From: an uncultured Lachnospiraceae bacterium
Lineage (GTDB): Bacteria; Bacillota; Clostridia; Lachnospirales; Lachnospiraceae
NCBI GenBank assembly: GCA_902780385.1
Contig: CACZFF010000014.1
Span: 1 to 54,912, forward strand
DNA length: 54,912 nt
Reading direction: 5' to 3'
The translations under genes were made by a program, and so were the position numbers. This document shows positions 1 to 54,912 of this stretch, in pieces (the first letter of the stretch is position 1; the number at the start of each line of letters is the position of its first letter). The notes below the pieces were generated by a model. The model ran no database searches. It worked only from the letters and a program-made list of their open reading frames with translations, and had not been told where the DNA came from.

Positions 1-682
1 GAAGGACTCCGTCTTCGTCAGAGAAGTAACTGTCACCTTCTGCCGAGAAGAGACCTTTCTTCAGGATACCGTCCTGGTCGAGGTAATACCGTTCATCGTC
101 CAGTTCCAGCCATCCATAGTGGAGTGTTCCATCTGTGTAGTGATAAACAGTGCCGCGCTTAGTCTCGATCCACTGATCGTAAGCATAGATCTTATATCTG
201 TTCCAATAGGTTCCTGCCGCCAGATTTCCTCTGCTGTTGGACTGCCCGCTTCTGTCTGCCGGCCTTTCAAAGTCATAGCAGAATCTGTAAGCGGCATTAT
301 ACGCGGCTTCACTGGAGTTATCCAGGTTCATCAGGTATCTGTACAGGCTCGGATAATAACTTTTCAGTTCGTGTGTGAGATAAGACAACTGGCCGGCTAT
401 GGATTCGGAATCGAATCCGTGGTCCCAGCAGTAATAATCAAGGCCGTCCAGACGTCCTCCCATCCACTGACAGAGGCCATATGCGCCGCCCCAGCTTCCT
501 GCTCCGGGATGAAAATTGGATTCATGACGGATATTTGCCATGATCCCGCAAGCGGCTGCAACGTTAAAGCCCAGTGTATCAGTCAGATAAAAGAAAGCTG
601 TCTCCTCATTGCTCGCTGCCTTCGCCGGCATTGAGGGTGCCATAGCCGCTAAAGTGATCGCAGCGGCTGACGCGTTTTTCAT
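1..682 (-). CDS. Secreted lysozyme-like cell wall hydrolase with cell-wall-binding repeats (3' end cut by window edge)
   Basis: The gene starts at 682 with an AAAGGAG site just upstream and runs off the left edge, so only about 227 residues are visible. Residues 1-23 look like a signal peptide ending near PAKAA. Residues 25-165 resemble the phage-tail-type lysozyme domain (Phage_lysozyme2): GIMANIRHESNFHPGAGSWG carries the likely catalytic Glu, followed by AYGLCQWMGGRLDGL. From about residue 185, aromatic/Gly repeats (YHYTDGTLHYGWLELDDERY, then YYLDQDGILKKG) are typical of choline-type cell-wall-binding repeats, and these continue past the edge. I infer a secreted muramidase tethered to wall polymers. 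The family is usually host-encoded in Lachnospiraceae, and no phage genes are nearby. Confidence 0.8.
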   Translation of the reverse strand, partial: MKNASAAAITLAAMAPSMPAKAASNEETAFFYLTDTLGFNVAAACGIMANIRHESNFHPGAGSWGGAYGLCQWMGGRLDGLDYYCWDHGFDSESIAGQLSYLTHELKSYYPSLYRYLMNLDNSSEAAYNAAYRFCYDFERPADRSGQSNSRGNLAAGTYWNRYKIYAYDQWIETKRGTVYHYTDGTLHYGWLELDDERYYLDQDGILKKGLFSAEGDSYFSDEDGVL

Positions 683-749
683 AACAACTCCTTTATAATT
701 CAACACCCTTGTCTTCACCGTAAAAACAGGGCAGAACAGACACGAATTA

Positions 750-778
750 ATTATAAAGTTTCCGTTTCTGTCTTGCAA
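750..778 (-). promoter_or_regulatory. Sigma-A-type promoter of the secreted lysozyme gene
   Basis: On the minus strand, TTGCAA (778-773) is followed after 17 bp by a perfect TATAAT (755-750). The start codon lies about 60 bp downstream. The surrounding sequence (683-856) is strongly AT-rich and holds no gene. Confidence 0.7.
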
Positions 779-856
779 CGAGTTGTTATGCTTTCGCAAT
801 TATTTTATTATTTGTTTGTTAAATTTATAATTTCTTTATAATTTGTTGTAACTTTC

Positions 857-3454
857 TCAGTTAACATCCATCTGATCTTCCGCATCCTCCGCTCTGTCGA
901 TCAGTTCCTGAACGTCGATCCTTTTCGGGTCGAGCCCCATATAAGTATTGAACTCGCAGCTGTCGACAACGCGGCTGTTCTGAGCATCATAGACCACAAA
1001 ATTAAGCCCGATCCTCTTTACGGCGTAATCTATGCCGTTGATCTTAATAGAGCAGGTCAGGTATCTTCCCGCGCCGCCGCCGGCTCCGGAAAGGCCTCCC
1101 TGGCTGATCACGGAATAAGAGGCGCCGTCCGGTAGTGTTCCGGTACAGCTCAGTTCCTTTTCACTGATCTTTTCGCGCTTTTTTTGTCCCGGGATCAGGA
1201 TCGCGTAATAACTCCAGCGGTAGTGCCCGGGCAGGATCTCATCCAGTCCCAGATCAGTCAGCTGGTTCTGGAGCTCCGTATTGATCTCTCTGGTCCCGTC
1301 ATCCCGGATGGTAAGGAAAATACTGTACTGGGGATTCTGCCTGAGGAGATCCAGATATTCATAGATATCTCCTGTCCGCAGCGTCATATCGCCCGTAACA
1401 CGGCCGACCTCATAACGTCTTCCGGACTTTCCGTTCACATAAACATAGATGTTGCAGGATTTCAGATTGAGTCCCTCCGGAAGGTCCTTTGCATCCTTGT
1501 CCGCTTCTCGTCCTCCGGGGATGGCATCTTCGCTCTCCTCGGCGTATTCTGCTCCGTTTTCCCGGATCTCCTTATGCTCTTCCGCGTCCTCCTCTGCCTT
1601 CTCCTCCCCGGCTTCCTGGTCCGGAGGTGCTGCCGCAAGTACATATCCCGGCAGGACGCCGCTGTAAAGATTCTTTTTTTCCTTCTTCAGTTTCAGGCGG
1701 ATCACGTCATCCGGATCATCATTGTCCCAGGCTTCCACCTCGACATTCTGGATCTTCTCATAGACATTTTTGAAATCCGAGACCGAGAGAGAAAGGCTCC
1801 CCTTTTCCTCATCGATATCGGTGATCGTGATCGTTGCTGACGGCGCCAGGCCCTGAGCGCGCAGAAGGTCCTCGTCATAAATGTCGATGTCCGCAAGTTT
1901 CTGCATAAAGGAACTCTTTTTGCTCAGAAGGTCGGAAAACTCATCCATTCCGTAGGTCTCAAAGAGAGTGTCCGTCTTACCGTAGAGGTTGGTCCCCAGT
2001 CCGAGACGGTCACCCTCGATGGTGACCCCCATGGCCGCCAGTGTGGTCGGCATGTTATCCAGGGTCGTGTATTCGCGTTTCCTGGAAGGATCCGCGGGTT
2101 CACAGGCCGCATTTATATAGGCCGTGTAGGTGCGGCGGTCATAGGAAGCCGGGACATCGATACAGAAATCGCTGTCCATGGTCAGATGGTCGCCGTTCAG
2201 GACGATCGTGGTATTGTCATAGAAATCCTGTTCCTGGATCCATCTTACGAACTCACTCACCTGACGGCTGGAACAGGCAAAGGCATTTGCGTACTGGTTG
2301 CCCTCAAAATCATCCCTGCAGAGCTCGCAGCGGAAACCGTCCTCAAAATGGGTATCCACAGTCAGCATGGAGAAGTTGAAAGGCTCCTCCTGACCGGCAA
2401 GCTCCAGAACCTTCTGCTTGGCATAGGAAAAGAGCTTTTCATCCTCATATCCCCAGAACACATAGTAGTCCGAAGGGATCAGGCCCTTCTCAATGGCCCA
2501 CTTGTAGTCACAGATCTCATAATCACCGTGCTCGGTCCAGTAGAGCCTGCGTCCGCCGAAAGTCGCGTCGGAACCCAGCATGAAAGCCTGATTGTATCCT
2601 TCGCCGTCCAGGATGTCTCCCAGTGTGGTCACCCCGGAGAAAAAGGAATCCTGCGTATTCATCTTGTTGAAAGAGCCGCGCGCATCGGTAAACTCTTCAC
2701 CCAGGTCCATTTTGAGAGGAAGACCTGCGGACTGTGAAAAGATACCCGCCATGGTATAGGTGGATCCGGGCATGACATGACCGCCGTTCAGAAGGCCGCT
2801 GTCCCCGCTGAAATTGTCCCCTTCCATGGAAAGCTGTGTCAGCTCGGGAATCACATCCTGCGCAAATGCACCTCCGTCCTTTTCATCCGTATAGGTCATT
2901 TCCATGGATTCAAGGTAGATATAAATGAGGTTCCTCTTCTTTTCCGGGAATGTGATCGCCGTCTTTTTGGGGTCTACATAATTGTCCTCGATAAAGGTGG
3001 AATCCTCCATCTGATCCTGCAGGAACTTGATGACATCCAGCTTGATCACGCCCACTGTCAGAGTGATGACAAGAGCGATCGACGCTCCGATGGTCGTCTG
3101 TTTGACAAATTTGCCGCGCGCCTTGGGGGCATGCCGCGTATGCACGATCATGGCAAAGATGCTGAGCATGATCAGCACAGAGGGCAGGATACACCTGGAC
3201 GCATATTTTTCCAGCATACCGCCTCCCGTGCCTTCAAGGGGAGCGCGCAGATGGTAGAGGATCTCGTCCATTTTCAGTCCGGCCCAGGTCGTGAAAGCCC
3301 AGAACTCACTGAAAAACAGGAGGGCGGATATAGTGGCGGTCAATACCGCAATACCGGCGAAGATCTTTGTCTGTGAACGCGGGCGTGTGCGTTTTTTTCT
3401 TCTTTTCTTCTTCCTGACGTTCTCTTTTTCCCGGACGTCTTTATCATTCGGCAT
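857..3454 (-). CDS. LtaS/OpgB-like membrane phosphoglycerol transferase (sulfatase fold)
   Basis: An 865-residue membrane enzyme of the lipoteichoic-acid synthase/phosphoglycerol transferase superfamily. A Lys/Arg-rich N-terminus precedes membrane segments near residues 31-55, 88-106 and 120-138. The extracellular sulfatase-like domain begins with LIYIYLESMEMTY, whose Glu182 is a likely metal ligand. MPGSTYTMAGIFSQSAGLPL (228-247) matches the OpgB/MdoB form of the nucleophile loop, with the Thr near 234 expected to carry the phosphoglycerol intermediate. NGDHLTMD supplies further metal ligands. After the catalytic domain comes an Asp/Glu/Lys-rich linker (roughly residues 625-665) and about 200 residues I do not recognise, making the protein longer than typical LtaS (about 650). 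The likely role is adding glycerol-phosphate to a glycolipid or glycan on the outer face. It stands alone, with no teichoic acid genes beside it. AAAGGAAATAAG precedes the ATG. Confidence 0.8.
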   Translation of the reverse strand: MPNDKDVREKENVRKKKRRKKRTRPRSQTKIFAGIAVLTATISALLFFSEFWAFTTWAGLKMDEILYHLRAPLEGTGGGMLEKYASRCILPSVLIMLSIFAMIVHTRHAPKARGKFVKQTTIGASIALVITLTVGVIKLDVIKFLQDQMEDSTFIEDNYVDPKKTAITFPEKKRNLIYIYLESMEMTYTDEKDGGAFAQDVIPELTQLSMEGDNFSGDSGLLNGGHVMPGSTYTMAGIFSQSAGLPLKMDLGEEFTDARGSFNKMNTQDSFFSGVTTLGDILDGEGYNQAFMLGSDATFGGRRLYWTEHGDYEICDYKWAIEKGLIPSDYYVFWGYEDEKLFSYAKQKVLELAGQEEPFNFSMLTVDTHFEDGFRCELCRDDFEGNQYANAFACSSRQVSEFVRWIQEQDFYDNTTIVLNGDHLTMDSDFCIDVPASYDRRTYTAYINAACEPADPSRKREYTTLDNMPTTLAAMGVTIEGDRLGLGTNLYGKTDTLFETYGMDEFSDLLSKKSSFMQKLADIDIYDEDLLRAQGLAPSATITITDIDEEKGSLSLSVSDFKNVYEKIQNVEVEAWDNDDPDDVIRLKLKKEKKNLYSGVLPGYVLAAAPPDQEAGEEKAEEDAEEHKEIRENGAEYAEESEDAIPGGREADKDAKDLPEGLNLKSCNIYVYVNGKSGRRYEVGRVTGDMTLRTGDIYEYLDLLRQNPQYSIFLTIRDDGTREINTELQNQLTDLGLDEILPGHYRWSYYAILIPGQKKREKISEKELSCTGTLPDGASYSVISQGGLSGAGGGAGRYLTCSIKINGIDYAVKRIGLNFVVYDAQNSRVVDSCEFNTYMGLDPKRIDVQELIDRAEDAEDQMDVN

Positions 3455-3497
3455 CTTATTTCCTTTTCTTAAAAAATTTCAATATACTCTTTTTCAC

Positions 3498-3525
3498 TTG
3501 CAATGTCGTGTATTTCTGCTATAAT
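3498..3525 (+). promoter_or_regulatory. Promoter of tRNA-Gly
   Basis: TTGCAA (3498-3503), a 16-bp spacer and a perfect TATAAT (3520-3525) lie 27 bp before the mature tRNA. A perfect 15-bp palindrome, TTGTGCTCAGCACAA (3531-3545), sits at the expected transcription start. Confidence 0.7.
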
Positions 3526-3552
3526 ACAGTTTGTGCTCAGCACAATCCCTTT

Positions 3553-3623
3553 GCAGGTGTAGTTCATCGGTAGAATACCAGCTTCCCAAGCTGGGGAGAC
3601 GGGTTCGATTCCCGCCACCTGCT
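3553..3623 (+). tRNA. tRNA-Gly (anticodon CCC)
   Basis: The acceptor stem pairs GCAGGTG (3553-3559) with CACCTGC (3616-3622), with T3623 as discriminator. The anticodon stem CCAGC/GCTGG encloses the loop TTCCCAA, giving anticodon CCC. The T-loop TTCGATT is present. The 3' CCA is not encoded. It is the only gene on the plus strand in this window. Confidence 0.95.
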
Positions 3624-3628
3624 CTTTT

Positions 3629-3671
3629 GGCCGGCGTCTTCTGAAAACAGAAAACGCCGGTCTTTTTTTTT
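3629..3671 (+). terminator. Rho-independent terminator of tRNA-Gly
   Basis: Stem CCGGCGT (3631-3637) pairs with ACGCCGG (3654-3660) and is followed by a run of T (3662-3670). It starts a few bases after the tRNA 3' end. Confidence 0.85.
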
Positions 3672-3713
3672 ATCTTATGGGTCCTTGAATCTGCAGGCGG
3701 GGATCACTGCAGA

Positions 3714-4184
3714 TCACAGCTTGAGCTGCTCGCGGTACTCCCTCTCCGTCTCACGCCTGATCGCTTTCTTGCGCAGATCATCGCGCTTATCATAGAGCTT
3801 TTTGCCCCGGGCAAGTCCGATCTCGATCTTGACCAGGCCTTTTTTAAAATAGACCTGAAGGGGCATGATCGTATAGCCCTTGGTCTGTACCTGTCCCTGC
3901 AGACGCAGGATCTCGCTCTTGTGCAGAAGCAGGCGGCGCCTTCTGAGCGGTTCGCGGTTGAAAATATTGCCCTTTTCGTAGGGACTGATATTCATCCCCT
4001 CGATATAGGCCTGTCCTCCGGAAATGGCAACATAGGCTTCCTTGATACTGCATTTTCCCATCCGGATCGATTTCACTTCTGTCCCGAACAGTTCAATGCC
4101 GCACTCATATTTTTCTTCTATAAAATAGTCGTGATAGGCCTTCTTGTTGTTGGCTACCAGTTTGTAAGGCTTGTGGTCTGCCAT
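3714..4184 (-). CDS. smpB: SsrA-binding protein SmpB
   Basis: A 156-residue trans-translation factor that binds tmRNA and brings it to stalled ribosomes. Family motifs are visible: KLVANNKKAYHDYFIEEKYE, then GIELFGTEVKSIRMGK, with the basic C-terminal tail rich in Lys/Arg (GLARGKKLYDKRDDLRKKAI) that mimics a codon-anticodon helix in the A site. I chose the ATG at 4184, seven bases after GGAGGAGG; an in-frame GTG two codons upstream is less well placed. In many Firmicutes the order is secG-rnr-smpB(-ssrA). Here no RNase R gene lies between secG and smpB, and no tmRNA is seen nearby. Confidence 0.95.
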   Translation of the reverse strand: MADHKPYKLVANNKKAYHDYFIEEKYECGIELFGTEVKSIRMGKCSIKEAYVAISGGQAYIEGMNISPYEKGNIFNREPLRRRRLLLHKSEILRLQGQVQTKGYTIMPLQVYFKKGLVKIEIGLARGKKLYDKRDDLRKKAIRRETEREYREQLKL

Positions 4185-4520
4185 TCTCACGCCTCCTCCG
4201 GGCAGAACCCGGTCATTTTATTAATAAAGATAACTTTTACGCTGCAAAATAATCCGCCCCGCAAAAGTTTCGTTTAACGTAAACGGCACCCGTGAGGGTG
4301 CCGCCATCAGTTCGCAGTCCGTCAGCGGACTGTGGAGTATACATGTTACTCTCTTTTCTCCGTCAAAACATGCCTGTCAAAATAGACCTGCAGCCGGATG
4401 ATCCCTGAAGATCCCTGAATCCGGAAATCCGGAATCCTCATGTACTGCGCAGAACCTGCGCGCGAAACACCTTTTTACAAAACAACTGCATCAGCCGGTC
4501 TGCGATACAGGCACAGGGAA
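4185..4520. other. Gene-free spacer with stacked small hairpins
   Basis: No coding region is supported here. Three inverted repeats follow one another: CGTTTAACGTAAACG (4271-4285), CGGCACCC-GTGA-GGGTGCCG (4284-4303) and CAGTCCG-TCAG-CGGACTG (4315-4332). Read on the minus strand, the GC-rich hairpin is followed by TTTACG, so it could be a weak terminator for secG. This is where rnr would be expected in the common gene order. Confidence 0.5.
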
Positions 4521-4763
4521 TCAGAAAAGATGCATGTTGAGCAGGATTGCCAGTACGAAAAAGACAATAACAAGACCTGTTGTGAACTTGACCAGAAATC
4601 CCTCCATCGTTCTGCCCTTATTCCTGCCCCAGTAGGTGTCACTGTTGGAGCCCGCGATCGCGCCCAGTCCCTGTGACTTGCCTTCCTGCATCAGGATCAC
4701 AATGGTCATGATGACACTGATGATAATCATAATGATCGTCAGTAAAATACGTACAATACCCAT
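4521..4763 (-). CDS. secG: Protein translocase subunit SecG
   Basis: An 80-residue inner-membrane protein of the SecYEG channel. Two transmembrane helices (residues 3-24 and about 55-77) flank the conserved cytoplasmic loop with LMQEGKSQGLGAIAGSNSDT and GRNKGRTMEG. I chose the ATG at 4763 (MGIVRILLT) since an upstream in-frame TTG would only add a charged extension; AGAAAGG lies 11 bases before the ATG. It is the first gene upstream of smpB on the same strand. Confidence 0.93.
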   Translation of the reverse strand: MGIVRILLTIIMIIISVIMTIVILMQEGKSQGLGAIAGSNSDTYWGRNKGRTMEGFLVKFTTGLVIVFFVLAILLNMHLF

Positions 4764-4919
4764 TCCTCTTATATCCTTTCTCTGCAAAAGGCCGGCTCGC
4801 TTTTCAATTCCGGCACAGCAGCTTGCTTCGATTCAACGTCAAACAGAAGAATTTTAGCACACACTTGTTACTCGTGCAAGAATCTTTTCAATCTTTTTTA
4901 GACGATTCATTACAGCCGA

Positions 4920-5111
4920 TTACTATTCACAGTCCCTTCGGAACTGTGATAGTAACTTGCGTTTGCCCATTCCAAATGCTCTTCGAGCATGGGCAAACGC
5001 CGTTTTACTCGGGTTTTTTTACTCGGGTTTTTGCATGAAAAAACACATGCAAAAACACCTCGAACGCGGAGACTGTGAATAGTAACGAACGCGGAGACTG
5101 TGAATAGTAAC
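4920..5111. repeat. Composite fold-back repeat (family B, ACAGTCCCTTCGGAACTGT type)
   Basis: The locus begins with TTACTATTCACAGTC and ends with the reverse complement GACTGTGAATAGTAA, present twice in an exact 25-bp tandem duplication (5062-5086 and 5087-5111). Inside lie ACAGT-CCCTTCGGA-ACTGT, GCGTTTGCCCAT paired with ATGGGCAAACGC, ATGCTC paired with GAGCAT, and an exact 14-bp tandem duplication of TTTTACTCGGGTTT (5003-5030). The motif ACAGTCCCTTCGGAACTGTGA-AGTAA and the following AACTTGCG...CCCATTCCA recur at 41161-41436. Confidence 0.75.
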
Positions 5112-5136
5112 TACAGTTGTTACAGTATTTAATACA

Positions 5137-5163
5137 GTACACGCCCTCTCAAAGGGCGTGTAC
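5137..5163 (-). terminator. Probable transcription terminator/hairpin after the PBP gene
   Basis: An 11-bp perfect stem, GTACACGCCCT / AGGGCGTGTAC, with loop CTCAA lies 30 bp downstream of the PBP stop codon. It has no clear U-tract, so termination is inferred from position only. Confidence 0.4.
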
Positions 5164-5193
5164 ATGTCAGGCTGCGTAATTCTGCGCCGTATA

Positions 5194-6789
5194 TTACCAG
5201 CTCCCGCCTTCACCATACCATCTGTCCAGAATTCTCTTGGCGATCGGGACCGCTCTGTCGCTTCCCACGCCGCCGTTCTCGATCAGGACAGTGATGCACA
5301 GATCGGGGTCTCCGTCCTCTCCCTTGTCGGCGTCGACGGCAAATCCGGTAAACCAGGCGTGTGAATTTTCCTCGTCTTCATCCTCTCCGAATTCAGCCGT
5401 GCCGGTCTTGCCGAAGGCCGTGTAGGTCTGTGTGCCGTCGAACTCGCTGGCTGTCCCCCATACACTGCTGCCGTCCTCAGAATTATAAGTCACTCTGGTG
5501 ACCCCGCGCATCAGTCTGCGCACATAGGATGCTGTCTCCTCATCCAGAAGCGTTCCCGCTGTTGTTGCGGTATATTTCTTCAGCTCCCGGCCTTCCGCAG
5601 TGCAGACATTATCGACCAGGTAGGGGCGCATCAGGACGCCCTTGTTGGCCACAGCCATTGTGATCATGTTCATGTGCAGGGGAGAGACCTCCGTCCTGCC
5701 CTGTCCGATGGCAACCTGCATCAGATTGTGGGTGCTGATGTCTCCGTCCTCTAAAAGCTGTGAATGACTCACGCTGTAAGGAAGATCATAGGGCAGATCC
5801 TGGTCGAACATCAGCCTCTTGAGCGTCTGCCGGAAGCGGTAGAGGTCAATATCCTCTGTGACGATCTTGGCGAAAGCACTGTTGCAGGAATGGGCAAATG
5901 CCTGCTCCAGGTTCTGCTGATAGTGGTGCTCATAATCAAAGCAGTGAATGCTTTCGTCTCCGTTCTCATAAATACCGTCTTCACAGTTGAAGGAAAAGGT
6001 GTTGAAATTGGACGGATCCTCCTGCAGAAACTCGATGGAGTCCACGATCTTGAATGTGGATCCGGGGGGATAAAGTCCCTGAGTCGCACGGTTGACGAGC
6101 TGTGCGCTGCCGCTTTCATCTGTCCTGAGGAACTCCCAGATCGATGCTATTTCATTGGGATCATAGTCCGGTTTGGAGACCATGGCGAGAATCTTTCCCG
6201 TAGAAGGTTCCGTCACGATCACGGCACCTCTGTCATCGCCGAGTTCGGAGTAGACGATATCCTGCATCTGGACATTGAGTGTTGTATTTACAATGTTGCC
6301 GGGATATTTCTGCTCTTCTCTGTCGCAGGAAAGCTTGCTCTCAAAGGGAATATCCGAATGGAGCAGTTCATATTTCATGTATTCTTCTATACCGCTGCCG
6401 CCCAGAATGGAATATCCGACCACATGGCAGAATTCCTCTCCGTAGGGATAGACACGCGTATTGTCCTCTTCCGAATAGGCCAGAGTCTCGCCTCCGGAGG
6501 ACAGGATCTTTCCCCTGAGGTTGTGCTCCTCGAGAAGCGCATCCCTGCCGTTGTAATCACTATCGAAGAGCCATCGCCTGTTGATAAAGGCGTAGCTGAA
6601 GAAATAGGCGGTCATGACAGCAAAGAGCAGGACAAATACGACCGCCGTAAAGACGATCTGGCGGCGAGCCTTTTTCCTGCCGCTCTCTACGATAATTCCG
6701 TTTCCGCTGTCCGCGTCGAAGCGGCGGCTGCCGGAATCCGGTATCCGGATCCCGCCTTCCTCCGGTACCTTCTGTCTCTTTTTCCACAT
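5194..6789 (-). CDS. Class B penicillin-binding protein (PbpA/FtsI-type peptidoglycan transpeptidase)
   Basis: A 531-residue bitopic transpeptidase that cross-links peptidoglycan. One membrane helix spans about residues 45-66. The transpeptidase domain shows all three catalytic boxes: STFK with Ser244 nucleophile and Lys247, SCN at 301-303, and KTGTAE at 461-466. There is no PASTA domain, and the pedestal region (70-175) is short, as in PbpA proteins paired with SEDS polymerases. It lies 88 bp downstream of the FtsW/RodA-like gene on the same strand, so the two very likely form a SEDS-bPBP glycan polymerase/cross-linker pair. A GGAG motif precedes the ATG. Division versus elongation or sporulation cannot be decided from sequence. 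Confidence 0.92.
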   Translation of the reverse strand: MWKKRQKVPEEGGIRIPDSGSRRFDADSGNGIIVESGRKKARRQIVFTAVVFVLLFAVMTAYFFSYAFINRRWLFDSDYNGRDALLEEHNLRGKILSSGGETLAYSEEDNTRVYPYGEEFCHVVGYSILGGSGIEEYMKYELLHSDIPFESKLSCDREEQKYPGNIVNTTLNVQMQDIVYSELGDDRGAVIVTEPSTGKILAMVSKPDYDPNEIASIWEFLRTDESGSAQLVNRATQGLYPPGSTFKIVDSIEFLQEDPSNFNTFSFNCEDGIYENGDESIHCFDYEHHYQQNLEQAFAHSCNSAFAKIVTEDIDLYRFRQTLKRLMFDQDLPYDLPYSVSHSQLLEDGDISTHNLMQVAIGQGRTEVSPLHMNMITMAVANKGVLMRPYLVDNVCTAEGRELKKYTATTAGTLLDEETASYVRRLMRGVTRVTYNSEDGSSVWGTASEFDGTQTYTAFGKTGTAEFGEDEDEENSHAWFTGFAVDADKGEDGDPDLCITVLIENGGVGSDRAVPIAKRILDRWYGEGGSW

Positions 6790-6877
6790 AATTAGATCTC
6801 CCGAATGACGGTTTCCCGCGCCGGTTTAACCGGCATAGATCAAAGACTGCGGGACCGCCCTGGTCGCTGTATCTGTT

Positions 6878-8545
6878 TTATGAATCAAAAATCCCGTCTT
6901 CGGAGATTCCGTTGACCGGAAAGTTCTCCGGAACGTCGTCATACAGGCTGATATCATCCTCGTGATCAGAGAGCCCGTCCATATAGCTGCCCTGATGATC
7001 AGAGGATCCGCCGGAAATGTCCGCGTAGTCTTTCAGATCACCGCCGGTACTGCCATTGTATCCGCCGCTATTGCCCTTATATCCGCCGGGCACGTCCGCA
7101 TAGCCGGCCGGGTCCCCCTGGAGATAACCGCTGTATCCCTGGGGAAGATCCGCATAGGCATTGGCGGAATGCTCCTGATCATAGCGCTGCTTGAAGCGAG
7201 CCGTCCTCTCATCATGAAGAATGAAGATCATCTCGATCATTCCGAACATGGTCAGGGTGGACAGGACCGAACTTCCGCCGTAACTGACGAGCGGGAGTGT
7301 GACACCGGTCAGCGGGATAAACTTGGTCTCGCCGCCGACCGTCAAAAAGGTCTGGAAAATATAGCAGACCGCAGCCCCGTAGGTAAAGAGCTGGAAAAAG
7401 CGGTTGGAGTAGGATCCGGAGAGGATCAGGATCCGGATAAAGCAGTTGATGCACAGAAGGAGCAGACACACTGCAAAGACAAGTCCCATCTCCTCCGTGA
7501 TCGCCGAGAAAATAAAATCCGTTTCGACGTTGGGGATACTGGTCGGAGTGCCCTGTGTAAGGCCGGCGCCCCAGAGGCCGCCGTAGCTGATGGCGAACAG
7601 GGACTGGGTAATCTGGTATCCCATCCCATCGATGACAGAAAAGGGATCCCGCCAGATCCCAACGCGGACTTGCACATGATAGAACAGGAAATAACAGATG
7701 ACTGAACCGACCGCACCCAGTCCGAAACCTCCGAAAATGACAGACCATTTTCCGGTGGCAATGAAAAGAACCATCAGATACACGATAAAGAAAATCAGGG
7801 CGCTGCCCAGATCTGTGGACCGTACGAGGATACCAACATGAATGAGCGACAGGATCGTGGCCAGCACAGCCTTCTCTTTTGTTACGTCCCCGCTCAATAT
7901 ACCTGCCAGCATCAATATGAACAGAATTTTGACGAATTCCGAAGGCTGGAAGGTAAAGCCCAGGATCGTAGACGTGATCTGGGCGCCGTTTGTCTCCCTG
8001 CTTAAGAGGAGCACTGCTGCCAGAGGAGCGATACCGAGCACAGCAAACACGATCCACATATGCCGCAATGAATCAAAAAACCTGCGGAAAAAGGGGATCA
8101 CCAGCATGATCAGAAGGCCTGCCGAAGCCATGACAAACTGCTTGATCGGCTCTCCGGACCCGTACTCAATGTCTTCCATATTCCCGTAGAAGGCAATTCT
8201 TGAAATCGTGACAAAGCCTATTGAGAGCAGCATACAGATGTTGTTAAAGAGCATCATGTTGGCCATCTCGTGTACGATTCTGTACAAGACCATGAAAGAG
8301 AGCATGAACAGGATCTCCATGGCACACAAAATGAGCAGCATCCTCGATGCCGATCCTTCCGCCAGCCAGGCGATGGTCATATTCGCGTTGATCAGGAAAC
8401 CTGCCAGCAATATGCGCTGGATGATCTCTATGGCCCTGCGCATACGTCCGGGCCGTGTCATCAGGCCCAGATAGGACAGAAGCGTAAAGAGCGCCAATAT
8501 GCCTGTATTCACATATTTGGAAAGCGAAACTGCATATGCATTCAT
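6878..8545 (-). CDS. FtsW/RodA/SpoVE-family (SEDS) peptidoglycan glycosyltransferase with unusual C-terminal tail
   Basis: A 555-residue polytopic lipid II polymerase. Conserved SEDS motifs are seen: FQPSEFVKI, RSTDLGSALIFF, IPNVETDFIFSAITEE (the extracellular loop that carries the essential Asp in RodA) and GVTLPLVSYGGSS. About ten membrane helices fill residues 10-440. The last 110 residues are a hydrophilic tail of Gly/Tyr/Asp-rich, weakly repeated segments (YADLPQGY, GYADVPGGY, DYADISGG), which is unusual for the family and predicted to be cytoplasmic and disordered. The class B PBP follows 88 bp downstream. FtsW, RodA and SpoVE cannot be told apart here. Confidence 0.9.
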   Translation of the reverse strand: MNAYAVSLSKYVNTGILALFTLLSYLGLMTRPGRMRRAIEIIQRILLAGFLINANMTIAWLAEGSASRMLLILCAMEILFMLSFMVLYRIVHEMANMMLFNNICMLLSIGFVTISRIAFYGNMEDIEYGSGEPIKQFVMASAGLLIMLVIPFFRRFFDSLRHMWIVFAVLGIAPLAAVLLLSRETNGAQITSTILGFTFQPSEFVKILFILMLAGILSGDVTKEKAVLATILSLIHVGILVRSTDLGSALIFFIVYLMVLFIATGKWSVIFGGFGLGAVGSVICYFLFYHVQVRVGIWRDPFSVIDGMGYQITQSLFAISYGGLWGAGLTQGTPTSIPNVETDFIFSAITEEMGLVFAVCLLLLCINCFIRILILSGSYSNRFFQLFTYGAAVCYIFQTFLTVGGETKFIPLTGVTLPLVSYGGSSVLSTLTMFGMIEMIFILHDERTARFKQRYDQEHSANAYADLPQGYSGYLQGDPAGYADVPGGYKGNSGGYNGSTGGDLKDYADISGGSSDHQGSYMDGLSDHEDDISLYDDVPENFPVNGISEDGIFDS

Positions 8546-8607
8546 AAGATAAGATTCCGATTTTTCGTGCTATTGTGGTTTTGGACCGGACACAATCCGG
8601 TGCCGGC

Positions 8608-11064
8608 TTAGAGGGCACCGGTTTTATAATGGCCGTTTGTAAACTGTTCAAAGGGAGCTGCCGGCGCTTTCTTTTGGGCTGCGCCGCGTTTCTCTCCCTC
8701 ATTTCTGCCTGACCTGTTGTTTTTTCCCGTATTGGGCAGGGCGCTGAAAAACTGCAGGATCCTGCGGGTCTCCCGGGCATCCTCTGTCGTAAACATGCAC
8801 AGATGGACAGGAGCTTTACCGCAGAGGCCTCTCCCGGCAAACTGATGGAGCGAGAGGGGCACTGCATTGTAGATCGTGTTGGAGCAGATCCCGCAGCGGC
8901 AGCGCACGGGAAGCTGCATGCCCCGCCTGTCCTCCAGATACCAGAATCCGTCCTTTTTGCTGCACAGATTCTCTGTCTTGCGGACACAGCCGGCACTTTC
9001 CATCATGGGGATCCTGCCGTAAACAGGCAGGACGATCTTTGCCATGACCTCGTCCGTCCCGTCCGTTCCGTCCGTTCCCGCTCCTGTGAGAATTGTCTGC
9101 GCGGCGCGGACAGCCTCGAGTGTGCCGGACTGGTTGAGTTCCAGGGGGCAGACGATCCTGCCGCAGTCCTTTGCCAGGGCTGCCATGGACCTGCCGTTCC
9201 AGCTGTAAAGAGAGGCATCAGCGATGATCTCTCCCCGGTAATCCATCTGCATGGCCAGGGAAAGCTCCTCCAGGGTCCTGACCATAATTCCCGAATAGCC
9301 TTTTTCGGGCGCGGTCAGAATGTCCTGTCTGATCCTGTCTCTGTTATTGACGCGAAAAACCGGAGGAAGGACACATATATATCGTATTTTTCCGGAAACA
9401 ATCTGCTTCTTTTGTCCCGCCTGCTCCGGTTTTTTCCATTTTACATCAGGTTTTTTACTCTTTTGTGTCTTTTGGATGGATTTTTCATCTTCCGATGTAC
9501 GGGAAAACATACTGTCCGACGCAGGAGGATCAAACTCTCCGTCCACCAGAATGCAGGAGCATTCCGATGCGGCAGCCGCTTCCATCTGTTCCCGGGTCGA
9601 GACAAGGGCCCACAGCTCCCGGCGGAAGGGACTGTCCTTCCGCTCTTCCGCTCCGGATCCGGAAGCTGCAGCATAGCCGGATGCTTTTTGATGCCTCTGC
9701 CGGTCCTCGGACTGCAGGATCTTGTCCTGCAGCAGGGAAAGGACCTCCCGGCGCAGCGCATTGACAGCGCTTACAGGAAGGAAAATATTGTCGTCCATCT
9801 CTATTTCAAGAGAAGAAAAAGTAAAAAGACTGTCCCCGGTCCGGCAGAGTCTGCTTCGGAGTCCTTCTTCTGTCATGGGACTTGCGGACGCGGGCTGCAC
9901 GACGGCGCCTGTGACATCTGCGCAGATATCCCCGGAGAGCAATGCGGTCATGCGTGCCGGTTCGCCTGTGCGGAAGACGGCTTTTCCCGTGACGGCACAG
10001 GAGGGGAGTCTGCCCAGATACTTTTTGCGGATCTCCTCCTCAAGGGCAGCATCGGTACCGGCATAACCCGGTTTTCCTATGGTCACAAGATTCCGGCCGT
10101 TTTTCGCGTGATAATAGCCCGTCCCCAGTTCTGTCCGGATATAGAGGCTTTTCAGCCTGTCAAGGTCTGCCTCTTCCACTGTCCAGGGAGTCGGTCTCCC
10201 TGCCTCTGCCCAGGCATAATAACGGTCAATATATTTTCTGTAGATCGCCGTGACGCCCGCGGCATAGACAGGCTTTTTCATCCTGCCCTCGATCTTGAAG
10301 GAATCAATTCCGGCATCGATCAGTTCGGGAAGGATCTGGAGTACACACATATCCTTCATGGAAAGGGGATAGACCTCTTTTTTGCGGGCATCTGGACCGG
10401 CCGGCTTTCTGTTTTCATCCAGGATCCGGTAGGGAAGTCTGCAGGTTCCTGCGCAGCGCCCCCTGTTGCCGCTCCTTCCTCCCAGAAAACTGGACATCAG
10501 GCATCTGCCGGAATAGGAGTAGCACATTGCTCCATGGATAAAAGCCTCGATCTCGATCGGCCGGTCATATGCGGCCGCATCTTCCGCCCGGAGTATCTCC
10601 ATTTCTCTCAGAGACAGTTCCCTTGCGGGAACGACACGGCTCACGCCCAGGCGGCGCAGATAGCGGACAGCCTCCGATGAAGTCACCGAAATCTGCGTGC
10701 TGGCATGCAGGGGCAGGTCGGGACATGCATCGTGAAGAGCCGAAAGAACACCGATATCCTGAACGATCACACCGTCCAGGCCCGCCTCATACAGCTTTTT
10801 TACAAACCGGACAAGATCCGCGAGCTCATCCTCGCGGGTAAGGACATTGGCGGTCAGATAGATCTTTCTCTTGAGGACATGCGCCTGTGCCAGGGACTCT
10901 ATGATCTCTTCCGCGGAAAAATTATCCGCGTAAGCCCTGGCGCCGAAGCGTTGGCCGCCCAGATAGACCGCATCCGCGCCTGCGCTGAAGGCACCGATCA
11001 GCGCCTCTTTGCTTCCTGCGGGCGCAAGAAGCTCAACTCTATGCGGATATAAATTCTCTGTCAT
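8608..11064 (-). CDS. Peptidase U32 family protein (RlhA/YrrO-like), long form
   Basis: An 818-residue U32 protein. The N-terminal TIM-barrel-like domain shows ELLAPAGSKEALIGAFSAGA, DAVYLGGQRFGARAYADNF and the family signature EAFIHGAMCYSYSGRCLMSS. It is followed by a Cys cluster (CYSYSGRC ... RCAGTC) that probably binds an iron-sulfur cluster, then FKIEGRMKKPVYAAGVTAIY. The C-terminal 400 residues correspond to the extended (DUF3656-like) form. In E. coli the related RlhA hydroxylates 23S rRNA C2501, so an RNA modification role is plausible; true peptidase activity is doubtful. The gene follows zapA by 67 bp and has GGAGTATAATATAA before its ATG. A Lys-rich low-complexity insertion lies near residues 515-545. 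Confidence 0.85.
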   Translation of the reverse strand: MTENLYPHRVELLAPAGSKEALIGAFSAGADAVYLGGQRFGARAYADNFSAEEIIESLAQAHVLKRKIYLTANVLTREDELADLVRFVKKLYEAGLDGVIVQDIGVLSALHDACPDLPLHASTQISVTSSEAVRYLRRLGVSRVVPARELSLREMEILRAEDAAAYDRPIEIEAFIHGAMCYSYSGRCLMSSFLGGRSGNRGRCAGTCRLPYRILDENRKPAGPDARKKEVYPLSMKDMCVLQILPELIDAGIDSFKIEGRMKKPVYAAGVTAIYRKYIDRYYAWAEAGRPTPWTVEEADLDRLKSLYIRTELGTGYYHAKNGRNLVTIGKPGYAGTDAALEEEIRKKYLGRLPSCAVTGKAVFRTGEPARMTALLSGDICADVTGAVVQPASASPMTEEGLRSRLCRTGDSLFTFSSLEIEMDDNIFLPVSAVNALRREVLSLLQDKILQSEDRQRHQKASGYAAASGSGAEERKDSPFRRELWALVSTREQMEAAAASECSCILVDGEFDPPASDSMFSRTSEDEKSIQKTQKSKKPDVKWKKPEQAGQKKQIVSGKIRYICVLPPVFRVNNRDRIRQDILTAPEKGYSGIMVRTLEELSLAMQMDYRGEIIADASLYSWNGRSMAALAKDCGRIVCPLELNQSGTLEAVRAAQTILTGAGTDGTDGTDEVMAKIVLPVYGRIPMMESAGCVRKTENLCSKKDGFWYLEDRRGMQLPVRCRCGICSNTIYNAVPLSLHQFAGRGLCGKAPVHLCMFTTEDARETRRILQFFSALPNTGKNNRSGRNEGEKRGAAQKKAPAAPFEQFTNGHYKTGAL

Positions 11065-11131
11065 TTATATTATACTCCTTCCGACTACGCCGGTAAGCAG
11101 GCATTCGCGACCTTACACGGTCACAGCCCGG

Positions 11132-11470
11132 TCAGGTTGTGACCGAGGAACGGGATGCCGCTTCCAGTTTCATCTGGGTCGCGACAAGTTCGTGCTTGAG
11201 GTCGGACAGATCCTGGCTGCGCTCCTCCAGGAGCTTCTGCAGCTGCCGGATCTCACTGCGGGCCTTGAAATAATCATCCGCCAGATTCAGCTGCAGCAGG
11301 ACATTCCGCATGTCAAAAGGGACATTCCGATAGTCCTCATCGCTGCGGAGCTGTGCAATCTTTCCATTCAGATAGGAGGCGACCTCCTGGAGATACTCTT
11401 CGCTCTCGTTTCCGCTCAGGGTATATGTTTTTCCGCCGATGGTTACTTTGGTAGCATTCTTGGAAGCCAT
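11132..11470 (-). CDS. zapA: Cell division protein ZapA
   Basis: A 112-residue FtsZ-ring stabiliser. The N-terminal domain (KVTIGGKTYTLSGNESEEYL, then QEVASYLNGKIAQL) matches ZapA, and residues 55-105 form the expected dimerising coiled coil (LADDYFKARSEIRQLQKLLE, then ERSQDLSDLKHEL). Length fits the Gram-positive family. It lies between ruvB and the U32 gene; zapA next to U32 is a recurrent clostridial neighbourhood. Confidence 0.9.
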   Translation of the reverse strand: MASKNATKVTIGGKTYTLSGNESEEYLQEVASYLNGKIAQLRSDEDYRNVPFDMRNVLLQLNLADDYFKARSEIRQLQKLLEERSQDLSDLKHELVATQMKLEAASRSSVTT

Positions 11471-11525
11471 ATTCTCATCTCCTGTCTTTTATAATCCGGT
11501 GCTGCAATGTCACAAAAATCACTGT

Positions 11526-11552
11526 TTACAGTCCCTTGGGGACCGGGACAGC
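11526..11552. repeat. Short family B repeat fragment
   Basis: TTACAGTCCCTTGGGGACCG is a variant of the TTACAGTCCCTTCGGAACTG end found at 41161 and 4930. On the minus strand it reads VPVPKGL-stop, matching the VTVPKGL-stop end of the 41161 copy. It sits just downstream of the ruvB stop codon and may act as a hairpin. Confidence 0.5.
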
Positions 11553-11558
11553 AGGTCC

Positions 11559-12569
11559 TCAGAACTTCGGATCTGCCGGGATCACATAGCCCATATGTTC
11601 ATATGCCCGCGCGGTCGCAACGCGCCCGCGGGGTGTACGGTTGATAAATCCATTCTGGAGAAGGTAGGGTTCGATGAGATCCTCCAGTGTGCCCGCATCT
11701 TCCCCGATGGAGGCTGCAAGGGTATCAATGCCTGCCGGGCCTCCCCCGAAAACCTCGATCAGCGTCAGCAGATAGCGGCGGTCCGCACGGTCCAGTCCCA
11801 TCTTGTCCACTTCCATGAGATCCAGTGCAATATTTGCCACCTCTCCGGTGATCAGGCCGTCATAGCGGACCTGGGCAAAATCTCGGACTCTCTTGAGGAT
11901 CCTGTTTGCCAGACGGGGCGTTCCGCGGCTTCTGCGCGCCAGTTCATAGGCGCCCTCCCGCTCGATGGCAACATTCAGTTTCGAAGCGGAATTCTCGATG
12001 ATGGTGCACAGCTCGTCCGGCGTGTAGAATTCCAGCCGGTGGATCTCTCCGAAACGGTCACGCAGGGGCGCTGATAAGAGACCCGCCCTCGTGGTCGCTC
12101 CGACCAGCGTAAACTTCGGGAGGTTGAGCCGGACCGAACGGGCATCGGAGCCTTTTCCGATCAGGATATCAATGGCAAAATCCTCCATGGCAGGATACAG
12201 GACCTCTTCCACCTGCTTGTTGAGACGATGGATCTCATCGACAAACAGGATGTCTCCCTCTCCCAGTCCGTTGAGAACGGAAGCCATCTCACCGGGCTTT
12301 TCGATGGCAGGTCCCGATGTCACGCGCATCTTCACCCCCATTTCATTGGCGATGATGCCCGAGATCGTAGTTTTGCCAAGTCCGGGAGGCCCGTAAAACA
12401 ATATGTGGTCGAGAGATTCTCCGCGCTGCTTTGCCGCCTGGATCGAGATCTGAAGATTCTCCTTGATCCTCTCCTGACCGATATATTCCTTTAAACTCCT
12501 GGGCCGCAGGGAGTTTTCCACCCTGGCGTCCTCAGAGGTAAATCTGGTTTCAATCGTTCTTTTTTCCAT
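11559..12569 (-). CDS. ruvB: Holliday junction DNA helicase RuvB
   Basis: A 336-residue AAA+ motor that drives branch migration at Holliday junctions with RuvA. Walker A is [10 protein letters not shown], Walker B is LFVDEIHRL, sensor 1 lies in [20 protein letters not shown], and the C-terminal winged helix contains [20 protein letters not shown]. Length is as expected. It lies 55 bp downstream of ruvA; AGAGG is five bases before the ATG. No ruvC is present, as usual in Firmicutes, which use RecU or another resolvase. Confidence 0.98.
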
Positions 12570-12624
12570 GCATGCCTCTCATGCCAGTGCGCTCCTGCGC
12601 AAGGGCAGCATCAACGTCTGTGTT

Positions 12625-13260
12625 TTACAGGTAGCGCAGTGCCTCCTGCAGAATGGCGCCGGTATCATCCTTTTGTGAGCACTTTTTGACCGCGCGGGCC
12701 GCTTCCGCGCGCATATATCCAAGTGCCATCAATGCTTCGATCGCGTCCGAAACCGGGGTGGACTCCTCTGCCGGTCCGGCATCCTGCCCGATCCCGGCAG
12801 AAACAGCCATACCACCGGAAGCAAAACCGGATTCGCCCTGGACAGCATAGGCGGACGAAATCCTGTCCCGCAGATCCAGGATCAAACGCTCTGCTGTCTT
12901 TTTTCCGACTCCGGGGGCGCGGGAAATCATCCGGGCATCTCCCGAGACAATGGCAAAGCGCAGGTCATCCGCGGACATGGCGGAAAGGAGGCTAAGCCCT
13001 CCCTTTGGACCAATGCCGCTCACAGTGATCAGCTGCCTGAACAGAGCCAGATCATCCCGGGATCGGAAGCCGTAGAGGGCAATCTGATCCTCTCTCAGAT
13101 AGGTGTAAGTATAGAGCTTAACGGCATTCCCTGTGCCGACGGCAGAAAGCGCGCCGGATACCTCCGCCGAAATCTTTACTTCATATCCGACACCGCCGAC
13201 ATCGATAATGACCGTGTCCGCGTCCAGATATTCAATAGTTCCCGATAAAAATGCAATCAT
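12625..13260 (-). CDS. ruvA: Holliday junction DNA helicase subunit RuvA
   Basis: A 211-residue protein that binds four-way junctions as tetramers and recruits RuvB. The N-terminal OB fold starts MIAFLSGTIEYLDADTVIID. Two helix-hairpin-helix motifs are visible (TVSGIGPKGGLSLLSAMS and RAPGVGKKTAERLILDLRDR). A flexible Gly/Ala-rich linker (about 135-160) leads to the C-terminal domain III (DAIEALMALGYMRAEAARAV) that contacts RuvB. The start at 13260 has AGGG close by. Confidence 0.97.
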   Translation of the reverse strand: MIAFLSGTIEYLDADTVIIDVGGVGYEVKISAEVSGALSAVGTGNAVKLYTYTYLREDQIALYGFRSRDDLALFRQLITVSGIGPKGGLSLLSAMSADDLRFAIVSGDARMISRAPGVGKKTAERLILDLRDRISSAYAVQGESGFASGGMAVSAGIGQDAGPAEESTPVSDAIEALMALGYMRAEAARAVKKCSQKDDTGAILQEALRYL

Positions 13261-13285
13261 AATCCCTGAAAATAAGTTCTATAGC

Positions 13286-13307
13286 AGAAAAGGCGGCAGT
13301 CCGCCTT
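13286..13307 (-). promoter_or_regulatory. Terminator-like hairpin in the ruvA leader
   Basis: On the minus strand, AAGGCGG-ACTG-CCGCCTT is followed by TTTTC, about 26 bp before the ruvA start codon. It could attenuate ruvAB transcription or be a leftover terminator. Confidence 0.4.
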
Positions 13308-13361
13308 ATAAACACTGACAGAATAGTTTAACCGAAAAAACGCTTTCATGCAACTATTATC

Positions 13362-13400
13362 GGGAGACAAAGAACCATCCCCTGTCTCCACCGTGTCTCC
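13362..13400. repeat. Family A repeat half-unit (GGAGACA stem, AACCATCCCC core)
   Basis: GGAGACA (13363-13369) and TGTCTCC (13383-13389) form a stem around AAGAACCATCCCC, a one-base variant of the AACCGTCCCC core found at three other places. A second TGTCTCC follows at 13394-13400. Confidence 0.7.
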
Positions 13401-13408
13401 ACCAAGGC

Positions 13409-13446
13409 GAAAAAACGCCCCCTTACCGGATTCCGGTAAAGGGGCG
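13409..13446 (-). terminator. Rho-independent terminator of the ilvH-ilvC unit
   Basis: On the minus strand CGCCCCTTTACCGG (13446-13433) pairs with CCGGTAAGGGGGCG (13429-13416) and is followed by TTTTTT. It lies about 33 bp after the ilvC stop codon. Confidence 0.88.
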
Positions 13447-13478
13447 GATATTTCCTGAAACGAGGCTCTGTTCAATCA

Positions 13479-14635
<1,157 letters not shown>

Positions 14636-14639
14636 CTTT

Positions 14640-15206
14640 TTAATCCCTGTCGGGGCCGTCCGAGATACCTGCGCCCAGGCGCATGTCATTGATATAAATG
14701 ATATTCTTGGTGCCGCGTCCCAGACCTGCAACGCCGGTCCTGGCAAGCTCGAGAATCTCGTAGCCGCTGATCAGGCGGATAAAGGCATCAACCTTGCCGG
14801 AGTTGCCGGTGATCTCGATCATCAGGCTCTCGTTGGAGACATCGATGATATTACCGCGGAAAATATTGGCCAGAGCAATGACATTCTCTCTCTGGGAAGC
14901 ATCCGCGCGGACCTTGATCATGGCCAGTTCGCGGTAAACACTCTCCTCAGGTTTCAGTTCATGGATATCGCGGACATCGACCAGCTTGCTCACCTGCTTC
15001 TCGATCTGCTCCATAATATCATCATCACCCGACGTCATGATCGTGATCCTGGTGATATTGGGATCGGCGGTCACGCCTGCGGTGATACTCTCGATATTGT
15101 AGCCGCGTCTCGAAAACAGTCCGGCGATCCGGCTCAGAACACCGGAGTTATTGTCGACCAGAATCTGAAATACTTTGATCTCTTTTTTATTTTCAGATGT
15201 GCTCAT
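14640..15206 (-). CDS. ilvH: Acetolactate synthase small (regulatory) subunit, IlvH-type
   Basis: About 188 residues. The N-terminal ACT domain is clear: FQILVDNNSGVLSRIAGLFS, RRGYNIESITAGVTADPNIT, and the second half resembles the C-terminal domain of IlvH (KVDAFIRLISGYEILELART, then GVAGLGRG). It should bind valine and activate or inhibit the IlvB catalytic subunit. I chose the ATG at 15206 (MSTSENKKE), since a strong promoter lies at 15276-15304 and the longer reading frame begins inside it. ilvC follows 132 bp downstream. This is one of two small subunits in the window; the other, at 15429-15914, is 161 residues and adjoins ilvB. Confidence 0.9.
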   Translation of the reverse strand: MSTSENKKEIKVFQILVDNNSGVLSRIAGLFSRRGYNIESITAGVTADPNITRITIMTSGDDDIMEQIEKQVSKLVDVRDIHELKPEESVYRELAMIKVRADASQRENVIALANIFRGNIIDVSNESLMIEITGNSGKVDAFIRLISGYEILELARTGVAGLGRGTKNIIYINDMRLGAGISDGPDRD

Positions 15207-15275
15207 TGTTCCTGTTGATTCCTTCCAACTATTCATAACAAGGTATGCCGGATCAAAAATCATGGCATACACGCC

Positions 15276-15304
15276 ATTATAGCGCTGTGTCGTGTTAAAG
15301 TCAA
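15276..15304 (-). promoter_or_regulatory. Sigma-A-type promoter of ilvH-ilvC
   Basis: TTGACT (15304-15299), a 17-bp spacer and a perfect TATAAT (15281-15276) on the minus strand. Transcription would start near 15269, giving a 5' leader of about 60 nt before ilvH. It separates ilvH-ilvC from the upstream ilvB-ilvN unit. Confidence 0.8.
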
Positions 15305-15428
15305 TGTGTACAATTATACATTTTCTATCGAAAAACCCTCAAACAGGCCTCGAATAACCTTCAAATAACATTCAAATATGCCGCTTCGCAGGTCACTGTC
15401 ACTCTCTAACAGGGCGTGACCGGTAAGA

Positions 15429-15914
15429 TCATCCCGGCTCATTGCATTTGGTCATGGCAAGTACACCTGTGCGGGTGATCTCGACGATGCTGACCGATTT
15501 GAGGGTGTCCATGAAGACGGCAACACGCTCGGGGGTATCACACATCTCGATCATCATCTGGCTGCGCGACATATCCACGATGCGGGCTCCCAGGATCTGG
15601 CAGTTGTCCATGATATCCCTGCGGTTTCCGCGGTTGTATTTGATCTTGACAAGCAGGAGCTCGCGGTTGATACTCTCCGACTCGTCAAAGGTCTTGACCT
15701 TGATGACATCCAGTTTTTTATTGAGCTGTTTTTCAATCTGCTCGAGGGTCCGCTCGTCGCCGGAGCTGACGATGACCATGCTGGACACTTTCCTGTCGTC
15801 TGTCTCACCGACTGTGATCGAGTCGATGTTGAAGCAGCGCCGCCAGAAAAGGCCCGCAGTCTTACAGAGGACACCGGCCCGGTTCTCGACCAGAATGGAA
15901 TATATTCTCTTCAT
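15429..15914 (-). CDS. ilvN: Acetolactate synthase small (regulatory) subunit, second paralogue
   Basis: A 161-residue ACT-domain protein: RIYSILVENRAGVLCKTAGL, RRCFNIDSITVGETDDRKVS, with a second domain ending SIVEITRTGVLAMTKCN. It follows ilvB by only 38 bp and has GGAGG seven bases before its ATG, so it is the natural partner of the catalytic subunit. It shares fold and motif order with IlvH downstream but is clearly diverged (for example FWRRCFNID against FSRRGYNIE), which argues against recent duplication. A 155-bp gap with a promoter separates it from ilvH. Confidence 0.9.
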   Translation of the reverse strand: MKRIYSILVENRAGVLCKTAGLFWRRCFNIDSITVGETDDRKVSSMVIVSSGDERTLEQIEKQLNKKLDVIKVKTFDESESINRELLLVKIKYNRGNRRDIMDNCQILGARIVDMSRSQMMIEMCDTPERVAVFMDTLKSVSIVEITRTGVLAMTKCNEPG

Positions 15915-15952
15915 AACAGTAAACCTCCAACTGCGCCTTCCTGCATGACCGC

Positions 15953-17608
15953 CTAGCAGAGCTCGTCGCGGTCAACATCCACCTCGAGGATCATGGATTT
16001 GTCCTCGGCAAGGAAAGCCGCCAGTGTCGAATCTGTCTTCAAGCTGTTATCCAGCTTCAGGTACCCGATTCCGTAGGCCTGCGCGATCAGGGACAGATCC
16101 GGTTTTGTGCCAAGATCGATAACGGAGTATCTGTCTTTGTAATTGTAGTGCTGATACTGGCGTACCAGGCCCAGCACGGTATTTTTGATAATGACGAGTT
16201 TGACGGGGATGTCATACTGTGTGATGGTCGCCAGTTCCTGCATGGTCATCTGGAAACCGCCGTCGCCGCAGACTGCCACGACCTGCCTGTGGGGAGCCGC
16301 CACCTTGGCGCCCATGGCCGCAGGAAGGGCGTAGCCCATGGTTCCCATACCGCCGCTGGTCATAAAGCGGCCGCCGCGGGCGATGTAGTTGGAACAGGAC
16401 CACATCTGGTTCTGTCCGACATCGGCGACATAGACCGCGTCTTCCTTCATGGCATAGGACAGCTGACGGATAAATTGCACGGGATTGATGCCTGTGAGGT
16501 CTTTCTGGTGGGCCAGAATATCCTCCTCGCGCTGGAACATGCGGCGGCGCTTTGCATCGCGCGCATCGGTCTTGTAGCCGTCAAGCTGGTCGATCCAGTC
16601 TGTATAATCGGCCTTAAAATCAATCTTGTTGAATTCTTCAAACACGTGCCTGATATCGCCCACCAGGGGGATGGTGGGACCGGCATTTTTGCCGATCTCC
16701 GCGGGATCCACGTCGATGTGCACCAGGATCTTGTTCTCCATGATGAGATCGGGCTGGCTGATGGAGCGGTCCGCGACACGGGCGCCGACCATGATGACCA
16801 TGTCCGCATTATTCATGGCACGGTTGCCGTAGGGCTTTCCGTTATTGCCCACCATACCGTAAAAGAGCGGGTGCTCCGTGGGAATGGCGGAAAGACCCAT
16901 CATGGTGCTGACTGCGGGGATCTGATTCTTTTCCAGAAAACGGATGACCTCATCCGCGGCATTGCTCAGGTGTACGCCGCCGCCCACGCAGATAATGGGG
17001 CGTTTGGCACGCTCGAGCTGAGTGATCACCTTTTTGATCTGCACAGCATGACCGGCCACTGTGGGCTTATAGGTCCGCAGGTTCACGCTCTCAGGATAGG
17101 AGAAATGGCGCACGGTCTGCTGCTGGACATCGATCGGCAGGTCGATCAGGACCGGGCCTCTGCGGCCGGTATTGGCGATATAGAAGGCCTCCTTGACGAT
17201 CCTCGGAATGTCCGCGGCATTGCGCACGATATAGCTGTATTTGACAAAAGATTCGCAGGCGCCGGAAATATCCGCCTCCTGGAATACATCACTGCCCATC
17301 ATTTGGCTGTCCACCTGACCGGTGATACATACAAGGGGAATACTGTCCGCAAACGCGGTCGCGATTCCTGTGATCAGATTTGTCGCTCCGGGGCCGCTGG
17401 TGACGACCGCCACGCCGACTTTGCCTGAAATACGGGCATAGCCGCTGGCCGCATGCGCAGCACACTGCTCCTGACGGATCAGAACTGTGTGGATATCTGT
17501 CTGCAGAATACTGTCATAAAAAGGACAGATCGCCACTCCGGGATAGCCGAATACATACTCAACGCCCTCCGCAGCCAGACTTTTTACCATAGCATCCGCA
17601 CCGTTCAT
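15953..17608 (-). CDS. ilvB: Acetolactate synthase large (catalytic) subunit IlvB
   Basis: A 551-residue thiamine-diphosphate enzyme that condenses pyruvate with pyruvate or 2-ketobutyrate, the first common step of valine/leucine/isoleucine synthesis. The N-terminal PYR domain has FGYPGVAICPFYDSIL and the catalytic Glu in RQEQCAAHAASGYAR. The central FAD-type domain includes ICVGGGVHLSNAADEV. The C-terminal PP domain has the ThDP motif CGDGGFQMTMQELATI...KN. The ATG at 17608 follows AAAGGAGG. A small hairpin (GGCAGC/GCTGCC) lies just before the RBS, but no T-box is seen. Confidence 0.96.
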   Translation of the reverse strand: MNGADAMVKSLAAEGVEYVFGYPGVAICPFYDSILQTDIHTVLIRQEQCAAHAASGYARISGKVGVAVVTSGPGATNLITGIATAFADSIPLVCITGQVDSQMMGSDVFQEADISGACESFVKYSYIVRNAADIPRIVKEAFYIANTGRRGPVLIDLPIDVQQQTVRHFSYPESVNLRTYKPTVAGHAVQIKKVITQLERAKRPIICVGGGVHLSNAADEVIRFLEKNQIPAVSTMMGLSAIPTEHPLFYGMVGNNGKPYGNRAMNNADMVIMVGARVADRSISQPDLIMENKILVHIDVDPAEIGKNAGPTIPLVGDIRHVFEEFNKIDFKADYTDWIDQLDGYKTDARDAKRRRMFQREEDILAHQKDLTGINPVQFIRQLSYAMKEDAVYVADVGQNQMWSCSNYIARGGRFMTSGGMGTMGYALPAAMGAKVAAPHRQVVAVCGDGGFQMTMQELATITQYDIPVKLVIIKNTVLGLVRQYQHYNYKDRYSVIDLGTKPDLSLIAQAYGIGYLKLDNSLKTDSTLAAFLAEDKSMILEVDVDRDELC

Positions 17609-17653
17609 ATGCCCTCCTTTCCGGCAGCTTTCTCTATGCTGCCTTATTTATGT

Positions 17654-17700
17654 TAAAAACATGTGGAGACCAGCTGTGCAGATCAGGGCACAGCCGGTCT
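17654..17700 (-). terminator. Probable terminator between tyrS and ilvB
   Basis: On the minus strand a 13-bp stem with one mismatch (17700-17688 with 17679-17667) is followed after about six bases by TTTTT. It lies just after the tyrS stop codon. Confidence 0.6.
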
Positions 17701-17709
17701 GCCGCTCAT

Positions 17710-18951
17710 TTATTCCACGCGCAGGCGCTTGTAGCTCTTCTTGCCCCGCTGCATCAGGATCCCCTTCTCCAGAGTCTCTTTGCTGAAGACGGTGTCGATG
17801 TCGGTCACCTTTTTGCCGTCGACGCTGACGCCGCCCTGCTTGACATCGCGGCGGGCATCGGAACGGGACTTCTCAAGTCCGCTCTTGACCAGGGCTGTGA
17901 GAATGCCGAGTCCATTCTCCTCCAGGTCATCCTGAGTCAGGAGGACTTCCGGAACATTGGACATATCTCCTGCGCCGCCCGCTGCAAAGAGGGCCTTTGC
18001 GCCTTTCTCGGCCTTGACGGCCTCATCTTCGCCGTGTACCAGAGTGGTCAGCTCGTGAGCAAGGATCTCCTTGGCTGTGTTGAGCTGAGCGCCCTCCCAT
18101 TTGTCCATCTCGTCGATCTGCTCGAGAGGCAGGAAGGTCATCATGCGCAGGCACTTGAGAACGTCCGCGTCACCGATATTTCTCCAGTACTGGTAGAAAT
18201 CGTAGGGAGAAGTCTTGTCGGGATCAAGCCAGACAGCGCCCTTGGCGGTCTTGCCCATCTTCTTGCCCTCGGAGTTGAGGAGCAGGGTGATGGTCATGGC
18301 ATGGGCGTCTTTGCCGAGTTTCTTGCGGATCAGCTCTGTACCGGCCAGCATGTTGCTCCACTGGTCGTCGCCGCCGAACTGCATGTTGCAGCCGTATTTC
18401 TCATACAGGCAGAGGAAGTCATAGGCCTGCATGATCATGTAGTTGAATTCCAGGAAGGAGAGGCCCTTCTCCATTCTCTGCTCGTAGCATCTTGCGCGGA
18501 GCATGGTGTTGACGGAGAAATGCACACCGATATCGCGGATGAACTCGATATAGTTTAGGTCGCGCAGCCAGTCCGCATTGTTGACCATCCTGGCCTTGTC
18601 CGGACCGAATTCGATGAAGCGGCTCATCTGCTTTTTGAAACACTCGCAGTTGTGGTCGATCGTCTCTACAGTCATCATGGAACGAAGATCCTGTCTGCCG
18701 GAAGGGTCTCCGATCATGCCGGTGCCGCCGCCGACGAGGGCGATCGGCTTATTGCCCGCCTCCTGCAGACGCTTCATGAGAAGCAGCGCCATGAAGTGAC
18801 CGACATGAAGAGAGTCCGCAGTGGGGTCGAAGCCGATATAGAAAGTCGCCTTGCCGTTGTTGACCAGATCACGGATCTGCGCCTCGTCAGTCAGCTGGGC
18901 CAGAAGCCCCCTTGCCTGCAGTTCCTCATAGATTTTCATGTTTTTTTCCAT
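17710..18951 (-). CDS. tyrS: Tyrosyl-tRNA synthetase
   Basis: A 413-residue class I synthetase charging tRNA-Tyr. The HIGH motif appears as HVGHFMALLLMKRLQ after FYIGFDPTADSLHVGH; the KMSKS loop appears as KKMGKTAKGAVW; GGDDQWSNMLAG is the tyrosine-site region. A C-terminal S4 RNA-binding domain is seen in SDARRDVKQGGVSVDGKKV. Length is standard. The RBS AAAGGAG is rather far (about 13 bases) from the first ATG; a second in-frame ATG lies four codons on. No T-box leader is present in the 59-bp gap after plsY. Confidence 0.97.
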   Translation of the reverse strand: MEKNMKIYEELQARGLLAQLTDEAQIRDLVNNGKATFYIGFDPTADSLHVGHFMALLLMKRLQEAGNKPIALVGGGTGMIGDPSGRQDLRSMMTVETIDHNCECFKKQMSRFIEFGPDKARMVNNADWLRDLNYIEFIRDIGVHFSVNTMLRARCYEQRMEKGLSFLEFNYMIMQAYDFLCLYEKYGCNMQFGGDDQWSNMLAGTELIRKKLGKDAHAMTITLLLNSEGKKMGKTAKGAVWLDPDKTSPYDFYQYWRNIGDADVLKCLRMMTFLPLEQIDEMDKWEGAQLNTAKEILAHELTTLVHGEDEAVKAEKGAKALFAAGGAGDMSNVPEVLLTQDDLEENGLGILTALVKSGLEKSRSDARRDVKQGGVSVDGKKVTDIDTVFSKETLEKGILMQRGKKSYKRLRVE

Positions 18952-19010
18952 CGGTGAATTATTACTCCTTTTATTTCTGCAATTTTTATTTCTGCATTTT
19001 ATTTGCTTAT

Positions 19011-19694
19011 TTATTTTTTATTTAAATCGATCTGTTCCGTGTTGCGCTTGAAGATATAGGTCTTGCGCTCGGTCCCGGACAGAAGGCGGCCGATATTGGC
19101 GCGGTGCCTGTACCAGGCCATGGCTGTCAGAAATCCCTGGATCACGATGATCTCCAGGAGCATGGCTCCCGATACACCGAATACTCCCATTCTGCCCTCG
19201 ATGATCAGTTGGATAAAGAGACCCAGATATAAGAGGAGCGATCCCAGAGAGACAAATTTGGTAGTCAGATAGGGAACAAAAAACAGGAGGATTCCCACGG
19301 GAATAAAGCTCCAGTGAAAGCCGAATACGTATCCCGCCATGACGGCGACACCCTTGCCGCCCTTGAAATTCATGTAGAAGGGATAGTCATGTCCCAGGAC
19401 AACGCCGGCAAAGGTCCAGGTCTTGAGCAGATAGATCGCTTCGGGGTGGGATTTTCCAAACAGAAAGCCCACAAGCAGAAGGGCCAGAAGGCTCTTGATC
19501 ATATCGCCCAGAAAGACGATGAGGCCGGCTTTTGTTCCCAGTATACGCATTGCATTCGTTGTTCCTGCATTTCCGCTTCCATATTCGCGGATGTCGATTC
19601 CTTTGCTCCTGCCGAGGATATATGCTGTCTGAAAAATACCGAATACGTAACCAATCACCAGGCAGACGAAACGCAGCACTAACAGCTGATTCAT
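19011..19694 (-). CDS. plsY: Glycerol-3-phosphate acyltransferase PlsY
   Basis: A 227-residue membrane acyltransferase that uses acyl-phosphate (made by PlsX) to acylate glycerol-3-phosphate in phospholipid synthesis. The family motifs are visible: REYGSGNAGTTNAMRILGTK, MNFKGGKGVAVMAGY and the third loop with RHRANIGRLLSGTERK. Five to six hydrophobic segments span the protein. The der gene lies 30 bp upstream; der-plsY adjacency is common in clostridia. The partner plsX is elsewhere in this window (48.7-49.8 kb). Confidence 0.95.
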   Translation of the reverse strand: MNQLLVLRFVCLVIGYVFGIFQTAYILGRSKGIDIREYGSGNAGTTNAMRILGTKAGLIVFLGDMIKSLLALLLVGFLFGKSHPEAIYLLKTWTFAGVVLGHDYPFYMNFKGGKGVAVMAGYVFGFHWSFIPVGILLFFVPYLTTKFVSLGSLLLYLGLFIQLIIEGRMGVFGVSGAMLLEIIVIQGFLTAMAWYRHRANIGRLLSGTERKTYIFKRNTEQIDLNKK

Positions 19695-19724
19695 ATAATA
19701 CCTCCAGAACTATAATCAATCGCT

Positions 19725-21062
19725 TTATTTCTTTTCCGTGCGTTCCCGTATTACAAATCGGAGAGGGGTCCCGCGGAATCCGAAAGCATCGCGGATCCGG
19801 TTTTCGATATAGCGCTGATACGAGAAATGCATCAGTTTTTTGTCATTGACAAAAAGGACAAATGTGGGCGGGCAGACACCTGCCTGCGTCCCGTAGAAGA
19901 TCCGCAGTGATTTTCCCTTGTCAGAGGGCGGCTGCTGCATGATGCAGGCCTCCGCGATGATCTCGTTGAGTACGCCGGTCTGGATCCGCAGGTTCTGATT
20001 GTCGTGCACCATATCGATCATCTCATAGAGCTTGATCAGGCGCTGTCCCGTCTCGGCGGATATGAAGATCAGCTCCGCGTAATTCAGGAAGGAAAGGACC
20101 TGCCTCACCTTGTTGGTGAACTCCTTGACGGTGTGATTATCCTTTTCGATCAGATCCCACTTGTTGACGGCAATAATGACCGCCTTGCCGCGCTCATGGG
20201 CTATGCCCGCGATCTTGGCATCCTGCTCCGTGACGCCCTCGGAGGCATCAATGACCAGTACAGTGATATCCGCCCGCTCGACAGCGCCGACGCTGCGCGC
20301 GATCATGTAGTGCTCGAGGTTCTCCTTGATCTTGTTCCTGCGCCGGATGCCGGCCGTATCAATGAAAACATACTCTTTGCCGTGGTAGGCGATGCGGGTA
20401 TCGATGGCATCCCTGGTCGTTCCCGCGATATCGGAGACGATCACCCGGTTCTGTCCGATCAGACGATTGATGATCGAGGACTTGCCGACATTGGGCTTGC
20501 CGACAATGGCGATGCGGACCGCGTCGTCGTCCTCCTCCGAAGCGGATTCATCGGGAAAATACTTGATCATCTCATCGAGCATATCGCCGATCCCGGTGCG
20601 GTTGGCTCCCGAAATTGGCCATGGATCACCGATCCCGAGATTGTAGAATTCATAGATGTCCGCCATCATTTTGGACGGATTGTCCACCTTGTTGACCACC
20701 AGGACAACGGGCTTTGCCGAGCGTCTGAGCATATCGGCCACCTTGTTGTCCGCGTCCACCATGCCGGTGGAGCGGTCGACCATAAACAGGATCACGTCCG
20801 CCATGTCGATGGCCAGCTGCGCCTGCTCACGCATCTGAGACAGGATGACATCCTTGGAATCCGGCTCAATGCCGCCCGTGTCGATCAGGGTAAAATCTTT
20901 ATCCAGCCAGCTGCAGTCCGCGTAGATCCTGTCACGCGTGACCCCCGGCGTATCTTCAACGATCGAAATGCGCTTGCCGGCCAGGACATTAAAGAGTGTG
21001 GATTTACCCACATTCGGTCTGCCGACGACCGCAACGATCGCCTTTCTTTTTCTTTTTGCCAT
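19725..21062 (-). CDS. der: Ribosome-associated GTPase Der (EngA)
   Basis: A 445-residue protein with two tandem GTPase domains needed for 50S subunit assembly. G1 motifs are GRPNVGKSTLFN (first domain) and GKPNVGKSSIINRL (second); G3 motifs lie in LIDTGGIEP and FIDTAGIRR; G4 motifs are NKVD and NKWD. A KH-like C-terminal domain follows (KSLRIFYGTQAGVCPPTFVL). I chose the ATG at 21062 (MAKRKRKAI), preceded by AAAGGAATAGATAT, which removes 21 residues from the longest frame. Confidence 0.97.
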   Translation of the reverse strand: MAKRKRKAIVAVVGRPNVGKSTLFNVLAGKRISIVEDTPGVTRDRIYADCSWLDKDFTLIDTGGIEPDSKDVILSQMREQAQLAIDMADVILFMVDRSTGMVDADNKVADMLRRSAKPVVLVVNKVDNPSKMMADIYEFYNLGIGDPWPISGANRTGIGDMLDEMIKYFPDESASEEDDDAVRIAIVGKPNVGKSSIINRLIGQNRVIVSDIAGTTRDAIDTRIAYHGKEYVFIDTAGIRRRNKIKENLEHYMIARSVGAVERADITVLVIDASEGVTEQDAKIAGIAHERGKAVIIAVNKWDLIEKDNHTVKEFTNKVRQVLSFLNYAELIFISAETGQRLIKLYEMIDMVHDNQNLRIQTGVLNEIIAEACIMQQPPSDKGKSLRIFYGTQAGVCPPTFVLFVNDKKLMHFSYQRYIENRIRDAFGFRGTPLRFVIRERTEKK

Positions 21063-21138
21063 ATATCTATTCCTTTCCGAAAAAGACGTTCTTTTCATTG
21101 TATCCGAGAAAGTCCTGCGTGACAAGTACCAAACTCAT

Positions 21139-21177
21139 ACAGCCCCCGTGCGGGCATCTGTCCGTAACGGGGGCTGT
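21139..21177 (-). terminator. Hairpin after the prs-type gene
   Basis: An 11-bp perfect stem, ACAGCCCCCGT / ACGGGGGCTGT, lies 38 bp beyond the prs stop codon. There is no strong U-tract, so it may be a weak terminator before der. Confidence 0.45.
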
Positions 21178-21214
21178 GATCATCTGCAATGATTGGTTTG
21201 CTGCTCCGGCCGGT

Positions 21215-22444
21215 TCAGCTCTCAGGGGCTGCGCCGGCTCTCTCGAGGGATTTTCTCTCTCTGGCGTTATAGGCAGTCAGGATCTCCCGGATCTTCTCGG
21301 TCTGTACCTTGATTCCGGAAATAGAGGCGTCATGGTTGAAATGATTGATAATCGTCGCCATATATTTGCTCATATCCGCCATTGCAAAATAGGGTCTGTC
21401 GAGAAGTTCCTGGGGCAGATAGGTAAGGTTGGTGGTGACCAGCTTGTCAAACCATCCCTCTTCATATGCTTTATCAAAGGCCTCAAGGCCGTCTGTAAAC
21501 AGACCAAAGGTCGTGCAGATAAAGACACGTCCCGCGTGCATGTACTCCTTGAGCTGGCGGGAGGTGTCCAGCATGCTGCCGCCGGAGGAGATCATATCGT
21601 CGATGATGATCGCATCCTTGCCGTCAAGTTTTGTTCCCAGAAACTCATGGGCTACGATGGGGTTCTTGCCTCCCACGATCCTGGAATAATCGCGGCGCTT
21701 GTAGAACATACCCGTATCAGCGCCTATGACGTTGGCGAAATAGACGGTCCTGTCGAGTGCCCCCTCGTCCGGGCTGATGACCACGACATGGTTTTTATCG
21801 ACAAGAAGGTCGTCCACAGTGTCCAGCAGGGCATTCAGAAACTGGTAGGGGGATACAAAATTGTCAAAGTTATCCAGCGGGGAAACGCTGGCGATCCTGG
21901 GGTCATGCGCATCAAAGGTGATGAAATTGTTGACACCCATATCAAAGAGCTCTTTGAGCATCAGTGCCGCGTCGAGAGATTCCCGGGAGCTGCGGTGATG
22001 CTGACGTCCCTCATAGAGGAAAGGCATGATGACTGTGATCCTGCGGGCTTTGCCCTGGATCGCCGCGATCACCCTCTTGAGATCCTGGAAATGGTCATCC
22101 GGAGACATATGGTTGATGAAACCGTTCATCTTGTAGGTGACGGTCCAGTTCATGACATCGACCAGAATGAAAACATCCTTGCCGCGGGCGGATTCCTGAA
22201 GGACCGCTCTGCCTTCTCCGGTCTGAAAACGCTCCAGATCCACCTCCATCAGATAGTTTTCCTGATAGTAGTCATCATGATAAGGAACTGTTTCCGTCTC
22301 ACCGTCGGCAGGTTTACGGAATGACGAGATATAAGCGCTTACTTTCTCTCCCATTTCTCTTGCTGAAGGAAGCGCAATGATTGCGAGCGGAGCAACGGGC
22401 AAATATTTGTCTAACTGCTTATTAAGTGAACTTTCTGAAGCCAT
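21215..22444 (-). CDS. prs: Ribose-phosphate pyrophosphokinase (PRPP synthetase-like), clostridial long form
   Basis: A 409-residue protein of the PRPP synthetase family, which makes phosphoribosyl pyrophosphate from ribose-5-phosphate and ATP. Two phosphoribosyltransferase-like halves are visible. The PRPP-binding loop is AIIIDDMISSGGSMLDTSRQ; upstream are VVISPDEGALDRTVYFANVI and FITFDAHDPRIASVSPLDNF. The length exceeds that of the classic enzyme (about 315), with extra N-terminal residues, and the usual flexible-loop signature is poorly conserved. The sequence cannot show whether this is the sole active PRPP synthetase or a paralogue. The ATG at 22444 follows GGAGAAGGAG. Confidence 0.85.
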   Translation of the reverse strand: MASESSLNKQLDKYLPVAPLAIIALPSAREMGEKVSAYISSFRKPADGETETVPYHDDYYQENYLMEVDLERFQTGEGRAVLQESARGKDVFILVDVMNWTVTYKMNGFINHMSPDDHFQDLKRVIAAIQGKARRITVIMPFLYEGRQHHRSSRESLDAALMLKELFDMGVNNFITFDAHDPRIASVSPLDNFDNFVSPYQFLNALLDTVDDLLVDKNHVVVISPDEGALDRTVYFANVIGADTGMFYKRRDYSRIVGGKNPIVAHEFLGTKLDGKDAIIIDDMISSGGSMLDTSRQLKEYMHAGRVFICTTFGLFTDGLEAFDKAYEEGWFDKLVTTNLTYLPQELLDRPYFAMADMSKYMATIINHFNHDASISGIKVQTEKIREILTAYNARERKSLERAGAAPES

Positions 22445-22591
22445 GAGCTCTCCTTCTCCGGCAGGTATCGACACGCACTGCTGGTTTACTTATTACGATG
22501 AATACAAAAAAACAGAAATAACCAAAGTTAAGGTAATCATAACGTTTACAAACATAAAGCGCAAGCAGAAAATCGTTACTATACCCGCACC

Positions 22592-22663
22592 TGAGTCACA
22601 GGGGACGGTTCTGAAAAACTCATTGCACGCAATGAGTTTTTCAGAACCGTCCCCTGTGACTCA
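22592..22663. repeat. Family A repeat: perfect 72-bp palindrome
   Basis: Arms 22592-22626 and 22629-22663 are perfect 35-bp reverse complements around the two bases AC. Each arm contains the core ACAGGGGACGGTTCTG, and within each arm TGAGT and ACTCA can pair around the core. It lies in the spacer between rnhB-yraN and the prs-type gene, beyond any coding region. It has no U-tract beyond the arms. Confidence 0.9.
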
Positions 22664-22735
22664 CCCTAGACTCAGCAACGTCCAATTGTCCCCGGAGACT
22701 TGAGGCCTCAGTCCTGAGCCTGTCTCAGCCCGCAG

Positions 22736-23791
22736 TCAGCGGATAAAAGGAAAGGCATCCCGGATCCAGCGTATGCCTGCCCCTGTCACTGAGATCACAT
22801 CAAAGCGCATGGGGTCCTGTGACCCCCGCCCTGTACTATGCAGGTAATAAAGCGCGGTGCGGCAGATATTGTGCTGTTTAGCGGGGGTGACTGCCTCTTC
22901 AGGCTCCCCGCAGCGTCCGCTTGTGCGGTATTTGACTTCTATAAAAAGCAGCACACCCTCTTCCCGGGCAATGATATCGATCTCGCCGTCCCGGCCGCGG
23001 AAGTTGCGTTTCAGTATCTCCACACCCTTCTTCTGAAGAAAGCGGACCGCCTCTTCTTCGCCCATCCGTCCTGTCTCGCGTCCGGTCGGATGTTCTGAAA
23101 AATGTGCAGTCTGCGGGCGGCCTGCAAGGATCTTTCCCAGAAAGCTTCTGCGGTGGATCGGGCAGGGACCGTACTCCAGGATCGCCTGGCAATGGGATTT
23201 TGTGCCGTAGCCCTTGTGCCCCGCAAAGCCGTAGACAGGATATTTTTCGTCCATTTCCTTCATATAAGCATCCCTGGTGACTTTGGCAAGGATGCTGGCG
23301 GCAGCTATGGAGATGCACCTGGCGTCGCCTTTGATGACAGGCACCTGCAATATATCCATTCCGGGGATCGTCACTGCGTCGTTGACCAGGACATCCGGGC
23401 GGATGGAGAGCTGTCCGACAGCTGTCCGCATGGCTTCGTAGGTCGCCTGAAGGATATTGATCTCATCGATCCTCTCGGGCGGCACCATGACGACGGCCCA
23501 GGCCAGAGCCTTTTCCCTGATCTGCTGATAAAGCACTTCGCGGCGTTTTTCCGTGACCTTCTTGGAATCGTTCAGATAAGGAAGAAGAAGATCCTCCGGA
23601 AGAATGACTGCTGCAGCTGCGACCGGTCCCGCAAGCGGTCCCCGTCCTGCCTCGTCGATCCCGCAGATGAAACCGTGTCCGCCGGCGCGGCGCACCGCTT
23701 CGAGTTCAAAATCGCGCATCTGCTGCACTCTCGCAAGTTCCGCTTCCATACGCGCCTGTCTCTTTTGCTGCGCTGTCTCTTTCTGTGTCAT
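22736..23791 (-). CDS. rnhB: Ribonuclease HII fused to a YraN (UPF0102) nuclease-like domain
   Basis: A 351-residue fusion. Residues 1-230 are RNase HII, which removes ribonucleotides from DNA: GFICGIDEAGRGPLAGPVAA carries the catalytic Asp-Glu, with further acids in LVNDAVTIPG and SILAKVTRDAYMKEMDEKYP. Residues 240-351 are a YraN domain of the PD-(D/E)XK nuclease-like fold: GEEEAVRFLQKKGVEILKRN, GRDGEIDIIAREEGVLLFIE, VKYRTS. The two are normally separate, adjacent genes. No frameshift is seen at the junction. Its start overlaps the rbgA stop codon (ATGA), so translation is coupled. Confidence 0.93.
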   Translation of the reverse strand: MTQKETAQQKRQARMEAELARVQQMRDFELEAVRRAGGHGFICGIDEAGRGPLAGPVAAAAVILPEDLLLPYLNDSKKVTEKRREVLYQQIREKALAWAVVMVPPERIDEINILQATYEAMRTAVGQLSIRPDVLVNDAVTIPGMDILQVPVIKGDARCISIAAASILAKVTRDAYMKEMDEKYPVYGFAGHKGYGTKSHCQAILEYGPCPIHRRSFLGKILAGRPQTAHFSEHPTGRETGRMGEEEAVRFLQKKGVEILKRNFRGRDGEIDIIAREEGVLLFIEVKYRTSGRCGEPEEAVTPAKQHNICRTALYYLHSTGRGSQDPMRFDVISVTGAGIRWIRDAFPFIR

Positions 23792-24999
23792 ATCCCTCTC
23801 CTGCGGCTGCTGCCGCTTTTCCCGCGGCCTGCGCCATTGTCTTTCCGTGCCGGTCTCCGGCTGCTGTCACCGTTTTTCCCGGCCGGTCCCCGCCTGCTGT
23901 CTCCGCTCTTTCCTGCAGGTCTGCGTCCGCTGTCTCCGCTTTTTCCTGCAGGTCTGCGCCCGCCGGCACTGCTTTTTCCTGCAGCAGAGCGGGAAGACCC
24001 GGCGGATCTGGCCGCCTTTTTGCGGGCCTCCTCATCTTCCTTTTCTTTCTCCTGTTTCCGGGCTGCGGCAGAAGCCAGTCTCTCCTCTTCCATCTGCTCC
24101 GCATCCTGCAGCCTGTCCAGGGAAATCCTGCCGATCCGGCCGTTTTTGCAGTCATCGATCAGCATGGCCGCCGCCCGGTCCGCGTCGGGTTCTCCCCCCT
24201 TCATCAGAAGGCTCCTCGCGCGGGCGATCCTGAGCAGAAGGGCATATCCGGGCGGAAGCATGGCATCCTGATCCTCTGGATCTGCGGCAGTCCCGGCATC
24301 CTCCTCAGAAGCTTCGGAAGCCAGATATCTGCCCTGCAGGGCGCCGGGATATTCTGCCTGCAGATAGTTGATCAGCCAGACCGCAAGTTCCTGCTTATCC
24401 AGGATCTCGTCCCGGATCGCACCGACCAGGGCCAGCCGCATGCCGATCACCTGGTTGTCAAATTTGGGCCAGAGAATTCCGGGCGTGTCCAGAAGCTCGA
24501 CATCTCCGCCAAGACGGATCCACTGTTTGCCGCGCGTTACACCGGGCTTGTTGCCCGTCTTTGTGCTGGCCCTGCCCGCAAAAGAATTGATGAAGGTGGA
24601 TTTTCCTACGTTCGGAATACCCGCCACCATGGCGCGCAGAGGTCTTCCCACTATGCCGCGCGCGCGGTCTTTTGCGATCTTTTCACGGCCCGCCTCCTGT
24701 ACATAGCGGCGGACCACTTCCCCGGCCCTGCGCTCCCGGGCGTCGACTGCGACTGCCAGAATACCCTTTTTGCGGAAATATTCCGTAAACTCTTCCGTCT
24801 TTGCGGGATCCGCCAGATCCGCCTTGCACAAGAGGACAACCCGCCCTTTTCCAGTGCAGAGGGCATCGATGTCCGGATTGCGGCTGCTCAGCGGAATCCT
24901 GGCATCCACAAGCTCGATCACCAGATCGACAAGACGGATATTCTCTTCCATCATCCGCCTGGCCTTTGTCATATGTCCCGGATACCACTGTACATCCAT
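23788..24999 (-). CDS. rbgA: Ribosome biogenesis GTPase RbgA (YlqF) with long basic repeat tail
   Basis: A 403-residue circularly permuted GTPase for late 50S assembly. MDVQWYPGHMTKARRMMEEN is the family N-terminus; G4 (LLCKADLAD) comes before G1 (GIPNVGKSTFINSFAG) and G3 (LLDTPGILWPKF), confirming the permutation. The usual length is about 280. Here a Glu/Lys helix (residues 310-335) leads to an about 75-residue Arg/Lys/Gly/Ser tail with tandem units such as GRRPAGKSGDS, likely disordered and RNA-binding. The ATG at 24999 follows AGGAG; longer in-frame starts run through the terminator of rplS and are unlikely. Confidence 0.93.
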   Translation of the reverse strand: MDVQWYPGHMTKARRMMEENIRLVDLVIELVDARIPLSSRNPDIDALCTGKGRVVLLCKADLADPAKTEEFTEYFRKKGILAVAVDARERRAGEVVRRYVQEAGREKIAKDRARGIVGRPLRAMVAGIPNVGKSTFINSFAGRASTKTGNKPGVTRGKQWIRLGGDVELLDTPGILWPKFDNQVIGMRLALVGAIRDEILDKQELAVWLINYLQAEYPGALQGRYLASEASEEDAGTAADPEDQDAMLPPGYALLLRIARARSLLMKGGEPDADRAAAMLIDDCKNGRIGRISLDRLQDAEQMEEERLASAAARKQEKEKEDEEARKKAARSAGSSRSAAGKSSAGGRRPAGKSGDSGRRPAGKSGDSRRGPAGKNGDSSRRPARKDNGAGRGKSGSSRRRGI

Positions 25000-25144
25000 G
25001 TAAATACTCTCCTGATAAACCTGCTGCAGGCTGAATACAAAACGCTGCACCCGGGTTTTGCGCCAAAAAGCTCGCAAAACACCTGTCATGAATTTCAGCC
25101 GTGTCTGTACTATAACTGCAAAACCATAAACAACATTGTGAAAA

Positions 25145-25185
25145 TGAATATAGAAAGAGTGCCGCACCGAAACGGCACGGCACTC
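25145..25185 (-). terminator. Rho-independent terminator of rplS
   Basis: On the minus strand GAGTGCCGTGCCG pairs with CGGTGCGGCACTC around TTT (25185-25157) and is followed by TTTCTATATT. It lies 80 bp after rplS. Confidence 0.85.
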
Positions 25186-25266
25186 TGATAGGTGACCATT
25201 GCTCGAAAATAGTCGAAAAGAAATGCAAGGCATCTCTGTTCTTTATAAAACAGAAAATACTGCTGA

Positions 25267-25629
25267 TTATTTCTTTCTGTCGTCGATTCTGGCTTTGACT
25301 TTCGCCTTCTTGCCGCTCAGGCCGCGAAGATAGAACAGTTTCGCTCTTCTGACTTTACCTCTGCGGACAACATCAACTGCCTCTACGTTAGGGGAGTGGA
25401 TGGGCCATGTCTTCTCGACGCCGATGCCGTTGGAGATTTTCCTGACGGTGAAAGTGGTCCTTGCGCCGCCGCCCTGGATCTTGATGACTGTGCCTTCGAA
25501 GATCTGTACTCTCTCTCTGGTACCTTCCTTGATGCGGTTGTGAACGCGAACGGTGTCGCCTGTTGCGAACTGAGGCACCTCAGCCTTCAGCTGCTCTTTT
25601 TCCAGCTCTTTGATGATTTCGAAATTCAT
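25267..25629 (-). CDS. rplS: 50S ribosomal protein L19
   Basis: A 120-residue ribosomal protein at the 30S-50S interface. Motifs: [80 protein letters not shown]. Length is normal and AAAGGAG precedes the ATG. It is normally the gene after trmD; here 10.4 kb of exopolysaccharide genes lie between them. No clear terminator separates it from the last of those genes, so it may be transcribed from its own leader region, from the far upstream promoter, or both. Confidence 0.98.
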
Positions 25630-25856
25630 TATGATCTCCTTTCCACGCCGGACGTTCTTGCCTGCTCCGCTCCGGAAGCCTTCAGACCCAAAGGGCCGCT
25701 TCCATCATCGCTCTGTAAATAACGCGGATGCAATCGATCATCATCCGAACCTGTCGGCAGAGGACCGTCTTAAGTGAACAGAATGCGCGGCTTTTGCCGC
25801 AAAATAAAAAGCAACGTTAATAAACTACCATATCCCGCCGGATTGCGCAATACTTT
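25630..25856 (-). promoter_or_regulatory. rplS 5' leader region (possible L19 leader)
   Basis: This 227-bp spacer has no gene. On the minus strand it can form CGGATG/CATCCG around ATGATCGATTG, and GAAGC/GCTTC with an inner CCC-TTT-GGG, close to the rplS RBS. Autoregulatory leaders precede rplS in many Firmicutes. A weak promoter-like pair, TTGCGC-17-TAGTTT, lies near 25850-25810. The short hairpin GCGGCAAAAGCCGC (25790s) has no U-tract and does not look like a terminator. Confidence 0.35.
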
Positions 25857-27227
25857 TCAGTGCTTTTTTTTGTGTCTGTATACTTTATGGATGCCATTCC
25901 CGTCCGGCAGTACACCTTTCTGGGCCAGCGTGATAAATTCTGAACCGTCCGGACTGGTAATTGCGATTCCAACAGAAAATCCGTTCAGAAGATCCCGGGA
26001 ATAGGGAACCGATCCGGTGACTGTGATCTCTTTATCCGGCAGAAGATCCGACAGCCTGAGGTCCAGGGTCTGCTCGCAAATACACTTCTTTTTGTTAAAG
26101 ATATACATTCTGACCGGCCAGTCGCGGTACATGGGTGCCGCTCCGATATTATTGAAGGTAAAGTGGATCTGCAGTGTATCGTCAAGAAAATCCACCGTTG
26201 TCTGCAGGCGGCTCAGGTAGAGACAGTATCCGACATTTCTCAGGATCATCTCACTGCCGTTGGACTGCTGCTGCTCAGCATCGGGGCAGACAGGTCCGAT
26301 ATAGGACAAATGGCTGCTGCGGATCTGATCGAGGGTATCGGACAGATTGTCCATCAGAAGCGTATCCATGGGGATGGTATCCGTCATTCCGCCGCCGACA
26401 GGTGCTTTTTCCCAGACAGCCCCGGTGCGGGAGAGGTTTTCTGCCGTTGCCGCAGCGTCGCCGATCACATCTTTCCAGTTTCCGGCTGCCCTTGTGCCTT
26501 CTGCGTCATCCGCATCCGAAAGTGCTGCGGAAATACTGCCGCTCTGTAAAAGCAGGATATCTTCATCGCCGGAAAAAGCTTCTTCATACTGTTGTCTGTA
26601 TTGCTCGAGCACCTGCCCGGAAGGTATGAGGTCAGTCGCGGATTCAGCCGTCGCAGACCAGTCTCCGTTCTGCCCTACAGACCCGATTTCCACGTAGGAT
26701 ACAAAGCTGTCCTCCGCACACCATGCCGCCAGGGCGTCCAGAGCTTCCTGATGTGCTTTCAGGAAGGTCTCATCCCCGTAATCAGGCGCATACCCCTTTC
26801 CGGAGGCGTCCTTATAATCGACTCCCCTGCTTATGCTGCACAGCCAGTCCGGAACATCCCTGTGGGAATGCTTTGAGGGAAGATCGCACACAAAACGCAG
26901 GACCGCGTGCCTCCCGGCCTGCCGGTGTTCCTCGATGTGGTATTTCTCTTTGACACCTTCCCTGTCGAAAACGCCTTCCTGCGGTTCCCACTCCGAGAAG
27001 GGAAGCATGATAAATACAAGATCTGCCCCTTCGCAGTCCTCTTCAAGCTCCGCCCGCGGCGCATAGCCGGTCAGCGGATTTGCAGGGACATTTTCCGAGG
27101 CATCGTACAGAACGATGTCGTACAGGTGGTAACGGCCCGGCACAATATAGAATAACAATCCCATGATCAGGATCACCTGCACGGCGATCAGGATATAGGG
27201 AAGTCTTTTTCTGATAAAAGGTTTCAT
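25857..27227 (-). CDS. Membrane-anchored DUF4832-type glycoside hydrolase-like protein of the Pel-like cluster
   Basis: A 456-residue protein with an N-terminal membrane anchor (about residues 9-28), placing the rest outside the cell. The N-terminal part resembles TIM-barrel GH-like proteins: NPLTGYAPRAELEED, LPFSEWEPQEGVFDREGVKE and SFVSYVEIGSVGQNGDWSA. The C-terminal part (about 335-445) looks like a beta-sandwich DUF4832 domain (LQIHFTFNNIGAAPMYRDWP). I cannot assign catalytic acids with confidence. It starts 12 bp after pelG and is the last gene of the cluster, so it probably modifies, binds or trims the exported polymer. Its function is inferred from context only. Confidence 0.65.
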   Translation of the reverse strand: MKPFIRKRLPYILIAVQVILIMGLLFYIVPGRYHLYDIVLYDASENVPANPLTGYAPRAELEEDCEGADLVFIMLPFSEWEPQEGVFDREGVKEKYHIEEHRQAGRHAVLRFVCDLPSKHSHRDVPDWLCSISRGVDYKDASGKGYAPDYGDETFLKAHQEALDALAAWCAEDSFVSYVEIGSVGQNGDWSATAESATDLIPSGQVLEQYRQQYEEAFSGDEDILLLQSGSISAALSDADDAEGTRAAGNWKDVIGDAAATAENLSRTGAVWEKAPVGGGMTDTIPMDTLLMDNLSDTLDQIRSSHLSYIGPVCPDAEQQQSNGSEMILRNVGYCLYLSRLQTTVDFLDDTLQIHFTFNNIGAAPMYRDWPVRMYIFNKKKCICEQTLDLRLSDLLPDKEITVTGSVPYSRDLLNGFSVGIAITSPDGSEFITLAQKGVLPDGNGIHKVYRHKKKH

Positions 27228-27239
27228 ACAAAAAACGCC

Positions 27240-28766
27240 TCATCGTTTTCTCGGCCGCACTGCTCTCTTTCTCCCGTCCTTATTGTGCTGGGAAGTCTTT
27301 GCGGTGCCCTTTGCAACCCTGTTGCCAATCCGTGTAAACATTCTCTCAATCTGCGTGAAGCTGCCGCCGCCGGCCGCTGAGACCGCAGCCTGTCTTCCCA
27401 GAAGCAGATAAGGGAGACGCCTTGTGGACCACTCAAGACGCAGCAGGACAATCACAAAGTAGACGATCGCGCCCGCCATAAATCCAGCTCCGAAATAGGC
27501 GGTATCGCCGTGTGCAGCCTGCCAGATGGTAAAAAGGTTTGCCGTTACGGCAAAAGCACCTGTCGCAGTGACTGAACCGATATAGTCCTCAAAATACAGG
27601 AGGATCAGCATCATGGCATTGGCAATGGCATAGAGACCATAGCCGACACAGAGGGTACGGAAAATCCCCTTGCCCAGATCCATCATGCCCAGGGGCAGGA
27701 AGTCCATGATAAAGCCGCCGAAAACAACAAACAAAAGGGTACTGATGATCTGGCGGTAACCGCAGTAGACCAGCTCCCGGCTGAGGACCTCGACCATCCT
27801 GTCCTCGGCCGCCTCGATATCCTTAATGGAACCTCCGTCATTGTAGAGACTGTAGTACTGGCGGTATTCCGGATAAAAGCGCACTTCCACCGAGGTCACG
27901 AAACTGATGGTCGTGATCAGAATGGAAAAAAACGCTGTCAGCGACGGGATATCATAGCTGGGCGCCGCATAGAAAAGACCCATGATCTTTCTGTGGAGAG
28001 GTCCGAAATACATGATCACAATGTGACCGTAAAGACCCAGATTCACGAATATACTGGTCAGTGCCAGGGCACGGCACTTGTCAAACCACTGCAGATAAGT
28101 AAAAGGGCTCCCCTCTCCGTGGGGAAAATACCCCAGCATCAATATGTAATACCATATGCTCATGATCCCGTAGGCCAGGATCACGCAGAACATCAGGCTG
28201 AGCACCGTGCCGTGCCTGAAAAAGGCCAGCAGAAGAGCCAGAAGAAATCCCGTCAGCATGGATGCGGCGAAGCCCAGGGCGATCGAGCGGTAATCCTTGA
28301 GCGCCGACAGATAATTCATCTGTGTCCAGACGACGATCATGGTCAGGGCGAACCACATGCTCACGATCATATAGACAAGCGGAACTCCGGAAAAAAGCAG
28401 CACGATGCCATACACGATAAAGCAGGCCGGCAGCATGACTGCCAGAGCACCGTAAAAAGAGGGCATGATCCTCTCCCGTTTCCCCTCATAGAGCATATCC
28501 GATATATATCTGGTGAGGATCATGTTCATAAAGCTGGACACAAACAGTGAGACCAGCAGACTGTATGTCAGCATACAGTTCATGATTTCTCTCTCCCCCT
28601 GCGGCATTCCCGCAATCTGAGAGACAAAGGAAATCCCCAGCAGAAGGCACACACCCATGACCATGGGACCGATCGCCACCGCGCCTGCATAAGCATATGC
28701 GCGGCAGAGATTCAGCATGCCTTCTTTCTGAAAAAGCCTGTTCAGGCTAAAGCCTATCCCAGCCAT
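27240..28766 (-). CDS. pelG: PelG-like polysaccharide export/transport membrane protein
   Basis: A 508-residue protein with about twelve transmembrane helices, matching PelG, the MOP/Wzx-related membrane component that works with the PelF glycosyltransferase. The characteristic N-terminus MAGIGFSLNRLFQKE is present, followed by AYAGAVAIGPMVMGVCLLLG and MNMILTRYISDMLYEGKRER. The ATG at 28766 follows GGAGG at 12 bases; a longer frame would overlap pelF. The C-terminus ends in a short basic tail. Together with PelD and PelE it should form the inner-membrane synthase complex. Confidence 0.9.
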   Translation of the reverse strand: MAGIGFSLNRLFQKEGMLNLCRAYAYAGAVAIGPMVMGVCLLLGISFVSQIAGMPQGEREIMNCMLTYSLLVSLFVSSFMNMILTRYISDMLYEGKRERIMPSFYGALAVMLPACFIVYGIVLLFSGVPLVYMIVSMWFALTMIVVWTQMNYLSALKDYRSIALGFAASMLTGFLLALLLAFFRHGTVLSLMFCVILAYGIMSIWYYILMLGYFPHGEGSPFTYLQWFDKCRALALTSIFVNLGLYGHIVIMYFGPLHRKIMGLFYAAPSYDIPSLTAFFSILITTISFVTSVEVRFYPEYRQYYSLYNDGGSIKDIEAAEDRMVEVLSRELVYCGYRQIISTLLFVVFGGFIMDFLPLGMMDLGKGIFRTLCVGYGLYAIANAMMLILLYFEDYIGSVTATGAFAVTANLFTIWQAAHGDTAYFGAGFMAGAIVYFVIVLLRLEWSTRRLPYLLLGRQAAVSAAGGGSFTQIERMFTRIGNRVAKGTAKTSQHNKDGRKRAVRPRKR

Positions 28767-28788
28767 TACTTCTATCAACCTCCAAGCC

Positions 28789-30207
28789 TTATAGCGATCC
28801 GTTCCATCTCCGGAACACTTCGTCATAGGTATCCAGATAATTGCGGATCATATCTTCGTGGCGGAAGTACTTCTCCGCGCGCTGTTTTCCCGTGCGCCCC
28901 ATCTGCAGGCGTCGGGCGCTGTTGCGGCACAGATCCTCCATTGCCCGCGCAAGCGCGTGCGGCTGCATGGGAGGGACACAGTAGCCGGCCTGTCCCAGCC
29001 TGTCTTCACCTTCGCCGTAGATCAGCTCCTTGCAGCATCCCACGTCTGTCGTGACGCAGGGACGTCCCGCAGCGAAAGACTCCAGGACCGAGAGAGGCTG
29101 TCCCTCGGAAATACTGGAAAGTACAGTAAAATCAAAGTCCCCCATATAATCCAGCACATTGATCGTGCCCATGAACACGGCATTTTTGATCCGCAGCTGC
29201 CGCATCAGTTCCCTGCATTCGAGGGCATATTCGGGATCATCCTCCGGTCCTGCGATAAAAAGTTTTACATCCTGAATATTGCGCTCTACTTCCGCGAAGG
29301 CATAGAGCATGGTCTTGACATCCTTGATGGGAGCAAGGCGCAGGATGGCTCCAATCTGGACTTTTCCGCCGGGCTTTCTCTCCGGGATCCCTGCGAAACG
29401 GTTATAGTGGATACCGTTGGCGACCGTCCTGCATTTGGAGGGATCCGCTCCGATCTCGACCTGGGTCCTGCCGGCCCTGGCGAAGAGACTGGTCACCATA
29501 GTAGCGCCGTCATAGGCGGCGGAGGACAGCATGTAGAAAAAGCTGATCCACATATCCTTGAAGTCCGGGAGCACCCAGTTTGCGCGAATGATCTCCTCCT
29601 CGCGCTCACGGGTATAGATCCCGTGCTCGGTAAGGAGAAAAGGCACCTTGTATCTGTATCTTCCCAGCCTGGCCAGAATTCCCGCATAGCCGGTCGCAAT
29701 CGTGTGATATACATCCGCCTCCGGCACATCTGAACACATCACGTGCAGAAGGGGCATCAGCATGGAACGCACCGTGTGGAAAAAATCCGAAAAAGCCGTG
29801 TAGGGATATTTTTCCCTGCAGATATCGGCGAGGATATCCACAAAATACTCACTCGCCATAAATTCGGCCGGAGAGATCCCCCTGTCCTGGAAAATATGAA
29901 AGAGTACTTCCCAGTCGGGTCTGCCGCACTCGACCAGAGCTCGCAGAGCCTTGAGCTCCTCCTGGTCAAAACGCAGGGGACGTCCGGATCTGCGGCCGCG
30001 CAGGGTATCTGTCAGAGAGACCTCCCTGACTTCCACCACATTGTCCGGAAGCTTGTAGCGGAACTTCCCGTTCTGCGAGGGATCCGCATTGAGTGCCCAC
30101 ACCACAAACTCATGCTGCGGCATCGCCTGTATATACTGGTGCATCCAGGAGGAAACGCCTCCTGTCACATAAGGGTAGCATCCCTCCAGAATCACGCAAA
30201 TTCGCAT
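28789..30207 (-). CDS. pelF: PelF-like GT4 family glycosyltransferase
   Basis: A 472-residue cytosolic glycosyltransferase. MRICVILEGCYPYVTGGVSS with SWMHQYIQAMPQHEF is the PelF signature, including the Gly-Gly donor-site loop. FLLTEHGIYTREREEEI fits GT4. The C-terminal Rossmann half has GAILRLAPIKDVKTMLYAFA, and the EX7E motif appears in SEGQPLSVLESFAAGRP. Known PelF enzymes use UDP-sugars (UDP-GlcNAc/GalNAc) to build the Pel polymer. The ATG at 30207 follows GGAG at nine bases. It lies between the deacetylase-like gene and pelG. Confidence 0.93.
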   Translation of the reverse strand: MRICVILEGCYPYVTGGVSSWMHQYIQAMPQHEFVVWALNADPSQNGKFRYKLPDNVVEVREVSLTDTLRGRRSGRPLRFDQEELKALRALVECGRPDWEVLFHIFQDRGISPAEFMASEYFVDILADICREKYPYTAFSDFFHTVRSMLMPLLHVMCSDVPEADVYHTIATGYAGILARLGRYRYKVPFLLTEHGIYTREREEEIIRANWVLPDFKDMWISFFYMLSSAAYDGATMVTSLFARAGRTQVEIGADPSKCRTVANGIHYNRFAGIPERKPGGKVQIGAILRLAPIKDVKTMLYAFAEVERNIQDVKLFIAGPEDDPEYALECRELMRQLRIKNAVFMGTINVLDYMGDFDFTVLSSISEGQPLSVLESFAAGRPCVTTDVGCCKELIYGEGEDRLGQAGYCVPPMQPHALARAMEDLCRNSARRLQMGRTGKQRAEKYFRHEDMIRNYLDTYDEVFRRWNGSL

Positions 30208-30298
30208 ATTGTCAAACTCCATGCCGGAACAGCCGCGGTCTGTCTTCAGGCACCGCTCCGTCCGGCCATGCCCATATTAATTACAGAAAAACAATTTG

Positions 30299-32137
30299 TT
30301 ACTGCCCCGGCCATCTGTTGATATTGATCGTCAGTTTCGGCTGGGCTGCTTTTACCAGATAGAGCCCGTCTGTCACCTCGGTGAGAGAGCCGCCGGTCAC
30401 GTGGCCCGGTTTTCCCTTGTTAATGCGCAGGTAGAACCACGCCTCGTCACAGAAGCCGCCCAGGGAGATGTCGATCCTGTTCCCGGTCTCCTCGCGGCGG
30501 ACCTGCAGGGCATCGTAGCGCTGCACGGCACCGGTCAGCTCACTTCCGGTCAGATTGCGGATCTGGGGCAGGGCTTTATTGAGCCATTCCACATAATCGG
30601 TGAGGCGTCGGAAAAGCTCCTCCCAGCCCATTGCTGCGCCGCGGTCTGTATCGAGGGTGTCATCCGGGTGCTGGAAATGTGTGTTGACACAGTGGAAATA
30701 AAGCTCACTCAAGGCCGCCGTGCGCATATAGTCATCCAGCACATAGCCGGAGATGATTCTGGGTGTCTGGACCATGCCGTCTTCCGTGACCGTGAAATCC
30801 TGATCATAGGAGACATCATTGTCATCTGGAAGATAAAGGCTGGCAATTGCCCGTATCTCGGGAAAATCCCGGGCAAGAAGGGTACGCCCCTCCCAGGAAA
30901 TGATATTTGACGGCGGGACATACACGTGGAACTCTTCATCCGGGAAGAGCTCATGGCAGAAGCCGGACAATTCCGTCAAGGCGTCGCGCATGGCATCGAC
31001 GCTGACCCACTGCCGATAGGAATCGTACTGTCCTATATAGTCGAAGTTTTCGGGAACCAGGGGCATGTGATTGTAGCCGTGGAAACCCAGTTCTCCGCCC
31101 TCACGCAGCAGCATATTGCCGAAATACTGGAAACGCTGAACATCCTTGTTGCGCGGGAACTCGCCCTCGACCCGGGCCGAATAATCCTCGATTACAAGAC
31201 CTGTATAGCGGATATTATATTTTTTGGAGAGATTATAGACATCTTTCCACCAGTGGTGGGTATAAAAGTCCTTGATGTCCATCCCGTAATCGTGCTGGAT
31301 GAACTGGCTGTCTCCCTCCGGAACAGGGGACGGGAAATCATCGATGTAAAAGGTGGAACCGTTGATGACCGGCCAGATGCAGTCATTTTCCAGAAGCGTA
31401 TAGGCCGCGCAGTGAAATCCCCTGTATGCTTTTTCCAGAAAGCTCAGGTTGTCAAAAACGATCGTGCCGCTGCCCAGTGCCCTCCTCCAGATCAGGGGAG
31501 TATCGGAAGAACCGGCACTTTCCAGAAAGACCTCACAGTCATCGTCCAGGGTGACATCCAGGGACGAGCGATAGGGATCTGAAATGGACAGGTCTCTGCT
31601 GCATCCGGGCATGAGATCGCTGGTAAAATGCAGCCCTTCGACATAGGCAAGAGAATTGCCCATGGAAGTGATCCCGAAATGAGGCGCGACCGACATAAAA
31701 GTCTCTTCATTATAAGGAGGATAAAGAACGAGCAGGGAGTGTCCCTCCATGACCCAGTCCAGCAGTGAAGTCAGCCTGCTGCCCAGGGTGCTCAGATCTG
31801 TCACAGACAGGACCGCAATTTTCTTTCCGTCCAGGTCGGACTCGGCAAAATCCGATACCTTTTTTTCTTTATAGGGAATCCTCATCTGCGAGAGGATCGC
31901 GCTCATCTCCCGCCTTCCTTCCTTGCCTGTGGAATCTTTATCCCAGATCAGGATGGTCCCGGCGTTCTCCGGCACGACAGTTCCGGTCAGCTCGCCCTCT
32001 TCAAGGATGCGCACTGTGCTGTTCTTTCCTCCGTAAAGGACACTTCGGCCCACAGACAGGACAACAGCAAACATAAGCGCATAGATTACGAGAATCTCCA
32101 GCAGTTGCAGGAACCGCGGTTTTCTTTTTCTTTTCAT
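30299..32137 (-). CDS. DUF2194 deacetylase-like protein, Pel cluster (PelA deacetylase-type)
   Basis: A 612-residue protein with an N-terminal signal anchor (about 12-34). Residues 55-240 look like a Rossmann or amidotransferase-like domain (GTILIWDKDSTGKEGRREMS, LLDWVMEGHSLLVLYPPY). The central part resembles CE4-like deacetylases of the DUF2194/PelA type: STFYIDDFPSPVPEG supplies the catalytic/metal Asp pair, and GELGFHGYNHMPL the His-x-x-x-His metal ligands. A beta-rich C-terminus ends in KLTININRWPGQ. I infer partial deacetylation of the Pel-like polymer outside the membrane. In Gram-negative PelA, hydrolase and deacetylase are one protein; here the hydrolase is a separate GH114 lipoprotein. 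Confidence 0.82.
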   Translation of the reverse strand: MKRKRKPRFLQLLEILVIYALMFAVVLSVGRSVLYGGKNSTVRILEEGELTGTVVPENAGTILIWDKDSTGKEGRREMSAILSQMRIPYKEKKVSDFAESDLDGKKIAVLSVTDLSTLGSRLTSLLDWVMEGHSLLVLYPPYNEETFMSVAPHFGITSMGNSLAYVEGLHFTSDLMPGCSRDLSISDPYRSSLDVTLDDDCEVFLESAGSSDTPLIWRRALGSGTIVFDNLSFLEKAYRGFHCAAYTLLENDCIWPVINGSTFYIDDFPSPVPEGDSQFIQHDYGMDIKDFYTHHWWKDVYNLSKKYNIRYTGLVIEDYSARVEGEFPRNKDVQRFQYFGNMLLREGGELGFHGYNHMPLVPENFDYIGQYDSYRQWVSVDAMRDALTELSGFCHELFPDEEFHVYVPPSNIISWEGRTLLARDFPEIRAIASLYLPDDNDVSYDQDFTVTEDGMVQTPRIISGYVLDDYMRTAALSELYFHCVNTHFQHPDDTLDTDRGAAMGWEELFRRLTDYVEWLNKALPQIRNLTGSELTGAVQRYDALQVRREETGNRIDISLGGFCDEAWFYLRINKGKPGHVTGGSLTEVTDGLYLVKAAQPKLTININRWPGQ

Positions 32138-32227
32138 ATGTGAACTCGTATTTCAAAAATAATGTGACTATTCCGGACCACCGCTTTATGGAAGCGAGGG
32201 TCTTTCCCATCGGAATAAACAGTAAGA

Positions 32228-33184
32228 TCAGGCGCTCCAGAAGTCAATCTGCTCTCTGGCGGCAGGCGACAGATAAATACCGCTCTTCTGCACATTGCTG
32301 ATTATTTTCTTTACGCCCCTGTCATCCTGCGCCGCAGCTTTGGCGCGCAGGATCATCATGTATCCGTCTTCACCGTAGGGATCCATCGCCAGAATTCTTT
32401 GTCCGGCGGCTTCCGCTGCCCGGGTGTCGCCCTGCTGCAGGCAGATATTCCCGAGTCTCTTCAGGAGACGCATAGTCTCAGTCTGTGTCTTTTTCTTTAA
32501 AATCTTCTCTTTCCCATTTACAGAAGAGGACAGCCCGCGGCTTCCCGTCTCCTGCCATCCGATGTAATAGAGAAGTTTCTCCAGCATGCTACGGCAATGT
32601 GCCAGACGTTCCCCGCGCTCGCTGCTGTCGGGAATCCCGCTCTGCAGGTATTCCTCATCGAGATCCGCATATTCCTCAATGATCTGTGCACTGGCGGGAT
32701 GCTGCCGGTAGAGTTTTTCCATTCTTGAAATGCGCTGGGAATACTCACTGCGGAGCTCCACCAGAGCAGTGACCGCATAATGGACAACCTCTGTGTCATC
32801 ATTGACGCCCGCCGTACGCAGGGGCCGCACAAAAGGAGCAGGTCCTTCATGCAGGACAGAAAGAAGGAGACTTCTGCGCCGTACAGGCTCGCCGCTCTCC
32901 AGCACATCTTCGATAGGGAGGACGCCGGACATATCGTCATTGTCCATCCTGATACTCCGGTACACTTCATCCGTGATTCCGAAACGTCCGGTATCCGGTT
33001 CCTGGTCGGGCTTTTCTCCCCCCAGAATATGAAGTTCTGCCGCAAGGGCACAGACCGGACCCCAGAGAGGCAGCAGAAGGACAATGGGAAACATGGCGCT
33101 GGAAAAATGCATAACTCCCCTGCGCCGCGCCGTGATCATGCATACAGCCGCCACTATATGGAGTGCCATCAGTAAGATCGTCAT
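32228..33184 (-). CDS. pelE: PelE-like membrane TPR protein
   Basis: A 318-residue protein with two N-terminal membrane helices (about residues 2-20 and 27-49) followed by a helical, TPR-like domain with the repeat LKRLGNICLQQGDTRAAEAA near residues 240-270. This matches PelE, which links PelD to PelG/PelF in the membrane complex. Its ATG overlaps the pelD stop codon (ATGA), so the two are translationally coupled, consistent with a stoichiometric complex. The sequence between the membrane region and the TPRs is charged and weakly conserved. Confidence 0.8.
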   Translation of the reverse strand: MTILLMALHIVAAVCMITARRRGVMHFSSAMFPIVLLLPLWGPVCALAAELHILGGEKPDQEPDTGRFGITDEVYRSIRMDNDDMSGVLPIEDVLESGEPVRRRSLLLSVLHEGPAPFVRPLRTAGVNDDTEVVHYAVTALVELRSEYSQRISRMEKLYRQHPASAQIIEEYADLDEEYLQSGIPDSSERGERLAHCRSMLEKLLYYIGWQETGSRGLSSSVNGKEKILKKKTQTETMRLLKRLGNICLQQGDTRAAEAAGQRILAMDPYGEDGYMMILRAKAAAQDDRGVKKIISNVQKSGIYLSPAAREQIDFWSA

Positions 33185-35001
33185 GAAAGTGTCCTTTCCC
33201 GCAGTGCCGCATGCTCAAGAGCATCCTGAAACAGCCCGCATAGGATAGTAAAATGATTCATATACCAGAGACTGAGCTGATCCTGCTCAGCCTTTTCCAA
33301 AGTCACCAGGAAGGTTACCGGCCTGGTATCAACAGTATTGTGCTTCAAAGCCCTGTTATAACTGACCATGGAGGCATACATGGGCGCATTCTTGGAAAAA
33401 TGGATATTTTTCCATGTCCCGCCGCCGCGCACTGTCCTGAGCATCTCCTCAGACTCGGATAAATTGAAGGACTGGCGTCCCCCGCTGTCCAGACAGCAGG
33501 ACAGGAGAACCGCTTTTTTTCCGCCTGGATCAAGCTGGTAAATGGATACGGTATCATTGCGGAGGAGCTTGCGAAGTACCTGTACTGCCTCTACACACAC
33601 AGCCTCAGGCGTCCTCTGGGACATCTGACGCACCGCTCCGTAGATCCGGCTGTAGCTGTCCTCCTCATTGAGGATCTGTGCCCATAGATCTTTTCTGTTG
33701 GCCACACTGGTGCGATAAGCCTCATTAAGGAAGAGGTACTTGTTGCGGATCAGCTCATTTTCCTCCATGACAGAGCGCATCTGCTGCTCCTTCTTCTGGT
33801 GGCTGTAACCGCTGATCGCGCCTGCAGTCAGATAGTAGACAAAAGGGATCCAGTTTTCTACATTGTAGAAGAGGAGGAGCCCCGAAATACCCGTTTCGTT
33901 ATACCGCATGACAAGCATGGCACATTCCAGAATGGCAGCGGCAAAGCCCGCTGCGATCCCGTGCATCATGCCCATGAGGATGACAAAAATAACGCGCACA
34001 TCGACAATTTTGAAATAGACAGATGCTGAAGTGATCCGCGCCAGATATTCCGCCACGATGAACATTATGATCAGATCCAGCGCCGTGCCGGCCACTTTTC
34101 CAAACTTCTGTATAAAAACAAGGGCCTGTTCTTTCAGGGGGCTGGATTCTCCCGCATCCTCGATCAGGGCACTGTACTGCTCCGCTATTTCCTCTCCCCA
34201 GTCCATAGAAACCGGAAGTCTGTAGATTTCTTCCAGAAGACCGTCGCAATCCGCTCTGTCCGTCCTGGGAAAGCGCATGAACAATACGCCGCGTCTGGTC
34301 CTGTTAAATTTTTCCGAAAACTCGACTCTGGCGTCAGGACGGATCGAAAGCAGGACTGTCCGGAGTCCATCCAGCGTTCCGGTCTCCGATCCCGCCTTGT
34401 AAATACCCGGGCAGAAGGTCTTTTCCGATGTCATGCGCAGCAAAAGGACTATAAGTTCCTGCATAGAAAGAACAGTAATACCATTTTCTGCGCTGCCCTC
34501 CAGGCAGACCGTCTCACCGCGGCGCAGAGCGCCGAAGACCCGGCTGAGACGTCCGGCCGCAAGGCCGGAGCCGGTCAGGAAGGGGAGCCTGACGACCATG
34601 ATCTCCACCGGAGAAGAACCTTCTGCGGGGGAGGCCCACTTCCTGATCATGTCCCGATAGTCCGCAGGATCCGAACTCTCTGTCAGCACGATCATTCTGG
34701 AGACTCCATGATGACTGCACAGCTGAGCAATACGGTCGGTCTTTTCATTTTCATTAGAGGCATATCCGCCGTCAGCAAATTTCGTGACATGCCAGACAGC
34801 CCTGATCTCTCCAAGTTCAAAAACCTTGAGAAAATCATTGTCCGACTGATCTGCAGGAAACAGCCGCACTGTATCCGGCAGCACCTTCATGGCGCCGGCG
34901 GACTTCTGTCCGGTCACAAAAACCTGTGCTGTCTCCCCTATATATTGTAAAATCTCTTTTGAGAAAAGGCCTGTCTGGCCTGTTAAAAGGATTGTATCCA
35001 T
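33181..35001 (-). CDS. pelD: PelD-like regulator: degenerate SDR domain, four membrane helices and GAF domain, no GGDEF
   Basis: A 606-residue protein. Residues 1-270 form an NAD(P)-binding SDR/epimerase-like domain beginning MDTILLTGQTGLFSKEIL. The glycine motif is imperfect, and Tyr115 is followed by Lys at +6 rather than +4, so the YxxxK catalytic pair looks lost. Residues 305-400 contain about four membrane helices as in PelD, followed by a helical linker (401-440). Residues 450-600 resemble a GAF domain (SIYQLDPGGKKAVLLSCCLD). The protein ends there; classical PelD continues into a degenerate GGDEF domain whose RxxD site binds c-di-GMP. I infer that polymer synthesis is gated by another ligand or partner. 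The ATG at 35001 follows GGAG at eight bases. Confidence 0.82.
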   Translation of the reverse strand: MDTILLTGQTGLFSKEILQYIGETAQVFVTGQKSAGAMKVLPDTVRLFPADQSDNDFLKVFELGEIRAVWHVTKFADGGYASNENEKTDRIAQLCSHHGVSRMIVLTESSDPADYRDMIRKWASPAEGSSPVEIMVVRLPFLTGSGLAAGRLSRVFGALRRGETVCLEGSAENGITVLSMQELIVLLLRMTSEKTFCPGIYKAGSETGTLDGLRTVLLSIRPDARVEFSEKFNRTRRGVLFMRFPRTDRADCDGLLEEIYRLPVSMDWGEEIAEQYSALIEDAGESSPLKEQALVFIQKFGKVAGTALDLIIMFIVAEYLARITSASVYFKIVDVRVIFVILMGMMHGIAAGFAAAILECAMLVMRYNETGISGLLLFYNVENWIPFVYYLTAGAISGYSHQKKEQQMRSVMEENELIRNKYLFLNEAYRTSVANRKDLWAQILNEEDSYSRIYGAVRQMSQRTPEAVCVEAVQVLRKLLRNDTVSIYQLDPGGKKAVLLSCCLDSGGRQSFNLSESEEMLRTVRGGGTWKNIHFSKNAPMYASMVSYNRALKHNTVDTRPVTFLVTLEKAEQDQLSLWYMNHFTILCGLFQDALEHAALRERTLS

Positions 35002-35051
35002 TCTCACTACTCCATGCCGCTGCAAAAGCACGACATCCGATACGCCTTTCT

Positions 35052-36014
35052 TCAGTCATCCGGTAAAGTCAGATTCACATGCGGTGATATATAGAATCGG
35101 AAACCGTTTTTATCACAATAACGGCAGATTTTTTTCTCTACATCTTCATCCGTTGTATACTCCAGCAGAAATACGTCTATATCCGCCTTTTTACACGCTT
35201 TCAGATATTCTGTGTAATACTCATTCTCCTTTTTCGGCTGTTGACCGAACTTGTCCTTGTCATAATCGATGATCCTGCTGAATACAGTCTCCTGATTCAC
35301 ACCCCGGATCAGATCTTCCCGCTCTTCATCGATCAGTCTGGAGACAAAGGTATCCGCCCCGTTGACCAGGACGGGGAGACCGGCCTCCTGATACATTTCC
35401 AGAATATTGATCAGGGCGCCGTAGACATCTTCTTTCATGGAACGGTACTTTTTCTTTGCCTGCACCTGGTAATAAATATCCAGGTTATCCAGGAAGAGTC
35501 CGTCCACCTCGGGATCATTGGCCCTGATCCTGTCAACAAGTCCGGAGCCCGTAAATTTCTGCCACTTCTTCTGCGTCACATCCACCCAGTATTCATCCGG
35601 CCAGTTCTCATACTTGAAAAGGCACAGATCCTTATACTTGCTGAAATAATCCCTGTTGGTCTCAATAGATCCCACATTGAGATAGGAATAGACCACATGG
35701 CCTCTGGCGTGCAGCTGGGCAAGCTGGTCCGGGCGAAGCTCCTGCGCATCCACCACCACCAGATCATATTCATCAAAAAGATTCACATCAAATGATTTAC
35801 TGTCGATGCCCAGAAAGACACCGTAGCTCTCTTTCGAAGTATCACTGATTTCCACGTCCTCCGCGCCTTCCTCACCGCCGATTCTGCATCCTGTCAGGCT
35901 AAGCAGGGCACAGAGCAGAACAAGAAGCACAGACACGCACACTGCCCTCCTCTTTCTGCCGTCTCCGGACCGGTGTATATTTCTGCAGAGTCTGAATATC
36001 AATCTTTTCATCAT
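35052..36014 (-). CDS. GH114-like endo-galactosaminidase lipoprotein (Pel hydrolase-type)
   Basis: A 320-residue lipoprotein. A basic N-terminus and hydrophobic stretch end in the lipobox LLSLTGC (near residue 43). The mature part is a TIM-barrel of the GH114/TM1410-like family: YDLVVVDAQELRPDQLAQL, VVYSYLNVGSIETNRDY, EYWVDVTQKKWQKF and VDGLFLDNLDIYYQ, with candidate catalytic Asp residues in VVDAQ and LFLDNLD. GH114 enzymes cut alpha-1,4 galactosamine polymers such as Pel. It is the first gene of the cluster, and its ATG overlaps the trmD stop as TGATG; a GTG one codon earlier is an alternative start. Role: trimming or release of the polymer, inferred. Confidence 0.85.
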   Translation of the reverse strand: MMKRLIFRLCRNIHRSGDGRKRRAVCVSVLLVLLCALLSLTGCRIGGEEGAEDVEISDTSKESYGVFLGIDSKSFDVNLFDEYDLVVVDAQELRPDQLAQLHARGHVVYSYLNVGSIETNRDYFSKYKDLCLFKYENWPDEYWVDVTQKKWQKFTGSGLVDRIRANDPEVDGLFLDNLDIYYQVQAKKKYRSMKEDVYGALINILEMYQEAGLPVLVNGADTFVSRLIDEEREDLIRGVNQETVFSRIIDYDKDKFGQQPKKENEYYTEYLKACKKADIDVFLLEYTTDEDVEKKICRYCDKNGFRFYISPHVNLTLPDD

Positions 36015-36787
36015 CACCTGCGCCGTTCCTCCAGACGTTTCGCCCGCTCAATGCGCCTGCGGCGCTCTTCCATGATCTCAGGGTTGTCCTGTACAAACTT
36101 TTCATACAGATCCGGCCGGCGCTCCTTTGTAATCGCCAGAGACTGTTCAAAGCGCCACTCATCTACACGGGCATGGTCGCCGGAGAGCAGGACGGGAGGC
36201 ACTTCCTTTCCGTGCCAGACAGCCGGTCTGGAGTACTGGGGGTATTCCAGAAGTCCGTTCATGAAAGAGTCTGTATCCGCGGAATCCGTATTTCCCAGTA
36301 CGCCGGGGATCATACGGGACACCGCATCGATGATCATCAAAGCCGGCAGCTCCCCGCCGGTGAGGACAAAGTCCCCGATGGAAACCTCTTCCACGCCGAT
36401 CTCTTCCAGAGCCCTCGCATCGATTCCTTCGTAGTGGCCGCAGAGCAGGATCAGCTCCTCTTCCTGTGCTAGTTCCTTTGCCATCTGCTGGTCAAAGACA
36501 GGTCCAAGCGGCGACATATAGAGGACACGGGCAGGTCTGCCCAGCCGCTCTGTGATCTGCGCCTGAACATCCGAACAACAATCAAAAACAGGCTGTGCCT
36601 GCATCAGCATGCCGGCGCCGCCTCCATACGTATAATCATCGACTCTGTTGTGCCGGTTTTCTGTATAGCTCCGGATATCGACTGCGGAAAACTCCACCAG
36701 TCCCTTCTGCGAAGCGCGGCCCAGAATGCTCTCACCCAGTGCAGCTTCCACCATTCCCGGAAACAAAGTCAGAACATGAAACCGCAT
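36014..36787 (-). CDS. trmD: tRNA (guanine-N1)-methyltransferase TrmD
   Basis: A 257-residue SPOUT methyltransferase that makes m1G37 in tRNA. Trefoil-knot motifs: SYTENRHNRVDDYTYGGGAG, LLCGHYEGIDARALEE, VSIGDFVLTGGELPALMIID, then the C-terminal tRNA-binding domain with LLSGDHARVDEWRFEQSLAI. The start overlaps the rimM stop (TGATG) with a possible GTG one codon earlier, and its own stop overlaps the next start in the same way. The next gene is not rplS, as is usual, but the Pel-cluster hydrolase. Confidence 0.97.
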   Translation of the reverse strand: MRFHVLTLFPGMVEAALGESILGRASQKGLVEFSAVDIRSYTENRHNRVDDYTYGGGAGMLMQAQPVFDCCSDVQAQITERLGRPARVLYMSPLGPVFDQQMAKELAQEEELILLCGHYEGIDARALEEIGVEEVSIGDFVLTGGELPALMIIDAVSRMIPGVLGNTDSADTDSFMNGLLEYPQYSRPAVWHGKEVPPVLLSGDHARVDEWRFEQSLAITKERRPDLYEKFVQDNPEIMEERRRRIERAKRLEERRR

Positions 36788-37299
36788 CACAGATCCTCCA
36801 GTCCTGCCATGATATGGACTGTAATAAAGCCCTCCTCAGGCTGAACATCCAGGATACACTGCGAAATAGCCGGAAGAAGCAGGTCCTTCAGACCTTCTCT
36901 CTCGACTACATAGACATCGTTGGCACCTGTCTCGAGGACTTCCTTCAATGTTCCGATTTCATTGCCGTCCTCGTCGCGGACAGACAGACCGATCAGGTCT
37001 GCCACATAGTACTCATCCTCTTCGAGGGGGGCAGCGTCCCTGCGTTCCACCAGCAGGGGACAGCCGCGCAGGGCTTCCACGTCTTCGATCCGGTCCATGC
37101 CCTCAAAACCCAGGATCACAAACTGTTTAAAAAACTTCACGCTGCGGATCCTGAGAACGCGTTCGCTTCTCTTTTCCTTCAGGATCAGCTCCTTCAGGAT
37201 CTTAAAGCGCAAGGGATCATCTGTTGTCGGGTAGACTTTCACTTCTCCCCGAAGACCGTGCGGAGTCGTGATCACACCAACCTGAAAACGTTCAGTCAA
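36787..37299 (-). CDS. rimM: 16S rRNA processing protein RimM
   Basis: A 170-residue 30S assembly factor that binds ribosomal protein S19. The N-terminal beta-barrel shows RFQVGVITTPHGLRGEVKVY and PTTDDPLRF; the C-terminal PRC-barrel shows YYVADLIGLSVRDEDGNEIG, TGANDVYVV and LLPAISQCILDVQPEEG. Overlaps trmD by one base. A small hairpin (GGCGGCG/GCGCCGCC) occupies the 91-bp gap after khpA. Confidence 0.97.
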   Translation of the reverse strand: MTERFQVGVITTPHGLRGEVKVYPTTDDPLRFKILKELILKEKRSERVLRIRSVKFFKQFVILGFEGMDRIEDVEALRGCPLLVERRDAAPLEEDEYYVADLIGLSVRDEDGNEIGTLKEVLETGANDVYVVEREGLKDLLLPAISQCILDVQPEEGFITVHIMAGLEDL

Positions 37300-37390
37300 A
37301 TCTTATCTCCATTCTCCTGTCTGTGATTAAAAGAATAGAATGAACGAAGGCGGCGCAGAAACGCCGCCCTATATCATTCATATACTATCC

Positions 37391-37618
37391 TCAATCGATA
37401 TCCACATCGATCCGGTAATCTTCCTGCGCAGAGGCGGCTTTGACAACTGACCTGATCGCTCTTGCGATCCTGCCCTGCCTTCCGATTACCTTTCCCATGT
37501 CCGAAGGCGCCACATGAAGCTGCACCCGTATATTCCTGCCTTCTTTTTTCTCGGTCACGACAACTTCATCGGGATTATCAACAAGCGCTTTCGCAATCAC
37601 TTCTACCAATTCTTTCAT
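37391..37618 (-). CDS. khpA: KH-domain RNA-binding protein KhpA
   Basis: A 75-residue single-KH-domain protein with the GxxG loop in MGKVIGRQGRIARAIRSVVK. In Firmicutes it pairs with KhpB (Jag/EloR) as a global RNA chaperone affecting cell division. The ATG at 37618 is preceded by AAGGATTGTCT. Location between rpsP and rimM is the conserved one. Confidence 0.93.
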   Translation of the reverse strand: MKELVEVIAKALVDNPDEVVVTEKKEGRNIRVQLHVAPSDMGKVIGRQGRIARAIRSVVKAASAQEDYRIDVDID

Positions 37619-37710
37619 AGACAATCCTTCTAGACCCGGTACAAAATGTGTCGGATCTCATTGTCAGGCAATAGATATATAAATAATTGCGCATAAAAGG
37701 CGCGGAATTC

Positions 37711-37953
37711 TTATTTAATACCTGCCTGCTTGAACAGTTTTTTGACCACAGTTGTAGGCTGGGCGCCGTTCTTGAGCCACTTCTTAGCTGCCTCGACATC
37801 TACATCAACCGTGCCGGGATCAGTGTTGGGGTTGTAATGTCCGATCGTGTCGATCGCTCTGCCATCCCTGGGGGTAGAGGCATCTGCGACGACGATTCTG
37901 TAAAGCGGGACTTTCTTCTCACCGATTCTTGTAAGTCTGATTTTAACTGCCAT
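37711..37953 (-). CDS. rpsP: 30S ribosomal protein S16
   Basis: An 80-residue ribosomal protein: [40 protein letters not shown], and the C-terminal [16 protein letters not shown]. Full length, with a good GAGGAGG site before the ATG. It follows ffh by 66 bp. Confidence 0.98.
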
Positions 37954-38019
37954 TGTTTTTTTCCTCCTCGTTATAAGGCGCTGCTCATTTCCAGCGCTGT
38001 TTTATATGCTTTATTTATT

Positions 38020-39411
38020 TCAGAAGGGGAAACCTCCCCGTCTTGAACCACCCATGCCGCCGAACATACCGGAGAGAGGATTTCTCCCGCGGCGCCGGCC
38101 GCCCATGCCGCCCATCTGCTTCATCATTTTCTGCATCTGGGTGAACTGTTTGATGAAACGGTTTACCGTCGCGATATCACACCCGGAGCCCTTGGCGATG
38201 CGGAACTTCCGCTGAGGTGTGAGGATCTTGGGGTTGGCGCGTTCCTGCGGCGTCATACTCAGGATGATGGCCTCGGTCTGCTTGAGCTGCTTGTCGTCAA
38301 CCGCTCCCTCGAGCATATCCTTGCTCATTCCCAGTCCGGGAAGCATGGAAAGGATGCTGGACATGCCGCCCATCTTGCGCATCTGCTTCATGCTCTCGAG
38401 GTAATCATTGAAATCAAACTTACCCTTGCGGACACGTCCGACCATATCGCGGCTCTTCTCCTCGTCCTCTTTATCGAGGGCTTCCTGAGCCTTGTCGATC
38501 AGAGTGAGCACGTCGCCCATGCCGAGGATCCGGCTGGCCATACGATCCGGATAGAACTGTTCCAGGTCGGAGAGCTTCTCTCCCATACCGATGTACAGGA
38601 TCGGCTTTCCTGTCACCGCCTTGATGGAAAGTGCCGCACCGCCTCTGGTGTCGCCGTCCATCTTGGTAAGGATCACACCGTCGACGCCGACCTTTTCGTC
38701 GAAGGTCTTGGCCACATTGACTGCCTCCTGACCGGTCATGGCGTCTACGACCAGCACGGTCTGATGGACCGTGACGGCATCTTTAATGTCGGAGAGCTCC
38801 TGCATCATCGATTCATCGATCTGCAGACGACCTGCCGTATCCAGGATGACCACGGTCTCGCCGTTGTTCCTGGCGTGCTGCATGGCAGCCTGTGCGATCT
38901 GCGCCGGTCTTGTCCCGTCCTCAAGCGCGAAGACGTCAACACCCTGCTTCTCGCCGTTGACCTGCAGCTGTTTAATTGCAGCGGGCCGATAGACGTCCAG
39001 AGCAACCAGAAGCGGCTTGCGTCCCTTGGACTTGAACTTTCCTGCCAGCTTGGCCGCGGTCGTCGTTTTACCGGCACCCTGCAGACCCGCCATCATGATC
39101 ACTGTGGCCTCTCTGCCCGGCTGAAGCTGGATCTCGGTCGTCTCGGAGCCCATCAGCTCCGTCATTTCCTCATCGACGATCTTGATCACCATCTGTCCGG
39201 GATTCAGACCGTTCATGACGTCAGCGCCGATCGCTCTCTCCTGTACCGAAGAGACGAACTTCTTGACAACCTTGAAGTTGACGTCTGCCTCGAGAAGCGC
39301 CATCTTGACTTCACGCATGGCGGCTTTGACATCGCTCTCTGTCAGACGTCCTTTGCCGCTCAGGTTGCGGAACACTTCATTCAGTTTGTCTGTCAGACTC
39401 TCAAATGCCAT
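38020..39411 (-). CDS. ffh: Signal recognition particle protein Ffh (SRP54)
   Basis: A 463-residue SRP GTPase that binds signal sequences and 4.5S RNA. The N domain starts MAFESLTDKLNEVFRNLSGK; the G domain has GLQGAGKTTTAAKLAGKF, DTAGRLQIDE and LTKMDGDTRGGAALSI; the Met-rich M domain (about 300-440) contains ILSMTPQERANP and QMQKMMKQMGGMGG. The C-terminus is Gly/Arg-rich (GRRRGRNPLSGMFGGMGGSR). Its ATG overlaps the ylxM stop as TAATG. The receptor gene ftsY is 3.6 kb upstream. Confidence 0.98.
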   Translation of the reverse strand: MAFESLTDKLNEVFRNLSGKGRLTESDVKAAMREVKMALLEADVNFKVVKKFVSSVQERAIGADVMNGLNPGQMVIKIVDEEMTELMGSETTEIQLQPGREATVIMMAGLQGAGKTTTAAKLAGKFKSKGRKPLLVALDVYRPAAIKQLQVNGEKQGVDVFALEDGTRPAQIAQAAMQHARNNGETVVILDTAGRLQIDESMMQELSDIKDAVTVHQTVLVVDAMTGQEAVNVAKTFDEKVGVDGVILTKMDGDTRGGAALSIKAVTGKPILYIGMGEKLSDLEQFYPDRMASRILGMGDVLTLIDKAQEALDKEDEEKSRDMVGRVRKGKFDFNDYLESMKQMRKMGGMSSILSMLPGLGMSKDMLEGAVDDKQLKQTEAIILSMTPQERANPKILTPQRKFRIAKGSGCDIATVNRFIKQFTQMQKMMKQMGGMGGRRRGRNPLSGMFGGMGGSRRGGFPF

Positions 39412-39752
39412 TAACTGAGATCCTTTCTGATCCTGTCTGCAATCTCACGGGCGCGGTCCGCCAGTTCTTCCCGGCTCTTTGCAGATTCCGCCGCCCGGCA
39501 AAGATCATCCGCCGCCGCGCTGAGACTCCGGAAGCGCCGGATCATACCCAGCCTGTTCTCGTATCTCTGCATGAGCGCTGTTGTCCTGCGGATAAGATCA
39601 TGCACCGCCTGACGGCTGATCCCCTCCTGCTCCGCAATTTCGTTGTAGGAGAGGTTCTCATAGACCGCCTGCTCATAAATTTTCTGCTGATGTGCTGTGA
39701 GAAGCTGCCCGTAGAAGTCATACAGCAGCCCCTGCTCTACGATTTTTTCCAT
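39411..39752 (-). CDS. ylxM: YlxM/p13-like DNA-binding protein (SRP-associated)
   Basis: A 113-residue helix-turn-helix protein: LLYDFYGQLLTAHQQKIYEQ, LSYNEIAEQEGISRQAVHD, LIRRTTALMQRYENRLG. It matches the sigma-70 region-4-like YlxM family encoded with ffh. A strong promoter ends nine bases before its ATG, and no Shine-Dalgarno site is seen, so the mRNA may be leaderless (see findings). The family alignment (LYDFYxxLL near the N-terminus) supports this start. Its exact function is unknown, although a link to SRP assembly has been proposed. Confidence 0.9.
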   Translation of the reverse strand: MEKIVEQGLLYDFYGQLLTAHQQKIYEQAVYENLSYNEIAEQEGISRQAVHDLIRRTTALMQRYENRLGMIRRFRSLSAAADDLCRAAESAKSREELADRAREIADRIRKDLS

Positions 39753-39761
39753 ACCTGTGCT

Positions 39762-39790
39762 ATTTTACTCATGCTGCAGGTGCTTGTCAA
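39762..39790 (-). promoter_or_regulatory. Strong promoter directly before ylxM
   Basis: A perfect TTGACA (39790-39785), a 17-bp spacer and TAAAAT (39767-39762) on the minus strand. Only nine bases separate the -10 box from the ylxM ATG. It probably drives ylxM-ffh-rpsP-khpA-rimM-trmD and, by read-through, the Pel-like cluster. Confidence 0.75.
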
Positions 39791-39834
39791 GCAAAAATTC
39801 TTGACTTTTTGACAAAAATACAAAATGGGGACAG

Positions 39835-39919
39835 CGGGAGACAGGGGACGGTTCTGTGTCTCCTCCGGGGAGGAGACACAGAACCGTCCCCTGTCTCCCG
39901 AACCGTCCCCTGTCTCCCC
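39835..39919. repeat. Family A repeat: perfect 66-bp palindrome plus extra half-core
   Basis: Arms 39835-39866 and 39869-39900 are perfect 32-bp reverse complements around GG. Each arm carries ACAGGGGACGGTTCTG with GGAGACA and TGTCTCC on either side of the core. A further AACCGTCCCCTGTCTCC copy follows at 39901-39917. It fills the spacer between ylxM's promoter and the GH25-like gene. Confidence 0.9.
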
Positions 39920-39926
39920 CTTCACC

Positions 39927-41138
39927 TCATGGGGAGTTTTCTTCACTGTCCTCGATATCAAGGCGGGCATAGAGGATCGCTTTCCCGGGGACACCTTCCA
40001 TATCCCCCTCGGCACTGTATTCCCAGTAGGAATAGCTGTAGGGGAAGCTGGCGGTCTCCTCGTGGTCGATCACCCACCTGCCATATTCCGCCAGAGCTGT
40101 CAGATCGACCTGTGCGGCGCCGGTAAAAAGATTCATTCCCAGGATTGGATCTCCGCCTTTCTTCTCTATCATTTTACACAGCTGTCTCAGCGATTTTGTC
40201 CATGCCTCCTTGTCCGACCCGTCGTCGGAGAGCACCTCTGCTGAGTGGATCCTCAGCAAAAAGGCCGGATCAACAGCACCCTGTGCGGGAGCATGGCCGG
40301 AGTCCTTCCCGGTGTCTTCCGCCCCGGATGCATCTTCCGCATCAGCCGCACTTGCAGCGGCCGCTCCGTCTTCACCGGGGGCCCCGGTCTCTTCGCTTTC
40401 TCCCCCGGCAGGCGCCGTTTTCCGGATCCCGTAAAGATCCGCCATTTCTCCGACAGCCGCCAGGGCCTCCTGCATACTGTCTTCTCCGGGCGTCCCCTCT
40501 ATATCCAGACACAGTTTGATATTGATCTCCCTGGCTGCAGCCTTCTCGCAGTTTCTTTCGAACTGCTGGTCCCGTATAAAGCGGTCATCATCGAGGATTC
40601 CCACTCTGATCGCAGCCTCCTCGATCCCGCTGTCTCCCAGGCGGTCCCAGTCGACTTTCCCATTGTTGTCCGACAGCAGGATCCCATGGCTGATCCGGGC
40701 AGAGGGACTTTCCCCCGTATACAGAACATTTCCTTCGCTCTGGCATAAAGCCCCGGCCGGCAGGGGATTCTTTTCCACAGCATCAGCAAGAGGGTAAAAA
40801 TAATATCTTCCCCCGTTGACCACCACAATGCTGTCGTCGAAAATCTCCCTGAGCATCTGTGTTGTGCTCCTGCCCGATTCCAGGGAAGACTGGATCTCCA
40901 GAAGGAGATCATTGCGGGCGTTCGAGGCCGCGTTTTCCCGTATGGACTCGATCTGCCCCTTGGTATAAAGCTGGCGGACACCGTCCGTTCCATGTGTGCG
41001 CAGCCTGAAAAAGACAACCAGCGCAAACACCAGCGAAACGATGGTCAGACAGCACATGAAAATAATATTGACCAGATAAAGCGAATGCCTCCTGTTCGGA
41101 TTATCCGCGGACTCCTGATTCTTATTCAACTGACTCAT
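39927..41138 (-). CDS. Membrane-anchored GH25-like protein, probably without lysozyme activity
   Basis: A 403-residue protein with one membrane helix (about 21-44) and a likely extracellular C-terminal part. Residues 150-230 and 285-392 resemble the GH25 lysozyme barrel: HGILLSDNNGKVDWDRLGDS, then GIEEAAIRVG, and later DPILGMNLFTG, YGRWVIDHEE, SYWEYSAEGDMEGVPG. In active GH25 the first motif is GIDVSxxQG; here Leu154 replaces the catalytic Asp. The later DxE position appears to be replaced near residue 296 (FLLRIHSAE). An Ala/Glu/Gly/Asp-rich insertion (243-288) splits the domain. I infer a pseudoenzyme that may bind peptidoglycan. It stands alone between repeat-rich spacers. Confidence 0.6.
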   Translation of the reverse strand: MSQLNKNQESADNPNRRHSLYLVNIIFMCCLTIVSLVFALVVFFRLRTHGTDGVRQLYTKGQIESIRENAASNARNDLLLEIQSSLESGRSTTQMLREIFDDSIVVVNGGRYYFYPLADAVEKNPLPAGALCQSEGNVLYTGESPSARISHGILLSDNNGKVDWDRLGDSGIEEAAIRVGILDDDRFIRDQQFERNCEKAAAREINIKLCLDIEGTPGEDSMQEALAAVGEMADLYGIRKTAPAGGESEETGAPGEDGAAAASAADAEDASGAEDTGKDSGHAPAQGAVDPAFLLRIHSAEVLSDDGSDKEAWTKSLRQLCKMIEKKGGDPILGMNLFTGAAQVDLTALAEYGRWVIDHEETASFPYSYSYWEYSAEGDMEGVPGKAILYARLDIEDSEENSP

Positions 41139-41160
41139 TTTTTAACCCTGACCCTGCTGA

Positions 41161-41423
41161 TTACAGTCCCTTCGGAACTGTGACAGTAAACTGCCATGGC
41201 AGCGTGACTGCCTCCACCAAAAGAGTAAAAGTCGATTGCTCCGCATGGCGAGGCCATGCTCTCGCAATCGCCCCCATGTATTCGACAATCGACCCGCTCA
41301 TCCTCCGGATTTCGCGTGTCTTTTTGTCTCATACATGGGGGTCCGATCAAATGTCTGCACGTATGTGCGTGCGAGCACGCCCATACGCGCAGCCGCTTGA
41401 TCGAACTTTTACAGTAACTTGCG
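41161..41423. repeat. Longest copy of family B repeat in the window
   Basis: A 263-bp element flanked by TTACAGTCCCTTCGGAACTG at one end and TTTTACAGTAACTTGCG at the other. It contains CCCCCATGTAT paired with ATACATGGGGG, GCATGGCGAGGCCATGC, and the segment TTGATCG...CGATCAAATGT that recurs reversed at 14549-14635. The spacer between the GH25-like gene and ilvA (41139-41462) consists almost only of this element. A 46-codon reading frame (41301-41162, minus) runs through it and ends FTVTVPKGL. Confidence 0.7.
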
Positions 41424-41462
41424 AAAATCCCATTCCATTTCGCCTGTGCGATTGTATATACC

Positions 41463-42725
41463 TCAGCTTCTGGTCTTGACCAGGCGCGGCTTAAAGCCGT
41501 TCTGCTCCAGAACGGAAATGATTTCCTTCTTATGTTCTGTGCCGAAAGCCTCGAGGGTGATGCGCAGCTCGACAGCGGCATTTCTGTTGATGCTCACAAA
41601 CTGGTTGTGTTCGAGCTTGATCACGTTGCCGTTGGCCCCGGCGATCAGGCCGGAGACGCGGTGCAGCATACCGGGCTTGTCCGGAAGCAGGACGGAAACT
41701 GTGAAAATACGATCCCGCAGGATCAGGCCCTGCTGTACGACGGAGGACATGGTGATCACGTCCATATTGCCGCCGCTGAGGACGCTGACCACTTTTTTGT
41801 CCCTGCAGTCGATATGACGAAGGGCAGCGACTGTCAGAAGGCCTGAGTTCTCGACGACCATCTTGTGGTTCTCCACCATATCCAGGAAGGCTGTGACCAG
41901 CTCCTGGTCCGGAATCGTGACGATCTCATCAAGATTTTTCTGCAGGTAGGGGAAGATCCTGCTGCCCGGTGTTTTGACTGCCGTGCCGTCCGCGATCGTG
42001 TTGACCGTGGGCAGAGTGACCACCCTGCCGGCCTCAAAAGAGGCTTTCAGGCAGGCAGCCCCCTCGGGCTCCACGCCGATCACTTTCACATTGGGCTTGA
42101 GGTACTTTGCCAGGCAGGACACACCTGTCGCCAGGCCGCCCCCGCCGACGGGGACCAGGATAATATCCACCAGCGGCAGGTCCTTAATGATCTCCATCGC
42201 AATCGTTCCCTGTCCTGTCGCCACATCGGGGTCATCGAAGGGATGGATAAAAGTATATCCGTTTTCCTCTGCCAGCTTTGACGCATAGCCTGCGGCATCG
42301 TCGTAGACATCGCCGTACAGGACCACCTCGGCACCCAGTGCCTTGGTCCTGTTCACCTTGATCAGGGGTGTCGTGGTAGGCATTACGATCACTGCCCTGG
42401 CCCCGCACTCCCGCGCCGCATAAGCCACGCCCTGGGCATGATTGCCCGCAGATGCCGTGATCAGTCCCCGCTCCCTCTCCTCTTTGGAAAGGGTGCTGAT
42501 CTTGTAATAAGCGCCGCGCACCTTATAGGCACCTGTGCGCTGCATATTCTCAGGCTTGAGATAAACCTTTCCGCCTGTGTGCTCACTGAAATAATCCGAA
42601 TAGATCAGCTCTGTATCCAGCGTTACACGGCCGACCGCCTCACAGGCCTCCTCGAACCTCTTCAGCGTAAGGACCTCTCTCTCCTGCCCCTCTGTCTTCC
42701 CGGTTTCTTTTTCTTTCTGTCCCAT
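41463..42725 (-). CDS. ilvA: Threonine ammonia-lyase (threonine dehydratase) with ACT domain
   Basis: A 420-residue PLP enzyme that converts threonine to 2-ketobutyrate, the entry to isoleucine synthesis. The PLP lysine lies in RTGAYKVRGAYYKI; the phosphate-binding Gly-rich loop is PVGGGGLATGVSCLAK; TASAGNHAQGVAYAAREC is the Asn-containing substrate loop. A single C-terminal ACT domain (about 335-415, VSVLLPDKPGMLHRVSGLIA) suggests allosteric control. One ACT rather than two places it in the shorter, TdcB/IlvA-like clostridial type. The ATG at 42725 is preceded by GGAAAG. It supplies substrate to the ilvB/N/H/C enzymes 25 kb away. Confidence 0.92.
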   Translation of the reverse strand: MGQKEKETGKTEGQEREVLTLKRFEEACEAVGRVTLDTELIYSDYFSEHTGGKVYLKPENMQRTGAYKVRGAYYKISTLSKEERERGLITASAGNHAQGVAYAARECGARAVIVMPTTTPLIKVNRTKALGAEVVLYGDVYDDAAGYASKLAEENGYTFIHPFDDPDVATGQGTIAMEIIKDLPLVDIILVPVGGGGLATGVSCLAKYLKPNVKVIGVEPEGAACLKASFEAGRVVTLPTVNTIADGTAVKTPGSRIFPYLQKNLDEIVTIPDQELVTAFLDMVENHKMVVENSGLLTVAALRHIDCRDKKVVSVLSGGNMDVITMSSVVQQGLILRDRIFTVSVLLPDKPGMLHRVSGLIAGANGNVIKLEHNQFVSINRNAAVELRITLEAFGTEHKKEIISVLEQNGFKPRLVKTRS

Positions 42726-42807
42726 TTTTTCACGTCTTTCCAGATGAAACTTTAATTGCAAATCAATCTAAATGATGTAAAGGTCTAAAGGTATCCAATG
42801 GCTCTGA

Positions 42808-42947
42808 GTCTCGTCAAGCTGCACAAACAGCCGAAGGGCCTTGGCGAGCGGCCGGTACTTGGCCGCTGTTTTTCAGCGGCCTTAGTACCGCTGCCAGCGA
42901 GGGTAGAGCGAAAGCGTGCCCAAGGCGTTTGTGCTGCTTGACGAGAC
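42808..42947. repeat. 140-bp imperfect fold-back element
   Basis: Outer arms 42808-42828 and 42927-42947 are reverse complements at 20 of 21 positions. Inner pairs continue the stem: GGCCTTGG with CCAAGGC, GCGGCCGGTACT with AGTACCGCTGC, and GGCCGCTG with CAGCGGCC around a TTTT loop. It lies in the 292-bp spacer between ftsY and ilvA, where no gene is seen. It has no U-tract after the stem. Confidence 0.8.
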
Positions 42948-43017
42948 GGTGTTCCCTTAACCACCTTTTGACCTCAATATCATCCTATGCTGCCTGTATA
43001 AGCAGATTTCCGACGAA

Positions 43018-43932
43018 TCAATCCCTGTAGAACAGTGCATCTACATACTCGTCGGGATTGAACCTCTGTAAATCCTCGATCTTCTCCCCGACGCCGATGA
43101 ACTTGACAGGGACACCGACTTCAGACTGGACTGCGATGGCGATGCCTCCCTTTGCCGTGCCGTCCATCTTGGTCAGCACGATCCCCGTAAGGTTGGTCAC
43201 AGAGGCAAATTCCCTGGCCTGGTTGACGGCGTTCTGTCCGGTCGCGGCGTCCAGGACGACCCAGTTCTCACGATAACACCCGGGAAATTCGCGGGTGATG
43301 ATGCGGTCGATCTTGGAGAGCTCGTTCATGAGATTCTTCTTATTATGAAGACGTCCCGCGGTATCACACAGGAGAATGTCGATCTTGCGCGCTTTTGCAG
43401 CCTGCACGGCATCATACACGACACTGGCGGGATCCGATCCCTCTTTGCCGCCGATGATATCGACACCGGCGCGGCGCGCCCACTCTGTCAGCTGTTCGTT
43501 TGCCGCGGCGCGGAAGGTATCCGCGGAGGCGATCAGAACACGCTTGCCCTGGCTCTTATAATTGGCGGCAAGCTTTCCGATGGAGGTCGTCTTGCCGACG
43601 CCGTTGACGCCGATCACCAGGACCACTGCCGGACCGTTTTCAAAATCATAGGCGTCTTTGGGCTGTTTCATCCTGTCGCGGATGCCCATGATCAGTTCCT
43701 GCCTGCAGTCCGCCGCGTAGCGGATGCGTTCCGCGCGCACTTCCTCGCGCAGATGGTCCAGAAGATCCTCGGTGGTCCTGACACCGATATCCCCCATGAT
43801 CATGGTCTCTTCCAGCTCGTCATAGAATTCCTCAGTCACCTTCTCATAGGAGTTGAAGATCTGCTCCATGCCGTCTGTAAAATTTGCTCTTGTTTTCTTC
43901 AGGCCTTCCTTGAGTTTATCAAAAAATCCCAT
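43018..43932 (-). CDS. ftsY: Signal recognition particle receptor FtsY
   Basis: A 304-residue SRP receptor GTPase. NG domain only, with a short N-terminus (MGFFDKLKEGLKKTRANFTD) and no acidic A domain, typical of Gram-positives. G1 is GVNGVGKTTSIGKLAANYKS; then DTFRAAANEQL, DTAGRLHNKKNLMNELSK and LTKMDGTAKGGIAIAV. GGAGGAAGA precedes the ATG. It follows smc by 56 bp across a small tandem duplication. Confidence 0.98.
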   Translation of the reverse strand: MGFFDKLKEGLKKTRANFTDGMEQIFNSYEKVTEEFYDELEETMIMGDIGVRTTEDLLDHLREEVRAERIRYAADCRQELIMGIRDRMKQPKDAYDFENGPAVVLVIGVNGVGKTTSIGKLAANYKSQGKRVLIASADTFRAAANEQLTEWARRAGVDIIGGKEGSDPASVVYDAVQAAKARKIDILLCDTAGRLHNKKNLMNELSKIDRIITREFPGCYRENWVVLDAATGQNAVNQAREFASVTNLTGIVLTKMDGTAKGGIAIAVQSEVGVPVKFIGVGEKIEDLQRFNPDEYVDALFYRD

Positions 43933-43965
43933 TCTTCCTCCTGATTCTCATTCCTTTAAAAAAAT

Positions 43966-43999
43966 CCCGGTCTATGAAATATCCCGGTCTATGAAATAT
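43966..43999. repeat. 17-bp exact tandem duplication at the smc stop codon
   Basis: CCCGGTCTATGAAATAT occurs twice back to back (43966-43982, 43983-43999). The distal copy contains the smc TAG stop codon and its last codons; the other copy lies in the spacer before ftsY. Confidence 0.9.
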
Positions 44000-46900
44000 C
44001 CTCGTCACTGATCAGGTCCACGCTTACCATGGCGGATACGCCCTTCTCCTGCATGGTGATGCCGTAGAGGCGGTCGGCCTGTTCCATGGTCCCGCGGCGG
44101 TGTGTGATGACGATAAACTGTGTCTTCTCTGTCAGTTTGTGCAGATACTGGGCAAAGCGTCCCACGTTGCTCTCGTCGAGTGCCGCCTCGATCTCATCGA
44201 GAAGGCAGAAGGGCGAAGGTTTGAGGCTCTGGATGGCAAACAAAAGGGCAATGGCCGTCAGGGCTTTCTCTCCGCCGGAGAGCTGCATCATGTTCTGGAG
44301 CTTTTTGCCCGGGGGCTGGGCGATCACGCGCACGCCTGCCTCGAGGATATCCACATCCTCCATGAGTTCCAGCTTTCCGCCTCCGCCGCCGAACAGCTCC
44401 CTGAAAACGGCGTCATAGGCCTTCTGAATGTCCGCGAACTGTTCCCGGAACTGTCTGCGCATGGCATCGTCAAGTTCCGCCACGATCTTTTCCAGAGAAG
44501 CGGCGGCTTCGGTGAGGTCATCCACCTGGCCCTTGAGGAAGGAATATCTTTCCATGAGTTCCTTATATTCATCGATGGCGCCGACATTGACATTTCCCAG
44601 GGCTTTGATCTGTCCCCGGAGGGCGGCGATCTCTTTTTTCATCGCCGCAAGGTCTGTGAGTGCCTCATCGCGCTGGGAAGCCGCATCCGCGATGGTCACC
44701 TCGTATTCCTCCCACATATAGGAAGCCTTCTGTTCAATGGTCTCTTCGAGGCGTTCGCGTCTGGAAGTCAGACGGAAGACTTCCTTATCCAGCCCGGCGA
44801 TGACTTCCGCCGTGCTCTCGCGTTCCCGGGAAGCCTCGTCCTGCTGATCCTGCAGGTCATCGTTCTGCTGCCGCAGTGTCTGCAGTTCCTCTTCCTCTTC
44901 GATCTTGATGTGATCGGAATCGGCCGCCTCCTGCCTGAGGCTCTCGATCTTCTCTGTCTTCTCTTCTATCTCCCTGCGGTCATTTTCAGCGCTCTCGAGG
45001 ACCGCCTGCAGCTGTGTCTGCAGTCCCTCCAGTTCGCGCCGGATCCTCTCCGCATTCTGCTGCTGGAAGCGCAGCGACTGTTCCGTGCGGCTTCGTTCCA
45101 GTTCCAGAGAGGCGAGCGCGGTGCTGTCGCGTTCCTCGTCCTCCTGTCTTTTGGCCAGTTCCTCCTGCAGCTGTGCCGCGGCAGCAGTGAATTCCTCTTC
45201 TTTTTTCTCACTGGCAGCCAGATCCTGCGTCGCAGCCGTCTGCTGCGCGGCAGTCTCCAGTGCCCGCTCTTTGAGGGCGCGCAGTTCCTGGCGGAGGGAC
45301 TCCACATTTCCCGTGGTCTCGCGGAGCTTTTCCTCCTCCTGCTGGATCCGTACACGAAGTGTGTTCTGGCGGATGAAGGTCTCCTGCAGAGTGCGCTTGT
45401 TTTCATCAAGTTTTCTGCGCAGGACGTTACGGCTCTCCTTTGTATCCTCGATCGCCTTTTCCTGTTTCTCCATCTCCTCTTTGAAGCGCTTAGTGCTCGC
45501 GGTCAGCTCCTCGATCTCACGTCTTCTTCCCAGGAGACTGCTGGCATTGCGGTAAGTACCGCCGCTGATGGCGCCGCCGGGCGCAAAAAGCTCGCCTTCC
45601 AGTGTCACCATGCGCACACCGTGTCCATTGCGTCGCGAAGCAGCCACTGCGTGGTCGAAGGTGTCCACGATCACAGTCCTGCCCAAAAGAGAGACCGCCA
45701 CATCGGCGCAGCCGGCAGCAGGTCTCACCAGGGAATCGGCCGTGCCTATGACACCCTCCTCACCGAGGATCTTGTGTCCTGCCAGGCTCCTGGAATTCCT
45801 GATAGCCGAAAGAGGCAGGAAGGTTGCCCTGCCTGCTTTTTCGCGTTTGAGGATGGTGATCATGCGCCTGGCCGTGTCTTCATCCTTTGTGACGATATTC
45901 TGTATACTGCCCCCGAGCGCAACTTCGATGGCTGTCTCGTATTTTTTATCTGTGGAGATCAGATCCGCGACGGTTCCGACAATGCCGGTTTCCCTGGATC
46001 TTTCCTGCATGACACGTTTTACGCTGCCGCCGAAGCCCTCATAGCGCTCCGCCAGATTTATGATCGCCTCGAGTTTGGATTTCTCCTGATGCCATGAAAA
46101 CTGTGCCCGCTGCAGCAGGGCGTCTGCATCTCCCAGCGAAGTCTTGTGTGCCGCGATCTGTTCCTCTATATCCTTCTGCCCGTCCTGAAGGGCGCGGATC
46201 TCGGTACCAACCTGCCTGAATTCCTCCTTGAGTGAAAGAATGGCGTCATCCGCCTGGGTCTTTTCCCCGCTGACAAGAGAAAGTTCCTTTTCAACTTCCT
46301 CCCGGCGCGCCTCCTCCTGGGCCTGCAGTGTCTGCAGACTGGCCAGTCTGGATTTGACCGTCGCGCGGCGGTCCATCTCCTCGAGTATGCCTGCCCGCTT
46401 CTCTTCCAGTTCCTCCCTCAGGCGCTCTACATCGCCGGAGGAGGCTGCTGCCGCTTCTTTTGCAGCGGTGTGGCCGGTCTCCAGGGTTTGGAAAGCCTCC
46501 CTGGCGGCATGGATCTCTCTGGAAAGAGCCTGCTCCTGGGCAGTCCTCTCCGCGATATCGGCATTCAGGATCTTCTCCTGCTCCGACTGCCGCACAGTGC
46601 GCTGACGGGCACCCCGGATCTGCTCTTCCAGGACCTTGATATCCCCTTCGATCCGGCCGTGCACGATGCTGGCGTCCGTGATCCGGCTGCGGACCGCTTC
46701 GATCCGGCTCTCCAGCTCTCTCCGGTTCTCCTGGAGATTTTCGATCCGCTGACGAAGTTTTTCGCTGCGTGCCTTTGCATCCTCCAGGTCCGAAGACGCT
46801 GTCGTCTCCTGAGAGGTCAGCTCCTCGAGCTGGCGGCTGCTCTTTTCATTTTCTATCAGGAAAGCATTGATATCCAGACGTTTCAGCGCGTCCCGGCGTT

Positions 46901-47549
46901 TGAGATACTCTCTTGCCTTTTCCTGCTGCCTTTCCAGTGAAGGGATCTGTTTTTCCAGTTCGCCGACAATATCCGTCAGCCGGGTGAGGTTGTCCCGCTC
47001 ACTCTCAAGCCGCTTGAGCGTCTGTTCTTTTCTGTGCTTGTACTTTACGATACCCGCCGCCTCATCAAAAAGCGCGCGCCGGTCCTGGGGCTTGTCGGAG
47101 AGGATCCTGTCGATCTGTCCCTGTCCGATAATGGAGTAACCCTCCTTGCCGATTCCGGTATCATAAAAAAGTTCATTCACATCGCGCAGACGGCAGACTG
47201 TCCCGTTGAGGAGATATTCACTCTCACCGCTCCTGTAAATACGGCGGGCGACAGTCACCTCCCGGTAATCGATGGGGAGCGCGCCGTCAGCATTATCCAG
47301 CGTTATGGCAACATAAGCAAAGCCAAGCGGCCTGCGCGCCTGTGTCCCCGCGAAGATGACATCCTGCATAGAAGACCCGCGCAGCTGCTTGACTCTCTGC
47401 TCTCCAAGCACCCACCGGACCGCATCCGCAACGTTGCTCTTGCCGCTTCCGTTGGGTCCCACGATTCCGGTGATGCCGTTATGGAATTCAAATTTGATCT
47501 TGTTTGCAAAGGACTTAAAGCCCTGAATCTCAATACTTTTTAAATACAA
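43989..47549 (-). CDS. smc: Chromosome segregation ATPase SMC
   Basis: An 1186-residue condensin subunit. The N-terminal ATPase head has GPNGSGKSNVADAVRWVLGE; two long coiled coils (about 165-500 and 670-1000) flank the hinge (about 505-665, with YEGFGGSVKRVMQE and ALGGSIQNIVTKDED). The C-terminal head has MQLSGGEKALTAIALLFAIQ (signature motif) and FCLLDEIEAALDESNVGRFA (Walker B). Length is standard. The start codon is TTG (47549) with GGAAGAG eight bases before it. No ATG closer to the conserved MYLKSIEIQGFKSF start exists. ScpA/ScpB are not in the window. Confidence 0.98.
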   Translation of the reverse strand: MYLKSIEIQGFKSFANKIKFEFHNGITGIVGPNGSGKSNVADAVRWVLGEQRVKQLRGSSMQDVIFAGTQARRPLGFAYVAITLDNADGALPIDYREVTVARRIYRSGESEYLLNGTVCRLRDVNELFYDTGIGKEGYSIIGQGQIDRILSDKPQDRRALFDEAAGIVKYKHRKEQTLKRLESERDNLTRLTDIVGELEKQIPSLERQQEKAREYLKRRDALKRLDINAFLIENEKSSRQLEELTSQETTASSDLEDAKARSEKLRQRIENLQENRRELESRIEAVRSRITDASIVHGRIEGDIKVLEEQIRGARQRTVRQSEQEKILNADIAERTAQEQALSREIHAAREAFQTLETGHTAAKEAAAASSGDVERLREELEEKRAGILEEMDRRATVKSRLASLQTLQAQEEARREEVEKELSLVSGEKTQADDAILSLKEEFRQVGTEIRALQDGQKDIEEQIAAHKTSLGDADALLQRAQFSWHQEKSKLEAIINLAERYEGFGGSVKRVMQERSRETGIVGTVADLISTDKKYETAIEVALGGSIQNIVTKDEDTARRMITILKREKAGRATFLPLSAIRNSRSLAGHKILGEEGVIGTADSLVRPAAGCADVAVSLLGRTVIVDTFDHAVAASRRNGHGVRMVTLEGELFAPGGAISGGTYRNASSLLGRRREIEELTASTKRFKEEMEKQEKAIEDTKESRNVLRRKLDENKRTLQETFIRQNTLRVRIQQEEEKLRETTGNVESLRQELRALKERALETAAQQTAATQDLAASEKKEEEFTAAAAQLQEELAKRQEDEERDSTALASLELERSRTEQSLRFQQQNAERIRRELEGLQTQLQAVLESAENDRREIEEKTEKIESLRQEAADSDHIKIEEEEELQTLRQQNDDLQDQQDEASRERESTAEVIAGLDKEVFRLTSRRERLEETIEQKASYMWEEYEVTIADAASQRDEALTDLAAMKKEIAALRGQIKALGNVNVGAIDEYKELMERYSFLKGQVDDLTEAAASLEKIVAELDDAMRRQFREQFADIQKAYDAVFRELFGGGGGKLELMEDVDILEAGVRVIAQPPGKKLQNMMQLSGGEKALTAIALLFAIQSLKPSPFCLLDEIEAALDESNVGRFAQYLHKLTEKTQFIVITHRRGTMEQADRLYGITMQEKGVSAMVSVDLISDEDIS

Positions 47550-47585
47550 ATCCGTTACTCTTCCGTTACTTCTTCTTCCGGGCTT

Positions 47586-48302
47586 TCAGCTGAGGAACTG
47601 TTCCTGAGCCTGTTTTCTGGTCCTGGAGCCTCCCAGAGCCGCATAGGCAGCCTGCTGCTCCGCCGCTTTTTTCGAACGTCCTTCTCCCACGCCGCAGTGC
47701 CTTCCTTCAATGATGGCGGCGACACGGAAACGTTTCTGATGTCCGGGTCCGCTCTCTTCGAGGATCTCGTAGCGCACATCATGGCCCTCCCTCTGGGCAC
47801 GCTCCTGCAAAATCGACTTTGCATCATAAAAAAGCTGCTTGTCCTCGAGATCCGAAAGAATAAAGGTCATGATGAACTGTCTGGGAACCTCGATCCCGCC
47901 GCTGTCCAGATACATGGCGCCGATCAGCGCCTCCATGACATCGGATGTGATGGAATCCTTCTCCCTGCCGCCGCTTGCCTCCTCGCCTCTGCCGAGGCGG
48001 ATGAAAGAGCCGAGAGAAATATCTCTGGCACAATAGGCAAGTGCGGGCTCACAGACAAGAGATGCCCTCAGCTTTGTCAGTTCACCTTCCTTTTTACCGG
48101 GATAGGTTCTGTACAGAAATTCGCTTGAAATCATCTCAAGAACAGCGTCTCCCAGAAATTCGATCCGCTCATAGTCCTTCAATGTCTGTATTTTCTGTTC
48201 GTTTGCAAAAGAAGTGTGTGTGAGAGCGCACTCAAGAAGATACCGGTCCCTGAACCTGTATCCAATCCGTTCCTCCAGCACTTCCAGTGGTGCCTGTATC
48301 AT
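47586..48302 (-). CDS. rnc: Ribonuclease III
   Basis: A 238-residue double-strand-specific endonuclease for rRNA and mRNA processing. The catalytic signature is YERIEFLGDAVLEMISSEFL, with the second acidic cluster in VMEALIGAMYLDSGG. The C-terminal dsRNA-binding domain (about 160-230) shows QERAQREGHDVRYEILEESG and GEGRSKKAAEQQAAYAALGG. AAAGGAAAAC precedes the ATG. Lies between acpP and smc, the conserved order. Confidence 0.97.
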   Translation of the reverse strand: MIQAPLEVLEERIGYRFRDRYLLECALTHTSFANEQKIQTLKDYERIEFLGDAVLEMISSEFLYRTYPGKKEGELTKLRASLVCEPALAYCARDISLGSFIRLGRGEEASGGREKDSITSDVMEALIGAMYLDSGGIEVPRQFIMTFILSDLEDKQLFYDAKSILQERAQREGHDVRYEILEESGPGHQKRFRVAAIIEGRHCGVGEGRSKKAAEQQAAYAALGGSRTRKQAQEQFLS

Positions 48303-48338
48303 GTTTTCCTTTCATAGCGGCTGATCACAGCCTTTTTC

Positions 48339-48578
48339 TTATTCACCAATCGCGTTCTTAATCAGTTCAAGAGCCTGTCCGACGGTCGTGACATTGGAAG
48401 CAACATCCGAGTCCACTGTGACATCAAACTCTTCCTCAATCCCCATGATGATCTGGGCAACATCCAGAGAATCCGCACCGAGATCGTCGATGAATGTGGT
48501 ATCCATATCAATATCACTCTCATCCACACCCAGTACATCAACAATAATTGAACATAATTTCTTGAACTCCATATCCAT
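48339..48578 (-). CDS. acpP: Acyl carrier protein
   Basis: A 79-residue carrier that holds growing fatty acids on phosphopantetheine attached to the Ser of DLGADSLDVAQIIMGIEEEF. The start at 48578 has GGAGG-type sequence seven bases upstream; a second ATG two codons later is possible. It lies between plsX and rnc. Confidence 0.96.
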   Translation of the reverse strand: MDMEFKKLCSIIVDVLGVDESDIDMDTTFIDDLGADSLDVAQIIMGIEEEFDVTVDSDVASNVTTVGQALELIKNAIGE

Positions 48579-48691
48579 TTCTGTTCTCCTCCTCCTGTGT
48601 CAGACAAATCCTGAAATGTGATATAAATGGTGGCCCGGGAATGCCGGCGCCGCATTATCGTTACTGAACTGTGATATTATAGCCTATATTC

Positions 48692-49780
48692 TCAATTTTC
48701 AGATGCTGCCGTATTCCCGGAAGCATCCTTTTCAGATGAAGCTGTCTCTTTTTCATCCGCCTTTTTGGGCTGTTCCAGTCCCATCTTCTCGATGAACTGT
48801 CCGTTGATATCTTTTTTCTTAAATAAAATACACTGCTCGATGGCATTTCTGATCTCGACAGCCTCCGAGTTGCCGTGGGTCTTGACCACAAGTCCGCGCA
48901 GGCCGAGCATAGGCGCTCCGCCGTAGGAAGTGATGTCGAATTCCTTGAGCATGCCCTTGAGCGCGGGCTTGATCATCAGTGCGCCCAGTTTGGAGCGGAG
49001 CGTTGACATCAGCGCATCCTTGATCTTGTGGATCAGAGTGGACGCAAGTCCCTCATACAGCTTGAGGATCACGTTTCCTACAAAAGCATCGCAGACCACG
49101 ACGTCAGCCTCTCCGGCGGGAATATCCCTGGCCTCGATATTGCCGATAAAATTGATGCCTTCGCATTCCTTCAGAAGGGGATAGACCTCCTTGACCAGAG
49201 CATTTCCCTTCTCCTCCTCCGCGCCGACATTGACGAGCGCGACACGGGGATTCTCAACACCGGTCATATTCTTCATGTAGATGGAGCCCATCTGAGCAAA
49301 CTGGACCAGCTGGGAGGGACGGGCATCCATGTTGGCGCCGCAGTCCACCAGAAGAACCGGTCCCTTTGCCGTGGGCATAAGCGGTGCCAGCGGCGGGCGC
49401 TCGATCCCGCGGATCCTGCCTACCAGCAGCTGTCCGCCGGCAAGTGTTGCTCCCGTGCTGCCTGCAGTCACAAAGGCATCACAGGTGCCCTCTTTGACCA
49501 GCTTCAGGCCTCTGACGATCGAAGAATCCTTTTTTTTGCGGATCGCGTTGACCGGCGGCTCCGACATCTCAATAATCTCCCTGGCATCCAGGATCTCCAG
49601 CCTGTCTTCAGGGTATTTGTATTTTGCAAGCTCGGCGCGGATGACCTCTTCCTGACCTACAAGCGTCACATGAAGACTCTTTTTCTTCTCCAGTGCCTCT
49701 ACCGCAGCCTTGACAGGCTCTGCGGGAGCCAGATCTCCGCCCATCGCGTCTACTGCAACTCTGACATATTTTCTGCTCAT
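48692..49780 (-). CDS. plsX: Phosphate acyltransferase PlsX
   Basis: A 362-residue enzyme that turns acyl-ACP into acyl-phosphate for PlsY. Motifs: RVAVDAMGGDLAPAEPVKAA, VTAGSTGATLAGGQLLVGRI, LVDCGANMDARPSQLVQFAQ, NVGAEEEKGN, VVCDAFVGNVILKLYEGLAS. The ATG at 49780 follows AAAGGATAGAG. The last 30 residues (KKADEKETASSEKDASG) form a charged tail beyond the usual end. A promoter lies 125 bp upstream. Confidence 0.97.
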   Translation of the reverse strand: MSRKYVRVAVDAMGGDLAPAEPVKAAVEALEKKKSLHVTLVGQEEVIRAELAKYKYPEDRLEILDAREIIEMSEPPVNAIRKKKDSSIVRGLKLVKEGTCDAFVTAGSTGATLAGGQLLVGRIRGIERPPLAPLMPTAKGPVLLVDCGANMDARPSQLVQFAQMGSIYMKNMTGVENPRVALVNVGAEEEKGNALVKEVYPLLKECEGINFIGNIEARDIPAGEADVVVCDAFVGNVILKLYEGLASTLIHKIKDALMSTLRSKLGALMIKPALKGMLKEFDITSYGGAPMLGLRGLVVKTHGNSEAVEIRNAIEQCILFKKKDINGQFIEKMGLEQPKKADEKETASSEKDASGNTAASEN

Positions 49781-50062
49781 CTCTATCCTTTCAGATCCTG
49801 CCGCCGGCAGGGGCGGCATTACTTGCTCCGCAAGTTTACAGGGAAAAAACCACCCTGGATTCTGTCATTGAAACTGTAAAAAAGCAAGTGCTTTCTATCA
49901 TTTAATATACTATCACGACTCATATATTGCAAGTAGACCCTTACAGCGGAGGATTTAAGCAAGCTTCCGACGCGTCGCCTTCCGGAACAATGTGCATGGC
50001 TCTGTTTTTCGCAATTCGCCATGCCGACAGGTCCGCAGCCTTCGGCTGCGTGCATGAAGAAA
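49781..50062. other. Spacer between rpmF terminator and plsX, holding the plsX promoter
   Basis: No gene is seen. Besides the promoter at 49904-49932, there is a short hairpin GCAGCC-GAA-GGCTGC near 50038-50052. The rest shows no recognisable structure. Confidence 0.5.
49904..49932 (-). promoter_or_regulatory. Promoter of plsX-acpP-rnc-smc-ftsY
   Basis: TTGCAA (49932-49927), a 17-bp spacer and TATATT (49909-49904) on the minus strand. No FapR-type operator is recognised around it. Confidence 0.65.
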
Positions 50063-50092
50063 GCCTCCCGCTGCTGAGAAGCAGCGGGAGGC
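50053..50092 (-). terminator. Rho-independent terminator of rpmF
   Basis: A perfect 12-bp stem, GCCTCCCGCTGC / GCAGCGGGAGGC, with a six-base loop is followed by TTTCTTC on the minus strand, 63 bp after the rpmF stop codon. Confidence 0.85.
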
Positions 50093-50154
50093 CTGCCATA
50101 AATCTGTTTAATGATCCGGTCTGAACCAGTTGTCATATGTCATTGGATATATGA

Positions 50155-50337
50155 TCAGTCCTCGACCTGGATGATCTCCTTCTTGTTGTAGGAGCCGCAC
50201 TTTGCGCATACTCTGTGGGGAACCATAAGGGCGCCGCACTTGCTGCACTTAACCAGAGTGGGAGCGGTCATTTTCCAGTTAGCTCTCCTTTTATCTCTGT
50301 GGCTTTTCGAAGATTTATTTTTAGGGCAGATCGACAT
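50155..50337 (-). CDS. rpmF: 50S ribosomal protein L32 (zinc-binding form)
   Basis: A 60-residue protein: MSICPKNKSSKSHRDKRRAN, then the Cys4 zinc site CSKCGALMVPHRVCAKCG. The ATG at 50337 follows AGGAGG at seven bases. In most Firmicutes a DUF177 (YceD) gene precedes rpmF; here there is none. Instead it has its own consensus promoter and terminator. Confidence 0.97.
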   Translation of the reverse strand: MSICPKNKSSKSHRDKRRANWKMTAPTLVKCSKCGALMVPHRVCAKCGSYNKKEIIQVED

Positions 50338-50376
50338 GATTAACACCTCCTTCTTTCAAAGAATCACACGAAGCCT

Positions 50377-50405
50377 ATTATATGGACGCCGCAGCGATTT
50401 GTCAA
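50377..50405 (-). promoter_or_regulatory. Perfect consensus sigma-A promoter of rpmF
   Basis: TTGACA (50405-50400), a 17-bp spacer and TATAAT (50382-50377) match the consensus at all twelve positions. The start codon is 40 bp downstream. Confidence 0.9.
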
Positions 50406-50593
50406 CAGGAAATTCTTTACAAACTGAACAAACTTACAGTCCAAACTTGCAGTCTTTTATAGCCCTTATACAGCTGCGGTTCCGCAGCTTCTGTTCAAGG
50501 CACGATCGCAGACCACGTGTTTCTTTGCAAAAGTGTAAACGGTGCAGGCAGAGCCGTCCCCGGCGTCCCGCCCGGTGTCTCCCCGGTTGAAAA

Positions 50594-50624
50594 TGAGTCA
50601 GTCAGAACCGTCCCTCGTGACTCA
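50594..50624. repeat. Family A repeat half-unit overlapping the pdxA stop codon
   Basis: TGAGTCA (50594-50600) and TGACTCA (50618-50624) form a stem around GTCAGAACCGTCCCTCG. The last three bases (50622-50624) are the reverse complement of the TGA stop of the PdxA2-type gene, so the element supplies the stop codon. Confidence 0.75.
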
Positions 50625-51629
50625 TGCTTTTACAAAGAAGGGAGCGTATTTGGCGGCCAGGAGAATGGCTTCCGCCATGCTGATCTCGCTGACGATGCCC
50701 TTGCCGGCGATATCGAAGGCTGTGCCGTGGTCCACGGAAGTGCGCAGGATGGGCATGCCGTTGGTGATGGAGATGGTGCGGTCAAAATCAAGGGTCTTGG
50801 TCGCGATGTGGCCCTGGTCATGATACAGGGACAGGACGCTGTTGTAGCGGCCCAGGGCTGCCTGATGGAAAACGGAGTCCGCGCCGATGGGGCCGGTCAC
50901 GGGATAGCCTTCCGCCTTGAGCTCTTCCACGGCAGGTGTGATCTCGTTGACTTCCTCCCAGCCGAAGAGGCCGTGCTCGCCGCAGTGGGGGTTGAGGCCG
51001 GCAATAGCCATGGTCCCCTCTGTGACGCCCAGGCGCCTGAGGGCTGCAAGACTCTCCTTGACACAGGCCTTGATGTTGTCTTTTGTGATGTCATCCAGCA
51101 TAGCCCGCAGGGATTTGTGACGTGTCAGGAAGAAGACACGAAGACCGTTTGTCTCGAACATGGTAAGAGGATCGGGTGTATTGGTCAGGGCGCCGAAGAT
51201 CTCGGTGTGGCCGATGAAAGGAACTTCCGCGGCGTGCAGGGCTTCCTTATTGATCGGTGTTGTAGCGACGGCATCCGCCTCGCCGTTCATGGCAAGCTCG
51301 ATGCTCTTCTTGATGTAGGCAAAAGCAGCCTTGCCGCACATAGCCTGGACAAGGCCGTAGGAGAACTGGGACTGGTCGATATTATCGAGGTCGATCAGGT
51401 TCAGGATTCCGAAACGATAATCGCCGTCCGCGGGTTTTTCCACGACATTGATCTTGAGGTCTGCGCCCACGATGCTGATCGCTTTTTCCATGACCTGACG
51501 GTCGCCGATCACGATCACATTTGCTGCATCATTGACTTTTTCCAGCGCACATGCCTTTGCCACGATCTCAGGGCCTACACCGGCGGGGTCACCAATGGGT
51601 ACTGCAATCATAGGTTTTTTCTCTGCCAT
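50622..51629 (-). CDS. pdxA2: PdxA2-type 4-phosphoerythronate/4-phosphothreonate dehydrogenase
   Basis: A 335-residue NAD-dependent oxidative decarboxylase of the PdxA family. Family motifs: [80 protein letters not shown] and [16 protein letters not shown], with metal-binding His residues. The HIATKTLDF variant is that of PdxA2 proteins rather than the vitamin B6 enzyme. Together with the DUF1537 kinase and GntP permease upstream, this points to catabolism of D-threonate, L-threonate or D-erythronate to dihydroxyacetone phosphate. A role in pyridoxal synthesis is less likely but cannot be excluded. Confidence 0.88.
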
Positions 51630-51809
51630 TTTAATTCCTCCCTTAAATATCTGCAGTTTTAAAAGTCATCTGGGTAAAAAATGTCCGCAGAGGCCTGGCT
51701 TTTCGTCACAGTACACGAACCCGTCAAGGCCATGTTCATGTAACGTATTTTCTGATTTTAACATGTTTTACTTACAAGCGGCCAGACCGCGCAGACTTTT
51801 TCAGAACAA

Positions 51810-51854
51810 ATCTGATAAACAAAGATCAGATAAACGCAAATCAGATAAACAGCT
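51810..51854. repeat. Three 15-bp tandem units at the kinase stop codon
   Basis: ATCTGATAAACAAAG, ATCAGATAAACGCAA and ATCAGATAAACAGCT follow each other. The last unit carries the kinase stop codon and last codons on the minus strand, suggesting slippage-type duplication outward from the gene end. Confidence 0.7.
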
Positions 51855-53145
51855 TCTCCTTCAGGTAATTGACACAGACGTTGAGGGCGGTCTTGTCGCC
51901 CTGGCTTCCTCCCTTTGTGATGAAATCCAGGCCGTCGAACTCTCCTCCGCTGAACTGACCGTAGGCGGCCAGGGGCAGAACCTCATCCTTGAGGTCAAGT
52001 CCCGCCGCGCCGAAGTGCCCGCAGAGAGCCTGGGTCACATCGCCGCCGCAGGCATACAGGCCCTGGAAACGGGGCTGCTGCCGAAGAAGACGGACCGTGA
52101 TCTCCGCCAGCGAGTTGTTGATCATATCCGTCACTTCCTCCATGGAGCAGTTATATCTCTCCATATAAGGGCGAAAATCGATCCTGTTTTCAAGATAGAT
52201 CCCGTCTCCGACGACAGAGGAAGTTGTATATTTCTCCGCTTCTTTCAGGACTTCGCCGACAACACGGCTGATCTCCTTCTCCCTTCTCTCCTCTCCTTCG
52301 AGAAGTTCCCGGGTCCTGACCATCACGTTGTTGGCTTCCTGGGTCAGCCAGAATTCCTCCAGCTGGGCAGTGGTGCTCGAGTTAACGCTGCCCACGACGA
52401 CCAGGATATGGTTCTGCCTGCGGTCCATTCTGGGTTTGATGATCTTTCTGGCCAGGGATGCGGTAAAAGCACCCGGATCCACAGCGATGATCTTCTCCCC
52501 GCTCTCGATGCAGGCGTCCGCGATCAGATCCAGATCCTCCTGGGAGACGCAGTCAAAGGTGAGGATGCGGCTGCCCGCCTGATGGCAGGTTCGGATCTTT
52601 TGGGCCAGGGCATGTACGCCGTCCATCATCTCGCCCATGCGGATGGCTGTCACCTGATATTTGCTCTGTTCCCGGAACAGCCTGTCCACCTCGGAAATCC
52701 TGACCGGGCATTTGGGATCCAGGGCGATATTGGTCCTGTGAAGGGGAGTTCCGTTCACCAGCATATAATTGCCGATGACGATCCTCCCGGAGGAGGGAAA
52801 GCAGGGAGCAGCCACTGCGATATAATCTTCTCCCAGACTGTCCAGCATAGCGTCTGTCTCGCTTCCCAGATTTCCCCTGAGCGTAGAATCGATCCTCTTG
52901 CTGTAGACAAGAACATTGTCATTCTTCAGAGCCTGAGATGCCTCAAATACTCTCCTGTATGCCGTCTGAGCATCTACGCCCCTGCTGTCAGTGGGATAGA
53001 GCAGGCAGTCGCACTCCTTCATCTCTTCCGGATCATTATTGTCCAGAGACATGATCGTCGCTGCCCGATACTGCATTTTTGTCAGAAGGACACCGGTCGC
53101 ATTGGCGCCTGTCAGATCATCTGCCACTACTATACATGCAGCCAT
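51841..53145 (-). CDS. Four-carbon acid sugar kinase (DUF1537 / OtnK-DtnK family)
   Basis: A 434-residue two-domain kinase. The N-terminal substrate domain starts MAACIVVADDLTGANATGVL, with YSKRIDSTLRGNLGSETDAM (conserved KxDSTLRG). The C-terminal nucleotide domain includes VVVGSVNSSTTAQLEEFWLT and GLYACGGDVTQALCGHFGA, and ends GGEFDGLDFITKGGSQGD (Gly-rich ATP site). Family members phosphorylate D-threonate, L-threonate, D-erythronate or 3-oxo-tetronate at O4. The exact substrate cannot be read from sequence. The ATG at 53145 follows GGAGG; the longer in-frame start lacks an RBS. Product passes to the PdxA2-type enzyme downstream. Confidence 0.88.
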   Translation of the reverse strand: MAACIVVADDLTGANATGVLLTKMQYRAATIMSLDNNDPEEMKECDCLLYPTDSRGVDAQTAYRRVFEASQALKNDNVLVYSKRIDSTLRGNLGSETDAMLDSLGEDYIAVAAPCFPSSGRIVIGNYMLVNGTPLHRTNIALDPKCPVRISEVDRLFREQSKYQVTAIRMGEMMDGVHALAQKIRTCHQAGSRILTFDCVSQEDLDLIADACIESGEKIIAVDPGAFTASLARKIIKPRMDRRQNHILVVVGSVNSSTTAQLEEFWLTQEANNVMVRTRELLEGEERREKEISRVVGEVLKEAEKYTTSSVVGDGIYLENRIDFRPYMERYNCSMEEVTDMINNSLAEITVRLLRQQPRFQGLYACGGDVTQALCGHFGAAGLDLKDEVLPLAAYGQFSGGEFDGLDFITKGGSQGDKTALNVCVNYLKEKLFI

Positions 53146-53231
53146 ATTGCCTCCTATTATTACATTATTAATGATTATGACTCTGTGCCTGCAAAAATAT
53201 ACCAGGCGCATGAGCCCGTATTTTCAAATAT

Positions 53232-53262
53232 CCCATGCCCGCAGATAGTTCCCGGGCATGGG
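53232..53262. promoter_or_regulatory. Inverted repeat between gntP and the kinase gene
   Basis: CCCATGCCCG (53232-53241) and CGGGCATGGG (53253-53262) form a perfect 10-bp stem. There is no U-tract, so it may be a processing or stabilising hairpin that sets the relative level of permease and kinase mRNA. The rest of this 266-bp spacer shows nothing recognisable. Confidence 0.45.
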
Positions 53263-53411
53263 ATAAATCATATAGTCGCCTGTGCGCCTGTATTTTGTAT
53301 CTCACATGTTCCTGTAATTATCAGTCTGTTTCCTCAGATGTCTCAGTTCAATAATGCATCTGCATAGAGGTAATCATGGAGTCGGCAGAACGCATGAGGA
53401 CAAAACCATGA

Positions 53412-54791
53412 TCAGTGCATGAAGATGCTCAGGACGAGGATCTCGACAACACCGACTGCCCACGCGATGGTGGAAGTGATGGACCAGATCTGCAGCTGAT
53501 CCTTGGCTTCGCTGACGCCCAGTGTACGGTTGACGACCCAGAAATAGGAATCATTGAAGTAACCGAAGAAGAGGGAGCCGACGCAGCATGCGATCGCGCC
53601 GAGTGTGGGGTTGACACCTGCCGCGATCAGGATGGGCGCGGAGATGGAGGCAGCAGTTGTCATTGCAACTGTACCGGAACCCTGGATGAAACGCATTGCG
53701 GTGGAAATAACCAGAGGCAGGATGATGATCGGGATGGCAGTGTGGGAAAGACCTTCTGCCATGAAGTTGCCGAGGCCGGAATCCTTGATGATCTGGCCGA
53801 GGGCACCGCCGCCGCCGGTGACCAGCATGATGATACCTGCGGACATCATACCCTTTTCCATCTCTGCCAGAGCGGTAGAACGGTCAAGGCGATTGCCGAG
53901 TGTGAAAATAGCTACGATGAGGCCGAGGCCGACTGCGATGATGGGCTGGCCCAGGAAGATCAGGACGCCCATGATACCGGTCTTCATGCCGAGTGCGGAT
54001 GCAACCGTGTTGATCAGGATCAGAAGGATGGGAAGGAGCAGGGGCATGAAGGACTCAAGTGTTCCGGGAACACCGGTCATATCCATGCTGAAAGCACCGT
54101 CATAATCGGGTTTCTGATAAGGTGCAGCATGAGGCTCGTCGTTTTCATCGAGGAGCCAGTAATACTTCTTGGCAAGGACAAGGCGTGCATAGAGGATGCA
54201 GGCGATGGCCATGGGCAGTGCCAGAACGATCGCGAGAAGGATGAAGAAACCGACATCGATTCCGAAGATACCGCAGACGCCCAGGGGGCCGGGTGTGGGC
54301 GGAACCAGGGAGTGGGTGATGACCAGGCCTGCCGCCAGGGAGACGCCCAGAGCGATGACAGACTTCTTGGTTGCCTTGGAAAGAGCCTTTGCGATGGGTG
54401 CAAGGACGACGAAACCGGAATCACAGAAGATCGGGATGGATACCAGGAAACCTGTGAATGCCAGGGCTTCTTCTTCACGTCCCTTGCCGAACAGCTTGAG
54501 GAAGGTGTAGGCCATTCGCTTGGCCGCGCCGGTGACTTCGAAGATCTGTCCCATCATGACACCGAAGCCGATGATGATACCGATGCTTCCCAGCGTGCCG
54601 CCGAAGCCCGAGGTAATGGAATTGATAATACCGAAAGTCTTTCCGTCTTCCAGTGTGATGTTCAGGAGCGGCATGCCGCCGATGACACCGACCAGGACCG
54701 TTGTGGTGATCAGAGCCAGGAAGGCCTGGATCTTTGTTTTCAGAACCATGATGATCAGAAGGATAATGCCGATCGCAAGGGCGAGCAGCAT
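53412..54791 (-). CDS. GntP-family sugar-acid:proton symporter
   Basis: A 459-residue permease with about twelve to fourteen transmembrane segments. Family motifs: VLKTKIQAFLALITTTVLVG, IGIIIGFGVMMGQIFEVTGA, IPIFCDSGFVVLAPIAKALS, HSLVPPTPGPLGVCGIFGID, and near the C-terminus RFIQGSGTVAMTTAASISAP and GSLFFGYFNDSYFWVVNRTL. It should import a sugar acid; linkage to the kinase and PdxA2-type gene suggests threonate/erythronate rather than gluconate. The start at 54791 has no strong RBS, and upstream in-frame codons end at a TGA, so this ATG is the only option. Confidence 0.93.
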   Translation of the reverse strand: MLLALAIGIILLIIMVLKTKIQAFLALITTTVLVGVIGGMPLLNITLEDGKTFGIINSITSGFGGTLGSIGIIIGFGVMMGQIFEVTGAAKRMAYTFLKLFGKGREEEALAFTGFLVSIPIFCDSGFVVLAPIAKALSKATKKSVIALGVSLAAGLVITHSLVPPTPGPLGVCGIFGIDVGFFILLAIVLALPMAIACILYARLVLAKKYYWLLDENDEPHAAPYQKPDYDGAFSMDMTGVPGTLESFMPLLLPILLILINTVASALGMKTGIMGVLIFLGQPIIAVGLGLIVAIFTLGNRLDRSTALAEMEKGMMSAGIIMLVTGGGGALGQIIKDSGLGNFMAEGLSHTAIPIIILPLVISTAMRFIQGSGTVAMTTAASISAPILIAAGVNPTLGAIACCVGSLFFGYFNDSYFWVVNRTLGVSEAKDQLQIWSITSTIAWAVGVVEILVLSIFMH

Positions 54792-54831
54792 TATCTGTCC
54801 GCTTAATCCGTTAACCTGAATTATTCACGGA

Positions 54832-54851
54832 CAAGTCTATAAACAGACTTG
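54832..54851. promoter_or_regulatory. Inverted repeat upstream of gntP (candidate operator)
   Basis: CAAGTCT and AGACTTG are 7-bp arms separated by six bases, 41-60 bp upstream of the permease start. No regulator gene is in the window; a GntR- or DeoR-type repressor site is one possibility. Confidence 0.3.
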
Positions 54852-54912
54852 AAACCGCATAGTTACTGCAATTTTTAATGTTTTTGCTTTCATCTGAAAA
54901 GTGAATAGAAAA

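Follow-up and report, generated by a model that had tools for sequence, protein, structure and literature searches.

The window, a 54,912-nucleotide stretch of DNA from an uncultured Lachnospiraceae bacterium, carries seven minus-strand genes in the gap between trmD and rplS (Table 1). In order, these encode a GH114 protein, PelD, PelE, a DUF2194 protein of the PelA-DA type, PelF, PelG and a DUF4832 protein. The insert measures 10.2 kb, and its first gene (GH114, beginning at 36017) overlaps the trmD stop by 4 bases. Open reading frames and profile matches thus uphold the claim, made in an earlier note on this DNA, that a seven-gene Gram-positive Pel cluster lies exactly between the two genes. 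The gene order around the insert is like that of the E. coli-type rpsP-rimM-trmD-rplS operon; here, however, the string is interrupted by the insert and divided into segments by a terminator-like hairpin (T1) and a promoter for rplS.

Table 1. Genes and predicted regulatory features of the trmD-rplS region of the window
Feature	Position	Strand	Evidence
rpsP (presumed)	37711..37953	-	ORF, conserved in clade loci; name by recognition
KH protein gene, presumably khpA type	37391..37624	-	ORF, conserved in clade loci; name presumptive
T1, terminator-like hairpin between KH gene and rimM	37347..37370	-	scan; clade conservation
rimM	36787..37299	-	TIGR02273, 1.3e-48
trmD	36014..36790	-	TIGR00088, 6.7e-90 (NCBIfam equivalog)
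GH114 lipoprotein, candidate galactosaminidase	35052..36017	-	PF03537, 2.2e-19; lipobox by eye
Putative PelD (SDR-like part, TM helices, possible GAF-like end; GGDEF tail absent)	33181..35031	-	homology, order, model
Putative PelE (TPR)	32228..33184	-	sub-threshold TPR matches; homology and order
DUF2194, PelA-DA-type deacetylase	30299..32137	-	PF09960, 3.2e-146
PelF glycosyltransferase, GT4	28789..30222	-	NF038011, 4.4e-107, above its cut-off
PelG exporter	27240..28826	-	PF16933, 4.4e-122
DUF4832 protein, candidate second Pel hydrolase	25857..27227	-	PF16116, 8.7e-9
rplS promoter, TTGCGC-17-TAGTTT with TRTGn	25822..25850	-	same site in 10/10 loci reaching it
Hairpin in rplS leader, terminator-like, poor T run	25786..25801	-	terminator scan; alignment
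rplS leader core, paired arms GACG/CGUC and UGCC/GGCA	25647..25773	-	covariation
rplS	25267..25629	-	TIGR01024, 3.4e-46 (NCBIfam equivalog)
T2, terminator-like hairpin after rplS	25156..25186	-	read in sequence; conserved in alignment; outside scanned stretch

The PelF and PelG genes are adjacent, and profile searches confirmed both identities (NF038011, PF16933), whereas PelD and PelE reached no curated family cut-off. The latter two are putatively named for homology and for a gene order (D-E-A-F-G) common to other Lachnospiraceae pel loci; the PelD assignment also draws on a structure model whose N-terminal part Foldseek placed with SDR epimerases. The DUF2194 protein matches B. cereus PelADA (9ZAU) at 2.8e-64. 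Motif patterns locate the PelA-DA catalytic residues (DD, HxxxH, P, R and H/D) in the window protein, and the motifs are retained in all 10 clade loci (see below). The GH114 protein gave weak matches to GH114, Ega3 and PelA chains; the LFLDNxD motif is missing from one clade GH114. The DUF4832 protein is 37% identical to a pel-linked DUF4832 protein from another locus (L077) and is a candidate Pel hydrolase by likeness to SIR_1591. In S. intermedius, the DUF4832 protein shows Pel hydrolase activity (PMC12345266), so that the present cluster would hold two candidate hydrolases, GH114 and DUF4832. From the streptococcal/clostridial accessory group (cotH, PPP, DUF4956 and DUF4832, contiguous with pel), only DUF4832 occurs among the seven genes; in each of the 10 clade genomes searched, VTC matches fall on contigs other than that of the locus.

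The separate hydrolase and deacetylase and the added DUF4832 gene, presented in the earlier note as departures from known Gram-positive loci, are indeed present but are not new: a separate deacetylase, an SDR-PelD and a DUF4832 gene were described in Gram-positive pel loci in 2020 (PMC7112168; see also PMC12345266). Gene content as a novelty was accordingly rejected; the gene set is largely published. The pelDEADAFG locus of B. cereus ATCC 10987 shares the core genes, their order D-E-A(DA)-F-G and the separate deacetylase and hydrolase (PMC7112168, PMC13254593). There, however, the hydrolase gene is divergently transcribed, PelD binds c-di-GMP via a degenerate GGDEF domain with an RxxD motif, a domain that clade PelD lacks, and a site beside translation genes is not described. 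The S. intermedius locus has, as here, a class IV PelD (degenerate SDR, no GGDEF) and a DUF4832 hydrolase gene but also holds SIR_1592-1594 (MgtC/ACT, polyP polymerase, CotH), unlike the present one; GH114, found here, is not mentioned for it in the text of the paper (PMC12345266). Among other Lachnospiraceae pel loci (L027-L060, L077, L079, L080), core genes are present in most and DUF4832 lies downstream in many, usually kilobases off and directly behind pelG in L044 and L081. These loci gave no GH114 match at 1e-4, and neither trmD nor rplS occurs in the stretch around them.

When trmD-rplS intervals were searched for pel genes, as the earlier note had suggested, nine of the 11 genomes of one clade proved positive, with the insert on a single contig. 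Identical sets of seven genes, with order and strand kept, occur in the window and eight further genomes (G026, G009, G055, G037, G017, G010, G008 and G028), which led us to reject a single-genome artefact. The locus of G052 is divided over two contigs in a manner compatible with the trmD-pel-rplS arrangement, and G013 yielded only a pelD-pelG fragment. Elsewhere in the sampled genus, trmD and rplS lie 91-267 bp apart in 45 of 47 testable non-clade members, in keeping with the view that their adjacency is the norm. The pel genes were not found in this gap in other PelG-bearing genomes sampled from the family or class, and a search by title within a limited literature collection returned no report of exopolysaccharide genes in the seam. 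The trmD/GH114 junction shows the 4-base overlap in three of 10 clade loci, with a 3-nt gap possible in one and the start unsettled in six; at the other end, 6-8 nt separate the DUF4832 stop from the rplS -35 in six of the 10, making for a compact junction. The same inner groups were recovered in clade trees from pel genes, rnhB and ylqF; in a quick trmD tree, L020 did not group with the window. Codon usage of the pel genes is close to that of neighbouring genes (GH114 being somewhat AT-richer), as had been judged by eye.

The proposal that the pel genes stand behind a ribosomal promoter, tying matrix production to growth, turned out to be half right. In the window, a promoter dedicated to rplS lies 6 nt past the DUF4832 stop; it is present in all 10 clade loci reaching it. 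A search pattern composed after this promoter had been seen (0.05 matches expected per window) revealed no further conserved rplS-type promoter between ffh and rnhB in clade loci, rimM-trmD-pel included, so that growth-linked expression through rimM-trmD is possible. No conserved promoter was found upstream of GH114 in these loci. A promoter-like site in the pelE end is confined to the window, consensus-like sites lie on the minus strand at 35791-35763 and 30846-30818, and consensus sites are not more frequent (8 in all) than in shuffles (9.9); in the other intergenic gaps, the alignment showed nothing clear in the rows listed. T1 forms a hairpin in 10/10 clade loci, with energies from -16.4 to -22.0 kcal/mol and an imperfect U run in the window, and should reduce transcription coming from rpsP. 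With T1 before rimM and a promoter and leader devoted to rplS, pel seems to be the last part of a segment that starts with rimM-trmD.

The rplS leader is found in pel-bearing and pel-free genus members alike, and its arms covary. The alignment comprises rows from 50 of 61 genus genomes; left out were G011, G024 and G013 (no rplS match), G060, G039 and G051 (stretch unusable or wrongly parsed), G004 and G029 (not fetched) and G050, G014 and G005 (arms not found). The structure was tested on the sequences from which it was drawn; one of five covariation measures, the number of further pair types, did not exceed that in shuffles (11 versus 10.5), and helix 2 lacks its last pair in 22 rows. Folded alone, the window leader does no better than shuffles (z 0.07), its minimum-energy fold differing from the covarying one. 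Identity with the Rfam L19_leader (RF00556) was rejected: no covariance match was obtained in the window or seven relatives, nor in any of 13 genus members (150 candidates scored each), under conditions in which a B. subtilis control was positive.

The unexpected part of the locus is the loss of the PelD tail. In other genera, all 28 PelDs whose C-terminus could be read (25 aligned sequences plus L054, L057 and L060) end in what appears to be a degenerate GGDEF-like domain with the RxxD c-di-GMP motif, whereas clade PelDs stop before this domain in 10 of 10 cases with a C-terminus, some 100 residues short of the others. Across the 25 aligned proteins the R and D of the motif do not vary, and the other three have them as well. 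The GGDEF-like nature of the tail is suggested by this motif and by weak scores: a profile of the region found diguanylate cyclase chains as its best matches (6khu, 0.0027; 3ign, 0.15), and single tails matched PF00990, weakly, in two of 25 cases. The PelD end was not readable in L031, L041, L046, L051 and L052, which fall outside the 28; L052, which is masked internally, still matches the tail (3e-14). When the 25 tails were compared with the window, L015-L022 and L026, nothing scored below E 0.1 (lowest 0.13). A recent frameshift as explanation for the shortened PelD was rejected on the strength of this result and of the overlap of pelE with the pelD stop. Clade PelD agrees with class IV in its SDR fold (Foldseek; degeneracy judged by eye) and missing GGDEF tail, and departs from c-di-GMP-gated Pel, in which PelD carries a GGDEF domain with RxxD. 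S. intermedius being a distant lineage, its loss of GGDEF was probably independent. The structure model suggests a GAF fold, and two of 25 relatives match GAF weakly; the 50 Foldseek matches listed for both PelD models are SDR-type folds alone and so neither support nor contradict GAF or GGDEF. The GAF or SDR part of PelD could bind another ligand.

Within the 11 clade assemblies, no GGDEF match was found in G009, G055, G008 and G028, three of which are 79-84% complete and the last 98%; the other seven retain one to eight matches. Two pel-free genus members (G044, G053) have one weak match each, so that a scarcity of c-di-GMP enzymes does not set the clade apart.

The reading that we favor, giving it just under an even chance, is that of a working Pel locus that moved once, lost c-di-GMP gating and is transcribed on from rimM-trmD, with rplS separately driven. 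In the ancestor of this clade of rumen Lachnospiraceae, a Gram-positive Pel locus would have moved a single time, to the seam that runs from the trmD stop codon to the rplS promoter; inheritance would since have been mostly vertical. PelF would polymerize GalNAc and PelG, with PelD and PelE, export the polymer, which the DUF2194 enzyme may deacetylate and the GH114 and DUF4832 proteins trim. With the c-di-GMP receptor domain missing from PelD, synthesis is proposed to escape gating by this messenger, and Pel amount would be set mainly by transcription continuing from rimM-trmD, downstream of T1 as a partial terminator, while rplS would depend on its own promoter and leader. More speculatively, the clade may have given up second-messenger gating and gained joint expression with genes for ribosome maturation and tRNA modification, keeping matrix in step with growth; c-di-GMP synthesis might even be wholly absent in some cells.

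It is quite conceivable, on the other hand, that the location has no regulatory meaning, pel being run by an unrecognized promoter, perhaps one within trmD, or being controlled via GAF or SDR. The seam would then tolerate insertions because rplS has its own promoter, as the unrelated 4.1 kb cargo found there in a member of the same genus (G040), with the rplS promoter retained, would suggest; the separation of rimM-trmD from rpsP by T1 and the weak promoter-like sites inside pel point the same way. The tight junctions seen at either end in part of the loci, the failure to find a conserved promoter upstream of GH114 and the keeping of the arrangement in each of the nine clade members whose contigs permit testing argue against it. 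A true operon, in which one transcript starting at the rpsP promoter would cross pel, reach rplS and couple matrix to ribosome synthesis, would fit the co-directional genes and a terminator scan listing nothing from the DUF4832 stop up to the rplS promoter; it is improbable in view of the conserved rplS promoter, a leader shared with pel-free members, T1 in every locus and a leader hairpin (25801-25786) that could halt read-through. That the locus is decaying or makes another polymer is very unlikely, for although GH114, PelD, PelE and DUF4832 diverge fast (56-61% mean identity) and the pelG match of G013 falls into two pieces, PelF, PelG and DUF2194 stand at 77-84%, catalytic motifs are kept and PelF matches its equivalog.

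How Pel is controlled where PelD lacks the c-di-GMP domain has been stated to be yet to be determined (PMC12345266). The clade offers a concrete, testable answer, with the same machinery, the receptor domain gone and the genes joined to rimM-trmD; such rewiring, if true, would settle for one lineage how Pel runs without c-di-GMP. The locus also corrects a natural assumption, since a position inside a ribosomal gene string does not amount to a shared promoter. Relocation and PelD domain loss are both marks of one single clade.

The Pel cluster is of a known kind, in a new and inherited location. The minus-strand order in the window is ffh, rpsP, KH gene, rimM, trmD, GH114, PelD, PelE, DUF2194, PelF, PelG, DUF4832, rplS, ylqF and rnhB (what we take to be ffh, rpsP, KH, ylqF and rnhB were named by recognition). 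Within the 10.2-kb insert, the first gene, GH114, has a four-base overlap with the trmD stop, and six bases separate the stop of the last, DUF4832, from the start of the rplS promoter. The earlier note had judged the codon usage not foreign by eye; within the window it is close to that of the neighbouring genes, and the GC content is 0.48-0.55 in the pel genes and 0.49-0.60 in the neighbours.

PelG was matched in 12 of 61 genomes of the genus, a sample taken from a larger group. One of these, G014, has a remote PelG (33%) sited elsewhere, and its trmD adjoins rplS. The remaining 11 form a tight group (here, the clade), with identities to the window of at least 97% for rplS where found (next best outside, 87%) and at least 77% for trmD (next best outside, 70%). 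Nine of the 11, window counted, have both flanks on a single contig enclosing the same seven genes; the locus is split in genome G052, yet consistent with this arrangement, and G013 provides a fragment. Among the 50 genus genomes outside the clade, trmD and rplS share a contig in 47 and lie 91-267 bp apart in 45 (41 measured from gene ends; G004, G029, G039 and G051 from hit ends). The other two, G040 and G058, have gaps of 4.1 kb and 1.0 kb. The G040 insert differs from pel: judged by eye, one of its products is helicase/AlbA-like and the other a small membrane protein. The rplS promoter is retained there. In quick clade trees, built without support values, the seven pel genes and the flanking rnhB and ylqF group the window with loci L015 and L020, and L016 with L017; the trmD tree places L020 elsewhere, away from the window group. 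Distances correlate moderately, at 0.49-0.94 for the pel genes. The cluster probably moved between trmD and rplS once and was inherited afterwards.

Across the family, PelG was matched in 71 of 397 genomes. With the window's genome and G014 excluded, rplS was found in 67 of 69; it shares a contig with pelG in 12, the closest pair being 31 kb apart by coordinates (G209), and lies on a separate contig in 55, where broken assemblies make separation no proof of distance. No trmD or rplS match was found in 34 stretches around pelG (L027-L060, each up to 20 kb); in L056, ffh-rpsP lies about 7 kb from pelG. The class yielded PelG matches in 16 of 391 genomes. Twelve of the 13 new to the survey were searched for rplS (G712, a fragment match, was left out) and 11 had it: on the contig of pelG in three, each more than 600 kb away, and on a different contig in eight. 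Sarcina sp. DSM 11001 stands under Clostridiaceae at NCBI, and its locus, L068, groups with Lachnospiraceae genomes.

Every PelD from another genus whose C-terminus can be read (28/28: 22 among family loci L027-L053, plus L077, L079, L080, L054, L057 and L060) continues for about 100 residues past the end of the window's PelD. The R and D of the RxxD motif are invariant in 25 aligned tails, and in the other three (L054, L057 and L060) the motif reads RQSD, RQTD and RTSD. A degenerate GGDEF-like stretch follows, and the best matches of the tail profile are, weakly, to diguanylate cyclase chains. All ten clade PelDs (window, L015-L022 and L026) stop short of this tail, and a search of the clade loci found no remnant of it. 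G014 matches the tail in the PelD frame (2.7e-16); an in-frame stop falls within its GGDEF-like part. The AlphaFold2 model of the window's PelD (mean pLDDT 77.8, pTM 0.49) combines an SDR-like region with long helices and ends in an alpha/beta unit that may be read as GAF; that of L077 (73.4, 0.43) has an extra unit at the end. According to Whitfield 2020 (PMC7112168), GGDEF loss from PelD is specific to streptococci, whereas the proteins described here are from Lachnospiraceae; among the titles and passages covered by the literature search, receptor-domain loss was described for streptococci and not for the present group.

All ten clade loci that extend as far as the rplS promoter carry its pattern in the same position, with no further occurrence in the clade 20-kb loci; the whole window has two matches against 0.05 expected. 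Of 43 upstream stretches without pel, 31 have a -10 element of this kind, one of them (G014) at another position. The candidate leader downstream contains two covarying arms that pair in 89.3% of cells (83.7% in shuffles; at most 44.7% in slid controls), with double changes in 37 cells versus 10.8 in shuffles. It is carried by 10 pel-bearing and 40 pel-free genomes, and no Rfam 15 family matched in the stretches searched. The gap between the KH gene and rimM holds a GC-rich hairpin and a U-rich, often imperfect run in 10/10 clade loci, and some of six loci lacking pel show similar hairpins. A hairpin with a T run lies 3' of rplS. Judged from these promoter, leader and hairpin signals, pel would most fittingly be regarded as the tail of a rimM-trmD segment, ahead of an independent rplS.

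Coordinates of features in the window and in compared loci
Feature	Sequence	Position	Strand	Remark
rplS promoter	window		minus	TTGCGC-17-TAGTTT + TRTGn element
Second match to extended -10 promoter pattern	window	4851-4879
Candidate rplS (L19) leader RNA, covarying stem	window	25647-25850		also in 49 other genus genomes
Hairpin in rplS leader	window	25801-25786	minus	classed terminator-like in scan
Clostridiales-1 RNA (RF01699)	window	41226-41411	minus	2.9e-18; upstream of ffh segment
G040 trmD-rplS insert	L061	3906-8010
G014 pelD	L025	14600-15844
Sarcina sp. DSM 11001 locus	L068 (NZ_FNFZ01000010.1)

No GGDEF match was found in clade genomes G009, G055 and G008 (79-84% complete) or G028 (98%); the others have one (G000, the window's genome, G026, G010, G013), two (G052), seven (G037) or eight (G017). 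The pel locus is identical in arrangement in members with and without matches. Among genus comparison genomes, G014 has 32, G059 13 and G042 5. Since G044 and G053 have one weak match each, the scarcity is not specific to the clade and extends beyond it. That control shifted from c-di-GMP to co-expression with rimM-trmD would be an attractive joint reading, resting on one clade; it is slightly less likely because of these comparison genomes and the promoter-like sites found in the scan.

DUF2194 aligns to the B. cereus PelADA structure 9ZAU (2.8e-64), and motifs with the PelADA catalytic residues are retained in 10/10 clade members. Two tandem DUF2194 matches occur in the other-genus pel loci L027, L028, L029, L030 and L046. 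The GH114 protein weakly matches GH114, Ega3 and PelA chains, and at 1e-4 the family loci gave no match to it close to pel. VTC genes lie on contigs other than that of pel in the 10 clade genomes searched. DUF4832 immediately follows pelG in the window; in most relatives possessing one it lies kilobases away, being adjacent in L044 and L081. According to PMC12345266, the DUF4832 protein of S. intermedius has hydrolase activity, and deleting it had no phenotype. DUF2194-pelF in L067 and pelG-DUF4832 in L069 are single open frames with no stop between.
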